Source: Armatimonadota bacterium
GTDB lineage: Bacteria; Armatimonadota; JAAZEB01
Assembly (NCBI GenBank): GCA_012512505.1
Contig: JAAZEB010000055.1
Span: 1-49,999 of the forward strand
Direction of reading: 5' to 3'
Length of the DNA stretch: 49,999 nucleotides
Part shown: piece by piece, positions 1-49,999 of the stretch
How the letters are laid out: every line of letters begins with the position of its first letter
How positions within the stretch are numbered: position 1 is the first letter of the stretch
Position numbers and translations under genes: made by a program
The notes under the pieces: model-generated
The model's input: the letters and a program-made list of their open reading frames with translations, nothing else
Database searches by the model: none
Told to the model about the DNA's origin: nothing

Positions 1-782
1 ACTGGCACGCGCCGCTGCGGCCGCTCCTTCGCCTGCCGCGGGCGTACGTCACCTTCCACGGCTACGAGGGGTGGCCGATCCCCCGCGAGGCGCTCCGGGT
101 GCGCCGCTGGGTGCGCCGCGCCTGCGCCGGGGCGCTCTGTGCCGGCGGCTTCATCCCGCGCTGGTACGGCACTGCCTGCGACGCGGTCACCTATGGCGGC
201 GTCGATCTGCCGTCGGCCCCGCCCCCGGAGGAGCCGGAAGCGCGCGCCGTCTTCGTCGGCCGCCTGGAGCCGGACACCGGCATCCTCGATTACCTGTGCC
301 TGCTGGCCCTTGCCCGGCAAACGCACGGCCTGGAGCTTCCCCTGGATGTCTGCGGTGATGGCAGCCTGCGCGCGGAGGTGCGGCGAGTGGCGACTGCGGC
401 GGGGCTGTCTCTCCGGATGCACGGGGGAGTGGAGGACCCGACGCGCTTTCTGCTCGGCGCCCGCTTCGCCCTTGTTTCCGGATACCTGGCGATGTGGGAG
501 GCGATGGCCTGCGGCGCGCTGGTGCTGGCGCTTTACGACAACCCGTTGAAGCGCGACTACCTGGAAGCGTTTCCGCCGGCGCGTGCCGGCGGCGAGGCGG
601 GGCCGCTGGTGGAGGTGCGCGGGTCGCCCGCGGAGGGCGCCGACCGGCTGGCGTGGCTCATGGCGCACCCCGAGGAGATGCGTGCCCGAGCCGCTGCCGC
701 CCGGGCGCTGGCGGCCGAGCAGACGTGGCGCCGCGTGGCGGAGCAGTACTTGGCGCTGTGGTCGGAAGGGATGGGGCGATGA
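1..782 (+). CDS. glycosyltransferase family 4-like protein, 5'-truncated by window edge
   Basis: This is the C-terminal part of a GT-B fold glycosyltransferase. The frame is open from base 3, so the real start lies outside the window. Visible features are HGYEGWPIP near the left edge, the hinge segment AVFVGRLEPDTGILDYL that opens the nucleotide-sugar-binding half of GT4 enzymes, and CGDGSLRAEV. The stretch AMWEAMACGALVLA corresponds to the usual donor-binding E-x7-E region, although only the glutamate of WEAM is clear. The stop overlaps the next start as ATGA, so it is translationally coupled to a GT2 enzyme. The pair probably acts in surface glycan or exopolysaccharide assembly. The substrate cannot be read from the sequence. 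Confidence 0.75.
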   Translation, partial: WHAPLRPLLRLPRAYVTFHGYEGWPIPREALRVRRWVRRACAGALCAGGFIPRWYGTACDAVTYGGVDLPSAPPPEEPEARAVFVGRLEPDTGILDYLCLLALARQTHGLELPLDVCGDGSLRAEVRRVATAAGLSLRMHGGVEDPTRFLLGARFALVSGYLAMWEAMACGALVLALYDNPLKRDYLEAFPPARAGGEAGPLVEVRGSPAEGADRLAWLMAHPEEMRARAAAARALAAEQTWRRVAEQYLALWSEGMGR

Positions 783-1741
783 TCACCGTCGTGGCAACGG
801 TTTTCAACGAAGCGGCCTCCCTCGAGGCGTTCCTGGCGGCGCTGCTGGCGCAGACGCTCCCGGCCGACGAGATCGTCATCGCCGACGGCGGCTCCAGCGA
901 TGGCACGGACGAGATCCTCCGCCGGCTGGCGGCAGCTCACCCGGTCATCCACCCGATCCTGCTGGGGCGCGCCAACCGCTCCGTGGGCCGCAACGCCGCT
1001 ATCGATGCCGCGCGGGGCGAGATCATCGCCGTGACCGACGCCGGCGCGCGTGCCGCGCCCGACTGGCTGGAGCGCATCACCGCGCCGCTGCGGCAAGACC
1101 CGAGCGTCGATCTGGTGGGGGGCTACTACGAGGCGCTGGCGGAGACGCCGCTGCAGCAAGCGATCGCCGCCGCCACCATCGTGCCGGTGGAACGGGTGGC
1201 GCCGGAGACGTTCCTGCCCAGCAGCCGCTCCTTCGCCTTGCGCAAGGCGGCGTGGGCGCGCGTTGGCGGCTACCCGGAGTGGGCCGATCACAACGAGGAC
1301 ACCATCTTTGCCCATGCCTTGCGCCAGGCCGGCTGCCGGATGGTGTTCGTGCCCGACGCGGTGGTCTACTGGTCGCCCTCCAGGCGTCTGCGCACCCTTT
1401 TCCGGCAGTTCTACCGCTATGCCCGGGGCGACGCGCAGGCCGGCCTCTACTTCGGCCATTACGCGAAGAACTATACCTATGCCGCCGCGGCCCTCGCCTG
1501 GGCCGCGGGCCGGCGCTGGCCAGCCGCCCGCTGGCTGGTGGGCACCGCCGCCGCGGCCTACCTCGGCAAGCAGTGCCTGCGCACCTATCGCCGCACCCAT
1601 GATCCGGCCGCCGTTGCCCTCACGCCGGCCGTGGCGCTCACCCTCGACCTGGCGCACCTGGCTGGCTACGTCACCGGCGTGCTGGATCGGCCGGCCATCC
1701 GCCGTCGCCAGGAAGCGGAAGCCGCCCCCGACGCCCGCTGA
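779..1741 (+). CDS. glycosyltransferase family 2
   Basis: A 320-residue GT-A fold glycosyltransferase. The N-terminus MITVVATVFNEAASLEAFL and the segment IVIADGGSSDGTDEIL are classic GT2 nucleotide-binding signatures. VTDAGARAAPDWLE holds the metal-site aspartate region, in the TDAG variant rather than a full DxD. HNEDTIFAHALRQAG is the usual acceptor/catalytic ED region. Two hydrophobic C-terminal stretches (about residues 238-268 and 280-300) suggest membrane association. The ATG start overlaps the preceding stop by 4 bp, so the two glycosyltransferases are one operon. The function is glycan chain extension, with the sugar unknown. The gene ends 16 bp before the convergent DedA gene. Confidence 0.85.
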   Translation: MITVVATVFNEAASLEAFLAALLAQTLPADEIVIADGGSSDGTDEILRRLAAAHPVIHPILLGRANRSVGRNAAIDAARGEIIAVTDAGARAAPDWLERITAPLRQDPSVDLVGGYYEALAETPLQQAIAAATIVPVERVAPETFLPSSRSFALRKAAWARVGGYPEWADHNEDTIFAHALRQAGCRMVFVPDAVVYWSPSRRLRTLFRQFYRYARGDAQAGLYFGHYAKNYTYAAAALAWAAGRRWPAARWLVGTAAAAYLGKQCLRTYRRTHDPAAVALTPAVALTLDLAHLAGYVTGVLDRPAIRRRQEAEAAPDAR

Positions 1742-1757
1742 GGCGTGGCGCCGCCGG

Positions 1758-2414
1758 CTACTTTGATGCCGAGGCGCGCGCCTTGCGGCGGCTTCCCAGA
1801 TACTCGATCACCATGGGCAGCAGGGAGATGGTGATGATGATCAGGATCACCGCCTCGAAGTGCCGGCGCACCCACGGCAGGTTGCCAACCAGGTAGCCCG
1901 AGCCCACACAGATCCCCACCCACCCGAGGCCGCCCGCGATGTTGTAGAAGATGAACTTCGGGTAGGTCATCGCGCCGACGCCGGCAACGAACGGCGCGAA
2001 GGTGCGCACAATCGGCACGAAGCGGGCGATGATGATCGTCTTGCCCCCATACTTCTCGTAAAAGGCGTGGGCGCGCGTCAGATGCTCCGGGTTGAACCAG
2101 CGCGACCGCTGATACTGGAACACCTTGGGGCCCAGGTAGTGGCCGATCCAGTAGTTCACGGTGTCGCCGCCGATAGCGGCCAGGGCCAGCACCGCCAGCA
2201 TCGCCCAGATGTTCAACTGCCCCAACGCTGCGAACGACCCCGCCGCGAAAAGAAGCGAGTCGCCAGGTAAGAAGGGGGTGACCACAAGCCCTGTCTCGCA
2301 GAAGATGATGACAAAGAGGATCGCGTAGACCCAGGGTCCGTACTGCTGCAGCAACTGCGCAAGATGATCATCAACGTGCAAAAGGAAAGTGAACGCCCCG
2401 TTGGCTAGTTCCAT
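1758..2414 (-). CDS. DedA family membrane protein
   Basis: A 218-residue DedA/SNARE-associated integral membrane protein. The family is linked to envelope homeostasis and undecaprenyl-phosphate or lipid flipping. Diagnostic DedA features are FCETGLVVTPFLPGDSLLFA, IGGDTVNYWIGHYLG, YEKYGGKTIIIARFVPIVR and the F-x3-G-G-x2-W-type segment around YNIAGGLGWV. About five hydrophobic segments are visible. A longer reading frame exists upstream to 2603. The ATG at 2414 is chosen because AAGGAG lies just before it at good spacing and because the family begins here. It converges on the glycosyltransferase operon. Confidence 0.9.
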   Translation of the reverse strand: MELANGAFTFLLHVDDHLAQLLQQYGPWVYAILFVIIFCETGLVVTPFLPGDSLLFAAGSFAALGQLNIWAMLAVLALAAIGGDTVNYWIGHYLGPKVFQYQRSRWFNPEHLTRAHAFYEKYGGKTIIIARFVPIVRTFAPFVAGVGAMTYPKFIFYNIAGGLGWVGICVGSGYLVGNLPWVRRHFEAVILIIITISLLPMVIEYLGSRRKARASASK

Positions 2415-2664
2415 CGTTCTCCTTCGCGGCCGATCTGGCAATTCTGGCGCCATTCGCCGCGTGGCGGGCTGCCCCACCCCCGGCCAAGACTTCCAACCGC
2501 TCCGCCACGTCGCGACGGCGCGCCCCAGCGCCGCGTTTCGCTCGCCAGTGCGGGGCGCCGTACATGTTAAGATTCCCGCCGCAAGCGCCCGGCTCCTTCG
2601 CAATCTGCCGCTGCCGGCAGGAGCTCAGGAATCGGCCTCCGGTCCGATAGCCCACGTTCGGCCG

Positions 2665-2718
2665 GCCCATCGGCGCCGAGGGGTTGGATCGCCGGCGTCC
2701 CGCCGGCCTCCTCCCGAT
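2665..2718 (-). repeat. family C intergenic repeat copy
   Basis: The core GCCGGCGTCCCGCCGGC (2691-2707) is the reverse complement of the core shared with copies near 11521, 28798 and 31498. The core is a hairpin: GCCGGCG, 3-nt loop, CGCCGGC. Flanking bases also resemble the other copies (CATCGGCGCCGAGGGGTTGG before it, CTCCTCCCGATGCGCC after it). Confidence 0.7.
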
Positions 2719-2801
2719 GCGCCAGGGCCACCCCTGGCTCGGTGTCGCGGCGCTCCGACCGCGGTCTTAAGGATGGTCTCCTGACGCCGAGAGGGCTTTG
2801 C

Positions 2802-2830
2802 TTGACAGGGCTGATCCGGCATGGTACACT
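2802..2830 (+). promoter_or_regulatory. sigma70-type promoter of pcrA
   Basis: Perfect -35 TTGACA at 2802-2807, a 17-nt spacer, and -10 TACACT at 2825-2830. The expected start site is near 2837, leaving a leader of about 17 nt before the pcrA ATG at 2854. GGGAG at 2845-2849 can serve as the ribosome site. Confidence 0.8.
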
Positions 2831-2853
2831 GCTGGCAGTAACCTGGGAGCACT

Positions 2854-5289
2854 ATGCAGGATTTGTTGGCACAACTGAACGCGGTGCAGCGGGAGGCGGT
2901 GACGCACCCCGGTGGGCCGCTGCTCATCTTCGCTGGCGCTGGCTCTGGCAAAACGCGCGTCCTCACCTACCGCGTGGCCTACCTCATCCGCGAGCAGGGC
3001 GTTTACCCCTCGCAGATCCTGGCCGTCACCTTCACCAACAAGGCGGCCAACGAGATGAAGGCCCGCATCGTCGACCTCGTCGGCCCGCTCCAGGAGAGCA
3101 TGTGGATCGGCACCTTCCACGCCCTCTCGGCACGCCTGCTCCGCATCCATGGACACCACATCGGCCTCGACCGCGACTTCGTCATTTACGACGAGCAGGA
3201 CCAGGAGACGGTGGTCAAGGAGTGCCTGCGGGAAAAGGGGATCGACGACAAGCGCTGGACGCCCCGCAGCATCCTCGGCGCCATCAGCCGGGCCAAGGAG
3301 AAGCTGATCGGCCCGGACGAGTTTGCCGCCGATGCCCAGGGCGCCCACGACCGCGTGGTGGCGACGATCTACCCGCTCTACACCACCAAGCTGCGCGCCA
3401 ACCACGCGCTGGACTTTGATGACCTGATCGCCTTCGCCGTGCAACTGCTGCGCGACTGCCCGGAGGTGCGGCAAGAGCTGCGCCACCGCTTCCGCCACAT
3501 TCTGGTGGATGAGTTTCAGGATATCAACCAGTCGCAGTACACCTGGACCCGCCTCCTCGCCGGCAGCGATGGGAACATCGTCGTTGTCGGTGACGACGAC
3601 CAGTCGATCTACAGTTGGCGGGGCGCGGACGTGCGCTTCATCCTGGCGTTCGAGAAGGACCACCCCAACACGCGCGTGGTGAAGCTGGAGCAGAACTACC
3701 GCTCCTCCGCGAATATCCTGCGCGCGGCGCACGAGGTGGTGCGCCGCAACTCGTCACGCGCGCCGAAGCAGCTTTGGACCGAGCGTCCCAGCGGGCCGCC
3801 GATCGTTATCCGCCGGCTGGAGGACGAGAAGGAGGAGGCGGCCTACGTCGCGATGCAGGTGGCCGCCGGAATCGCCACCGGCACGCGCCACTACCGCGAC
3901 TACGCGGTGCTCTACCGCACCAACTCGCAGTCGCGCCCGTTCGAGGATGAGTTCCGGCGCACCGGCATCCCCTACCGCGTGGTGGGTGGCCTGCGGTTCT
4001 ACGAGCACAAGGAGGTGAAGGACCTCCTCGCCTATCTGCGCATCCTCGTCAACCCGGCCGACTCCGTCTCGCTGCGCCGCATTCTGAACGTGCCCCCACG
4101 CGGGATCGGCACCGCCACCCTTGCCCGCCTCAATGACCTGGCCGCAGCCCGGGGCATTCCCCTCATCGCCGCAATGCGCCAGGCGGCCGACATTGCCGAG
4201 ATCACCCCGGCGATCCGCCGCCGGGTGGCGAGCTTCGTCGCCACCCTCGATGCCTTGCGGGAGGCGGCCGATGTGCTGCCCGTCGATGAACTGCTGCGGC
4301 AGGTCGTCACGCAGACCGGCTTCGAGGCGTCACTGGAGGGGAAAACGCCGACGGAGACGCTAATGCGCCGGGCAAACGTCCAGGAGTTGGGCAGCATCGC
4401 CTCGGACTTCACTCACCGCGCCACCAACAAGACGCTGGCGGCCTTCCTCGAGGAGATGGCCCTGGCCTCTGACGTGGACGCACTGCGCGAGGATGAGGAA
4501 GGCGTGGTGTTGATGACGCTGCACGCGGCCAAGGGCCTGGAGTTCCCGGTGGTCTTCCTGGCGGGCATGGAAGAGGGCCTCTTCCCGCACAGCCGCAGCC
4601 AGGGCGACAACGCCAGCCTGGAGGAGGAGCGGCGTCTCTGCTACGTGGGCATCACCCGGGCGCAGGATGAGGTTTACCTGCTGCACGCCGGCCGGCGCAC
4701 CACCTGGGGCAGCATGCAGTACAATCCCCCGTCGCGCTTCCTGCGGGAGCTCCCGCCGGCGACGCTGGATGAACGGGCGGACGTGACCCCGGTCAGCCCC
4801 CGGCGGGTTGCGGCACAGTGGGATGGCGGCGCGGCGCGGGGGAACGCCTCGCAGCCAGAAGTCCGGCGCCAGGCGGCCGCCGCTGACGACGCAGCGGTGG
4901 ACGTGTCGGCCATCCTGGCGCGGCACCGCCCGGCGGAGCCGGCCTTTACCCGGGGGGAGAAGGTGCGGCACGCCCTCTTCGGCGAGGGCGTGGTGCTGGC
5001 CCTGCACGGCAGTGGCGCGGACACCGAGGCAACGGTCCACTTCGCCGGGCACGGTACCAAGCGCCTCCATCTGCAGTTTGCCCCGCTGGAGGCGGTCGCG
5101 CCGGAGGAACCGGCGGAGGCCACCGTGCCGGTGCTCGCCCGGGGCGACCGGGTGACGCACGCGCGCTTTGGCGAGGGCGTGGTGGTGACCGTCCACGGCG
5201 AGGGGCCCGGCGCCGAGGTGAGTGTTCGCTTTGCCGACGCGGGCACCCGGCGGCTCGACCCGGCCACGGCCCGTCTGAGGAAGGCGTGA
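2854..5289 (+). CDS. pcrA: ATP-dependent DNA helicase PcrA/UvrD with duplicated C-terminal Tudor-like module
   Basis: An 811-residue superfamily 1A 3'-5' DNA helicase for nucleotide excision repair and for clearing RecA or stalled polymerase. The Q motif (LNAVQREAV) is followed by Walker A GAGSGKT at residues 28-34. Later motifs are TFTNKAANEMK, Walker B VDEFQDIN, GDDDQSIYSWRGAD, LEQNYRSSANIL, LMTLHAAKGLEFPVV and YVGITRAQ, so all helicase motifs are intact. The C-terminus carries two similar modules, at about residues 700-755 and 763-808. Both contain GE/D-K/R-V-x-HA-x-FGEGVV and then a beta-rich stretch ending in R-L. Ordinary PcrA has one such RNA-polymerase-binding Tudor-like module. The start has its own promoter and SD. 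The stop overlaps the dus start as GTGA. Confidence 0.96.
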   Translation: MQDLLAQLNAVQREAVTHPGGPLLIFAGAGSGKTRVLTYRVAYLIREQGVYPSQILAVTFTNKAANEMKARIVDLVGPLQESMWIGTFHALSARLLRIHGHHIGLDRDFVIYDEQDQETVVKECLREKGIDDKRWTPRSILGAISRAKEKLIGPDEFAADAQGAHDRVVATIYPLYTTKLRANHALDFDDLIAFAVQLLRDCPEVRQELRHRFRHILVDEFQDINQSQYTWTRLLAGSDGNIVVVGDDDQSIYSWRGADVRFILAFEKDHPNTRVVKLEQNYRSSANILRAAHEVVRRNSSRAPKQLWTERPSGPPIVIRRLEDEKEEAAYVAMQVAAGIATGTRHYRDYAVLYRTNSQSRPFEDEFRRTGIPYRVVGGLRFYEHKEVKDLLAYLRILVNPADSVSLRRILNVPPRGIGTATLARLNDLAAARGIPLIAAMRQAADIAEITPAIRRRVASFVATLDALREAADVLPVDELLRQVVTQTGFEASLEGKTPTETLMRRANVQELGSIASDFTHRATNKTLAAFLEEMALASDVDALREDEEGVVLMTLHAAKGLEFPVVFLAGMEEGLFPHSRSQGDNASLEEERRLCYVGITRAQDEVYLLHAGRRTTWGSMQYNPPSRFLRELPPATLDERADVTPVSPRRVAAQWDGGAARGNASQPEVRRQAAAADDAAVDVSAILARHRPAEPAFTRGEKVRHALFGEGVVLALHGSGADTEATVHFAGHGTKRLHLQFAPLEAVAPEEPAEATVPVLARGDRVTHARFGEGVVVTVHGEGPGAEVSVRFADAGTRRLDPATARLRKA

Positions 5290-6287
5290 GCGTGACCCCC
5301 ACGGCGTCGCGGGACCTGCTGCGCCCGCTGTCGGTAGGCCCGGTGGTGATCGATCCGCCGCTAATCCTCGCGCCGATGGCCGGCTACACCAACCACCCGT
5401 TCCGGCTCCTCTGTCGCGAGCAGGGCGCCGGCCTCGTCTGCACCGAGTTCGTCAGCAGCCACGGCCTCACCCGGAGGATGAAGAACACCTGGGTGATCGT
5501 GGATGTCCAGGACGACGAGCGCCCTGTCTCCGCCCAGATCTTCGGCGCCGACCCGGCCGTGATGGCTGATGCCGCCCGTCTCTTGGAAGACACCGGGGTG
5601 GACCTGATCGACATCAACATGGGGTGTTGGGTGCCCAAGGTGTCGCGCACTGGTGCCGGGGCGGCGCTGCTACGCTCGCCGGAGTCGGCGTCGGCGGTGA
5701 TGCGCGCGGTGGTCAACGCCGTCTCGGTGCCCGTCACCGTCAAGATCCGCATGGGGTGGACCGGGCAGCACCTGACCGGCATCGACATCGCCCGCCTGGC
5801 GGAGGCGGCGGGGATCCGCCTGATCACCATCCACGCCCGCCCGGCCACCCGCGGTCTGGAAGGCAGCGCCGACTGGGATTACATCGCCCGCCTGAAGCAG
5901 AGCGTTTCCATCTTGGTGGTGGGTAACGGCGACGTGAAGCAGCCGGAAGATGCCCTGCGCATGTTTCAGCATACCGGCTGTGACGGGGTGATGATTGGCC
6001 GGGCGGCGCTGGGCAACCCCTGGATCTTCCGCCGCTGCCTCTCCTACCTGCAGACGGGCGATCCCGGCCCGGAGCCGGACGGCGCCGCGCGCCGGGCGAT
6101 GGCAGCCCGCCACTACCGTCTGGCGCTGGCCGAGGGGGAGGAGGCGGTGGTGGTCCGCGAGATGCGCGCTCACCTGGCGCACTACCTCAAAGGTTTCCCC
6201 GGCGCCGCCGCCCTGCGCGACCGCCTGATGCACCTGACGAGCGCCGACGCGGTCCTAGATGCCCTCCAGGCCAACACCCTGCCGTAG
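5286..6287 (+). CDS. dusB: tRNA-dihydrouridine synthase (DusB-like)
   Basis: A 333-residue FMN-dependent enzyme that reduces uridine to dihydrouridine in tRNA. The TIM barrel starts with LILAPMAGYTNHPFRLL. DINMGCWVPKVSRTGAGAALL carries the catalytic cysteine. VKIRMGW, the region around ITIHARP, VVGNGDV and GCDGVMIGRAALGNPWIF are the FMN and phosphate-binding elements. The residue after the catalytic cysteine is Trp where most Dus proteins have Pro (GCP). The GTG start overlaps the pcrA stop by 4 bp, so translation is coupled and the gene shares the pcrA promoter. Assignment to the DusB subgroup rather than another bacterial Dus is by overall resemblance. Confidence 0.92.
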   Translation: MSVTPTASRDLLRPLSVGPVVIDPPLILAPMAGYTNHPFRLLCREQGAGLVCTEFVSSHGLTRRMKNTWVIVDVQDDERPVSAQIFGADPAVMADAARLLEDTGVDLIDINMGCWVPKVSRTGAGAALLRSPESASAVMRAVVNAVSVPVTVKIRMGWTGQHLTGIDIARLAEAAGIRLITIHARPATRGLEGSADWDYIARLKQSVSILVVGNGDVKQPEDALRMFQHTGCDGVMIGRAALGNPWIFRRCLSYLQTGDPGPEPDGAARRAMAARHYRLALAEGEEAVVVREMRAHLAHYLKGFPGAAALRDRLMHLTSADAVLDALQANTLP

Positions 6288-6361
6288 GAGGCGCACCCCC
6301 TCCTAACCTTGGACCAGGTGCCTTCCGCGGGCCGTTCATGGATCTCTGAGTGGTGTTGGTG

Positions 6362-6408
6362 GTAGGGGCGAAGCATTGGCGGGTCGGGCGCCAATGCTTC
6401 GCCCCTAC
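6362..6408. repeat. perfect 19-bp inverted repeat (GTAGGGGCGAAGC family)
   Basis: GTAGGGGCGAAGCATTGGC at 6362-6380 is followed by a 9-nt loop and its exact reverse complement at 6390-6408. It starts with GTAG and ends with CTAC. The outer 11 bp match the ends of the larger elements at 11317-11391 and, less exactly, 35489-35563. It lies between convergent dus and the OPT-like gene, so it could fold in either transcript. There is no T-run, so it is not a typical intrinsic terminator. Confidence 0.9.
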
Positions 6409-6456
6409 GATTCGCGTACGGCGGGGGGGGCGGGATCGGAGACCCCGCCGACGTTA

Positions 6457-8454
6457 TTAGCCGAACCAGACGGCGTAGCCCTCGTAGAGGTTCTTGCCGG
6501 TGGCCCCCAGCAGGCCCCAAATGATGCCCGCGGTGAAGAAGTGCCCCAAGGCGAAGCCGAGGAAGCCCGGCAGCGTTTTGCGGTAGAGGGGCATGCCCCC
6601 GAAGCGCAGCACCAGCAGCTTCGTCAGCCACACCAGGAAGAACGGCCACCAGATCAGGCTGCCGTAGGCGTTGGAGGCGGCAAACCCCAGCGGGTGCAGC
6701 GGGAAGCCGACCACGCGGGTGCGGATCATCTGCAGCACCACCGCCACCAGGAAGCCGGCGGAGCCGGCCATGATGCGCGGGATGTCGCGGGGCAGCGGGC
6801 TGGCCGACTGGTTGATGGCGTTGTCAAACTCCACCGTGGCCATGCTCCAGCCCCAAATGCCGCCACTCACCTGCTGCGCGCCCACCCGGTGGTAGCCGGT
6901 CAGGTGGAAGTAGAACGCCAGGCACAACCCGATCACCAGGGCGGCGGTGAGGCCGAGGATCATGCGCCGGGGCTTCTCGCCCACCTGGTGGCCGGCGCGC
7001 AGACCATCCACCTGGTAGCCGGCGAAGGCAACGGGGAAGCCGCGCGAGGTGAAGCTGAGCATCGCCAGCGCCGCCAGCGTGCGGGGGTCGCCACCGGGCG
7101 CCAGGGGGGCGATGCCAACGATTGAGAAGAGCATCGTCTTCGGCATCCCGAAGGGGAACATCCAGATCAGCGGAATTCCGGTCTCGGCGCGAATGCGCGC
7201 GTAGGTGAGGGCAATCGCCAGGAAGATGCCCAGGTAGACCCAGGCCACCCACCACTGCATTCCCAGCAGGCGGCAGAAGACCACCAGCGCTACCACGCTC
7301 GCCCAGAACCCCCAGAACGCTGCCCGGTAGCCGCGCATCTCCGGCTCCGCGGAGGAAACCGCCGCGCGCGCGATTGCCGCCAGGTGATGCCGACCCAGGT
7401 AGAGCAGCACCAGCGCCATGGCGATGTAGGCACCGAAGCTCTGCTCCTGGGTGAAGGGGAAACCCGCTTCCCGGTAGCCCATGCCGCTGCCGATGACGGC
7501 AACGAGGCGCTCCAGGATGAACGTTGCCCAGATCGAGAAGCTGATCTCCGCTGAGACCAGGTAGCCCAAGCCGATCAGCTCTGGCCGGTTGTAGAGCGTA
7601 ACCGCCCCGAAGGCGTTCCAGGGCGGGGTGCCAAACGGCACGAAGCTGAAGGCGTTGCCCCAGCCCGGGAAGGATGGCACGAAGGCATGGATGATGTTCA
7701 CCATGTTGTAGGCGAAGGAAAGGCCAAAGCCCGCCCACATCACCGGGTTGCGGAAGAACGCCGGCACCCCGCCGCGCGCCTTCGTCTCGGTGATCTCCAG
7801 GGGAAGCTGTACCAACGGGAAGGTGAGCTTCTCCTTCTCGATCCAGGGGCGGTGCATCAGCATCACCATGCACATCATCGCCAGCCACAGCGCCAGGAAG
7901 AAGCCAAGCCATGCCAGCAGCGGCGTTGCCCACACTCCCCAGGGGATCGAGCCGTGGCGCAGCGCCTCATACAGCGGGCGCACCACCGCCGGGTCATGCA
8001 CCGCCGCCCAATCCGGGATGTACTTCTGGGCCTCGCCGAGCTTATTCCCCGTCTGCATGAAGTAGAAGGGCGCCGTCATCAAGGCGAGGAAGAACCGGGC
8101 CACGCCACAGCTAAAGGCGGTGGTCGACACGCAGACAAAGAGAAAGACAAACAGCATCTCGCCGCGGGAGAAGGCGTGGCGGGCCCAGCGGGTGTGGAGG
8201 ACGAGGGTGTTGCCCAGGAGGACCAGAAGGATGGCTGCCACCGCCGGGATCGCCGGCACGCTCTCGGTGATGTAGACCCCCAGGGCCACAATCTCCGACT
8301 CCCGAATCCAGAAGCCGGCCACGAAAGTTAGGAGGACAGCCACCAACAGCGCACGGAGTGTCACGGCCCGTGACCGCTCCTGTGGGCGGTCTGAGGCCCG
8401 GGTCCCTTCCGTTGCGCTGGGGGCCTCGGCCTCCAGATCCAGGGGCATACTCAT
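6457..8454 (-). CDS. multi-pass membrane protein, DUF6785/DUF6784-like (OPT-type)
   Basis: A 665-residue polytopic membrane protein with about 14 hydrophobic segments after a charged N-terminus. Recognisable stretches include HTRWARHAFSRGEMLFVFLF, RHGSIPWGVWATPLLAW, PLVQLPLEITE and FGTPPWNAFGAV, then a C-terminal half with ARIRAETGIPLIWMFPFGMP and GFPVAFAGYQVDGLRAG. This arrangement resembles the DUF6785 plus DUF6784 proteins of Armatimonadota and Planctomycetes, which are remote relatives of OPT oligopeptide transporters. The substrate is unknown. The frame extends to 8502. The ATG at 8454 is preferred because AAGGAA precedes it and the extra 16 residues look non-native. It stands alone, convergent with dus. 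Confidence 0.7.
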   Translation of the reverse strand: MSMPLDLEAEAPSATEGTRASDRPQERSRAVTLRALLVAVLLTFVAGFWIRESEIVALGVYITESVPAIPAVAAILLVLLGNTLVLHTRWARHAFSRGEMLFVFLFVCVSTTAFSCGVARFFLALMTAPFYFMQTGNKLGEAQKYIPDWAAVHDPAVVRPLYEALRHGSIPWGVWATPLLAWLGFFLALWLAMMCMVMLMHRPWIEKEKLTFPLVQLPLEITETKARGGVPAFFRNPVMWAGFGLSFAYNMVNIIHAFVPSFPGWGNAFSFVPFGTPPWNAFGAVTLYNRPELIGLGYLVSAEISFSIWATFILERLVAVIGSGMGYREAGFPFTQEQSFGAYIAMALVLLYLGRHHLAAIARAAVSSAEPEMRGYRAAFWGFWASVVALVVFCRLLGMQWWVAWVYLGIFLAIALTYARIRAETGIPLIWMFPFGMPKTMLFSIVGIAPLAPGGDPRTLAALAMLSFTSRGFPVAFAGYQVDGLRAGHQVGEKPRRMILGLTAALVIGLCLAFYFHLTGYHRVGAQQVSGGIWGWSMATVEFDNAINQSASPLPRDIPRIMAGSAGFLVAVVLQMIRTRVVGFPLHPLGFAASNAYGSLIWWPFFLVWLTKLLVLRFGGMPLYRKTLPGFLGFALGHFFTAGIIWGLLGATGKNLYEGYAVWFG

Positions 8455-9085
8455 GGACGCGCGTTCCTTTCCTTCTGGGGTGTGGTACCGTTGTCGGGGC
8501 ACGTGGCGGTCAACCCAATGCCGACCAGGCAGCGCCCGTGTTTCCGCTCAGGGCACCGGCCACGGGAGGGGTGCCCCCACTGCGACACGGCCGTTCCCGG
8601 GAGGATCGCCCCGCCCAGGAGATGGCAGCGGTGAGCAGGCAGCTCTGCCGTCGCTAGCCGCGCGCGGCCCGATCCTGCGCGCGCTCCTCGGCGCTGCCCA
8701 CTCACGCCAGCCTCCCCCGACAACGGGGCAAGCGGCCACCGAGAGGCGCCCCCGCCGCGTGTCACACGCAGCGGTAGGGGCCAGCCTCCGTGCCGGTCTG
8801 GCGGCGTTTCCTGCTCGTCGGTGCCCGCCGGGCGGGCATTCAGTGACTACTCAGGAGGCTCCCGCGGAACTACACACCAAGGAGTTCGGTATCTGAACGC
8901 CGGTTCCTCTATGGGAGCAGACACCCGCCCGCAGGGCGTCCGACTGCCCGGATCCACCTCCCGACTGGCGGCGAGAGGAGCCGTCGCTGGCGGCGCGGAA
9001 AGTACTCTCACCGCCGCCACCACGCGAGGGTCCGTCGCTATCCGGCCCTCGCACGGCGGCCACCGTGCCGCGGGCAGACCAAGCC
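8455..9085. other. intergenic region upstream of the OPT-like gene and the receiver-kinase
   Basis: A 631-bp divergent gap. I see no protein or RNA gene here. A near-perfect palindrome, TGCCCGCC-G-GGCGGGCA, lies at 8822-8838. A weak possible -35 for the OPT-like gene (TTGACC on the minus strand, 8508-8513) has no good -10. Frames that stay open through this stretch are GC-driven and lack ribosome sites. Confidence 0.5.
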
Positions 9086-10153
9086 ATGGAGAAACCCCGG
9101 ATCCTGTTGGTGAAAGAGGACCACACCTGGCGTCGCCGGGTGCGCCGCCGGCTCGGCCGCTGCGGCTACCAGGTGGCGACGGCCGGAAGCGTCGCGACGG
9201 CGGTGGCGCGGCTGCCGCGTTTTCGGCCCGACCTGCTGCTGCTCGACCCCAACCTGCCGGACGGCAGCGGCTGGGAGGTGGCGCGTCAGATCCGCCACCA
9301 GACCGGCACCCACGTGCCGATCCTCGTTTGCCCTGGCCTCCCGCCGCCCGACGGCGACCCGGGCGCGCCCTGGCCGGAGGACGCTCGGCCGGGGCCGTTC
9401 GGCCTGGAGGCGCTGGTGGAGCGCGTTCAGGCGGTGCTTTCGCCCGCTGTGGCCGAGGCCAGTAGCGCCGACGACCGCGAGGCCGCCTTCTTCTCCTCAC
9501 TGTCCCACGACCTGCGCACGCCGCTGACCACCCTACGCACCGCGGTGGAAAGCCTGATGGCCGATGATGTTGAGTGGGACGAGGAGACCCGCCGCGAGTT
9601 CCTGGCGGCGATCCTCAGCGGCGCTGAGCAGGTGGGCCGCTACGCGCAGGATCTGCTGGAGTTGGCCCGCCTGGATGCCGGGGCGCTGCGGCCCACCCGA
9701 CAGCGTATTGAGCCGGAGGAGACGCTGGAGGCGTTGGCCCGCGACTTCGAGCACCAACCGCAGTTGCCGTCGGTGCGCTTCCAGGTGGCGGCTGGCACGC
9801 CCGCGGCGCAGGGGGATCCCGCCTGCGTGCAGCGGATTCTGGTCGCGCTGGTGGAAAACGCGCTGCGGTGCTCGCCCCCGGGCAGCGAGGTGGTGGTGGC
9901 GCTGGCCGGCGGCGCGCGGCAAACGGTGTGGCGGGTGAGCGACCACGGGCCCGGCATCCCCCCGGCCGAACGCGAACTGGTGTTCGACCGCCACCGCCGG
10001 GTGCGCGGCGGCCGCTCGGCCGGGAAGGCGCCCGGCATCAGCCTCTACCTGTGCCGCGAGTTGGCCCGCCTGCAAGGTGGCTGGCTGTGGGTGGAGGAGG
10101 CGGAAGGGGGCGGTGCCTGCTTCTGCCTCGCGCTCCCCGCCATCGCGCGGTGA
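9086..10153 (+). CDS. hybrid protein: degenerate response-regulator receiver fused to histidine kinase core
   Basis: 355 residues. Residues 4-118 form a CheY-like receiver with acidic pocket E11/D12 and phospho-acceptor D54 (LLLLDPNLPDG). The conserved lysine before the last strand is absent (ARPGPFGLEAL where TKPF is usual), and the switch Thr/Ser position reads Cys (ILVCPG). Residues 131-200 hold a HisKA dimerisation domain with H141 in SLSHDLRTPLTTL. The ATPase domain has the N-box ENALRCSPP and G1 box DHGPGIP, but the G2 box is altered (APGISLYL instead of G-x-GLGL). There is no membrane or sensor segment, so it is a soluble signalling protein. An in-frame GTG lies 21 bp upstream. ATG 9086 is chosen because the receiver begins there, although no clear SD supports either. 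It converges on trmJ. Confidence 0.85.
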   Translation: MEKPRILLVKEDHTWRRRVRRRLGRCGYQVATAGSVATAVARLPRFRPDLLLLDPNLPDGSGWEVARQIRHQTGTHVPILVCPGLPPPDGDPGAPWPEDARPGPFGLEALVERVQAVLSPAVAEASSADDREAAFFSSLSHDLRTPLTTLRTAVESLMADDVEWDEETRREFLAAILSGAEQVGRYAQDLLELARLDAGALRPTRQRIEPEETLEALARDFEHQPQLPSVRFQVAAGTPAAQGDPACVQRILVALVENALRCSPPGSEVVVALAGGARQTVWRVSDHGPGIPPAERELVFDRHRRVRGGRSAGKAPGISLYLCRELARLQGGWLWVEEAEGGGACFCLALPAIAR

Positions 10154-10201
10154 TGCCGACGCCTCCCTGCCGCACCTATGGCGCTGTGGCTCGCCGACCG
10201 G

Positions 10202-10978
10202 CTACGGGTTCGGCGGCTGAAGGCGGCGGATGACGGCGCGGACGATCTGGTGAAGGGTGCGCACGTCGCGCGGCTCCAGCTCAGCCCGGCTGAAGATCCG
10301 GCGCAGGGAGTCGATGAACTGCCCCGGCGGGTGGCGGAGGGTATCCGGGGGCACGAGGCGGAAGAGGTCGCCAAAACGGCGCAGCAGAGACTCCACCTCG
10401 GCGACGGTGGCCCGCGGGCGGGGCGGGGTAGGGGGCGCCTCCGCGCTGGCCAGGAAGATCTCGTGAACCACGACCTGCACCGCGTGCGACAGGTTCAGCG
10501 GCGGCATCCCCTCCGCCACCGGGATCGCCAGCGACAGGTTGCAGCGCGCCAGGTCCTCCGAGGAGAGACCGAAATCCTCCCGCCCGAAGAGGATGCCCAC
10601 GCGCTGGGTTTGGGCGAGGGTGGCAATGCGCTGTGCCGCCTGGCGCACCGGGAGCGGTGCCTCCAACATTCCGCGGCGACGGCGGTTGCTGGTGCCCACC
10701 AACCAGTGCAGCCCTTCGGTGGCCGCCTCCAGGCTCGACACCTCGCGCGCGGCGTCTAGGAGGTCGCCGGCCCCGCTGGCGAAGCAGCGGGCCTCATTCG
10801 AGTCGCGGAAAGGGGTAGGGCGCACCAGCACCAGGTCCCCGATTGCTACCGTCTTCAGCGCCCGCGCCACCGAGCCGATGTTGCCGGGGTAAAGCGGCTC
10901 CATCAAGATCACCCGCAAGTTCGCCATCGCCGGCGGCGCCGGATACGCCAGGGCGCGGTAGTCCTCTGTCTGCGGCAC
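10202..10978 (-). CDS. trmJ: tRNA (cytidine/uridine-2'-O-)-methyltransferase TrmJ
   Basis: A 258-residue SPOUT-class RNA 2'-O-methyltransferase that modifies tRNA position 32 in known members. RVILMEPLYPGNIGSVARAL is the N-terminal signature with the catalytic Arg and Asn region. ARCFASGAGDLL, GILFGREDFGLSSEDLARC and IPVAEGMPPLNLSHAVQVV form the SAM-binding trefoil knot. A helical C-terminal extension follows, as in TrmJ. The GTG start at 10978 is supported by AAGGAGG just upstream. A later ATG (MANLRVIL) is possible but has no such site. Three copies of the three-way-junction repeat lie in the region upstream. Confidence 0.9.
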   Translation of the reverse strand: MPQTEDYRALAYPAPPAMANLRVILMEPLYPGNIGSVARALKTVAIGDLVLVRPTPFRDSNEARCFASGAGDLLDAAREVSSLEAATEGLHWLVGTSNRRRRGMLEAPLPVRQAAQRIATLAQTQRVGILFGREDFGLSSEDLARCNLSLAIPVAEGMPPLNLSHAVQVVVHEIFLASAEAPPTPPRPRATVAEVESLLRRFGDLFRLVPPDTLRHPPGQFIDSLRRIFSRAELEPRDVRTLHQIVRAVIRRLQPPNP

Positions 10979-11052
10979 AGAACCTCCTTCTTAGTCGTTT
11001 AGTTGTTCATCAGTATACCCGCCGGCCGCCGCGGAAGCACGCGTGCCCCGGC

Positions 11053-11078
11053 GTAGGAGCCCTCCATGCCCGACGGGC
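11053..11078 (+). repeat. family D repeat (GTAG-headed short palindrome)
   Basis: GTAGGAGCCC at 11053-11062 is followed by a short palindrome, GCCCGACGGGC (11068-11078). A second copy begins at 39666, inside the stop codon of the NAGPA-domain gene. A GTAG head followed by a short imperfect palindrome is the layout of REP elements. Confidence 0.65.
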
Positions 11079-11157
11079 TCCCAAGAGGATGAAAATGGGG
11101 CTCCGTCGCCAATCCATGCGTTAGGCGGATGACAAAGCCGTTTCCAGGGTAGAGCAG

Positions 11158-11466
11158 CGGAGTGCCGCAGCGATGCGGCTTCCCAAACCACCGAAGCCCG
11201 ATGGCTCGGGCACTCCGGCCAGTTGCCTGGGAGAGTAGCGGAGTGCCGCAGCGATGCGGCTTCCCAAACCACCGAAGCCCGATTGCTCGGGCACTCCGTT
11301 ACCCGGGCCTGGGTTTGTAGGGGCGAAACAACCAGCATGCCTGACTTTCGTGCACTCGCGTCCGTATGACTGCCGGTTGCTTCGCCCCTACGGCGTTGCG
11401 TTGACCCGCCTCGACGTGGACACGCGGCTTCCCAAACCGCCGAAGCCCGATGGCTCGGGCGCTCCG
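11158..11466 (-). repeat. array of three-way-junction repeats (two full, one 5'-truncated on + strand)
   Basis: Copies at 11158-11217 and 11239-11298 are 60 bp each with an 81-bp period. Each reads CGGAGT, hairpin GCCGCA-GCGA-TGCGGC, a 16-nt linker, a second hairpin GCCCGA-(TGGC or TTGC)-TCGGGC, and ACTCCG, which pairs with the first six bases. The spacer, read on the minus strand, gives CCAG-GCAA-CTGG, a hairpin with a GNRA loop. The third copy (11423-11466) keeps only the second half and ends GCTCCG. The sense form, judged by transcription at all loci, is the minus strand here. Confidence 0.9.
11317..11391. repeat. family B palindromic element (GTAGGGGCGAA ... TTCGCCCCTAC)
   Basis: 17-bp arms at 11317-11333 and 11375-11391 match with one mismatch, and the central 41 bp is unique to this larger form. 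A related copy lies at 35489-35563: its centre is similar (GTGCCTGAC and CGTCCGTATG are shared or nearly so). No open reading frame of note is inside. The size and inverted ends suggest a small non-autonomous or REP-type element. Confidence 0.85.
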
Positions 11467-11498
11467 GCAATCCCTCCTGGAGGAGTCACATCTCTCCG

Positions 11499-11567
11499 GC
11501 GTCGGACGGCCTCCTACGCCGGCCGGCGGGACGCCGGCGGTCCGGCCCATCGGCGTCGGACGCCTCC
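11499..11567 (+). repeat. family C intergenic repeat copy
   Basis: This copy contains the shared core GGCCGGCGGGACGCCGGCG (11521-11539) flanked by two CGGCGTCGGACG motifs (11498-11509 and 11551-11562). It lies immediately after the stop of the Tat-exported protein gene (11583). Confidence 0.75.
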
Positions 11568-11582
11568 TCCACGCACCGCCGG

Positions 11583-13190
11583 CTACACCCGCACGTCGCG
11601 CACCAACTCCAACTCCAGGGCCTCGATGCGCACGGCGCGGCGCGTGGTGCCGACGCACAGCGTGAGGTCCACCGGCTGCTCCTGCAGGTTCCACAAGAGC
11701 ACGGCGCGGGCGGTAGGATACCAGGCGCACACCACCGGCAGCTCCTCGGCGACGTAGGGCACCTGGCGCAGCTTCGGCAGGATCTCGCGGCGCAAGGCGA
11801 ACAGATCCGCCAGCGTGTCGGCAACGGGGCGCCCCTGGGAGGTCTGCGCCGCGCTGGGCCGGTAGATGAAGGTGGTGCCTCGGGAACGGAGCTTGCCCTC
11901 GGCCAGGGCCCGGGCATCGGCGTCGGAGAGGAAGGTCCAGCCGTCGGTGGCGGGCCGCTCGGTGACCTCGAACGGCACCCCGGTGGCGAGGAAGAGGCTG
12001 TAGGGCCAATCGCCACCCACCAGGCGGCTGTGCTCGCCCCAGAAGTGCTTGAACGGGCCACGCGGTCGGTGGCCGGCAACTACCTGGTGAAGCGCGGTGT
12101 GCTTCTTGATCGCCGCCGCCAACCGACCCGGCTCCCGGCGCGACCAATCGGCCAGGTTGGCGCACATGAACATCGTGTTGCGCACGTCGGCGATGGTCGA
12201 GGTGCAGAGCTTGGCGAGGCCGTTGCGCGGCGAGAGGCGTTCCGCCGGGTAGGCGGTCGTCTCGCTGAACGCCAGCTCGGGGCGGGCGAAGCGGCGGTGG
12301 AAGAGCACGCTGAACAGCTCGTCCGTCTTCCCCTTCGGGGGCGCGAAGGCGTCGTCGTCGAACATCGACTCGCCAACGCGGAACGGCACGTCGCGGTAAT
12401 CGGGCAGGCGGATGCCGGCCTTCTCGCTGCCCAGGTACATCACCATGATGCCGACGGCCATGTCTGGGGCCACCGCGCGGCGCAACTGCCGAAACAGGCC
12501 GGTCAGCTCATCACCGATGAACGACAACCAGGCGCGCAGCACCGGCGTGACGGTGCGAGTGTTCACTGCCTCCACCAGCTCTGCCCACTGCGCCTCGGAA
12601 TAGCCGTGCTGCTTCAAGAAGGCGTCTTTGTGCTGCGGGCAGAAGCAGCCGCCGATGTTGAACGGCGTTTGGGCCAGCCGGAAGTCGTCGTCCAGGAAGC
12701 AGCGGCGGAACGGCACGCGGCGGAGCCGTTCGAGGGTGGTCAGGTTCTCCTGGACCACCGCCGGGTGACAGGCGGTGCCGGCGTAGGTAGAGCCGTTGGG
12801 TGCCACGCCCCAGTGCCCCTCCACCGGGAACTTTGGCGTGGCCGGCCCCTCGCCGGGATGGCCCAGCGGGACCGTGATGAGGTGAGCGGCCATCCCCTCG
12901 GCCTCGATGCGCCGCACCCACTCGCGGAAGCGGCGGATCGCCTCGTCGTCCGGGATGCCGGCCGGGGGAGGGCCAACCCACCAATCCAGCCACAGGTCGG
13001 TGATGCCGGCCTCGCGCACGAGGCGCAGCATCTCTGGCTCGGCGTCGATCAGCCTCCCGCTGACGCTGTAGTGGAAGCGGCGCTGGCGCGAGGCGGCCGG
13101 CTGTGCGGCCGACGCTTCTGGCGCCAGGCCGCACAGCCACGCTCCTGCCCCGGCCGCCGCCGTGAGGAGGTTCCGTCTATTGATCAACAT
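11583..13190 (-). CDS. Tat-exported TIM-barrel, glycosidase-like protein of unknown specificity
   Basis: A 535-residue protein starting with a twin-arginine signal (INRRNLLTAAAGAGAWLCG) and an ASA-type cleavage site near residue 28, so it should be exported folded. The body looks like a TIM barrel: GITDLWLDWWVG (strand 1), HLITVPLG, RRCFLDDDFRL, MAVGIMVMYLG, and a C-terminal beta region (RAVLLWNLQEQ) typical of glycoside hydrolases. I cannot assign a GH family. The ATG at 13190 is preferred over the upstream extension because of GGGAG and the signal peptide. It lies 23 bp downstream of the ceramidase-like gene, so the two form an operon. Confidence 0.65.
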   Translation of the reverse strand: MLINRRNLLTAAAGAGAWLCGLAPEASAAQPAASRQRRFHYSVSGRLIDAEPEMLRLVREAGITDLWLDWWVGPPPAGIPDDEAIRRFREWVRRIEAEGMAAHLITVPLGHPGEGPATPKFPVEGHWGVAPNGSTYAGTACHPAVVQENLTTLERLRRVPFRRCFLDDDFRLAQTPFNIGGCFCPQHKDAFLKQHGYSEAQWAELVEAVNTRTVTPVLRAWLSFIGDELTGLFRQLRRAVAPDMAVGIMVMYLGSEKAGIRLPDYRDVPFRVGESMFDDDAFAPPKGKTDELFSVLFHRRFARPELAFSETTAYPAERLSPRNGLAKLCTSTIADVRNTMFMCANLADWSRREPGRLAAAIKKHTALHQVVAGHRPRGPFKHFWGEHSRLVGGDWPYSLFLATGVPFEVTERPATDGWTFLSDADARALAEGKLRSRGTTFIYRPSAAQTSQGRPVADTLADLFALRREILPKLRQVPYVAEELPVVCAWYPTARAVLLWNLQEQPVDLTLCVGTTRRAVRIEALELELVRDVRV

Positions 13191-13213
13191 GGCGCTCTCC
13201 CGGCGGCCTGCGT

Positions 13214-14587
13214 TCAGTCGTTCTCCCACATCGCGTTCAGGCCGGCCACCGTCTCTTCTACCAGCACCTGACCGCCCTCGGGGCCAACCCGGTTGTCTGC
13301 CGCCTCGGCGCCGTAGCCGGTCGCGGCCAGGGCGCGCGCCGTTGGCAGGTAGGTGCCGTTGCCGGCCAACTGGATGATGAACGTCTGCAGTGCCTGGCAG
13401 CGGGCCTTGATGCGCAGGCCAAAGTCGAGGAACAGCTCAAACGGATTGGTGGCAAACGCCACGTCGCCGAGGCGGGCCAGGTGAACTTCCACCGGGTATA
13501 CCGGCTGCTCGCCCTGCTTTTCATAACGCCGCATCACCGCCTCGTTGCGCCGCAGCATCACGAAGCGGAAGGAGACGGCCGCCAGGTCCGCCGGGTCCGG
13601 CTGCTGCGCGCTGAACTCCTTGAAACGCTGCTGGGCCACCTCATACTCAGCGGCGGTGACCTTGCGGGCGGGCAGGTTCAGCAGGCGCGTCTCGTGGCGG
13701 AACGGCACGTCGGTGTGGATCTCGTCGCGCGAGTAGGCCAGCACGTCCTCCACGGCGAGGCCGATGCGCCGGGCGATCTCCTCGCGCTCGGAAAGGCCGC
13801 GCCGCTGGCGCATCATCTCCTCGGCGCGCGCGTAGAGCAGGAAGTGGGGCGATTGGTCGCCGGCGGCGCTGCACTGGGGCAGCACGAACACCTCGGCACC
13901 CAGGCGCTTCGCCAGATCCTGACGCACCTCGTGCCAGAAGTCGGCCGAAACGTAGTACTCGCCCTCGGTGACCTGCGAGGGGCAGGCCAGGTTCACTACC
14001 AGGCCGGTGAGGCGCCGCTGCTCGTCCCAGGTAAAGAGAAGGTCGAGGCTGTGATCCTCATACCCTTCGATGTGCGCGAACTCCGGCACGTTGGTGGCGC
14101 CGTACATCCGCGAGGTGCCGTCGAAGTAGGCTGCCCGGCGGTTGTGCCCGATGACGGCGTGCCCAAACCCCCAACTGACGCCACCGGAGGCGCGCGCTTC
14201 CCAGGCGCGGGCGATGCAGTCGGCCACCCGCGTCACGAACAGGTCGGCGTACTCCTCGGCCGTCATCACCTCGGGGCCAAGCGGCGGGTAAATCCCATCC
14301 TGGATCTCCGGGGCGGTGTGCGTGTGCGTGGCGTTCAGGAACACGTTGCGCGGATCGAGGCCGGGCGCCCGGCCCTCCAGCGCCTCGCGCACCCGCTGCA
14401 GGATTGCGTCGGGGATGCCGACCCGGTCGCAGGAAACCATCACCATCTGCTGGTTGCCGGCACTGATGGCCAGTGCTGTTGCCAGCAAGGGGTCGTTGAC
14501 GCGCGTGGAGATGCGCGCGTGATGTTGGCCGCGCAGGTTCACCAGCCGCTCCGGGGTGATGTCCGTCGATGCCCAGCCGATATGCAT
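13214..14587 (-). CDS. neutral/alkaline ceramidase-superfamily protein
   Basis: 457 residues, related to the N-terminal domain of neutral ceramidases, zinc amidases. The opening HIGWASTDITPE matches the family opening (A-x-x-DITP). NATHTHTAPE corresponds to the zinc-binding S/THTHSGP motif. A further putative ligand region is CPSQVTEGEYYVSADFWHEV, followed by LPQCSAAGDQSPHFL. There is no signal peptide, and the Ig-like C-terminal domain of true ceramidases is missing. The substrate is therefore probably not ceramide. Such proteins often lie with sugar-catabolism genes. The ATG at 14587 has GGGAGG six bases upstream. A paralogue lies at 20868. Confidence 0.8.
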   Translation of the reverse strand: MHIGWASTDITPERLVNLRGQHHARISTRVNDPLLATALAISAGNQQMVMVSCDRVGIPDAILQRVREALEGRAPGLDPRNVFLNATHTHTAPEIQDGIYPPLGPEVMTAEEYADLFVTRVADCIARAWEARASGGVSWGFGHAVIGHNRRAAYFDGTSRMYGATNVPEFAHIEGYEDHSLDLLFTWDEQRRLTGLVVNLACPSQVTEGEYYVSADFWHEVRQDLAKRLGAEVFVLPQCSAAGDQSPHFLLYARAEEMMRQRRGLSEREEIARRIGLAVEDVLAYSRDEIHTDVPFRHETRLLNLPARKVTAAEYEVAQQRFKEFSAQQPDPADLAAVSFRFVMLRRNEAVMRRYEKQGEQPVYPVEVHLARLGDVAFATNPFELFLDFGLRIKARCQALQTFIIQLAGNGTYLPTARALAATGYGAEAADNRVGPEGGQVLVEETVAGLNAMWEND

Positions 14588-14786
14588 GGTTGCCTCCCTC
14601 GGGCTACAAGTGCCCGTCACCCCTGCATTCGCCCGCGCCGGGGGGCACTCCTCCCGGCGGGCGCACTCCGGCAGGACTCCCATTGGGGGCGGCCGAACTG
14701 ACGCGCAACCGGCTTCGTCACCTACTTCAGTGGCCGACGGCGCCGGCTGCCCCCGCAGCCGTCGGGCGGGCGAAAGGGTCGCGATC
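14588..14786. other. divergent intergenic region of the sugar locus
   Basis: 199 bp between the ceramidase-like gene and the GH52-like gene. It must hold the control region for both pairs, but I see no clear -35/-10. Several GGGGG and CACTCC tracts occur (14640-14690). Nothing else stands out. Confidence 0.4.
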
Positions 14787-16934
14787 ATGCAGCTTTTCGA
14801 GACGGTAGTATCGAATCTGGGTTCCCGCTTCACTCTAAACCTGCTGCCGCACCGACGTCAGTTCTACCTCTCTCCCCTGGGCTACTACCTGCATGCCCCG
14901 GTTGACCTGGCGGTTGGCCTGCGGATCGGGGAAGACTATCGCATTCTGCCGTTCTCCGACCGCTACAAATGCTTTGCCTCGGTGGAGCAGGAGGTGCTTC
15001 CCAGCGGGGTGCGCTTCCGCTGCCAGGATCCGGAGCTAGGGGTCGCCGTGGAGGTCACCTTCCGCGCCGCCTTCTACCCGCGCGATGTGATCCTCTCGAC
15101 CGCGCCGTTTTGCTACGTCACGCTTAGCGTCAGCCGGCTGCCGGGGCACGAGGCCGATCCCACGCCGATTGCGGGCCACTTCTTCCTGGCGGTGCTGCCC
15201 GGGCCCCACTTCAGCGCCCGCAAGCTAGACAACGGGTTTGCCTTCAGCGGCACCTTCCGGCCGGCCGAGCCAGGGCTCGACCTGCGCCTTCCCGAGGAGT
15301 TCGCGGCGGGGGTGCCCGCCGAGTTCGCCATCGGCAGCCTCGACCCAGAGCCGGAACTGGGCGACCAGCGGGTCTCGCGGGCGTTCCTCTTGGCCGACCA
15401 GGAGCGCGTGACCGAGCGGTTCGTGTTGGCCGGCTATTGCGGCGCCGAGCTTTTCGAGGCGTGGGGCGAGCGCTACCGGTTCAAGTACTCCAGCTTCTTC
15501 GCCTCGGTCGAGGAAGTGCTCTCCTACGCGGCCTCCGAGCGGGCCGAGATCGAGCGCAAGATGGATCTCTTCGATTCTCTGGTGCTCGACAGCTCGCTTT
15601 CGCGCGAGACGCAGCAGCTCATCGCCTACGCCCTGCAGACCTACCTGGCCAACACCTTCTGGATGACGCGGCAGGAGCAGGACTGGTTCTCCGTGTGGGA
15701 GGGCAACCGCCTCCGCAACTCGACGGTGGATGTCGAGTACAACGTCGGCCTCTTCTACCTGGCCCTGTGGCCCGAGTTGCTAGAGATCACCCTGGAAGAG
15801 TGGACCCGCCACGAGCAGAAAAGCCTCTACGGCAGCTACCTGGCGCACGATATGGGCGTCGGCCTGACGGTTGGCGGCCAGCAGACGTATCCACACCCGA
15901 TGGAGGTGGAGGAAAACAGCAACTTCCTGCTGCTGACGTATGCTTGCTGGCGCTTCACCGGCAGCGAGCGCTTCCTCAGCGAGAACTTCGGGCTGATCCG
16001 CCGCCTGGCGACCTACTTGATCGATGCGGACACTACCGGCGATGGGACGCCCAACATCGGCGTGGCAAACCCGATCGACGACGCCGCGCCTACGGCGCAG
16101 TACGCGCGCGCGCAGGTCTACCTGGCGGTGAAGGCGCTGTCAGCGCTGGCGGTGACCGCCCTGATGGCCGACCGCTGTGGCGACGACGAACTCGCGACGC
16201 GCTGCCGCGAGCGGGTGGCCCGCATCCGTCAGACGCTCGATGCCGAGGCGTGGCAGGGAGACCACTACTCTGTTTGCATCGAGCGGGAGATGGATGACCT
16301 CGTGGACGCCTGGACGGGCCAGCCGCTGGGCAGCGGCACGCTGCGTGGCTGGGATGCCTACTCCATCCATACCGCCAACGGGCTCCTCTACCCGCTGCTC
16401 ACCGGCTACCGGCCGGAGGTGGACTACGCGCGCTTCCGCCGCGACGTGGTCAATGCCACCCGCCAGACGCTCACCGAGTACGGCGGCACCCACACCAGCG
16501 TCGACCGGAGCAGCGTGTGGATCTCGCAGAACCTGTGGCGCGATTTCGTTGCCGCTTCCCTGGGCGTCGATCAGCTCGACCTGGCCTCGCGCTATTGGAC
16601 GTTCCTGGTCTACGAGAACACGGTGGGCCGCGGCGGCTGCTTCAGCGACGCCTACGGTGGACCGGCGCTCACCTTCTACCCGCGCGGCATCACCAGCATC
16701 GGCGCGTTCGCCGCTGCCGCCGGCCTCAGCGTCGACCGCATCGAGCGCCGGGTCTCTCTCAACCCGGTGCGCGCCCCGCTGCGCGTGCCGTTGCTGCCCC
16801 TGGCAGACTGGGACGAGGGCCAGGTGCCGTGGCTGGAGGTGGACCTGGTGGATGGCGAGCTCCGGGTGCGCCTCCAGAACCAGGAGCTGCTGAACGGCAT
16901 GCGCGTGCTGGTCTTCGGCAACCCGTGGAAGTGA
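14787..16934 (+). CDS. six-hairpin glycosidase, distant GH52 (beta-xylosidase)-like
   Basis: 715 residues. An N-terminal beta-sandwich (about 1-260) precedes an alpha/alpha six-hairpin catalytic domain. The segment FSVWEGNRLRNSTVDVEYN matches the GH52 nucleophile region (N-E-G-x-x-R-x-x-NT-x-D), which puts E305 as nucleophile. PIDDAAPTAQYARAQVYLA resembles the acid/base region, with D431 or D432. LAHDMGVG is shared with GH52, and FYPRGITSIGAF matches the GH52 C-terminal YYPRGVTSI. The central part also resembles glutaminase-A/DUF4965 six-hairpin proteins, so the exact substrate is open. There is no signal peptide. The ATG is chosen by the domain start and AAGGG upstream. A sugar isomerase gene follows 34 bp later. 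Confidence 0.65.
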   Translation: MQLFETVVSNLGSRFTLNLLPHRRQFYLSPLGYYLHAPVDLAVGLRIGEDYRILPFSDRYKCFASVEQEVLPSGVRFRCQDPELGVAVEVTFRAAFYPRDVILSTAPFCYVTLSVSRLPGHEADPTPIAGHFFLAVLPGPHFSARKLDNGFAFSGTFRPAEPGLDLRLPEEFAAGVPAEFAIGSLDPEPELGDQRVSRAFLLADQERVTERFVLAGYCGAELFEAWGERYRFKYSSFFASVEEVLSYAASERAEIERKMDLFDSLVLDSSLSRETQQLIAYALQTYLANTFWMTRQEQDWFSVWEGNRLRNSTVDVEYNVGLFYLALWPELLEITLEEWTRHEQKSLYGSYLAHDMGVGLTVGGQQTYPHPMEVEENSNFLLLTYACWRFTGSERFLSENFGLIRRLATYLIDADTTGDGTPNIGVANPIDDAAPTAQYARAQVYLAVKALSALAVTALMADRCGDDELATRCRERVARIRQTLDAEAWQGDHYSVCIEREMDDLVDAWTGQPLGSGTLRGWDAYSIHTANGLLYPLLTGYRPEVDYARFRRDVVNATRQTLTEYGGTHTSVDRSSVWISQNLWRDFVAASLGVDQLDLASRYWTFLVYENTVGRGGCFSDAYGGPALTFYPRGITSIGAFAAAAGLSVDRIERRVSLNPVRAPLRVPLLPLADWDEGQVPWLEVDLVDGELRVRLQNQELLNGMRVLVFGNPWK

Positions 16935-16968
16935 CGCGGCGCGCGCCGGGCCGCGAGAGGAGCAATGG

Positions 16969-17739
16969 ATGAAACTGGGACTGGTCACCTACAACCTGGC
17001 CCCGGATTGGGATCTGCCCACGATCATCGAGCGGTGCCAGCGCACCGGCTTTGAGGGCGTGGAGTTGCGAACCAGCCACGCCCACGGCGTGGAACCGGGC
17101 CTCTCTTCCAGCGCGCGCCAGGAGGTGCGGCAGCGCTTTGCCGACTCCGGCGTCACCCTCTGGGGGTTGGGAAGCGTCTGCGAGTTCCACTCGACCGACC
17201 CAGAGGTGGTGCGGCAGAACGTGGAGATGTGCCGCGCCTTCGTGGCCCTGGCCGCCGATGTCGGCGCGCGGGGCGTGAAGGTGCGCCCCAACGGCCTCCA
17301 GGAGGCGCAGGGCGTGCCGGTGGAGCAGACTCTGGCGCAGATCGGCAAGGCGCTGCGCCAATGCGGCGCCGCGGCGGCCGATGCCGGCGTGGAGATCTGG
17401 CTGGAGGTCCACGGCCCGGGCACGTCGCACCCGCCCTATATCCACACCATCCTGGACTACTGCGGCCACCCCGCCGTCGGCGTTTGCTGGAACTCCAACG
17501 ACACCGACGTCAAGGACGGCTCCATCCGGGAGTACTTCCACCTCCTAGCTCCCGAAATCCGCTCGGTCCACATCACCGAACTGTGGCGCGAGCAATACCC
17601 CTGGCGCGAGCTGTTCGCCCAACTAAACGGCATCGGCTACGACCGCTTCACCCTGGCCGAGATCCCGCAATCGAGCGACCCGGAGCGGCTGATGCGCTAC
17701 TACCGGGCGCTGTGGAACGAGCTGCGCCGCCAACCGTGA
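16969..17739 (+). CDS. sugar phosphate isomerase/epimerase (AP endonuclease 2 TIM barrel)
   Basis: A 256-residue xylose-isomerase-like TIM barrel. It begins MKLGLVTYNLAPDWDLPTII. GFEGVELRTSHAHGVE, GARGVKVRPNGL, EIWLEVHGPGTS, VGVCWNSNDTD, RSVHITELW and FTLAEIPQ supply the usual metal ligands (E, H, D, E) along the barrel. The family isomerises or epimerises sugars or inositols. The substrate is probably a product of the upstream glycosidase. GAGAGGAG precedes the ATG. An out-of-frame ATG five bases earlier is not used. Confidence 0.85.
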   Translation: MKLGLVTYNLAPDWDLPTIIERCQRTGFEGVELRTSHAHGVEPGLSSSARQEVRQRFADSGVTLWGLGSVCEFHSTDPEVVRQNVEMCRAFVALAADVGARGVKVRPNGLQEAQGVPVEQTLAQIGKALRQCGAAAADAGVEIWLEVHGPGTSHPPYIHTILDYCGHPAVGVCWNSNDTDVKDGSIREYFHLLAPEIRSVHITELWREQYPWRELFAQLNGIGYDRFTLAEIPQSSDPERLMRYYRALWNELRRQP

Positions 17740-17848
17740 CGGCGCGGCCTCCCGCTTCGCTGGTAAGCAGCCGCGCCTGGTCCTGCCGCCGGCCACGCCT
17801 CCCCGCCGTGCCCAGGCGGCAGCCACCAGAGCGCGCTCCCAACCGCCG

Positions 17849-17877
17849 TTGGCAAAACACGCGCGGTCGTGTATACT
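17849..17877 (+). promoter_or_regulatory. sigma70-type promoter of trxB operon
   Basis: TTGGCA at 17849-17854, a 17-nt spacer, and TATACT at 17872-17877. Transcription should begin near 17884 and run through the repeat array before trxB. Confidence 0.8.
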
Positions 17878-17905
17878 TAAGGTGGAAGTGACCGCCGGCC
17901 TGGTG

Positions 17906-18067
17906 GCCGCATTGCTGCGGCACTCCGCTACACTCCGGGGAGAGTACCGGAGCTATCACGGGCTGGGATGCCGCATTGCTGCGGCACTCCGGTGCTTTCC
18001 CGGGCAACTGGCCGGAGTGCCCGAGCCATCGGGCTTCGGCGGTTGGGCGGCGGCATGCCGCCGGGTG
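17906..18067 (+). repeat. array of three degenerate three-way-junction repeats in the trxB leader
   Basis: Copy 1 (17906-17927) keeps only GCCGCA-TTGC-TGCGGC plus ACTCCG. Copy 2 (17948-17991) keeps the outer CGGAGC and that same 3' hairpin, but its first hairpin has decayed. Copy 3 (18013-18067) has an intact first half, with GCCCGA-GCCA-TCGGGC, but its second hairpin is replaced by the palindrome GGCGGCATGCCGCC. A GNRA-type hairpin (CCGG-GCAA-CTGG, needing one G-U pair) sits just before copy 3. The sense strand is the transcribed strand. Confidence 0.8.
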
Positions 18068-18122
18068 CCAGCGTGCTGTGTCAGTGCTGCTCCATGGTTG
18101 GAGGGCGAATGGGAGGGTCTCC

Positions 18123-19058
18123 ATGGCGGATGTGATCAGAGACGCAATCATTCTGGGATCGGGGCCGGCCGGCCTGACCGCGGCGATCTACATGGCGCGG
18201 GCCGACCTGCACCCGCTGGTCCTCACCGGCGATCAGCCAGGCGGGCAGCTCACCATCACCACCGAGGTCGAGAACTGGCCGGGCGCCCGGGAAGGGATCA
18301 TGGGCCCGCAGCTCATGGAGGACATGCGCCACCAGGCGGAACGCTTCGGCGCCGAGCTGGTGGACGTGCGCGCCTCGGACGTGGACATCACCGGCCGGCC
18401 GTTCCAGGTGACCGCGGATCACACCCTTTACCTCTGCAAGACGCTAGTGATTGCCACCGGTGCCTCGGCGCGCCTCCTCGGCCTGGATGCCGAGACCAAG
18501 CTGATGGGGCATGGGGTGTCGGCCTGCGCCACCTGCGACGGCTTCTTCTACCGCGGCCTCGACGTGATGGTGATCGGCGGGGGCGACACCGCCCTGGAAG
18601 AGGCGCTCTTCCTCACCAAGTTCGCCCGTCACGTCACCGTGGTCCACCGACGCGACACGCTGCGGGCCTCGAAGTTCATGCAGGCCCGGGCGACAAAGAA
18701 TGAAAAGATCAGCTTCATCTGGGATAGCGTGGTGGAGGACATCCTCGATGTCAATCAGGGCAAGGTGACCGGCATCCGCCTGCGCCACGTCAAGACCGGC
18801 GAGATCGCCGAGCGCCCCACCGACGGCGTCTTTATCGCCATCGGCCACCAGCCAAACACCGGTCTGTTCGAGGGCCAACTGGACCTGGATGAGCGCGGCT
18901 ACATCATCACCCACGACGGCACTCGCACCAGCGTTCCCGGCGTCTTTGCCTGTGGCGACGTGCAAGACCCGATCTACCGCCAGGCGATCACCGCCGCTGG
19001 CTCCGGGTGCATGGCCGCCCTCGATGCCGAGCGCTTCCTGGAAGCCGAGGAAGTGTGA
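18123..19058 (+). CDS. trxB: thioredoxin reductase
   Basis: A 311-residue NADPH-dependent flavoprotein that reduces thioredoxin. FAD-binding [16 protein letters not shown], redox-active CATC ([11 protein letters not shown]), NADPH-binding [13 protein letters not shown] with [11 protein letters not shown], and the C-terminal FAD motif [34 protein letters not shown] are all intact. The length is typical of the low-molecular-weight class. ATG 18123 is preceded by GGGAGGG. The longer frame upstream is repeat sequence. The stop overlaps the next gene as GTGA. Confidence 0.96.
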
Positions 19059-20410
19059 CGCGCCTGGCCATCATTGGTGGGGACGCGGCGGGGATGAGCG
19101 CGGCAACCCAGGCGCGCCGGGTTGACCCGCGCCTGGAGATCGTGGTCTTCCAGCAGGGGCGCTACGTTGCCTACGCCGCCTGCGGTCTTCCCTTCTTCAT
19201 CGCGGGGCAGGTGCCGCGGGTGGAGGCGCTGATCCTCTATCCCCCGGAGCACTTCCGGCAGGAGCGCGGCATCGACGTGCGCGTGCGCCATCAGGTGCAG
19301 CGCATCGACCTGCGCGCGCGGGTGCTGGAGGGCACCGACCACGAGGCCGGCCGGACGTTCCGCGAGCCGTTCGACCGCCTGGTGATCGCCACCGGCGGCA
19401 GCGCCGACCGGCCAGCGCTCCCCGGCGCGGACCTCCAGGGCTTGTTCACCCTCCGCACCCCCGAGGATGGCCTGGCGTTGAACGCCTACCTGGAGGCGGG
19501 CGAGGCGCGGCGGGCGGCGGTCGTCGGCGGCGGCTACATCGGCCTTGAGCTGGCCGAGGCGCTGCGCCACCGCGGCCTGGAAGTCTCGCTCTTTGAGGCG
19601 TTGCCACAGGTGTTGCCGATGGTGGACGGCGCCCTTGCCGGCCGGGTGGCCGCTGCCGCGCGGGCGGCGGGCGTGCGGCTGCACTTCGGCACGGCGGTGA
19701 CGGCGTTCGAGGGGGCCCCGGGCGGGCGGGTGCGTGCCGTCTGCGGCGGTGGCGAGCGCCACCCGGCGGAGCTGGTGGTCCTAGCTACCGGCACCCGTCC
19801 GAACGTCGCCCTGGCGGCCGCGGCGGGCGTGCCGCTGGGCCACACGGGCGCCATCAGCGTCGACCGGAAGCTGCACACCGGTCTCTTCGGCGTCTACGCG
19901 GCGGGCGATTGCGCCGAGGCGACGCACTGCCTCACCGGCCGGCCGGTCTACCTGCCGCAGGGCACCACGGCGAACCGACAGGGGCACGTCGCCGGGGGGA
20001 ACGCGGCCGGCGCCTCGCTCTGCTTCCCGGGGATCCTGGGCACGCTGGCAACGAAGGTGTTTGGTCTGGAGGTCGCCCGCACTGGTCTCTCCGAGCAAGA
20101 GGCGCGGGATGCGGGCTTTGCCGCGGTGGCCGCGCGCGCGCAGGCACCGTCGCGCTCGCGCTACTTTCCCGGGGCCGGCCGCATCGACGTGCTGTTGGTA
20201 GGCGACCGCCGTTCCGGTCGGCTGCTTGGAGCGCAGATGGTGGGCGCGGAGGGAGTGGCCAAGCGCCTGGATGTGCTGGCTGCCGCCCTCCATGCCGGGA
20301 TGACGGTCGAACAGGTGGTGGCAATGGACCTGACCTACGCGCCCCCGGTGGCCCCGGCCACCGACCCGGTGATCGTCGCCGCGCGCGCGCTGCTCAAGGC
20401 GATGCGGTAG
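19055..20410 (+). CDS. FAD-dependent pyridine nucleotide-disulfide oxidoreductase, CoA-disulfide reductase/NADH oxidase-like
   Basis: A 451-residue single-cysteine flavoprotein disulfide reductase. The FAD site is [29 protein letters not shown] places the redox cysteine where CoA-disulfide reductase and Nox/Npx have it. The NAD(P)H site is [19 protein letters not shown]. The second FAD segment is [11 protein letters not shown], and the C-terminal dimerisation domain ends in [16 protein letters not shown], as in CoADR. It may reduce CoA disulfide, a persulfide or O2; the sequence does not decide. The GTG start overlaps trxB by 4 bp, so the two redox enzymes are co-translated. No rhodanese domain is fused. 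Confidence 0.85.
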
Positions 20411-20425
20411 CGAAGGGAGCGTGCC

Positions 20426-20815
20426 GTGAACCGCTACTCCTCTCCCGAGCACCCACTCTCCGCCGCCTGGTGGGCGGAGCTGCGCCGCTTGCTGCACCTG
20501 CGGCCAGATCCCGAGCAGCCGGACGCACCCGGGCTGCGCACTCTCTTCGTGCGGAAGCGCCCGGTGCCGCCGCGGCAGATCACCACCTGCTACGTGCGCG
20601 ACCTGGCGCACGCCTCGCACGTGGCCGACCGCCTCAAGGCACAGTACCCGGTGGTGGTAAACCTGGAGGAGGCCTCGCTGCCGGATCGCCCGCGCGTCCT
20701 CGACTTCGTCAGCGGCGTCACCTATTCCCTCGACGGCAGCTACGAGCAGCTTGGCGAGTACGTTTTCCTCTTCGTGCCCGGCACCGTCACCATCACCGAC
20801 GAGGAAGAGGAGTGA
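20426..20815 (+). CDS. sepF: cell division protein SepF
   Basis: A 129-residue FtsZ membrane-tether protein. The conserved core is seen in CYVRDLAHASHVADRLKAQY, PVVVNLEEA, RVLDFVSGVTYSLDG, and GEYVFLFVPGTVTI, near the usual C-terminus. The N-terminal amphipathic helix is not obvious: MNRYSSPEHPLSAAWWAELR could serve but is weak. The gene starts with GTG after GAAGGGAGC, 15 bp behind the flavoprotein gene, so it looks like part of the trxB operon rather than a division cluster. No ftsZ or ylm gene is nearby. Confidence 0.85.
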   Translation: MNRYSSPEHPLSAAWWAELRRLLHLRPDPEQPDAPGLRTLFVRKRPVPPRQITTCYVRDLAHASHVADRLKAQYPVVVNLEEASLPDRPRVLDFVSGVTYSLDGSYEQLGEYVFLFVPGTVTITDEEEE

Positions 20816-20867
20816 TCCAACGGGCGGATCCACGACGGCACACGCCAGGACCTGCTGGGAGGAAGTG

Positions 20868-22193
20868 ATGAGCAACTGGCTGGCCGGCGCCGCGGAGGTG
20901 ACCATCACCCCGCCGCTAGGCGTGAGGCTGACCGGGTTTGCCGGCCGGACCTCCGGAGCCACCGGCATCCACGACGACCTGCATGCCCGCGTGCTGGCGC
21001 TGGAGGCCGACGGTACGCGCGCGGCCCTCGTCACCCTGGATCTGCTCGGTCTCGACGCCGACCTGGTGGAGTGCATCCGGGCGCGGGTGGCGGAGACGTG
21101 CGCCATTCCCGCCGAGCGCCTGCTCCTCAACTGCTCGCACACCCACTCGGGGCCGGCGAGCATCTCCCTGCGCGGCCTGGGCGAGCGTGACTCCGCCTAC
21201 CTCGACGTGCTAACACGCACGGTGGCCGGCGCCGTCCGCATCGCCTGCGACCGACTGGAGCCGGCCGCGCTCCGCTTCGGCACCGCTCCGGTGCGCGTCG
21301 GCATCAACCGGCGGGAGAAGCTCGCCACCGGCCAGATGATCCTCGGCCGCAACCCGGAAGGCCCCCTCGATCCGCGCGTATACGCCCTGCGGGTGGATAG
21401 CGCCGCCGGCCGGCCGCTGGCGATCCTCTTCAGCCACGCGGCGCACCCGGTGGTGCTGGCCGGCGACAACCTGTGGATCACCGCGGACTACCCGGGCGTG
21501 GCTGCGGCCGTCTTGCGCCAGATCGAGGCTGGGCGAGGGGCGCCGCCGGTGGCGCTCTTCGCCCAGGGGTGCTGCGGCAACATCAACTCGGACCCGGTCG
21601 GAGCCGACTTTGAGGCTGCCCGCCGGCTGGGCACGGTGCTGGGTGCCGCCGCCGCCATCGCCGCGGAGACGGCGGCGCCGCTCGAAGAGGTTGGCCTTCA
21701 GGCGGCCACCCGGGTGTTATCGCTGCCGTTCCTGCCACCGCCATCGGTGGAAGAGGCCGCCGCGGCGGTCGCGGCACAGCGAGAGCGCCTGAAGCAGCAG
21801 CAGGCGGCCGGCGCGCCGACGGCCTTGCAGCAGGCGATGCTGGAGTGGGCAGAAGACACCCTGCGCGCCGCCCGCGAGCCGGAGCGCTTCCCGGGCCAAC
21901 CGTTCACCGTGCAGGTGCTGGTCGTGGGAGAGGTGGCGTTTGTGGCGCTCTCCGGCGAGGTGTTCATCGAGCTGGCGCTCGACATTCAGGCACGCTCGCC
22001 CTTTGCGCGCACGGTAGTCCTCGGCTACAGCAACGGCTGCAGCGGCTACGTGCCAACCGCCGACGCCTATCCCGACGGCGGCTACGAGGTGACCGACGCC
22101 TACCGATACTATGGCACCCTGATGATCGCCCCGGAGAGCGAGCGCCTGATCACCAACGCGGCCGTCTCGCTGCTCGCCGACCTGGCCGGGTAG
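20868..22193 (+). CDS. neutral/alkaline ceramidase-superfamily protein (second copy)
   Basis: 441 residues. AGAAEVTITPPLGVRLTGF is the typical family start. NCSHTHSGP is the zinc-binding motif. LFSHAAHPVVL and FAQGCCGNINSD are the further active-site segments known from neutral ceramidase, and the last part contains GYSNGCSGYVPT and GGYEVTDAYRYYG. These motifs are closer to canonical than in the 13214 paralogue. There is no signal peptide and no C-terminal Ig-like domain. The ATG follows GGGAGGAA, 52 bp behind sepF, so it may be the last gene of that transcript. The substrate is unknown, perhaps an N-acyl compound or glycan. Confidence 0.85.
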   Translation: MSNWLAGAAEVTITPPLGVRLTGFAGRTSGATGIHDDLHARVLALEADGTRAALVTLDLLGLDADLVECIRARVAETCAIPAERLLLNCSHTHSGPASISLRGLGERDSAYLDVLTRTVAGAVRIACDRLEPAALRFGTAPVRVGINRREKLATGQMILGRNPEGPLDPRVYALRVDSAAGRPLAILFSHAAHPVVLAGDNLWITADYPGVAAAVLRQIEAGRGAPPVALFAQGCCGNINSDPVGADFEAARRLGTVLGAAAAIAAETAAPLEEVGLQAATRVLSLPFLPPPSVEEAAAAVAAQRERLKQQQAAGAPTALQQAMLEWAEDTLRAAREPERFPGQPFTVQVLVVGEVAFVALSGEVFIELALDIQARSPFARTVVLGYSNGCSGYVPTADAYPDGGYEVTDAYRYYGTLMIAPESERLITNAAVSLLADLAG

Positions 22194-22224
22194 GCGGCAT
22201 CAGCGGCAGCGCGCACCGCGGGGG

Positions 22225-22719
22225 CTACTGCTCTCGCTGCCGCGGAGCCGCCGCGGGGTGCGCTTGCGGGTGTGGGTCTAGCTCAGATGGCAGTGGGGTG
22301 CCGGCGCCGGGGAAGCGGTAGACCAGCCCCTGGTCGGAGGGGGTGAGATCCACGTGGCCCTGGTCTGCCAGCCGGTCGAGGTAGCGCTTCGCCTCATCGA
22401 GAGAAAGGTCCGTCTTGGCGGCGACCTCCAGGGCGCTGAGGATGCCCCCGCGGGCCATCGCCAGGGTGAGCACCTTGCGCTCGGTTTCTTCCCAGGCGGC
22501 TTTGCGCCGGGCGGCGGCGGAGCGCGACGCCCACACGATCCCCAGCACCAGCGGCACCACCCCGAATAGGAGGGTCATCACCGCGTCGCCAAGCGGCTTT
22601 CCCTCCTCGCCGAAGGTGAGGGCGGCGCCACCGGTGACCATGGCCCCGAAGATGGCCAGTAGGATCCCGCAACTGATGCCCTTGAGATGGGGGTCGGCGG
22701 GCGGTTTCCGACGGGACAC
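22225..22719 (-). CDS. two-TM membrane protein with C-terminal winged-helix-like domain
   Basis: 164 residues. Two hydrophobic segments, at about 14-36 (ISCGILLAIFGAMVTGGAAL) and 46-64 (VMTLLFGVVPLVLGIVWA), are followed by a cytoplasmic domain. AMARGGILSALEVAAKTDLS and LDEAKRYLDRLADQGHVDL read as a winged helix (helix-turn-helix plus wing). A Pro/Ala/Gln tail follows. I do not recognise a named family. The GTG start is one base after the ROK gene stop, so the two are co-transcribed. It might be a membrane-bound regulator, but DNA binding is inference. Confidence 0.65.
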   Translation of the reverse strand: MSRRKPPADPHLKGISCGILLAIFGAMVTGGAALTFGEEGKPLGDAVMTLLFGVVPLVLGIVWASRSAAARRKAAWEETERKVLTLAMARGGILSALEVAAKTDLSLDEAKRYLDRLADQGHVDLTPSDQGLVYRFPGAGTPLPSELDPHPQAHPAAAPRQREQ

Positions 22720-22720
22720 G

Positions 22721-23686
22721 TCAGCCCTCCATGGCCAGGGCTACCGCGCCGCGGACGCCGGCGTCGTAGCCCAGTTGCGCCGGCAAGATGCGGGCCGCCG
22801 CGTAAGGCGGCTCCATGCAGTAATCGCGCGTGCGCTCGCGCAGCGGCACGAAGAGAAGGTCACCGGCTTCCGACACGCCTCCGCCGAGGATGATCGCCTG
22901 CGGGTTCAGCAGGTTTAGCAGGTTGCCGATGGCGATCGCCAGGTACTCCACCGTCTCGTTCAGCACGCGCCGGCCGCCGGGATCGCCCTCCTCGGCCGCG
23001 CGGAAGGCGGTTTTGGCGGTGATCCGCTCCGGGTCGCCGCCGGCCAGGGTGAGGAGGCGGGCCCCCAGGGCGGGGTCGCCTTCTGCCAGGTCGCGCGCGC
23101 GCCGGCCGATGGCGGTGCCGGAGCAGAGCGCCTCCAGGCAGCCTCGATGTCCGCAGCTACAGAGCGGCCCGCCGGGCAGCACGATGGTGTGCCCGATCTC
23201 GCCCGCTGCCGTGCTCACGCCCCGGTGCAGCCGGCCAGCAAAGACAAGCCCTCCGCCGATGCCGGTGCCGATGTTGATGTAGACGATGTCCTGCAGGCCC
23301 TGCCCGGCGCCGAAGCGCAGCTCGCCGAGGGTGCCCACGTTGGCGTCGTTGTCCACTCTGGCCGGCACGGCAAACCGCTCTTCCAGCAGCGCCTTCAGCG
23401 GCACGTCTTCCCAACCGGGCACCTGGTGCGAGAGCCGCACCGTGCCCGTCGGCATATCGACCGGGCCACCGAAACCCACCCCCACGGCACGCACGCCCGC
23501 GTCGCGCGCGCTTTGGCCCGCCAGCAGCGTCTCTACGGCGTCGAGGACACCTTCGAGGATCGCCGGGGCCGTCCCCCCCGGCTCGGTCACCCGCCGTTCG
23601 ATGCGCAGCAAGTTGCCGCTGGCGTCGGCCAAAGCGATCGTCTGGTTGGTGTTGCCAAGGTCAATCCCAATGAAGCGCGCGTCCAT
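22721..23686 (-). CDS. ROK family sugar kinase (glucokinase-like)
   Basis: A 321-residue ATP-dependent sugar kinase. The phosphate loop is FIGIDLGNTNQTIAL (most ROK kinases have DLGGT-K). Catalytic base D lies in VDNDANVGTLGE, followed by NIGTGIGGGLVFAG. Zinc-binding CSCGHRGCLEALCSG and GEIGH identify ROK rather than hexokinase. The C-terminal adenosine segment is ILGGGVSEAG. There is no HTH, so it is a kinase, not a repressor. Glucose is likely but unproven. The ATG is used although no strong SD is seen. It is divergent from the CinA fusion gene, with 41 bp between. Confidence 0.9.
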   Translation of the reverse strand: MDARFIGIDLGNTNQTIALADASGNLLRIERRVTEPGGTAPAILEGVLDAVETLLAGQSARDAGVRAVGVGFGGPVDMPTGTVRLSHQVPGWEDVPLKALLEERFAVPARVDNDANVGTLGELRFGAGQGLQDIVYINIGTGIGGGLVFAGRLHRGVSTAAGEIGHTIVLPGGPLCSCGHRGCLEALCSGTAIGRRARDLAEGDPALGARLLTLAGGDPERITAKTAFRAAEEGDPGGRRVLNETVEYLAIAIGNLLNLLNPQAIILGGGVSEAGDLLFVPLRERTRDYCMEPPYAAARILPAQLGYDAGVRGAVALAMEG

Positions 23687-23727
23687 GCGCCCGTGTTCGC
23701 CAGGCGCCCGCTGGCATCCTGCCAGGA

Positions 23728-24891
23728 ATGGCGCGCGCGCGGGCGTATCTGTCCCGTATGGACGAAGCGATCCTGCGAAGCATCGAGGCGATCCACGCCG
23801 GGCCGTACCGGTGCGTGGTGGCGGCCACCGGCGCCGGCAGCGAGGCGATCGCCTGGCTGCTGCGGGTGCCGGGCGCCTCCGCCACGCTGCTGGAAGCGGT
23901 CGTTCCCTATGCCGGGCGGGCGCTCAGCGAGTTCCTGGGCAGCGCGCCGGCCCACGCCGTCGCCCGGGAGACCGCCGCCGCGATGGCCGCACGTGCCCTC
24001 GCCCGGGCGCAGCACCTGAACGAGGGAGATGCCCCACTGGTGGGCGTGGGGGCGACCGGCGCCCTTGCCACCTGCCGCCTTCACCGGGGCGAGCACCGCG
24101 TGCATGTCGGCGTGGCAAGGGCGGATGCTGCCGCCGTCTACTCGCTGGTGCTGAACAAGGGGGCGCGCACCCGTGCGGAGGAAGAGGAGCTCTGCAGCCG
24201 GCTGCTGCTGCACGCCCTGGCACTGGCTTGCGGGGTGATCCCGGGGTTTGCCTTGCCGCTGGCGCCGGAGGAAGGTCTCCGCGTCACCGGCGCCCTCTCG
24301 CCGGTCGCCGACTTGCTGCAGGGGCGCGCGCGCAGCCTGCGGGTGGCGCCAGACGGCCAAACAGAGGCCGATGCCCCGGTAGCCGGTGGGATCCTGCCCG
24401 GGGCGTTCAACCCGCTGCACGTCGGGCACCGGCGCCTGGCGGAAGCCGCCGCCGAGATGCTCGGCGCCCCGGTGGCGTACGAACTTTCCCTGGAAAACGT
24501 AGATAAACTGGCACTCCACGAGGAGGAGGCGCTGCGGCGCGCCCGTCAGTTCAGCGGGTGGGCCACCCTGCTGCTGACGCGGGCGCCCACCTTCCGCGAG
24601 AAGGCGCGCCTTTTCCCGGGGTGTGTCTTCGTCATTGGGTACGATACCGCAGTGCGGGTGGTAGCCCCCCGCTACTACGCCGGAGAGGCGGATATGCTCG
24701 CCGCCCTGGGTGAGATCCGCGAGCACGGGTGCTCCTTCCTGGTGGCCGGCCGCCTGCACGGGGGAGCCTACCACACCCTGGCCGATGTACCGATCCCGCC
24801 GGCGTTCCACTCCCTTTTCGCGGAGATCCCCGCGTCACGCTTCCGGGAGGACATCTCCTCCACGGAGTTGCGGGCCGGCGGCGGGCAGTGA
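23728..24891 (+). CDS. CinA-like NMN deamidase domain fused to nicotinate/nicotinamide nucleotidyltransferase-like domain
   Basis: 387 residues with two enzymatic domains. The N-terminal part (about 20-180) is the CinA C-terminal amidase: [52 protein letters not shown]. This domain deamidates NMN to NaMN in known enzymes. The C-terminal part (about 222-384) is a Rossmann nucleotidyltransferase: [20 protein letters not shown] with HVGH at 231-234, [11 protein letters not shown], and ISSTELR at 376-382 near the end. A single protein could therefore convert NMN to NaMN and then to NaAD, but the adenylyl step is inference. CinA/nucleotidyltransferase fusions also exist in plants. A second ATG at 23758 is possible, and neither start has a good SD. 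Confidence 0.8.
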
Positions 24892-25072
24892 GCCGCCGCG
24901 CCGGCGAGCTGGGGAGGGCGGGGGCGACGCCCGTCGAACTGTATCCCTGGCTGGCACCATGAAACTACCGGGCCGCTTGCCGCGCCGAGGGCCGTTCGCC
25001 ACGTGGGGGTCGGCCTCCCTGCCGGCCTGTCGTCAGCGGGCGAGTGGCCCACTACCGCGGGAAGGGTTGTTC

Positions 25073-25621
25073 ATGCACGAAGGGTTTACGCTCTGGTTCA
25101 CCGGTCTTTCAGGCGCGGGCAAATCGACGCTTGCCCAGCGCATCGCCACGCACCTGCGCGCGCGCGACTACAAGGTGGAGGTGCTCGACGGCGACGAGGT
25201 GCGCACCAACCTCTCCAAGGGCCTGGGCTTCTCCAAGGAGGACCGGGATACGAATATTCGTCGGATCGGCTACGTTGCCAAGCTCCTCTCGCGCAACGGG
25301 GTGGTGGCGATCACCGCGGCGATCTCGCCTTACCGCGAGATCCGCGACGAGGTGCGCGCCAGCATCCCCAACTTCGTGGAGGTCTTTGTGAAGTGCCCCC
25401 TGGAAGAGTTGGTGCGGCGCGACGTAAAGGGGCTTTACAAGCGCGCCCTGGCCGGCGAGATTCAGGGTTTCACCGGCGTCTCTGATCCTTACGAGGAGCC
25501 GCTGAACCCCGAGGTGACCGTGGAGACCGACCGCGAGACCGCCGAGGAGTCGACCCGCAAGATTCTGCGCTGCCTGGCCGCCAAGGGCCTGATCGCCGAG
25601 ACCGACCTGCCGCCGGCCTGA
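25073..25621 (+). CDS. cysC: adenylyl-sulfate kinase
   Basis: A 182-residue APS kinase: adenylyl sulfate + ATP gives PAPS. Walker A is [37 protein letters not shown] is the APS-binding segment. [12 protein letters not shown], the region around [27 protein letters not shown] and GVSDPYEEP are all family hallmarks. The length is that of the single-domain enzyme. GAAGGG precedes the ATG. No sulfurylase or CysDN genes are in the window, so it stands apart from a sulfate assimilation operon. It converges on ruvB with an 8-bp gap. Confidence 0.95.
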
Positions 25622-25629
25622 GGCGGCGC

Positions 25630-26661
25630 CTACATCTCCAGGGCGCGCTGGTCGCCGGGGGGAGTGGCAGGCACGTGCAGGTGCTGGTAGGCGGCGAGGG
25701 TCGCCTTGCGGCCGCCCGGCGTGCGTGCCAGGAAGCCGATCTGCAGCAGGTACGGCTCCACCACCTCGACCAGCGTGCTCTGGCTCTCGTTCAGGGTGGC
25801 CGCCATCGCCTCGATGCCGACCGGCCCGCCCTGGTAAACGTCGATGATCGTGCGCAGCAGCGCCCGGTCGAGCGCATCGAGGCCCATCTCATCGATCCCC
25901 TCCAGGCGCAGGGCGGCGTCGGCCACCTCGCGGGTGATTACGCCGGCCGCCTCTACCTGGGCGTAGTCGCGCACGCGGCGCAAGAGCCGGTTCGCCACAC
26001 GGGGGGTGCCGCGCGCCCGCCGGGCGATCTCCCACGCCGCGTCCTCGCCCACGGCGATGCCGAGCAGGCGTGCCGAGCGCATCACCACGGCGTGCAACTC
26101 CGCCGGGGAGTAGTAGTTCATGCGGTAGACCAGGCCGAAGCGGTCACGCAGGGGGGCAGAGAGGAGCCCGGCCATGGTGGTGGCGCCGACCAGGGTGAAG
26201 CGGTGCAGCTTGAAGTTGAGCATCCGGGCGTTGGCGCCCTTGTCCACCACGAAATCGACGATGAAGTCCTCCATGGCGGGGTAGAGGTACTCCTCCACGG
26301 CGGGAGCAAGGCGGTGGATCTCGTCGATGAAGAAGACATCGCCTGGCTTCAGGTTGGTGAGCAGGCCCATCAGGTCGCCGGGGCGTGTGAGAGCCGGCCC
26401 GGAGGTAGCGATCACCTCCGCACCCAGGTAGTGACGAATGATGTGCGCCAGGGTGGTCTTCCCCAGGCCGGGCGGGCCGTGAAGCAGCACATGTTCCAGC
26501 GGCTCGCCGCGCTGGCGCGCTGCCTCCAGGGCGATGCGCAGCGGCCGCACCACGTCTTGCTGCCCGATGTACTCCTCCAGCGAGCGTGGGCGCAGGCTGG
26601 TGAAGGTCGGGTCGCTGTCTTCGGGCATGCTCTCGCCCGTGAGGATCCGCTCTCTTGCCAT
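25630..26661 (-). CDS. ruvB: Holliday junction branch migration helicase RuvB
   Basis: A 343-residue AAA+ motor of RuvABC. The start LRPRSLEEYIGQ is typical. Walker A is HGPPGLGKTTLA, Walker B is VFFIDEIHRL, sensor 1 is GATTMAGLLSAPLRDRFG and sensor 2 is RGTPRVANRLLRR. The C-terminal winged helix contains GPVGIEAMAATL and EPYLLQIGFLARTPGGR, the DNA-binding wing. It is the last gene of ruvC-ruvA-ruvB, four bases after ruvA. Confidence 0.97.
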   Translation of the reverse strand: MARERILTGESMPEDSDPTFTSLRPRSLEEYIGQQDVVRPLRIALEAARQRGEPLEHVLLHGPPGLGKTTLAHIIRHYLGAEVIATSGPALTRPGDLMGLLTNLKPGDVFFIDEIHRLAPAVEEYLYPAMEDFIVDFVVDKGANARMLNFKLHRFTLVGATTMAGLLSAPLRDRFGLVYRMNYYSPAELHAVVMRSARLLGIAVGEDAAWEIARRARGTPRVANRLLRRVRDYAQVEAAGVITREVADAALRLEGIDEMGLDALDRALLRTIIDVYQGGPVGIEAMAATLNESQSTLVEVVEPYLLQIGFLARTPGGRKATLAAYQHLHVPATPPGDQRALEM

Positions 26662-26665
26662 GGTG

Positions 26666-27319
26666 CTATGCCGGCTTCTCGCCGGTCCAGATCTCTTCCA
26701 AAAGCTGCTGGGCGTCGGCCAGCTCCGGCCGGCGCTGCAGCGCCCGGGCGATCATCCCCTGCGCCTCGTGCGCCTTGTAGCCGAGCTGTTCGATCAGGAT
26801 TTGCTCCACATCCTGAATAAACTGCTCCGCCTGTTCGGGAGCCGGGGCTTCCTCCAGGTCGGGCAGCGGCGCCAGGCAGAAGGGGAGGGCTTTTCCCTTC
26901 AGGGTGGCGACGATCTGCTCTGCCTTGCGCTTGCCGATGCCCGGCAGGGCGCTGAGGGCGCGCACATCGCGCCGCTCGATCGCGGCAGCCAGTTCGGCCA
27001 CCGGGATCGCCATCGCCTTCGCCGCTGTCGCCGGCCCGATATCCGCCACCGTGATCAGCAGGCGGAAGAACTCCTTCTCCAGGCGCTGGTTGAAGCCAAA
27101 AAGGGTCGTTGGCTGGCGGTCGGCGGTGTGCTCGTAGACGTAGAGGTCGACCTCGGCCTCACGCATCTGGTCGGGGTCGTGCAGCGCCTCCCCGAGGCGG
27201 GCACGCAGGGCGCGCATCTCGATGGCGGGCATCACCACCTCGTAGCCAACGCCGCCCACGGCGAGGATTACCCGCTCCTCGTCCAGGTCCATCAAGTTGC
27301 CGCGCAGGTAGCCGATCAT
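26666..27319 (-). CDS. ruvA: Holliday junction DNA-binding protein RuvA
   Basis: 217 residues. MIGYLRGNLMDLDEERVILAV and GGVGYEVVMP form the N-terminal OB fold, LFGFNQRLEKEFFRLLITVADIGPATA the first HhH, and ALSALPGIGKRKAEQIVATL the second HhH with its glycine-rich hairpin. The C-terminal RuvB-contact domain ends with EQLGYKAHEAQGMIARAL. The ATG overlaps the ruvC stop as ATGA, so it is translationally coupled. The linker before domain III is acidic and proline-rich, as usual. Confidence 0.96.
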   Translation of the reverse strand: MIGYLRGNLMDLDEERVILAVGGVGYEVVMPAIEMRALRARLGEALHDPDQMREAEVDLYVYEHTADRQPTTLFGFNQRLEKEFFRLLITVADIGPATAAKAMAIPVAELAAAIERRDVRALSALPGIGKRKAEQIVATLKGKALPFCLAPLPDLEEAPAPEQAEQFIQDVEQILIEQLGYKAHEAQGMIARALQRRPELADAQQLLEEIWTGEKPA

Positions 27320-27813
27320 CGCTCTCCCACCACCAGCGGGTTGCCGCCCCGATAGCACCCGGTCAACGCCAGTGCCAGCGCGTCCGCCACGTCATTCGGC
27401 TCCGGCGGCGCCGGCAGCCCGAAGATCCGCTGCACGGTGCCCTGCACTTGCAGCTTGCTGGCGCGCCCGGAGCCGACGACGGCGTTTTTTACCTCGCCGG
27501 GGGTATAGCTGACCACCGGCACTTCCAGGTGCGCCGCCGCCAGGCAGATCGTGCCGCGCGCGTGCGCCATCAGCAGCGCTGTGCGCGGGAAGCGGTACTC
27601 GGTGTAGAGGTCCTCCAGGGCCACCAGGTCGGGCTGGCAGTCGCGGATCACCTCACAGATGCCCGCGTAGAGGCTCTTCAGGCGTTGGGGCAGGGGGTCG
27701 CGCGCGCGGGTGCGCACGGTGCCGGCCTCTTGCAGGCGCGGCGCGCTTCCCGCCAGCTCCACCACGCCGTCGCCGGTCGTTCCCAGTCCCGGATCGATTC
27801 CCAGGACGCGCAC
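27316..27813 (-). CDS. ruvC: crossover junction endodeoxyribonuclease RuvC
   Basis: A 165-residue resolvase. The four catalytic acids are all present: D7 in VLGIDPGLGTTG, E in VALEDLY, and the pair in NDVADALALAL. It starts at a GTG (27813) with AAGGAGG nine bases upstream. The promoter at 27855-27884 is only 42 bp away. It is the first gene of ruvCAB. Confidence 0.96.
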   Translation of the reverse strand: MRVLGIDPGLGTTGDGVVELAGSAPRLQEAGTVRTRARDPLPQRLKSLYAGICEVIRDCQPDLVALEDLYTEYRFPRTALLMAHARGTICLAAAHLEVPVVSYTPGEVKNAVVGSGRASKLQVQGTVQRIFGLPAPPEPNDVADALALALTGCYRGGNPLVVGER

Positions 27814-27854
27814 GGGTGCCGCCCTCCTTCAGGTGCCCCGCGGGCACCAGGCGC

Positions 27855-27884
27855 ATTATAGCATACATCGGTTTGCTGCGTCAA
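27855..27884 (-). promoter_or_regulatory. extended -10 sigma70 promoter of ruvCAB
   Basis: On the minus strand, TTGACG (27884-27879), an 18-nt spacer ending in TGC, and a perfect TATAAT (27860-27855). TGC before the hexamer makes an extended -10. No LexA-like box is obvious. Confidence 0.85.
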
Positions 27885-27919
27885 AGTCCATCGCACCCGT
27901 GCGCCGTCGCACCCGCGGC

Positions 27920-27948
27920 TTGCGCGGGCGCGGCGAGCCTGGTATACT
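27920..27948 (+). promoter_or_regulatory. sigma70-type promoter of the HD nucleotidase gene
   Basis: TTGCGC at 27920-27925, a 17-nt spacer, and TATACT at 27943-27948. The start site should fall near 27955, 16 bp before the first repeat copy. The promoter is divergent from that of ruvCAB. Confidence 0.75.
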
Positions 27949-27970
27949 GAGAGCCTGTCCGGTACCTGCC

Positions 27971-28101
27971 CGGAGTGCCCGAGCCATCGGGCTATGGCCG
28001 GTTGGGAAGCCGCATTGCTGCGGCGCTCCGTTGCTCTCCCAGGGAACTGGCCGGAGTGCCCGAGCCATCGGGCGCCTTGGCCGCATCGCGGTAGCGCTCC
28101 G
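27971..28101 (+). repeat. two three-way-junction repeats in the leader of the HD gene
   Basis: Copy 1 (27971-28030) is complete at 60 bp: CGGAGT, GCCCGA-GCCA-TCGGGC, a 16-nt linker, GCCGCA-TTGC-TGCGGC, GCTCCG. Its outer stem closes with a U-G wobble in RNA. Copy 2 (28052-28101) has a good first hairpin, a shortened linker and a decayed second hairpin. The spacer gives CCAG-GGAA-CTGG, a hairpin with a GNRA loop. The period is 81 bp. Both lie between promoter and ribosome site on the transcribed strand. Confidence 0.9.
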
Positions 28102-28155
28102 TTCGTTCCGCAGGGGTTGCCGGGCAGGCCCCCACTCGGAGGAGGAGACAGCGTC

Positions 28156-28734
28156 TTGGGCACCTTTGCCGATTTGATCCATGAACTGGGAATGCTGGCG
28201 CACACGCCGCGCAGCGGACTGCCGTTCCTCGGCAGTGGGCGGCAGTCGGTGGCAGAGCACTCGCACCGCATGGCCTGCATCGCCTTGCTGCTGGCCCGCC
28301 GGTGTGGTCAGCCAGTGGATGAGGCACGGTTGCTCAAGCTGTGCCTTTTCCATGACCTCCCCGAGGCACGCACCGGCGACCAGAACTACGTCCACCGCAA
28401 ATACATCGCCGTGGATGGCGGGCGGCTGCGCGCCGACCTGGCGGCCGCTTCCCCCATCGGCCCGGAGTTAGTGGCCCTCATTGAGGAGTTCGAGCGCGGG
28501 CAGTCGCTGGAGGCCCAGCTAGCGCGCGATGCCGACCAGATCGAGCTGCTGGCGCTGCTGCGCGAGCAGGCCGACCTGGGCAACCCGCGCGCCGATGCCT
28601 GGATGGACTCGTGCCTGCTGCGAATCCGCACCGCCGCTGGCCAGGCGCTGGCCGCGGAGGTGCGCGCCACCCCCGCCGACGAGTGGTGGTTCCACGACAA
28701 GCACGACGCGCATTGGGTTCACGGGAAGGGGTAG
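28156..28734 (+). CDS. HD domain 5'-nucleotidase, YfbR/HDDC2-like
   Basis: A 192-residue HD-superfamily metal phosphohydrolase; relatives are 5'-deoxynucleotidases of the dNMP pool. The metal-binding residues are visible in SVAEHSHRMACIALLLA and in the HD pair of CLFHDLPEARTGD. A later Asp, in LARDADQIELLALL, completes the site. No ATG or GTG fits the fold start. The TTG at 28156 is chosen because GGAGGAG (28141-28147) lies eight bases upstream and homologues begin near here. An alternative is a longer frame reading through the repeats, which I reject. Confidence 0.8.
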   Translation: MGTFADLIHELGMLAHTPRSGLPFLGSGRQSVAEHSHRMACIALLLARRCGQPVDEARLLKLCLFHDLPEARTGDQNYVHRKYIAVDGGRLRADLAAASPIGPELVALIEEFERGQSLEAQLARDADQIELLALLREQADLGNPRADAWMDSCLLRIRTAAGQALAAEVRATPADEWWFHDKHDAHWVHGKG

Positions 28735-28785
28735 GGCGTGCCGGCCGTGCCCGGCGGTGGAGGGGTCTCCGCCGGCGGGGCGCCC

Positions 28786-28859
28786 AGCCAACGGGGCGGC
28801 CGGCGGGACGCCGGCGATCCGACCGGTCGGCGTCGGGAGGCGCCGCCTACGGTGGGGCC
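28786..28859 (+). repeat. family C repeat at the PSP1 gene end
   Basis: The core GGCCGGCGGGACGCCGGCG (28798-28816) is followed by ATCCGACCGGTCGGCGTCGG, as in the copy at 31498. The element's CCTACGG segment contains the reverse-strand stop codon of the PSP1-family gene (28847-28849). Confidence 0.75.
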
Positions 28860-29731
28860 TGCTGGGTGTCCGTTGGTAGCGGGCCAGCGCACTGGCTGCA
28901 GTCGCCGCCGTGGGCGCAGCCGCCTTTCGCCACGGCGCCGGCTAGATCGGCCGCCGGGAGGGAGACGCGCGCACCCGTCTCCGGATACTCCACGCGTACG
29001 AACTGGCCGGGCACGTTCACCTCGACCACTTTGGCCGGCCCCGCCTGGGTGTTCACCGTGGCGCCGACGCGCGGCAGCGAGTGCCGGGCCTCGCGGTAAT
29101 ATTCCACCTCGTAGCGCAGGCAGCAGGTGAGCTTCCCGCACTGGCCGGAGAACTTGGTCGGGTTCAGCGCCAGGTCTTGGTCCTTGGCCATCTTCATCGA
29201 GACCGGGTCGAAACCGGTCAGCCAGGCGGCGCAGCACAGTTCGCGCCCGCAGCGCCCGAACCCCCCCAGCAGCTTCGCGGCGTCGCGCGCCCCGACCTGA
29301 TGCAGCTCGATGCGGGTGCGCAGTGCCGCGGCCAGGTCTTTCACCAGCTCCCGGAAATCGACGCGTCCCTCGGAAAAGAAGAAAAAGACGATGCGCGCGC
29401 GGTCCAGGGTGTACTCCGCGCGCAGGAGCTTCATCGGCAGGGCGTGTTTAGCGATCTTGGCGGCACAGATCCCCAGCGCCTCGCGCTCGCGGATCCGGTT
29501 GGCCTCTGCCTGCGCGTGGTCCTCCGGTGTAGCCAGGCGAACGAGGGTGCGCAGCGGCTGGGCGAGCTCCTGCACCGGGATCTCGCGCGGCTGCGTGCGC
29601 ACGGTGCCTATCTCAAGGCCGCGCGCCGATTCGGCAACAACACGGTCCCCTTCCTGGACTTCCAGTGACCCAGGGTCGAACAGGTACCGCTTGCCGGAAT
29701 CACGGAAGGTTACGGCGACAACGACCGGCAT
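28847..29731 (-). CDS. PSP1 domain protein (RicT/YaaT family)
   Basis: 294 residues. In Bacillus, RicT is part of an Fe-S complex that promotes RNase Y-dependent mRNA maturation. The PSP1 core is clear: FGRCGRELCCAAWL, PVSMKMAKDQDLALNPTKFS and GQCGKLTCCLRYE, with five or more conserved cysteines. An SH3-like C-terminal stretch (GATVNTQAGPAKVVEVN) follows. The extreme C-terminus has an extra cluster, CAHGGDCSQCAG, not part of the core, and its final codons run into a repeat. The ATG at 29731 has AAGGA upstream. The longer frame to 29776 is less likely. Confidence 0.9.
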   Translation of the reverse strand: MPVVVAVTFRDSGKRYLFDPGSLEVQEGDRVVAESARGLEIGTVRTQPREIPVQELAQPLRTLVRLATPEDHAQAEANRIREREALGICAAKIAKHALPMKLLRAEYTLDRARIVFFFFSEGRVDFRELVKDLAAALRTRIELHQVGARDAAKLLGGFGRCGRELCCAAWLTGFDPVSMKMAKDQDLALNPTKFSGQCGKLTCCLRYEVEYYREARHSLPRVGATVNTQAGPAKVVEVNVPGQFVRVEYPETGARVSLPAADLAGAVAKGGCAHGGDCSQCAGPLPTDTQQAPP

Positions 29732-29806
29732 CGGGGAGTCCTTTCCATCAGGTGGGTCTGCCCCATTGTACCACACGCCGGCCTGAGGATCAACCTCTCT
29801 TCGCGA

Positions 29807-31243
29807 TCACGCCTTGTGGCGAGGGAGCATCTCCCGCCGGTGTTTCCACAGCCACGCCAACACCAGCCGCGCCGAGCGCCCCCGGCTCTCGCGCACCCGC
29901 GCCAGCATCAGCCCGGTAACCCCCTGCGCAACCGCGCCGAACAGGAACAGCCAGTGATAGCGCGACCCTTCCCAGCCGGCGAGCCGCAAGGCGCCCAGGT
30001 GGCCGGTGAGGCTGCCGGCCAGGAGCGGCGCCAGGGTGCCCGCGATGCCCAGCAGCCCGTAGGCCACGGCGAACTGCATCGAGCGCGCCTTCGGGCCGGG
30101 CAGGGTGTACCACAAGGTGTTCACGCCGACCACGAAACCGGCCGACCAGGCGCTGAGCACGGCCGTGGTCAGTGGCGCCAGCCAGAACACGTTCTCGCGG
30201 GTGTAGAGGAAGTAGGAGAGGGGCAGCAGCACTCCCGAGGGATAGCCGAGCCAGACGGTGGGGCGTCCGCCGAAGCGCGTGGCAAGCTCGCCCCAGAAGC
30301 GGCTGGTGCCGGCGAAACAGACGGTGGAGACGACGCTCAGCCAGCCGAGGAAGGTGAGCGAGAGGCGCAGGTCCTCCTCGAACCACGCCACCGCGAACGT
30401 CGTGAAGAGGCCGTTGGCGAAGGCGTAGCAGGCATACATGCCAAGGAAGCGCAGGTAGTTGCGCTCGTGGATCACCATGCGCAGGAGGGAGCGCAAGTCG
30501 GTGCGCGCCGGGCGCTCCATCGGGAAATCGCGCAGCGGCAGGATGCGCTGCCAGGACACCACCGACATCAGAATCGCCACGGCAAAAAGCGACAGCAGCA
30601 GGCGCTGGTAGAGGACCGGGCTGCCGCCGGAGAGGCGGTCTACCAGCAGGCCGCCGCCGATGCCCACCGCGCCCATCAAGACGCGGGTGAGGATGCCGAA
30701 GGTGCCGAAGAAAGCGCCCTTGCGGCGGTCGGAGACGGCATCGGCGAACCAGGAGTCCCAGGCGGGGTTACCCAGGTGCAGGCAGAGCGCTCCCAGGGAG
30801 CTGCAGAAGATGAGGGTGTAGATCGCCAGCGGGTAGCGCGCCGGCTGCCCGGCCAACTGCCAGCCGATCACCACCACCGGCACCCAGCAGATCGGCTGCA
30901 GCAGGAAGCGGCCAACCACCAGCCGGCGGCGGTTGGCGGTGCGCTCCAGCCAGACGCTGCCGGCGAACTGCGCCAGCGTGGCCAGGGAGGGAAGCGCCGT
31001 CGCCAGGCCGAGCAGCCGGTCGCTGATGCCGAGCTCCTTCAGGTAATAGATCACGAAGGAGCCTACGAAGATGCCCCGGGCGGTGGCGCCCAGCACCCAC
31101 GACTGCAGCGCCAACCGCTCTTCCCGCGCCGTCCAGTAGCTCCGCGGCGGTGCTTCCACGGTGCCGCCCGGCGCCAGGTCTCCTGTCTCGTCCGCGGGTC
31201 CGGTGCCTTCCTCCGGCGTCTGCCCCGGCTCTGGCTTGCTCAC
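29807..31243 (-). CDS. MFS transporter
   Basis: 478 residues with about 12 hydrophobic segments after a 50-residue hydrophilic, proline- and glutamate-rich N-terminus. VIYYLKELGISDRLLGLATALPSLATLAQF and the loop SDRRKGAFFGTFGILTR fit the major facilitator superfamily. RFWGELATRFGGRPTVWLG resembles the repeated inter-helix loop motif. It resembles the MFS group often found beside carbohydrate enzymes, but the substrate is unknown. The GTG at 31243 has GAAGGGAG five bases upstream. The frame is open to 31315, but no better start is seen. It is divergent from the GH42-like gene. Confidence 0.8.
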   Translation of the reverse strand: MSKPEPGQTPEEGTGPADETGDLAPGGTVEAPPRSYWTAREERLALQSWVLGATARGIFVGSFVIYYLKELGISDRLLGLATALPSLATLAQFAGSVWLERTANRRRLVVGRFLLQPICWVPVVVIGWQLAGQPARYPLAIYTLIFCSSLGALCLHLGNPAWDSWFADAVSDRRKGAFFGTFGILTRVLMGAVGIGGGLLVDRLSGGSPVLYQRLLLSLFAVAILMSVVSWQRILPLRDFPMERPARTDLRSLLRMVIHERNYLRFLGMYACYAFANGLFTTFAVAWFEEDLRLSLTFLGWLSVVSTVCFAGTSRFWGELATRFGGRPTVWLGYPSGVLLPLSYFLYTRENVFWLAPLTTAVLSAWSAGFVVGVNTLWYTLPGPKARSMQFAVAYGLLGIAGTLAPLLAGSLTGHLGALRLAGWEGSRYHWLFLFGAVAQGVTGLMLARVRESRGRSARLVLAWLWKHRREMLPRHKA

Positions 31244-31607
31244 CCGTACTCCCTTCCGCCACCTCCCCCAGCACGGTCGGTGGGTCGACCGCCGCGCCAC
31301 CCGGACGCGGCTCACAAAGCCGGCCGTCGCGCCTCCGGGGTCCCTCGGGTCCTCCTGGAAAGCGTTCGCCGCACGCTCTCAGATACGCGGCACGGGCGGG
31401 CGCCTCCTGCGCGGCTTCCGGGAAGGCGTGCCCATCTCTCGGCAAATCGGCGTCGGGAGATGCATCCTACGGCTGGGGGCGCGCATCCAACGGGGAGGCC
31501 GGCGGGACGCCGGCGATCCGGCCGGTCGGCGTCGGCGATACCTCCTGCGGCGGGGCAGGGGAAAACCGGCCGCCGGGCGCGAACCCCTTCGCTAGAGGGG
31601 CAAGAGG
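31244..31607. other. divergent intergenic region with a family C repeat
   Basis: 364 bp between the MFS and GH42-like genes. About 31443-31557 is repeat C. The remaining 200 bp contain no clear promoter, RNA gene or small protein. Confidence 0.55.
31443..31557 (+). repeat. family C repeat, long copy
   Basis: The core GGCCGGCGGGACGCCGGCG at 31498-31516 is followed by ATCCGGCCGGTCGGCGTCGG. A second, weaker CGGCGTCGGGAG...TCCTACGG stretch (31448-31473) lies in front of it, so this may be one long or two adjacent copies. Confidence 0.75.
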
Positions 31608-34600
31608 ATGCGGCGCAGGATGGCAATAGCGGTTGGTTGCCTGGCGCTGTTGCTGGCGGCCGGCAGCGGTGCCAGCGGGGCGGCGGTGCAGCGCGAGGTG
31701 CTCTTCGCGGGCACGCCGGCAGACGCCTGGGATAGCGGACGCGACGCGGCGCGGATGACGCGCGAGTACGCCCGGCACGAGGTCACCACCACGGGGAATG
31801 CCCTCTGCTGGCGCTTCGTCTCGCGAGAGCCGCCCTTTGCCGACCTCTTCCTCCGCCGCCCCATCGAGCGACCGTTCACGGTGCTGCACCTGCGCCTGCG
31901 CAACGGGGGCGGCCCGTTCCGCTTCGCCGTGAAGCTGGTCGACGCCAACGGCGCCGAGTACACCGTGCCCCCGGTGGCGCTGCCGGCGAGCGACGCCTGG
32001 CAAGAGGTGCGCCTGCCCTGGGAACGCTTCGCCGTGGCCTCGTGGTCGAAGGACCCCGACGGCCAGTTCAACTGGCCGGCCAGGGCACTGGCGATAATCG
32101 CCTTTGAGGTGGAGCCGGGCCAGGAGTACGAGCTGCGCCTCGCTGAGGTGACGCTGGAGCGGCCGGCTCCGCAGCGGGTTCGCCTCACGCGCGCCGTGAT
32201 GCCCCGGTCGGCCGCGGCTGGCGACACCCTCACCGTGCGGGCGGTGCTCTCACCGGAGACAGACTACCGCGGCAGTGACCTGGCGGAGGTCCTGCTGGTG
32301 CAGGGCCGCAGCGTTATAGCCCGGGCGTCCCTGCCCCTGGCAAAGCCCTCTGACCAGTGGCGGGCCGGAGAGCGGGTGGCAGCCGGGCCGGCGCGCCTGC
32401 GCGTGCCGCGCTTCGCCCGCGGCGGCCGCTATGGCGTGCGGGTACGCCTGGGGTTCGCCGAGGTGATCGGCGCGCGCGATAAGGAGGGAACGATGGGTGA
32501 GGTAACAGTGCGGGCGCGCCGGCCCGGGCGCGGGGTGGCGGAGGTGAAGCCGTACCGCGGCGTGCCGACGCTCTTCCTCAATGGGCGCCCGAACGCCGCC
32601 ATGTCGTACATGACCTACAACCCGCAGGCGAAGCACTTCCGCCAGTTCGGCGAGGCGGGCGTTCACCTCTACTCCTTCAGCGCCACCCCGTCTGAGGCGG
32701 GCTACGGCCTCGCCCGGGAGACCTGGGTGGCGCCCGACCAGTGGGACTACTCGCAGACGGACGAGCGCACCCTCCTGGTCCTGGAGAACGACCCGGAGGG
32801 CTACTTCTTCCCTCGCCTCTACCTGCGCGCCCCGAAGTGGTGGCCCGACGCCCACCCGGAGGAGTGCGTCACCTACGACCCCGGGGATGGCCAGCCGATC
32901 CCCTTCCTGCACTCGGAGGGGCGGCAGGTGCCCTCCTGGGCCTCCGAGGTGTGGCGGCGCGACACGGCGGAGGCGCTGCGCCGCTACATCCGGCACATGG
33001 AGCAGTCGCCCTGGGCCGACCGCGTGGTGGGCTACCACCTGGCCTCCGGCACCACCGAGGAGTGGATGCAGTGGGGCGGCAACGAAGACCAGTGGGTCGA
33101 TTACAGCCGCCCGAACCTCCTGAAGTTCCGGGCCTGGCTGAAGGAGAAGTACGGCACCGAGGCGGCGCTGCGCCAGGCGTGGGGCGATGCGGCGGTGACC
33201 TTCGAGACGGCGGCGATCCCCACGCGGCGGGAGCGCGAGGCGGCGGCGCTCTTCTCGCTGCACGACCCGGCCACCCACCAAGCCGTGATTGACTACACCC
33301 TCTACACCAGCGACCTGGTGGCCGAAACGATCGCCTACTTCGCGCGCGTGGTGAAAGAGGCCACCCGCCGGGAGAAGCTGGTGGGCGTCTTCTACGGCTA
33401 CGTGCTGCAGCTCTGCGCCGAGCAGCGCCAGCAGAACGCCGGCCACCTGGCGATGGACCGGGTGCTCGGCTGCCCCGACGTTGACTTCATCACCAGCCCG
33501 ACCAGCTACGCCTTCCGCGCCCCGGGCAGCGGCTACTCCCACTTCATGTCGCTCACCGACTCGGTGAAGGCCCACGGCAAGCTGTGGATGGACGAAAACG
33601 ACATCCGCACCTGGTTGACACCGGGGGCGGTGGGCGACTGGGGGAAGACGGCCACCTACGAGGAGAGCCTGGGGCAGCAGCGGCGCGAGTTCGCCAACGT
33701 GCTGGCTAACGGCTGCGGCAAGTGGTGGTTTGACATGGGCGGCGGCTGGTACGACGACCCGCGCATGATGGCCGAGATCGGGAAGATGCGCGCCATCGCG
33801 GACGCCAGCGTGGCCTGGGACCGCTCGCCGGTCCACGAGGTGGCGCTGGTGGTAGACCCACGCTCCCTCGCCTGGATGCGCACGGGCAACGCCCTCAGCG
33901 GGCCGCTGCTGATGGAGCAACTGCCGCAGCTCGGCCGCATCGGGGCGCCCTTCGGCAGCTACCTGCTCGACGACCTGGAGCGGATCCCGCCGCACCGGAT
34001 GTACGTCTTCGCGTCCTGCTTCGCGCCCACCGCCGAACAGCGAGCGATGATCGACCGGGTGGTGAAGTGTGACGGCCGCCTGGCGGTGTGGATCCACGCC
34101 CCGGGCATCTACCGCGACGGCCGCCTCGCCCCCGAGGGGATGCAGGCGCTGACCGGCATCCGCCTGCGCCTAGACCGCGAGGAAGCACCCCTCCGGGTGG
34201 CCGTCTCCGGTGCCGATCCGTTGTTGGCTGGCCTGCCCGCGGGCCTCACCTATGGCCCCGAGCGCCCGTTCGGCCCGGTGATCAGCGCCGACGACCCCGA
34301 GGCGACAGTGCTTGGCACGCTGACGAACGGCCGGCCCGGCCTGGTGGTGCGCCGGTTCGAGGGGTGGACCTCGGCCTACTCGTCGGCGCCGGCGCTGCCC
34401 ACGGCGCTGCTGCGAAGCCTGGCGCGCGCCGCCGGGGTGCACCTCTACACCGAGGACGACGTGGTGGTCTACGCCAACCGCAGCCTCCTGGCGGTGAACG
34501 TGAACGAAGGCGGGCCGCGCACGATCCGCCTGCCGCGCCCGGCGCGGGTGACGGAGCTGTTCAGTGGCAAGGTGCTGGGCGAGGGCCTCCGTGAGTTCAC

Positions 34601-34646
34601 CACGGAGATCCCGGCGACGGGCACCCTCCTGTTCCACCTGGAGTGA
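31608..34646 (+). CDS. secreted GH42-like glycoside hydrolase (beta-galactosidase-like)
   Basis: 1012 residues. A signal peptide (AIAVGCLALLLAAGSGASGA) is followed by a beta-rich N-terminal carbohydrate-binding-like domain (about 30-190). The TIM barrel starts near GVPTLFLNGRPNAAMSYMTY. VVGYHLASGTTEEWMQW carries the candidate acid/base E484 or E485. GKLWMDENDIRTWL carries the candidate nucleophile E663, as in GH42. A trimerisation-like domain (PVHEVALVVDPRSLAWM) and a small C-terminal beta domain (TELFSGKVLGE) complete the GH42 order. The length exceeds ordinary GH42 (about 680) because of the N-terminal domain. AGGGG lies before ATG 31608, and ATG 31620 is an alternative. The stop overlaps the next start by 4 bp. 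Confidence 0.85.
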   Translation: MRRRMAIAVGCLALLLAAGSGASGAAVQREVLFAGTPADAWDSGRDAARMTREYARHEVTTTGNALCWRFVSREPPFADLFLRRPIERPFTVLHLRLRNGGGPFRFAVKLVDANGAEYTVPPVALPASDAWQEVRLPWERFAVASWSKDPDGQFNWPARALAIIAFEVEPGQEYELRLAEVTLERPAPQRVRLTRAVMPRSAAAGDTLTVRAVLSPETDYRGSDLAEVLLVQGRSVIARASLPLAKPSDQWRAGERVAAGPARLRVPRFARGGRYGVRVRLGFAEVIGARDKEGTMGEVTVRARRPGRGVAEVKPYRGVPTLFLNGRPNAAMSYMTYNPQAKHFRQFGEAGVHLYSFSATPSEAGYGLARETWVAPDQWDYSQTDERTLLVLENDPEGYFFPRLYLRAPKWWPDAHPEECVTYDPGDGQPIPFLHSEGRQVPSWASEVWRRDTAEALRRYIRHMEQSPWADRVVGYHLASGTTEEWMQWGGNEDQWVDYSRPNLLKFRAWLKEKYGTEAALRQAWGDAAVTFETAAIPTRREREAAALFSLHDPATHQAVIDYTLYTSDLVAETIAYFARVVKEATRREKLVGVFYGYVLQLCAEQRQQNAGHLAMDRVLGCPDVDFITSPTSYAFRAPGSGYSHFMSLTDSVKAHGKLWMDENDIRTWLTPGAVGDWGKTATYEESLGQQRREFANVLANGCGKWWFDMGGGWYDDPRMMAEIGKMRAIADASVAWDRSPVHEVALVVDPRSLAWMRTGNALSGPLLMEQLPQLGRIGAPFGSYLLDDLERIPPHRMYVFASCFAPTAEQRAMIDRVVKCDGRLAVWIHAPGIYRDGRLAPEGMQALTGIRLRLDREEAPLRVAVSGADPLLAGLPAGLTYGPERPFGPVISADDPEATVLGTLTNGRPGLVVRRFEGWTSAYSSAPALPTALLRSLARAAGVHLYTEDDVVVYANRSLLAVNVNEGGPRTIRLPRPARVTELFSGKVLGEGLREFTTEIPATGTLLFHLE

Positions 34647-35428
34647 GCCGGACAGCGGCGGCACGTGCGGGAGGAGAGAGGGCTGGTCGGGTGCGCAAGG
34701 AGGAAGCAGAGGGGCCGCCGCGCGCCGGCATCCGGGAGACTGACCTCTACGGGCCGGTGCGCGGCTACCTGGAGCAGCAGGGCTACACCGTCCGCGGCGA
34801 GGTGCAGCGCTGTGACCTCGCCGCCACCCGGGGCGACGAGCTGATCCTGATCGAGCTGAAGCGCGCCCTCACCCTCGAGCTGCTGGTGCAGGCCACGCAG
34901 CGCCAGCGGGTGACCGACTCCGTCTACATCGCCGTGCCGCGGCCAAGCGGTGCCTGGATGCGCGCCCACTGGCGCGGCGTGCGTCACTTGCTGCGTCGGC
35001 TGGAGCTGGGGGTGCTCTTCGTCGCCCTGGAATCCTCGCCGCCCGAGGTGCAGGTCGTCTTCCACCCGGTCCCGTTCCAACGGCAGCGCAACGCGCGGGG
35101 CCGGCGGGCGGTGCTGCGAGAGATCGCCGGCCGCTCGGAGGACTGGAACGAGGGGGGCAGTACCCGACGCAAGCTGGTGACCGCCTACCGGGAGAACGCC
35201 CTTCTAATCGCCTGCTGCCTGGAGCGGTTCGGCCCGTGCCGTCCGGCGGACCTCCGCGCCCTTGGCACCGGCCCGAAGACGCTCGCCATCCTCTGCAGCA
35301 ACTTCTACCATTGGTTCGAACGCATCGAGCGAGGCGTCTACGCTCTCAGCCCCCTGGGCCGCGCCACCCTGGCGGAGTATCCCGAGCTCGTTACGCGCTT
35401 CCGCCGCCAGCTCACCGCCGGGGAGTAA
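34643..35428 (+). CDS. DUF2161 family protein, PD-(D/E)XK nuclease-like
   Basis: 261 residues. IRETDLYGPVRGYLEQQGY, VQRCDLAATRGDELILIELK and LELLVQATQRQRVTDSVYIAVP match DUF2161. The D...E-x-K arrangement (C-D-L-A, then I-E-L-K) is that of the restriction-endonuclease fold. The C-terminal half (about 175-255) resembles a winged helix. The family's function is not known. The GTG start overlaps the GH42-like stop as GTGA, an odd pairing of a secreted glycosidase with a nuclease-fold protein. A GTG at 34691 is an alternative start. Confidence 0.8.
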   Translation: MSRTAAARAGGERAGRVRKEEAEGPPRAGIRETDLYGPVRGYLEQQGYTVRGEVQRCDLAATRGDELILIELKRALTLELLVQATQRQRVTDSVYIAVPRPSGAWMRAHWRGVRHLLRRLELGVLFVALESSPPEVQVVFHPVPFQRQRNARGRRAVLREIAGRSEDWNEGGSTRRKLVTAYRENALLIACCLERFGPCRPADLRALGTGPKTLAILCSNFYHWFERIERGVYALSPLGRATLAEYPELVTRFRRQLTAGE

Positions 35429-35437
35429 ACCCTTCCC

Positions 35438-35611
35438 TCAGGTGTCAGGTGATAGGTGTCAGGTGACAGGTGGCAGGTGGCAGGGTTCGTAGGGACGAAA
35501 CAACCGGCGTGCCTGACCTTAGGGCACATACGTCCGTATGGCTACCGGTTGCTTCGCCCGTGTGGCCTACCGGTGCCAGGTGATAGGTGGCAGGTGTCGG
35601 AGGAGCAGGTG
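35438..35611 (+). repeat. heptamer repeat array interrupted by a family B palindrome
   Basis: Seven consecutive heptamers of the form (T/A/G)(C/T)AGGTG run from 35438 to 35486, with the last imperfect. Three more lie at 35576-35596 and one at 35605-35611. Between them, 35489-35563 is a family B element (GTAGGGACGAA...GGTTGCTTCGCCC). The order suggests a palindromic element placed into a heptamer (STRR-like) array. The whole lies between the DUF2161 and VOC genes. Confidence 0.85.
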
Positions 35612-35669
35612 TGTGCCGACCGCAAAAGGGGTAAAATCTGATCTGTTGCCTGAAACGAGGAGGTGTCGT

Positions 35670-36035
35670 ATGCCGCGAGTGATCCACTTCGAACTGCCAG
35701 CCGATGACCCGGAGCGCGCGGTGCGCTTCTATCGAGAGGTGTTCGGCTGGATGATCAACAAGTGGGAAGGACCGTTCGATTACTGGCTGGTGATGACCGG
35801 CGACGAGAGTGAGCCGGGCATTGACGGCGGCATCATGCGCCGGACCGACGCCGCGGGCACGCGCAACACCATCGGCGTGTCCTCAGTCGACGAGTACGTC
35901 GCGAAGATCGAGGCGGCCGGCGGGAAGGTGGTGGCGCCGAAGACGACAGTGCCCGGCGTGGGCTACCTGGCCTACTGCGAGGATCCCGAAGGCAATCTCT
36001 TCGGCCTCCTGCAGGAGGACCGCTCGGTGCAATAG
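35670..36035 (+). CDS. VOC family (glyoxalase-like) protein
   Basis: 121 residues with two beta-alpha-beta-beta-beta modules. IHFELPADDPERAVRFYREVFGW opens the first and ends in the canonical FYREVFGW. GVSSVDEYVAKIEAAGGKVVAPKTTV and YLAYCEDPEGNLFGLLQ form the second, with the conserved D-P-E-G-N. This resembles small VOC proteins of the glyoxalase/bleomycin-resistance superfamily; the reaction is unknown. GAGGAGG precedes the ATG. TAAAAT at 35632-35637 could be a -10, but its -35 is poor. Confidence 0.85.
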   Translation: MPRVIHFELPADDPERAVRFYREVFGWMINKWEGPFDYWLVMTGDESEPGIDGGIMRRTDAAGTRNTIGVSSVDEYVAKIEAAGGKVVAPKTTVPGVGYLAYCEDPEGNLFGLLQEDRSVQ

Positions 36036-36051
36036 CCGATGGTCGGCCGCG

Positions 36052-38550
36052 CTATCGCAGCAGCTCTTCCAAAAGGAAGCGGGCGGCGCCCTTGTGGGGG
36101 ATGCGGCCGCGGATGGCGCTGTCCAGATCGGTCATCGCGAAGGCGGGGACGGCTGAGCCGACGCAGGAGGGGCAGCCGTCCTCGCAGCCGCACTCGCTGA
36201 TGATTGTCGCCGCCGTCTGCAGCATCTCGCCGAGGCAATCGAGGCAGCGGCGCGCGTAGCCCATGCCGCCGGGGTAGCGGTCGTACAGGAACAGCGCGTC
36301 GCGCCCCAGGCAGCTCGCGTCCACTACGGCGCCGATGTCCTGGGTGTCGCACATGACGTAGAACGGCGCTACCTCCACCAGCACGTTGGCGATGCCGATG
36401 AGCGCCTCACCGATCAGCGGCCGGCCCGTGGTGTCGCCAAAGGGGCTGTCCGGGCGGGCGGCCGCCTCCTGGATGCGCTGGACCAGCCATGGCGGCGGGC
36501 TGAACCACAGCGCCACCGCCTCCAGCTCCTGCGGGGGCATCTCCAGGCGCTCGAACCCCAGGCTGTCGCGCGAGTGGAAGCGAATCTTGCGGAACATCGG
36601 GATCGAAGTGGTCACCGTCACGTCGCCGAAGCCAAGTGTCGCTCCGCGCCACTCGCGCTCCTCCTCCACGGCGTCGATGCGGATCTGCGAGACCTGGACC
36701 GACTGGGTGTAGTAGTCCAGTTCCTTGCGCTCCACGTGGGCAATCTTCTGCTCGATGTCTAGCCGGTTGACGAAGTAGGTATCGGCGCCGTGCAGGTAGA
36801 CGGCGTGGTCGTGAAGCTGCGAGAAGGCACTGATCTCGTCCATCGTGCCGATGACGCGGTGCCCGTCCGCCTCGTCTTGGATGGTGTAGACCGGCCCGGC
36901 GATGTTGCGCAGGTTCACCGTCGCCGCCGGGTACTCCGACTGCGCCCAGTACCAGCGACCCTCGAGATGGCGCAGGAAGCCGTCCTCCTCCAGCAGCTCC
37001 AGGATCACCCCGGAGTAGGGGCCGAAGCGCTCCGTCTCCTCGTCGGCCAGGGGCAGCTCGTGCGCGGCGCACTTCAGGTGGCCCACGGTGATGTGCGGGT
37101 TGTCCGGATCCACCACCGCCTGCTCTGGGTTCTGGGCAAAGAGGTAATCGGAGTGCGCCATCAGGTACTGGTCGATCGGGGCGTTCTGGCCGACCAGAAA
37201 AACGAGCGACTCCTCGTGCCCGCGGCCGGCGCGCCCGGCTTGCTGCCACAGGCTGGCAATCGTGCCCGGGTAGCCGACCAGGATGCAGGCATCCAGGCTG
37301 CCGATGTCGATCCCCAGCTCCAGGGCGTTGGTGCTGGCGAGGCCGAGGATCTCCTTCTCCACCAGGCGCCGCTCGATCTCGCGGCGCTCCTCCGGCAGGT
37401 AGCCCCCCCGGTAGGCATGGACCGACTCGGCCAGCCGGCGCGATACCGGCCGCAGCCGGTCGCGGCAGTTCTTGAAGAGAAGCTCCGCCGCCAGGCGCGT
37501 GCGCACAAAGGCGATGGTCTGCACGCCCTCCAGCATCAGGGAGGTCATCAGGTGAACGGCCTCCCAGAGGGGGCTGCGCCGGTCACCGCCAACGCGCCAC
37601 TGGTCGGCCTGGCCCCGAGCGGCGGTCTCTAGCGGCGGCGGGTTCCAGAGGACGAACTCCTTCGGGCCCCGCGGCGAGCCGTCGTTGTCCACCAGCGCCA
37701 TCGGGCGGCCGGTGATGCGCTCGGCGTGCTCCCTCGGGTTGGCGATGGTGGCGGAGCAGCAGATGAACTGTGGCGACGAGCCGTAGTGCTGGCAGACGCG
37801 CTCCAGGCGGCGCATCACGTTCGCCAGGTGCGAGCCGAACACCCCCCGGTAGGCATGCACCTCATCGATGACCACGTACTTCAGGTGGGTGAAGAAGCGG
37901 TTCCAGCGCGCGTGCTGTGGCAGGATCCCCTGGTGCAGCATGTCCGGGTTCGTCAGGATCACGTTGCCGGCGTCGCGCAGCTTGCGCCGCAGGTTCTGCG
38001 GCGTGTCGCCGTCGTAGGTGCCCGCCAGAAACTCGACCCCTTCCGATGGGGGATTGGGGATTTCGGATTTCGGATTGCCGGCGGCACCGGGCTCGGTCTC
38101 CCACTCGCCCGCTTCCCAACTCAGCAGATCGGGCCCCGCCGTCTCCCCGTTGCGCCGCCTGCGCCGCCCGGTGGGGCGCTGGAAGCGACCGATGCCGCGA
38201 AGCTGGTCCTGGGCCAGCGCCTTGGTAGGGTAGAGGTAGAGCATCGTCGCCAGCGGGTCTTCCTGGAGCTTCTCGACGACGGGGATGTTGTAGCAAAGCG
38301 TCTTGCCGCTGGCGGTGCCGGTGACGATGACCACGCTCTGCCCCTCGCGGATGCGGCGGATTGCCTCCGCCTGGTGGCTGTAGAGCCGGGTGATCCCTTG
38401 CCGTGCCAGCGTGGCGGTGACGGCCGGCGACAGGCCCCCGGGCACCTCTGCGTAGATCGGGGGGCGCTCCGGCAGGCGACGCACGTGGGCGATCTGGCCC
38501 GCGAAGTAGTCGCGGTGGGTCACGCGCTCGAGGAAGGTCCTGGCATCCAT
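36052..38550 (-). CDS. DEAD/DEAH-box helicase with DUF1998 (MrfA/YprA-like)
   Basis: An 832-residue superfamily 2 helicase. Motifs are YSHQAEAI (Q motif), GTASGKT at 78-84, YPTKALAQDQ, TNPDMLH, DEVH (motif II), SATIANPREHAE, LGIDIGSLDACILVGYPG and QQAGRAGR (motif VI). The C-terminal DUF1998/MZB region has zinc cysteines in CLDCLGE and SECGCEDGCPSC. Bacillus MrfA has this layout and acts with MrfB in mitomycin C repair. No MrfB neighbour is seen here. Between motifs Ia and Ib lies an insert (about residues 126-170) that is Arg/Glu/Pro-rich, part of which is encoded by a heptamer DNA repeat (38051-38076). The frame stays open, so the gene appears functional. Confidence 0.92.
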   Translation of the reverse strand: MDARTFLERVTHRDYFAGQIAHVRRLPERPPIYAEVPGGLSPAVTATLARQGITRLYSHQAEAIRRIREGQSVVIVTGTASGKTLCYNIPVVEKLQEDPLATMLYLYPTKALAQDQLRGIGRFQRPTGRRRRRNGETAGPDLLSWEAGEWETEPGAAGNPKSEIPNPPSEGVEFLAGTYDGDTPQNLRRKLRDAGNVILTNPDMLHQGILPQHARWNRFFTHLKYVVIDEVHAYRGVFGSHLANVMRRLERVCQHYGSSPQFICCSATIANPREHAERITGRPMALVDNDGSPRGPKEFVLWNPPPLETAARGQADQWRVGGDRRSPLWEAVHLMTSLMLEGVQTIAFVRTRLAAELLFKNCRDRLRPVSRRLAESVHAYRGGYLPEERREIERRLVEKEILGLASTNALELGIDIGSLDACILVGYPGTIASLWQQAGRAGRGHEESLVFLVGQNAPIDQYLMAHSDYLFAQNPEQAVVDPDNPHITVGHLKCAAHELPLADEETERFGPYSGVILELLEEDGFLRHLEGRWYWAQSEYPAATVNLRNIAGPVYTIQDEADGHRVIGTMDEISAFSQLHDHAVYLHGADTYFVNRLDIEQKIAHVERKELDYYTQSVQVSQIRIDAVEEEREWRGATLGFGDVTVTTSIPMFRKIRFHSRDSLGFERLEMPPQELEAVALWFSPPPWLVQRIQEAAARPDSPFGDTTGRPLIGEALIGIANVLVEVAPFYVMCDTQDIGAVVDASCLGRDALFLYDRYPGGMGYARRCLDCLGEMLQTAATIISECGCEDGCPSCVGSAVPAFAMTDLDSAIRGRIPHKGAARFLLEELLR
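38051..38076 (-). repeat. GGATTTC heptamer repeat inside the helicase CDS
   Basis: The plus strand reads four units: GGATTGG, GGATTTC, GGATTTC, and then GGATT. On the coding strand this gives the N-P-K-S-E-I-P-N-P part of a non-conserved insert. The AT-rich composition contrasts with the surrounding GC-rich gene. Confidence 0.85.
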
Positions 38551-38686
38551 GGCGGGTTCAAACAGCCTCCGTGCCTACTGTTCCACGGACGGCGCAGGGC
38601 TCCTGCCGCCGCCGCAAACGGGTGTGTGGCAAACGCCTGGTTGTCCGCGCCGGCCGGGGGGCGCGCCGCTTGCATGGAGCGCCGCC

Positions 38687-38715
38687 TTGACTCGCTGCCG
38701 TCTGGCAGTGATAAT
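38687..38715 (+). promoter_or_regulatory. sigma70-type promoter of the NAGPA-domain gene with palindrome in spacer
   Basis: TTGACT at 38687-38692, a 17-nt spacer, and GATAAT at 38710-38715. CTGCC-GTCT-GGCAG (38695-38708) is a perfect inverted repeat within the spacer and could be an operator. The sequence ATAGAAGGAGAGG is then repeated twice in tandem (from 38714 on), giving two SD-like tracts before the ATG at 38743. Confidence 0.75.
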
Positions 38716-38742
38716 AGAAGGAGAGGATAGAAGGAGAGGAGG

Positions 38743-39669
38743 ATGCCTGCCCGCTGCCCCGATCCGTTTCGGCAGCAGAGTTGCGCTAACTTACTTATGC
38801 AAATGCCTGACGGCTGGAGACGAAGGGGAGCGGTGGTGGCTGGGGTCACCCTGGTACTGGTGGCCCTGCCGCAGCGACTGGCGTTCGAGCCGCCACTGCC
38901 GCCCCCGCCTCCGCCGCCACCTCCACCGGCCGAGGTGGTCATTCCGCTGCCGGATCCGCCCCCCAAGCGCACCTGGCATCCGCGCCACCAGGTGAAGGTC
39001 TGGATGGCGAAGTACAAAGGGCGCATCTTTCGCACGGTGCAGATCCCGCGCTGCGAGCACGTGGAGATGATCGTCACCTATCGCCCTGCCCCGGGAGAGA
39101 CCTGCCGCCAGGTGAAGGAGCGCACCGGCGCGATCGTTGCCATGACCGGCTCCTATCACCATCCGCAGACGATGGTGCTGGCCGACTACTTCCAGCATAA
39201 CGGGCGCGTGCTGATGGGGCGGCGCACCGAACGCGGCATCCTGACGAGCGACGAGGGGCAGGTGGCAGACATCCTCGATGAGATCGTGCGCGGCCATGAG
39301 GTCAATGCCGTGGCGCTCGGCTCGCGCCTGGTGCCGTTCAAGCTGGACGGCTTCTCGCGCGCGTTCGCCAATCAGCAGACCGACCGGATGGCGGTTGGCC
39401 TGACCAAGGGCTACATCTTCGTCGTCCAGGGGAACTCCGACCTGTGGCGCCTGGCGGCGTTCTTCCGTGAGGCGCTTGGTTGCAGCAAGGCGATCAACGC
39501 CGATGGTGGGCACGTGGTGAAGGGCCGGGGTCCGGTCCACATCGCTTTCCGCTGGCGCAAGAAGCAGCCGGACAAGCGGACCGTCCAGGGCAAAGCCGGT
39601 TCCGGTCAGGCGCTGGCGCCCAGCCCGGCAGCCGCCACGACCGCCCCCAAGGCTGCCCGCCGTCCGTAG
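38743..39669 (+). CDS. exported phosphodiester glycosidase (NAGPA) domain protein
   Basis: 308 residues. A hydrophobic segment (about 29-46, AVVAGVTLVLVALPQRLA) acts as a signal anchor. Next comes a run of ten prolines (about 53-62), a probable rigid cell-wall spacer, and then the catalytic domain (about 85-280). AIVAMTGSYHHPQ, the region RMAVGLTKGYIFVVQGN and KAINADGGHVVKGRG are typical of the NAGPA/DUF2233 fold, where N-A-D-G-G is the signature near the active site. The family cleaves phosphodiester-linked sugars. Here the target may be wall polymers, which is inference. A basic Ala/Pro tail ends the protein. The stop TAG lies within the GTAG of a family D repeat. Confidence 0.75.
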   Translation: MPARCPDPFRQQSCANLLMQMPDGWRRRGAVVAGVTLVLVALPQRLAFEPPLPPPPPPPPPPAEVVIPLPDPPPKRTWHPRHQVKVWMAKYKGRIFRTVQIPRCEHVEMIVTYRPAPGETCRQVKERTGAIVAMTGSYHHPQTMVLADYFQHNGRVLMGRRTERGILTSDEGQVADILDEIVRGHEVNAVALGSRLVPFKLDGFSRAFANQQTDRMAVGLTKGYIFVVQGNSDLWRLAAFFREALGCSKAINADGGHVVKGRGPVHIAFRWRKKQPDKRTVQGKAGSGQALAPSPAAATTAPKAARRP

Positions 39670-39690
39670 GAGCCCCCATGCCCGGCGGGC
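39666..39690 (+). repeat. family D repeat (GTAGGAGCCCCCATG plus short palindrome)
   Basis: The second copy of the element at 11053. GCCCGGCGGGC forms the palindrome (39680-39690). The GTAG head provides the stop codon of the preceding gene. Confidence 0.65.
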
Positions 39691-39705
39691 GGCCGCCCGG
39701 CAGAG

Positions 39706-39891
39706 GTCCGATGGCTCGGGCACTCCGATGATCGCCTGGGGGGAGCAGCGAGCGGAGCGCCGCGGCAATGCGGCATCCCGCAGTGCGAAGCCCGATGGCT
39801 CGGGCACTCCGATGATCGCCTGGGGGGAGCAGCGGAGCGCCGCAGCGATGCGGCTTCCCAACCCCCGAAGCCCGATGGCTCGGGCACTCTG
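39706..39891 (-). repeat. three-way-junction repeat array downstream of cydC (two full, one half copy)
   Basis: The half copy (39706-39727) has GTCCGA-TGGC-TCGGGC plus ACTCCG. Copies at 39753-39811 and 39833-39891 are 59 bp each, with an 80-bp period. Each has both hairpins, with small lesions (one mismatched closing pair; the last copy ends ACTCTG). The minus strand, transcribed by readthrough from cydC, is the sense form. The array separates convergent genes. Confidence 0.85.
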
Positions 39892-39895
39892 GCAA

Positions 39896-41809
39896 TCACG
39901 CGGGGGAGAGTATCACCGCCTCGGTTTGCTGCTGCTCCCAGAGGTGGCGGTAGAGGCCCCTGCGTGCCAATAGCTCCGCGTGTTTGCCGCGCTCCACCAC
40001 CTGGCCTTCGCATAGCACCAGGATCTCGTCCATCGCTTCCAGGCCGACCAGCCGGTGGGTGATGACCAGCAGCGAGCGGCCGGCCGTCGCCGCGTAGAGG
40101 GAGCGCAGCACTTCCTGCTCGGTCTGGGCATCGAGGTGAGCCGTTGCCTCATCCAGCACCAGCACCGGGGCCTCGCGCAGGAGTGCCCGGGCGATTGCCA
40201 GACGCTGGCGCTCGCCGCCGCTCAGGCAGAGGCCTTGCTCGCCGATGCGGGTGTCGTACCCTTCCGGGAGCGCGGCGATGAAGTCGTCGATGCGGGCCTG
40301 CTGTGCCGCGGCAGCCAGCGCGGCCGCGTCGGCGTCCGGGCGTGCCAGCCGCAGGTTCCGACCAACGGTGGTGTTGAACAGGTGCGTTTGCTGTGGCACT
40401 ACCGCCAGGCCGGCGCGCACGTCCTCGGGGTCGTAGTCGCGCAGGTCACGCCCGTCGAGGAGGAGGCGCCCCGCCGTGGGCTCCGCGAAGCGGAGCAGGA
40501 GCCGGAGCAGGGTAGACTTGCCCGCGCCACTGGGGCCGACGATGGCCACCCGCTTCCCAGGCGGCAAGGCGAAGGAAACGCGGTCGAGCACCAGTGGCTC
40601 GTTGGGCGCGTAGCGGAAGCTCACATTCTCGAAGGCTAGGCTGAAGGCGTGGGGTGCTGGCACGGGGCAGGGGGGTACCGTCACGGCCGGTGGCGTCTCT
40701 TCCAGGGCGAAAAGACGGCGTGCCGCCTGCCGGTAGCTCTCCAGGTGCTGGCAGGCGCCGGGAAGCGCCAGCGCCGCCTCGAAGCCGGCCAGGGTAGCGA
40801 GCACCACGACCGGCAGGCAAACCCCCGCCAGCCGCCCGGAGGTGACCAGCGGGATCGCGGCGACCAGCACCCCCCACATCGCCAGGTGCGCCAGCAGCGT
40901 GCCGCCCGCGCCGTGCATCGCGCCCGCCGTGGCCACCCGCCGCTGCTCGCGGAGGAGCATTCTCCCGGCTTGCGCCACTTGATCGGCGTGGCGCTCGGCC
41001 TGCCCGAATGCCAGCAGGTCGGCGGCGCCCTGCACGCCATCCACCACCCGGGCGCTCAGTTCGGCGCGGGCGGTGACGACCCGCCCGCCGGCCTCGCGGG
41101 TGGCGCGGTACGCCAGCACCGGGAGGGCGATGCCGGCCACGCCCATCACCGCCAGGGCCACCAGCGCCAGCGAGGGCGCGAAGGCGCCGAGGAAGAGGCC
41201 CACCAGCACCGCCACCAGGAGCGCCACCACCGGCGGGGCAATCAGGCGGGTGTAGAAGAACTGCAGCGTCTCCACGTCGCTGACGATGCGCGCCAGCAGA
41301 TCGCCGCTGTGCGTGTCGCTTCCCCCGAGGGGCGCTCGCGGTTCCAACGCCTGGTAGAAGCGCACCCGTAGCCGGGCCAGGAGGTTGAAGCTGACCTGGT
41401 GCGAGACGAGCCGCTCCAGGTAGCGGAAGAGGCCGCGGGTGAGGCCGAAGAAACGCACGCCCACAATCGGCACCGCCAGGGCGTGAATGCCCGGCTGCAG
41501 CGCCGCCGCCGCGATCAGGTAGGCCGACGTTGCCATCAAGCCCACCCCGGCACCGACCGTGAGCGTGCCCAGCACCACCGCCAGCGCCATCGCTCCCCGG
41601 AACGGCGCGGCCAGCCGCAGCAGGCCGGCGAAGGTGCGCCACCCCTCGCCGGCCGGGGCCGCCACTGCCTCCGGCAAGCCGGCCTTCCGCTCCGCCCAGC
41701 CGGACCTCGCTTTGGGTGTGCTCTCCACCATGGGGTTCACCCCGCTGCTGCCCGTGGTCTCGCCGATGGGCTGTCGGCCTCCTGCCGTGCCGCCCTCCGC
41801 CGGGATCAC
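39896..41809 (-). CDS. cydC: thiol reductant ABC exporter subunit CydC
   Basis: 637 residues, half of the CydDC ABC exporter of cysteine/glutathione needed for cytochrome bd maturation. A six-TM domain (about 60-340) includes GLTRGLFRYLERLVSHQVSF, a CydC hallmark. The ATPase has Walker [19 protein letters not shown]-loop VPQQTHLF, signature LSGGERQRLAIARALL and Walker B LVLDEATAHLD. The GTG start overlaps the cydD stop by 4 bp. The N-terminal 50 residues are low complexity, so an internal start is possible. It is the last gene of the rrf2-cyd operon. Confidence 0.92.
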   Translation of the reverse strand: MIPAEGGTAGGRQPIGETTGSSGVNPMVESTPKARSGWAERKAGLPEAVAAPAGEGWRTFAGLLRLAAPFRGAMALAVVLGTLTVGAGVGLMATSAYLIAAAALQPGIHALAVPIVGVRFFGLTRGLFRYLERLVSHQVSFNLLARLRVRFYQALEPRAPLGGSDTHSGDLLARIVSDVETLQFFYTRLIAPPVVALLVAVLVGLFLGAFAPSLALVALAVMGVAGIALPVLAYRATREAGGRVVTARAELSARVVDGVQGAADLLAFGQAERHADQVAQAGRMLLREQRRVATAGAMHGAGGTLLAHLAMWGVLVAAIPLVTSGRLAGVCLPVVVLATLAGFEAALALPGACQHLESYRQAARRLFALEETPPAVTVPPCPVPAPHAFSLAFENVSFRYAPNEPLVLDRVSFALPPGKRVAIVGPSGAGKSTLLRLLLRFAEPTAGRLLLDGRDLRDYDPEDVRAGLAVVPQQTHLFNTTVGRNLRLARPDADAAALAAAAQQARIDDFIAALPEGYDTRIGEQGLCLSGGERQRLAIARALLREAPVLVLDEATAHLDAQTEQEVLRSLYAATAGRSLLVITHRLVGLEAMDEILVLCEGQVVERGKHAELLARRGLYRHLWEQQQTEAVILSPA

Positions 41810-43551
41810 GCTTCCACCACCTGCCGATAGGGCGCCGGCGCTCCCGGGGAGGGCCGAGCCTCCCAGCCGAACACCTCGGCGGGGCGGCCGACGGCAGCCA
41901 CCTGCCCGTCGCGGAGGACGACCACGCGATCGGCATCGGCCACGGTGTTCAGCCGGTGGGCAATCGTGATCACGGTGCGCCCCCGCGCCAGCCGGGCAAT
42001 GGCGTCTTGCACCAGTGCCTCGCTGGCGGCATCCAGGTTGGCGGTCGGCTCGTCCAGGATGAGGAGCGGCGCATCTTTCAGGAAGGCGCGCGCCAGCGCG
42101 ATGCGCTGGGCCTGCCCGGCGCTGAGGCGAGTGCCACGCTCGCCAATCACAGTGTCGTAGCCCTGCGGCAGTGCCCGCAGGAACTCATCGGCGTGGGCCT
42201 GCCGCGCTGCCGCCACCACCGCCTCCAGGGGCGCCTCCGGACGTGCCAACCGGATATTCGCCGCGGCCGTGTCCTGGAACAGGTACGGCTGCTGGGGCAC
42301 CCACGCCACCAGGCGGCGCCACTCTTCCGGGGAGATCCGTGCCAGCGGCACCCCCGCCACGGTGATCATGCCGGCGTCTGGCTCGGCAAAGCGCAGCAGC
42401 AGCGCCGCCACGGTGCTTTTGCCCGCCCCGGTGGGGCCTACCAGCGCCAGATGCTCGCCCGGCCGGATGTCGAAGGTGACCCCATCCAGCGCCGACCGGC
42501 GTTCCTCGTCGTAACGGTAGCTCACCCTGGCGAAGAGGATCGGTGCCGGGGTGGCGAGCACGGCCGGTGGGTTGGCCACAGTGGGCGGTGGCGCTTCGGC
42601 CGGCTGCTCCAGGATGGCAAAGAGGCGTTGGGCCGCCGCGATGCCTGAGGCCCCGGCGTGGAAGCGCGTGCCTAGCAGGCGCAGCGGCAGGTAGAACTCC
42701 GGCGCCAGGATCAGCAGGAAGAGGGCGTCCTCGAAACCCAGGCGCCCGTAGAGCAGGCGCAGCCCGACCCCCACGGCGACCACGGCCGTGCTGATAGTGG
42801 CGACCAACTCCAGCGCCAGCGCGGAGAGGAACGCCACCCGCAGCACTCCCAGCGTTGTGTCGCGGAACTCCTCGCTCACCCGGCGGATGGTCTCGGCCTG
42901 CTCGCGGCTACGCCCGAGGATCTTCAGCGTCACCAGGCCCTGCAGCACGTCGAGAAAGTGCGCGCTCATCAGGCTGAGTGCCTGCCACTGCCGCCGCGTG
43001 AGCGCCTCGGCCGCCTTGCCAATCAGCACCATGAAGAGGGGCACCAGCGGGCCGGTGACCAGCAGCACGATCCCGGAGAGGGGGTCATGGGCGAGCGCGC
43101 TCACCAGCACGGCCAGCGGCACCAGCGCCGCCAGGGCAAGCTGGGGCAGGTACTGGCTGAAGTAGGCCTCCAGCGCCTCGATCCCCTCCACCATGCTGTT
43201 GGTCAGCTCGCCGGTGCGCTCGCGGCGCAGGGCAAGCGGCCCGCGCGCCAGCAGGTGGGCAAAGAGGCGCTCCCGGAACGCCTGCTTCACGCGCGCGGCC
43301 ACGCTGAAGGCAGCGACCTCACCATACCAGGCCAGCCCGGCCCGTGCCAGGATCACCCCCAGCAGCAGCGCCAGCAGCAGGTCCACCCCCGCCAGAGTCT
43401 GCCCCTGCAGGAAGACCAGGGCGATGCACCGGCTCAACAGCCGGGCCTGCAACACCGCCAGGAGGCCGCCCAGCAGCCCGGCGCCAATCGCCAGCGCCAG
43501 GTGACGCTTCGCCCCCGCCGCTTCCCGCACCAGCCGCCGATCCAGGTGCAT
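41806..43551 (-). CDS. cydD: thiol reductant ABC exporter subunit CydD
   Basis: 581 residues. The TM domain (about 20-310) contains RTGELTNSMVEGIEALEAYFSQYLPQ, characteristic of CydD. The ATPase domain has Walker A GPTGAGKSTVAALLLRF, VPQQPYLFQDT, signature LSAGQAQRIALARAFL and Walker B LILDEPTANLD. It partners CydC. GGAGGAG lies before the ATG. It follows cydB by 38 bp. Confidence 0.93.
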   Translation of the reverse strand: MHLDRRLVREAAGAKRHLALAIGAGLLGGLLAVLQARLLSRCIALVFLQGQTLAGVDLLLALLLGVILARAGLAWYGEVAAFSVAARVKQAFRERLFAHLLARGPLALRRERTGELTNSMVEGIEALEAYFSQYLPQLALAALVPLAVLVSALAHDPLSGIVLLVTGPLVPLFMVLIGKAAEALTRRQWQALSLMSAHFLDVLQGLVTLKILGRSREQAETIRRVSEEFRDTTLGVLRVAFLSALALELVATISTAVVAVGVGLRLLYGRLGFEDALFLLILAPEFYLPLRLLGTRFHAGASGIAAAQRLFAILEQPAEAPPPTVANPPAVLATPAPILFARVSYRYDEERRSALDGVTFDIRPGEHLALVGPTGAGKSTVAALLLRFAEPDAGMITVAGVPLARISPEEWRRLVAWVPQQPYLFQDTAAANIRLARPEAPLEAVVAAARQAHADEFLRALPQGYDTVIGERGTRLSAGQAQRIALARAFLKDAPLLILDEPTANLDAASEALVQDAIARLARGRTVITIAHRLNTVADADRVVVLRDGQVAAVGRPAEVFGWEARPSPGAPAPYRQVVEA

Positions 43552-43589
43552 CGCCTGCTCCTCCCACGCTGCCGCGACGCCCCGCGCCC

Positions 43590-44594
43590 CTACGCCGCCT
43601 TGCTACTCACCCGCTGGCGGAACACCCAGTAAGTCCACCCCTGGTAGGCCAGCACCACCGGCACGAAGAGGAGCGCCACGATCGACATGATCGTCAGCGT
43701 GTAGGGGCTGGACGACGCCGTGTAGATCGTCAGGCTCCAGTCGGGGTTCAGGCTGGAGATCATCACCCGCGGGAAGAGCGTGCGGAAGATCGTCGCCACC
43801 ATCGCCACGATGGTGAAGCCGGTCATGAAGAATGCCCACGCCTCCTGCCCGTGCCGCACCAGCCAGGCGGTTGCCAGCAGCGCCGAGGCCCCGGTGACCG
43901 CCACCAGGCCGGGGTTCACGCCGAGCCGGTCCAGCAGGTCGGTCGTCAGGTAGGTGTAGGTGAGGAGGGCGCCAAAGAGGAGGATCGTTGGCAGCCAGAG
44001 GCGGCTGGCGGCGGCGCGGGCACGTTCGCGCAGCTCATCCTCGGTGCGCAGTGTCAGGAAGACGGCGCCGTGCAGCGTCAGCAGCGAGACCATGAACAGC
44101 CCGCCGAGCAGCGTGTAGGGGCTAAGCAGGGTGAAGAAGGTGCCGGTGTAGTTCATCCGGGCATCGATGGGCAGGCCGCGGATCAGGTTGGCGAGCGCCA
44201 CGCCCCACAGCAGCGCCGGCACCGGGCTGCCCAGGAAGATCATCCGGTCCCACCAGCGCCGCCACTGCGGGCGCTCGTCCTTGTTGCGGAACTCGAACGC
44301 CACCCCGCGGGCGATCAGCGCCAGCAGCATCACCACCAGCGCCAGGTAGAAGCCGCTGAACATCGTGGCATACCAGTGGGGGAAGGCGGCAAACATCGCC
44401 CCGCCGGCAGTCAGCATCCAGACCTCGTTGCCGTCCCAGAACGGCCCGATGCTGCGCACCAGCGCGCGGCGCTCCGGCTCCTCTTTGCCCAGGAACGGCA
44501 GCAAGATGCCGACACCGTAGTCGAACCCCTCCAGGAAGAAGAAGCCCGCGAAGAGCACCCCGATCAATACGAACCAGAGTGTGTTCAGATCCAT
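43590..44594 (-). CDS. cydB: cytochrome bd ubiquinol oxidase subunit II
   Basis: 334 residues with eight or so membrane helices. The start LNTLWFVLIGVLFAGFFFLEG, with FDYGVGILLPFLG next, is diagnostic of CydB, as are the regions around IGPFWDGNEVWMLTAGGAMF and FPHWYATMFSGFYLAL. AYQGWTYWVFRQRV is near the C-terminus. GGAGG precedes the ATG. It is separated from cydA by 162 bp filled with two repeats, unusual for an operon whose other joints are tight. Confidence 0.95.
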   Translation of the reverse strand: MDLNTLWFVLIGVLFAGFFFLEGFDYGVGILLPFLGKEEPERRALVRSIGPFWDGNEVWMLTAGGAMFAAFPHWYATMFSGFYLALVVMLLALIARGVAFEFRNKDERPQWRRWWDRMIFLGSPVPALLWGVALANLIRGLPIDARMNYTGTFFTLLSPYTLLGGLFMVSLLTLHGAVFLTLRTEDELRERARAAASRLWLPTILLFGALLTYTYLTTDLLDRLGVNPGLVAVTGASALLATAWLVRHGQEAWAFFMTGFTIVAMVATIFRTLFPRVMISSLNPDWSLTIYTASSSPYTLTIMSIVALLFVPVVLAYQGWTYWVFRQRVSSKAA

Positions 44595-44631
44595 CGTCTT
44601 CCTCCAGCCCTAGAACCTATCGGGAAAGTAG

Positions 44632-44756
44632 CGGAGCGCCGCAGCAATGCGGCTTCCCCAGTATGAAGCCCGATGGCTCGGGCACTCCGATAATCCCCGG
44701 TGGATAGCAACGGAGCGCCGCAGCGATGCGGCTTCCCCAGTATGAAGCCCGATGGC
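44632..44756 (-). repeat. two three-way-junction repeats between cydA and cydB
   Basis: Copy 1 (44632-44689) is 58 bp with both hairpins intact and a 14-nt linker. On the sense (minus) strand its outer stem closes with a U-G wobble. Copy 2 (44711-44756) is identical in design but is cut inside its second hairpin exactly where the cydA stop codon (44757-44759) lies. The period is 79 bp. Confidence 0.9.
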
Positions 44757-46148
44757 TCAGTAGGCCGTCACGGCCGCGGCCGGCTCGGTGACGGCCGCCG
44801 GACCCTCCTTGGCGTAGCGCCGCAGCAGATAGATGTCTATGGCCATCAACACCCCGTAGACCAGGGTGAACAGCACCAGCGACAGCAGCACCGAGGCCGC
44901 GCTCACGCTAGGGGAGACCGCGTCCTCGGTGCGCATCAGTCCGAAGACGATCCAGGGCTGCCGGCCGATCTCCGCCATGAACCAGCCGCCAGTGTTCCCG
45001 ATGTAGGGGAGGGTGATCGCCAGTGGCAGCAGCTTCAGATAGAGCGGTTTCTTCTCCAGGCGGCCGGTAGTGGCCAGGTAGAGCCCGTAAAGCGCCAGCA
45101 CGATCATCAGCATCCCCGCCGCCACCATGAAGCGGAAGCTCCAGTAGGTCACCGCGACCGGCGGTACGTAGTTGCCCGGGCCGTACTGGCGCTCGTACTC
45201 CGCCTGCAGGTCTTTCACGCCTTTCACCTCCCCATCAAAGCGGTTGAAGGCGAGCAGGCTCAACAGGCCGGGGATGCGGATGGCGAACACATCGCGCCGC
45301 TCCGGCTCGTTGCCGAAGGTGAAGAGGGAGAAGGAGGCGGGGTTTTCGCTTTCCCACAGCGCCTCGGCGGCCGCCATCTTCATCGGCTGGCTGCGGATCA
45401 TGTGCTGCGCCTGGTTGTGGCCGACGATGGTCACCCCCAGCGTGCCGATCACCGCGAAGACGATGGCAGTGTCGAAGGAGCGGCGGAAGAAGTCGACGTG
45501 GGAGCGGCGCAGCAGGTGCCAGCCGCTGATCCCCATCACGAAGAACGCGGCGGTGGTGATCCCGGCGAAGAGCACGTGGGGAAACTGCACCCAGATGTTC
45601 GGGTTGGTGATCAGCGCCAGGAAGTCGGTCATCTCCGCGCGCTGCACCGTCACCCCGTTGATCACCGTCTCGCGCAGGGTGTAGCCCACCGGCTCTTGCA
45701 TGAAGGAGTTGGCGATCAGGATCCAGAGGGCGGAGAGGTTGGAACCGATGGCCACCAGCCAGATCGATGCCAGGTGCAGCTTCTTCGGGAGCCTGTCCCA
45801 GCCAAAGATCCAGATGCCGAGGAAGGTAGATTCCAGGAAGAAGGCCAGCAGGGCCTCGATCGCCAGCGGCGCCCCGAAGATGTCGCCGACGAACCGGGAA
45901 TACTCGGACCAGTTCATTCCAAACTGGAACTCCATCACGATCCCGGTCACCACGCCCATGGCGAAGTTGATCAGGAACAGCTTGCCCCAGAACTGGGCCA
46001 TGCGCTTGTGGATCTCATCGCCGGTGCGCACGTAGCGCGTCTGCATGATGGCGACGAGGACCGACAGCCCCAGCGTTAGCGGCACGAAGAAGAAGTGGTA
46101 GGTGCAGGTGACTGCGAACTGCCAGCGGGCAAGGGAGAGTGCGTCCAT
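44757..46148 (-). CDS. cydA: cytochrome bd ubiquinol oxidase subunit I
   Basis: 463 residues, nine-helix heme subunit. H18 in FAVTCTYHFFFVPLTLGLS is the heme b595/d-side ligand position. MEFQFGMNWSEYSRFVGDIFG includes the conserved Glu. KKLHLAS has the heme b558 histidine, and FRFMVAAGMLM the methionine ligand. The protein is shorter than E. coli CydA, which fits a short Q-loop. ATG 46148 has AGGAGG upstream; a frame running 53 codons further back belongs to rrf2 overlap and is rejected. It begins five bases after rrf2. Its last codons abut a repeat. Confidence 0.95.
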   Translation of the reverse strand: MDALSLARWQFAVTCTYHFFFVPLTLGLSVLVAIMQTRYVRTGDEIHKRMAQFWGKLFLINFAMGVVTGIVMEFQFGMNWSEYSRFVGDIFGAPLAIEALLAFFLESTFLGIWIFGWDRLPKKLHLASIWLVAIGSNLSALWILIANSFMQEPVGYTLRETVINGVTVQRAEMTDFLALITNPNIWVQFPHVLFAGITTAAFFVMGISGWHLLRRSHVDFFRRSFDTAIVFAVIGTLGVTIVGHNQAQHMIRSQPMKMAAAEALWESENPASFSLFTFGNEPERRDVFAIRIPGLLSLLAFNRFDGEVKGVKDLQAEYERQYGPGNYVPPVAVTYWSFRFMVAAGMLMIVLALYGLYLATTGRLEKKPLYLKLLPLAITLPYIGNTGGWFMAEIGRQPWIVFGLMRTEDAVSPSVSAASVLLSLVLFTLVYGVLMAIDIYLLRRYAKEGPAAVTEPAAAVTAY

Positions 46149-46153
46149 CGAAC

Positions 46154-46600
46154 TCAACCTCCTTTGGCACGCGCCAGGGTGGAGTCGGTGGCGGTACGGA
46201 CCTGCCGGGCCAGGGCGCCGAAATCGACGCGAGCCAGCCGGCCGCGCAGGTCGTCGCGCAGCGCCGTCCAGAGCCTGTGAACGACACAGTGGTTGTCGCG
46301 GGGGCACTCGGCGGGGCGGCGAGTGCAGCGGTTCAACAGCACGGGGCCGTCGATCGCCTCAATCACCTCCAGCAGCGTGATCTGGGCGGCCGGGCGCGCC
46401 AGGCGCACGCCCCCCTTCACGCCGCGCCGGGTGTCCAGGATTCCCTCGGCGGCCAAGCGCGCCACGATCTTCGTCAGGAACGGCGCGGGGATGCCATGCT
46501 CCGCCGCGATCTCCTCGCGCGGCACCCGCACCTCCGGGTCCCGCAGCGCAAGCTCCAGCACCGCCCGTACCGCGTAATCGGCCTGCCTCGTGATCTCCAT
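46154..46600 (-). CDS. Rrf2 family transcriptional regulator with Fe-S cysteine triad
   Basis: 148 residues. MEITRQADYAVRAVLELAL is the standard Rrf2 opening. A winged helix follows (IPAPFLTKIVARLAAEGIL, RGVKGGVRLARPA). The cysteine triad is C-x6-C-x5-C, seen in CTRRPAECPRDNHC, as in cluster-binding IscR/NsrR-type members. It probably senses NO, redox state or iron and controls the cyd genes that follow five bases later. AGGAA precedes the ATG, and its promoter is at 46630-46658, so autoregulation is likely. Confidence 0.9.
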   Translation of the reverse strand: MEITRQADYAVRAVLELALRDPEVRVPREEIAAEHGIPAPFLTKIVARLAAEGILDTRRGVKGGVRLARPAAQITLLEVIEAIDGPVLLNRCTRRPAECPRDNHCVVHRLWTALRDDLRGRLARVDFGALARQVRTATDSTLARAKGG

Positions 46601-46629
46601 ACGACTATTCCTGATAAAGTGGATACGCT

Positions 46630-46658
46630 ATTATAATAAATGCCAAGGCAGAGTGCAA
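46630..46658 (-). promoter_or_regulatory. sigma70 promoter of rrf2-cydABDC; -10 symmetrical on both strands
   Basis: Minus strand: TTGCAC (46658-46653), a 17-nt spacer, and perfect TATAAT (46635-46630). The overlapping palindrome TTATAATAA also gives TATAAT on the plus strand (46632-46637), facing the Gfo/Idh gene, but with only a weak -35 there. This is one of the few AT-rich spots in the window. Confidence 0.85.
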
Positions 46659-46786
46659 GCCCTTTTTTTCTGGGGCAGGAGGTGCCCGTGGCGCCGCGGA
46701 ACTCCCCGGCGGGGGGGATTCGCCCTGCCGCCGGCCGTCCGCACGTCGGGGCCGCCGAGGGGTGGCAGCCCCCGGGGGAGGAATGC

Positions 46787-47944
46787 ATGGAGCCTATCGG
46801 GATTGGCATCGTCGGCGCCGGCTTCGCGGCGAACCAGCACGCGGCGGCTTATCAGGCGGTCACGCGCGTTCCGGTGAATCTGGTGGGGGTGGCCTCGCGC
46901 ACGCCGGAGCGCGCCGAGGCGTTCGCGCGCCGGCACGGCTTTGCCTTTGCCACCACGGAGCTGGCGGCGCTGCTGGCGCGCCCGGACGTGCACCTGGTGG
47001 ATGTTTGCGCGCCCAACTTCGCCCACGAGGAGATCCTGGTGGCGGCCGCGCGCGCCGGCAAGCACGTGATCTGCGAGAAGCCACTCACCGCCTTCTTTGG
47101 CGACCCGACCGATCCCGCCCGGATGCGTGACGAAGCGCGTGCCTCGGTGCAGCGCATTCACGAGGCGGTGCAGCAGGCGGGGGTGCACTTCTTCTACGCC
47201 GAGAACTGGATCTACGCCCCGGCCATCCAGAAGGCGATGCGCCTTTGCGAGGCAGCGGGCGGCACCCTTTTCGACATTCGCGCCGAGGAGGCACACAGCG
47301 GCTCGCACTCGCCCTACGCCCGCCAGTGGCGCACCTCCGGCGGTGGCTCCCTGCTGCGCCTCGGCTCGCACCCGCTGGCCGCCGCCCTCTACCTGAAACG
47401 CCGCGAGGGTCTGCGTCGCTCTGGCACGCCGATCCGCGTCGCTTCAGTCACCTGCGAGGTGGCCAACGTTACCCGCATCCCCAGCTTCACCCAGGAGCCC
47501 ACGCGGTGGGTGGCCTCCGGCTGGCAGGACGTGGAAGACTGGGCCACCCTCCTCCTCGAGTTCACCGATGGCGCCCGCGCCAGCATCGCTGCCTCCGACA
47601 TCGTGCTGGGCGGCATCCGCAACCGGATGGAGCTGTACCTCTCCAACGGCCGCATCGACTGCAACCTGAACCCCAACAACACCTGCGTGGCCTACGCCCC
47701 GTCGCCGGAGGTCTTCGGCGACGAGTACATCGCCGAGAAGCTAGATACCAAGGCGGGCTGGAGCTTCCCCAGCATCAACGAGGACTGGTTCCAGGGCTAC
47801 CCCCAGGAGATCCAGGAGTTCGTCGAGTGTGTGGCCACCGGGCGGGAACCTCTCTCCGACATGTCGCTGGCCGCCGACGTGGTGGAGGTCACCTACGCTG
47901 CCTACCAGTCTGCCCGCGAAGGGCGCCGTGTCCTCCTGGCGTAA
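46787..47944 (+). CDS. Gfo/Idh/MocA family oxidoreductase
   Basis: A 385-residue NAD(P)-dependent sugar or inositol dehydrogenase. GIGIVGAGFAANQHAAAYQ is the nucleotide-binding Rossmann loop. HLVDVCAPNFAHEEI and HVICEKPLTAFFGD (the EKP motif) follow. GGGSLLRLGSHPLAAALYL holds the catalytic histidine region of the C-terminal domain. The ATG at 46787 is preceded by GGGGGAGGA, and another ATG four bases earlier is out of frame. It is divergent from rrf2. It is probably monocistronic, followed by an inverted repeat (GTTGCCC...GGGCAAC, 47970-47999). The substrate is unknown. Confidence 0.88.
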   Translation: MEPIGIGIVGAGFAANQHAAAYQAVTRVPVNLVGVASRTPERAEAFARRHGFAFATTELAALLARPDVHLVDVCAPNFAHEEILVAAARAGKHVICEKPLTAFFGDPTDPARMRDEARASVQRIHEAVQQAGVHFFYAENWIYAPAIQKAMRLCEAAGGTLFDIRAEEAHSGSHSPYARQWRTSGGGSLLRLGSHPLAAALYLKRREGLRRSGTPIRVASVTCEVANVTRIPSFTQEPTRWVASGWQDVEDWATLLLEFTDGARASIAASDIVLGGIRNRMELYLSNGRIDCNLNPNNTCVAYAPSPEVFGDEYIAEKLDTKAGWSFPSINEDWFQGYPQEIQEFVECVATGREPLSDMSLAADVVEVTYAAYQSAREGRRVLLA

Positions 47945-47969
47945 ACCTGCCGCGCGCACCGGGCGCAGT

Positions 47970-47999
47970 GTTGCCCGCGCTCCCGTTTGGCGGGGCAAC
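47970..47999. other. inverted repeat after the Gfo/Idh gene
   Basis: GTTGCCC and GGGCAAC pair across a 16-nt loop, 25 bp after the stop. No T-run follows, so termination by it is uncertain. The rest of the 161-bp gap before hsp20 shows nothing else. Confidence 0.5.
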
Positions 48000-48105
48000 T
48001 GCTGGGGAACTATCGTGGCGGGCCGCCGGCTGTGTGCTCTCGGCAATCCGAAGGGCTCCGGCCGTGCTCGCCCATACCAGCCTTGCCAAGGAGGACTGAA
48101 GGCAG

Positions 48106-48546
48106 ATGGCAATCGCAAGGTGGTCTCCATTTACCGACCTGGCCCGGATGCGCGACGAGATGGACCGCATCATGGAGCAGTTCTTCAGCCCCAGCGAGCG
48201 GCGGGAACTGCAGCCGGTCGCGTGGACCCCGAGTGTGGATGTCTACGAGCACAACGGCGACGTGGTGATCGAGGCGGAGCTGCCCGGGGTAAAGCGCGAG
48301 GACGTGGATGTGAGCCTGCAGGATAGCACGCTCACCATCCGGGGTGAGATGAAGCGGGAGGAGGAGCGCAAGGAGGAGGGCTACCTCCGCCGCGAGCGTC
48401 ACTACGGGCGCTTCGTGCGCAGCGTTCCTCTTCCCACCCTGGTGAAGGCCGACCAGGCGAAGGCGAAGTTCCAGGAGGGCGTGCTGCGCGTCACGCTTCC
48501 CAAGGCTGAGGAAGAGGCCAAGGGGCAGAAGATCAAGGTGGAGTAG
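48106..48546 (+). CDS. Hsp20/alpha-crystallin small heat shock protein
   Basis: 146 residues. The N-terminus MAIARWSPFTDLARMRDEMDR is typical of bacterial class A sHSPs. The alpha-crystallin domain (about 42-135) runs from TPSVDVYEHNGDVVIEAELPG through REDVDVSLQDSTLTIRGE to FQEGVLRVTLPK. The usual C-terminal I-x-I anchor is present as I-K-V/KIKVE. It acts as an ATP-independent holdase. AAGGAGG (48089-48095) lies upstream. No CIRCE element is seen in the preceding 160 bp. A clear terminator follows. Confidence 0.95.
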   Translation: MAIARWSPFTDLARMRDEMDRIMEQFFSPSERRELQPVAWTPSVDVYEHNGDVVIEAELPGVKREDVDVSLQDSTLTIRGEMKREEERKEEGYLRRERHYGRFVRSVPLPTLVKADQAKAKFQEGVLRVTLPKAEEEAKGQKIKVE

Positions 48547-48576
48547 GCAGCCGCTGGGGCTGCCCTGTCTTTTCTT
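48546..48576 (+). terminator. intrinsic terminator after hsp20
   Basis: GGCAGCC (48546-48552), a 5-nt loop and GGCTGCC (48558-48564), then a T-rich tract (CTGTCTTTTCTT). The stem starts at the last base of the hsp20 stop codon. A second GC-only hairpin, GGGGCCGG...CCGGCCCC (48578-48602), follows directly. Confidence 0.8.
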
Positions 48577-48674
48577 CGGGGCCGGGCCTTCCCCCCGGCC
48601 CCAATCCTTTGCCCCACCCACGGCCGGGACGGGCGCTCCTCCCCCCGGCGGCAGTCGAACAAACGACTTGCCAG

Positions 48675-48703
48675 TTGACGCGCGTCGCGGATTCGGCTAC
48701 AAT
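48675..48703 (+). promoter_or_regulatory. sigma70-type promoter placed for a leaderless transcript
   Basis: TTGACG at 48675-48680, a 17-nt spacer, and TACAAT at 48698-48703. Only six bases separate the -10 from the ATG at 48710, so the expected +1 falls on or next to the start codon. Confidence 0.8.
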
Positions 48704-48709
48704 GCAGGC

Positions 48710-49423
48710 ATGCACTGGGATGCCCCCACACCGGATGGCAGCCTGCCGCCGAACGCCACCCTGGAGAGTGAGGAGCTGCTTCAGCGCTTCACTCGCCGGG
48801 TGATCCACAATGTGAGCAACCCTTTGGCCGCCATCTTGGGATGTAGCCAGCTCCTGGAGCGCCTCCTGCAGCGCCGGGCAGACGGCGACCTGGAGCAGTG
48901 CCAGGCCTACGTGACAATGATCCAATCTGAGGCACAGCGGTGCTCGCGGATGATGGACGGCCTGGTGCTGCTGGCACGCCCGCCGCTGCCACAGCCGACA
49001 ACGGTCAACGTTCACGACGTGATCACGGGCGCCATCCGGGCGTTTGAGTGCCCGGAGGCGGTTCGGATCGCCCTGGAACCGGGCGCCACCGCCCCGGTGG
49101 TGCGGGCTGATCCCGACCACCTGGACAAGGTGCTGCGACAATTGTTCCAGAACGCCGTGGAGGCGATGCCGCAGGGAGGGGCCATCACCGTGCGTACCGC
49201 GAGCGACGCGGAGTGGCTGCGGCTGGTGGTGGAGGATACCGGGCCAGGGATCCCCACCGAGCTCCTGCCGCGGGTGCTGGAACCGTTCTTCTCCACTCGC
49301 CAGGGGCACAACGGAGTTGGCCTGCCTGTCTGCGCGCGCCTCATCGCCAGTCAGGGAGGCACGCTCCAGGTGACCAGTCCGCCCGGTGGTGGCGTCTGCG
49401 TATTGCTAGAGCTACCGCGGTAG
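48710..49423 (+). CDS. soluble sensor-less histidine kinase
   Basis: A 237-residue kinase core. The H-box is RRVIHNVSNPLAAILGCSQLL with H33. The ATPase domain has N-box LFQNAVEAMPQGG, G1 VEDTGPGIP, F-box EPFFSTR and G2 GHNGVGLPV. There is no receiver, PAS, GAF or membrane segment, so input must come from a partner protein. The architecture resembles NtrB-class kinases, which fits the sigma-54 gene that follows 187 bp later. No SD precedes the start; the mRNA is probably leaderless. A frame upstream to 48668 would start before the promoter and is rejected. Confidence 0.88.
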   Translation: MHWDAPTPDGSLPPNATLESEELLQRFTRRVIHNVSNPLAAILGCSQLLERLLQRRADGDLEQCQAYVTMIQSEAQRCSRMMDGLVLLARPPLPQPTTVNVHDVITGAIRAFECPEAVRIALEPGATAPVVRADPDHLDKVLRQLFQNAVEAMPQGGAITVRTASDAEWLRLVVEDTGPGIPTELLPRVLEPFFSTRQGHNGVGLPVCARLIASQGGTLQVTSPPGGGVCVLLELPR

Positions 49424-49610
49424 CCTTTGTTTGCGGGCCGCCTGCCAGGCGTTCGACCGCGCGTGGCAGGATACTTGCTTTGCTGCCTGATGGGTTCTGG
49501 CTCGCTCGGAATCCGGCCACTTACGTTCGTTATCTACCCGGCTCCCACCGCGAGTGAAGCCTGTCCGAGGCCGCGACCCCTTCACTTCTTGGTCCGTAGG
49601 GAGACCTGCT

Positions 49611-49999
49611 GTGAAGCAATCGCAGAGCTTCAGGCAAGAGATGTCTGTCCGGATGATCCCGGAACAGATTGTCGCCAGCACGATCCTGCGCATGACGGCA
49701 GAGGAACTGCGCGAGCACCTCGAAGAGGAACTCGAGAACAATCCGGCGCTGGAGATCAGTGACGTGGGCGTCGGGGAGGTGATCCCCGACGTCGAGACGG
49801 TGCCGGACTGGCGCGAGGTGTCTCGGCCCTGGACGGCGCGCGCCACCGACGACGACGAGGACTACCTCGTGGAGGTGCCGGCCGAGGAGACGCTGCGCGA
49901 CTACCTCTGGGGCCAGTTTCGGGCGGTCAGCGCGCCGGCGGACCATCTGATCGGCCGCTACCTCATCGACTCCATCGACGACAACGGCTACCTTAGCCC
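49611..49999 (+). CDS. rpoN: RNA polymerase sigma-54 factor, N-terminal part (runs off window)
   Basis: 129 codons without a stop to the window end. MIPEQIVASTILRMTAEELREHLEEELENNPALE corresponds to the activator-interacting region I, where E-L-x-x-x-L-x-E-E-L-E-x-NP-x-LE is the hallmark. An acidic linker follows (DDDEDYL). ETLRDYLWGQFRAV and GRYLIDSIDDNGYLS open the core-binding domain. Region I has fewer glutamines than usual, so it is divergent. GTG 49611 is chosen because GGGAGA lies upstream. Sigma-54 pairs naturally with the NtrB-like kinase just before it. Confidence 0.85.
   Translation, partial: MKQSQSFRQEMSVRMIPEQIVASTILRMTAEELREHLEEELENNPALEISDVGVGEVIPDVETVPDWREVSRPWTARATDDDEDYLVEVPAEETLRDYLWGQFRAVSAPADHLIGRYLIDSIDDNGYLS

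Follow-up and report, generated by a model that had tools for sequence, protein, structure and literature searches.

The window, i.e., the whole stretch of 49,999 nucleotides of Armatimonadota DNA analysed here, carries an uninterrupted open reading frame of 387 amino acids on the plus strand at positions 23728-24891, as the preliminary description had it. The natural start is probably ATG 23758 (residue 11), since the protein of the closest relative, L002, begins at that residue in the alignment; the earlier start at 23728 adds 10 residues. The features of the gene are collected in Table 1. A ROK-type sugar kinase gene lies divergently at 22721-23686 on the minus strand, 71 bases from the probable start, and a glucokinase-like gene adjoins the fusion in SAR86 members too, although the pairing is not general. 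No neighbouring gene is conserved across phyla, nor is any shared by the window and L017, its closest relative, and operon context was therefore dropped as a guide to the substrate.

Table 1. Features of the fusion gene, with positions in the window
Feature	Position	Strand	Remarks
Fusion-protein CDS, probable start	23758..24891	+	start placed by L002
CinA/PncC-fold N-terminal domain, residues about 13-172	23764..24243	+	HHalign to canonical PncC; Foldseek to 2a9s
TGAGS, residues 34-38 (family TGGGS; canonical PncC SCTGG)	23827..23841	+	active-site loop lost
VPGAS, 47-51, retained mononucleotide-phosphate loop	23866..23880	+	G49, S51 50/50
Y61, phosphate-binding Tyr (TtCinA Tyr-296)	23908..23910	+	50/50
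L66, at catalytic Lys position (TtCinA Lys-301, OiPncC K314)	23923..23925	+	Lys 0/50
T110 (TtCinA Thr-340)	24055..24057	+	Thr/Ser 50/50
R149, counterpart of TtCinA Arg-377 (phosphate-binding)	24172..24174	+	50/50; alternative register R147 39/50
Nucleotidyltransferase C-terminal domain, residues about 216-385	24373..24882	+	PF01467 26.3 bits; HHalign to Pof1-like, NadD
(H/T)xGH ATP motif, 225-234	24400..24429	+	G225, F227, P229, H231, G233, H234 invariant
ENVDK, 256-260, Pof1-like NxDK motif	24493..24507	+	N257, K260 invariant
GYDTAVR, 304-310, GxDTxxR motif	24637..24657	+	common to stand-alone Pof1-like L007/L008
DISSTELR, 375-382, SXXXXR ATP-binding motif	24850..24873	+	motif match

The product is a fusion of a CinA/PncC fold and a nucleotidyltransferase (NT) domain. 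At the level of Pfam, CTP_transf_like (PF01467) exceeds its cut-off of 21 bits over residues 222-382, and CinA (PF02464) falls just below threshold over residues 36-95 (21.1 bits against 23.5). The AlphaFold2 model, built from a 50-sequence alignment, has a pLDDT of 94 and a pTM of 0.89. Its N-terminal half matches CinA/PncC crystal structures in Foldseek (2a9s; TMt 0.72, probability 1.00), and its C-terminal half matches the NadD structures 2h29 and 4ymi (probability 1.00), in line with the NadD comparison suggested earlier. No match to a COG1058/MoCF domain was found in the protein. Thus the unusual two-domain architecture and the missing MoCF half, both proposed in the preliminary description, are borne out: whereas two-domain CinA joins COG1058 to PncC, here an NT domain is fused to the PncC fold instead. 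Plant CinA-NT proteins (Arabidopsis At2g01220-type) presumably have the same two-domain order. A literature search on the pair of CinA-like and NT domains found no paper.

Family and distribution of the fusion

Including the window protein, 78 full-length fusions were gathered from the host phylum and the named genomes searched, and for that reason the fusion is not a product of chance. A genome scan with the single sequence gave no relatives, whereas the alignment-based scan recovered them; the plasmid search found no relatives of the fusion. The members are about 344-426 amino acids long, with a constant domain order and a mean identity of ~39%. They span at least eight bacterial phyla, the hosts being Armatimonadota, Chloroflexota, Planctomycetota, alpha- and gammaproteobacteria including SAR86, Gemmatimonadota, Latescibacterota, Rokubacteria and Trueperaceae (Deinococcota). 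Within Armatimonadota the distribution is patchy (6/251 genomes). The tree of the fusions mixes phyla in places, which does not prove transfer where metagenome-assembled genomes (MAGs) are involved. In one Armatimonadota genome (G072:C177; L006/L016) the fusion gene is split: an in-frame TGA separates its halves, and the N-terminal half contains a stretch of unknown residues, so that either the assembly has a gap here or the gene is broken.

A PncC fold with an altered active site

The N-terminal half aligns with the canonical PncC of the same phylum with a probability of 96% (HHalign, E 2e-9), and shares its fold with the PncC/CinA proteins (PF02464), such as E. coli PncC, Thermus CinA (4ct8/4uux) and the Agrobacterium protein (2a9s). 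The active site of OiPncC comprises E281, S282, T284, G286, S299, Y309, K314, S/T356, G357 and R394, and in the inactive E. coli proteins YdeJ and YfaY one or more of these residues are altered (PMC3855486). In TtCinA the amides of Gly-284 and Ser-286 bind phosphate (PMC4246079).

When 50 diverse fusion members were aligned with 31 canonical PncCs, E. coli PncC among them, the general-base Lys was found in 30 of the 31 canonical proteins and in none of the fusions, where the position is mostly L or M. The ESCTGG loop is likewise lost (E281 0/50, S282 6/50, T284 1/50, G286 2/50), the Gly after the Thr-340 equivalent (OiPncC G357) is retained in 3/50 members only, and E56 stands at the first Gly of the PncC/CinA GG. 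What the fusions do share with PncC/CinA is the phosphate site of VPGxS and Tyr, the Thr-340 equivalent and the Arg: the equivalents of Gly-284, S299, Y309 and Arg are each present in 50/50 members, and S/T356 is Thr or Ser in all 50. Judged from these residues, the mononucleotide-phosphate pocket appears to be kept and the deamidation side gone. Of the "CinA-type amidase domain" described earlier, the fold stands (HHalign, Foldseek), but the amidase active site is lost in the 50-member alignment, and deamidation of NMN to NaMN finds no support, the catalytic Lys and Glu both being 0/50 and the Ser 6/50. The domain does not seem to be simply decaying, as it has acquired a nearly invariant set of residues of its own (E56, K/R119, G121, H123, R124, K144, R149, E153).

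The nucleotidyltransferase domain

By its motifs and profiles the C-terminal half is predicted to be an ADENYLYLTRANSFERASE of the NadD/Pof1 type. The HVGH (residues 231-234) and ISSTELR (376-382) motifs reported earlier are both present, both ATP motifs are nearly invariant across the 50 members, and H231, G233, H234, N257, K260, K292, G304, D306, T307, R310, R342 and S378 are invariant in the domain. The T/HXXH and SXXXXR motifs of the Pof1 type are found as H231/H234 and S377-R382. In HHalign the best profile match was to the stand-alone Pof1-like proteins L007 and L008 of the same phylum (E 3e-21), followed by NadD over most of its length (E 2.5e-13) and by CoaD over 46 residues only; RibF and NadR were weak.

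The domain resembles NadD (TIGR00482) in the NT fold, in (H/T)xGH and SSTxxR and in a profile alignment that covers most of the domain. The protein differs from NadD in scoring far below the curated cut-off (17.9 bits against 112.45), in having the NxDK, GxDTxxR and RYY motifs and in the fused N-terminal domain; moreover, most hosts of the fusion have a true NadD besides. L007 and L008 score 62 and 59 bits, respectively, against the NadD model, which they match along its length. With these two proteins the fusion shares GSFNP, NVDK, GxDTxxR and SSTxxR, but they are stand-alone proteins, and the fusion has the CinA-like half. The comparison with Pof1 suggested earlier is thus an apt one, the label "Pof1-like" being based on the motif pattern of the family, with L007 and L008 as proxies for the yeast Pof1 sequence. 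Yeast Pof1 (YCL047C) is reported to be a nicotinamide mononucleotide adenylyltransferase (NMNAT) that accepts NMN alone, unlike Nma1/2 (PMC13191266). The stand-alone genes (L007:1501-1890 and L008:1501-1833, with NVDK, GxDTxxR and SSTxxR) belong to Armatimonadota family f21, and the L007 genome carries true NadD as well.

NAD synthesis in the hosts and the proposed function of the fusion

Nearly every cell needs an NAD-making enzyme that acts by adenylyl transfer. Among the 47 carrier genomes, NadD was above the cut-off in 33, near-threshold or partial in four and missing in 10. Seven of these 10 are SAR86-type gammaproteobacteria (G276, G281, G282, G284, G285, G287 or SAR86A, and G290), representatives of very common ocean bacteria, and none of the seven gives a match to the standard model of either NadD or NadE. 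PncB/NadV and any CinA-family match other than the fusion are also absent from all seven; the MAGs and single-cell genomes of SAR86 are incomplete, but the joint absence nonetheless recurs in seven of them. Weak NadE matches in SAR86 (about 33 bits) cover part of the model only, lie in longer ORFs and were taken as GuaA-type.

For SAR86A the entire sequence (1.25 Mb; L198-L264) and for G284 about 1.1 Mb (L286-L345) were extracted and searched with E. coli proteins by tblastn. Nothing significant was found in either for nadA, nadC, nadD, nadE, pncA, pncB, pncC or ligA, while the positive controls recA, trmD, ribF, nadK and rsfS were recovered. The SAR86A match to nadB is the succinate dehydrogenase flavoprotein within the sdh operon. 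By PF01467 and a motif scan, the only NT proteins of SAR86A are CoaD, RibF and the fusion, to which some other SAR86-type genomes add a cupin-fused sugar-type transferase; L171-L175 contain a gammaproteobacterial cytidylyltransferase-like domain joined to a cupin-like C-terminal part. On this evidence the fusion is the sole NMNAT candidate left in the two SAR86 genomes inspected (nearly) in full, and it is likely to be the NAD maker of SAR86, filling the missing NAD-forming step, unless NAD is imported whole.

LigA, the NAD-dependent DNA ligase, is otherwise near-universal in bacteria. SAR86A and G284 encode ATP-dependent DNA ligases (L231:18830-19999 on the minus strand and L327:10317-11486 on the plus strand, respectively), which are 86% identical to each other, apparently replace LigA and would spare NAD. 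PnuC (PF04973) is found in most of the NadD-less gammaproteobacteria. In SAR86A the gene, annotated as "nicotinamide riboside transporter", lies in a locus (L260:4139-7715) composed of a TPP riboswitch, a TonB-dependent receptor, the PnuC-family transporter and a thiamine-kinase-like APH protein (54 bits to ThiK). Its product is probably a thiamine transporter, and salvage of nicotinamide riboside via PnuC in SAR86 was dropped because of this location.

The fusion is probably an enzyme of the NMN adenylyltransferase kind whose N-terminal domain is a pseudo-deamidase, and the strongest functional evidence for this comes from the SAR86-type genomes. From these we infer both substrate and direction: with no NadE the enzyme would have to use NMN there, and with NadD and NadE missing, NaMN made from NMN could go no further. 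The reaction would be NMN + ATP -> NAD+ + PPi, catalysed by the C-terminal Pof1/NadD-like domain. The N-terminal domain would descend from the NMN deamidase PncC, having lost the deamidation machinery and kept the 5'-phosphate pocket, and would most likely bind NMN (or else NAD or NaMN), serving for docking, regulation or dimerisation. Against this reading count the NadD of most other hosts, G000 included, where the fusion is not needed for NAD, as well as the lack of operon context, the thiamine locus of the SAR86A PnuC, which leaves uptake of nicotinamide riboside unsupported, and the distance of the SAR86 members, which share only 32-35% identity with the protein of the window.

The preliminary description proposed a channel in which the N-terminal domain turns NMN into NaMN and the C-terminal domain turns NaMN into NaAD. 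Its second step holds to the extent that the profiles indicate an NT domain of the pyridine-mononucleotide type; NaMN as the substrate is disfavoured by the NadD- and NadE-less SAR86 hosts, in which known enzymes could use neither NaMN nor NaAD. Such bifunctionality agrees with the PncC fold, the conserved phosphate site and the Thr-340 equivalent, with the lack of another PncC in G000 and its kin and with the NadE of G000 (212 bits), which could use NaAD. It is nevertheless improbable, given the loss of Lys, Glu, Ser and the Gly357 equivalent in all or most members, its redundancy in many hosts with canonical PncC and NadD, its dead-end products in SAR86 and the reported NMN specificity of Pof1 itself (PMC13191266). 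Should the N-terminal domain instead be a ligand-free relic, scaffold or dimeriser attached to an NMN/NaMN adenylyltransferase, the loss of the deamidation residues would follow, but a scaffold would need neither a complete phosphate pocket nor the charged residues, several in number, that are conserved along with it over eight phyla, and we regard this as very improbable.

A different substrate altogether is a less remote prospect, though still an unlikely one: the NT domain would move AMP (or CMP) to another phosphorylated compound, and the N-terminal domain would have a new activity towards that metabolite or one related to it. The newly acquired, nearly invariant residues of that domain do suggest a working site, the gene context is not NAD-specific, NadD is present in most hosts and the score is far under the NadD cut-off; on the other hand, the NT half is nearest to the NadD/Pof1 type, and SAR86 would be left without any other NMNAT. 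If the NMN adenylyltransferase reading is right, the fusion might, more tentatively, represent an undescribed NAD-forming class, in which a former NMN deamidase now senses or delivers NMN as one half of an NMNAT, serving as the sole NAD-forming enzyme in SAR86, which would have dropped the NaMN route (NadA, NadC, NadD, NadE) and even LigA. The "CinA-like" label would then shift from a predicted NMN deamidase to a pseudo-enzyme domain.

The same reading suggests how some lineages manage without PncC. The host genome G000 (96.9% complete) has true NadD (181.6 bits) and no PncC besides the fusion. The PncC family was matched in 228/251 Armatimonadota genomes, in G000 only via the fusion itself, and is lacking in 4/6 carriers against 20/245 non-carriers of this sample (Fisher p 0.0009, uncorrected for kinship). 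It is absent from the two family members of G000 and from G072 (f32), so that the fusion-bearing families f1 and f32 are without it, whereas the f6 carriers have PncC. The state of f1 and f32 is as expected if NMN is recycled straight to NAD+, which would make PncC dispensable; a new deamidase would do likewise, but the residues argue against it. The fusion as a plain replacement of PncC was dropped, since several hosts carry both. Four Armatimonadota genomes (G001, G016, G072 and G000) are without canonical PncC/CinA, and nearly all other near-complete genomes of the phylum have one.
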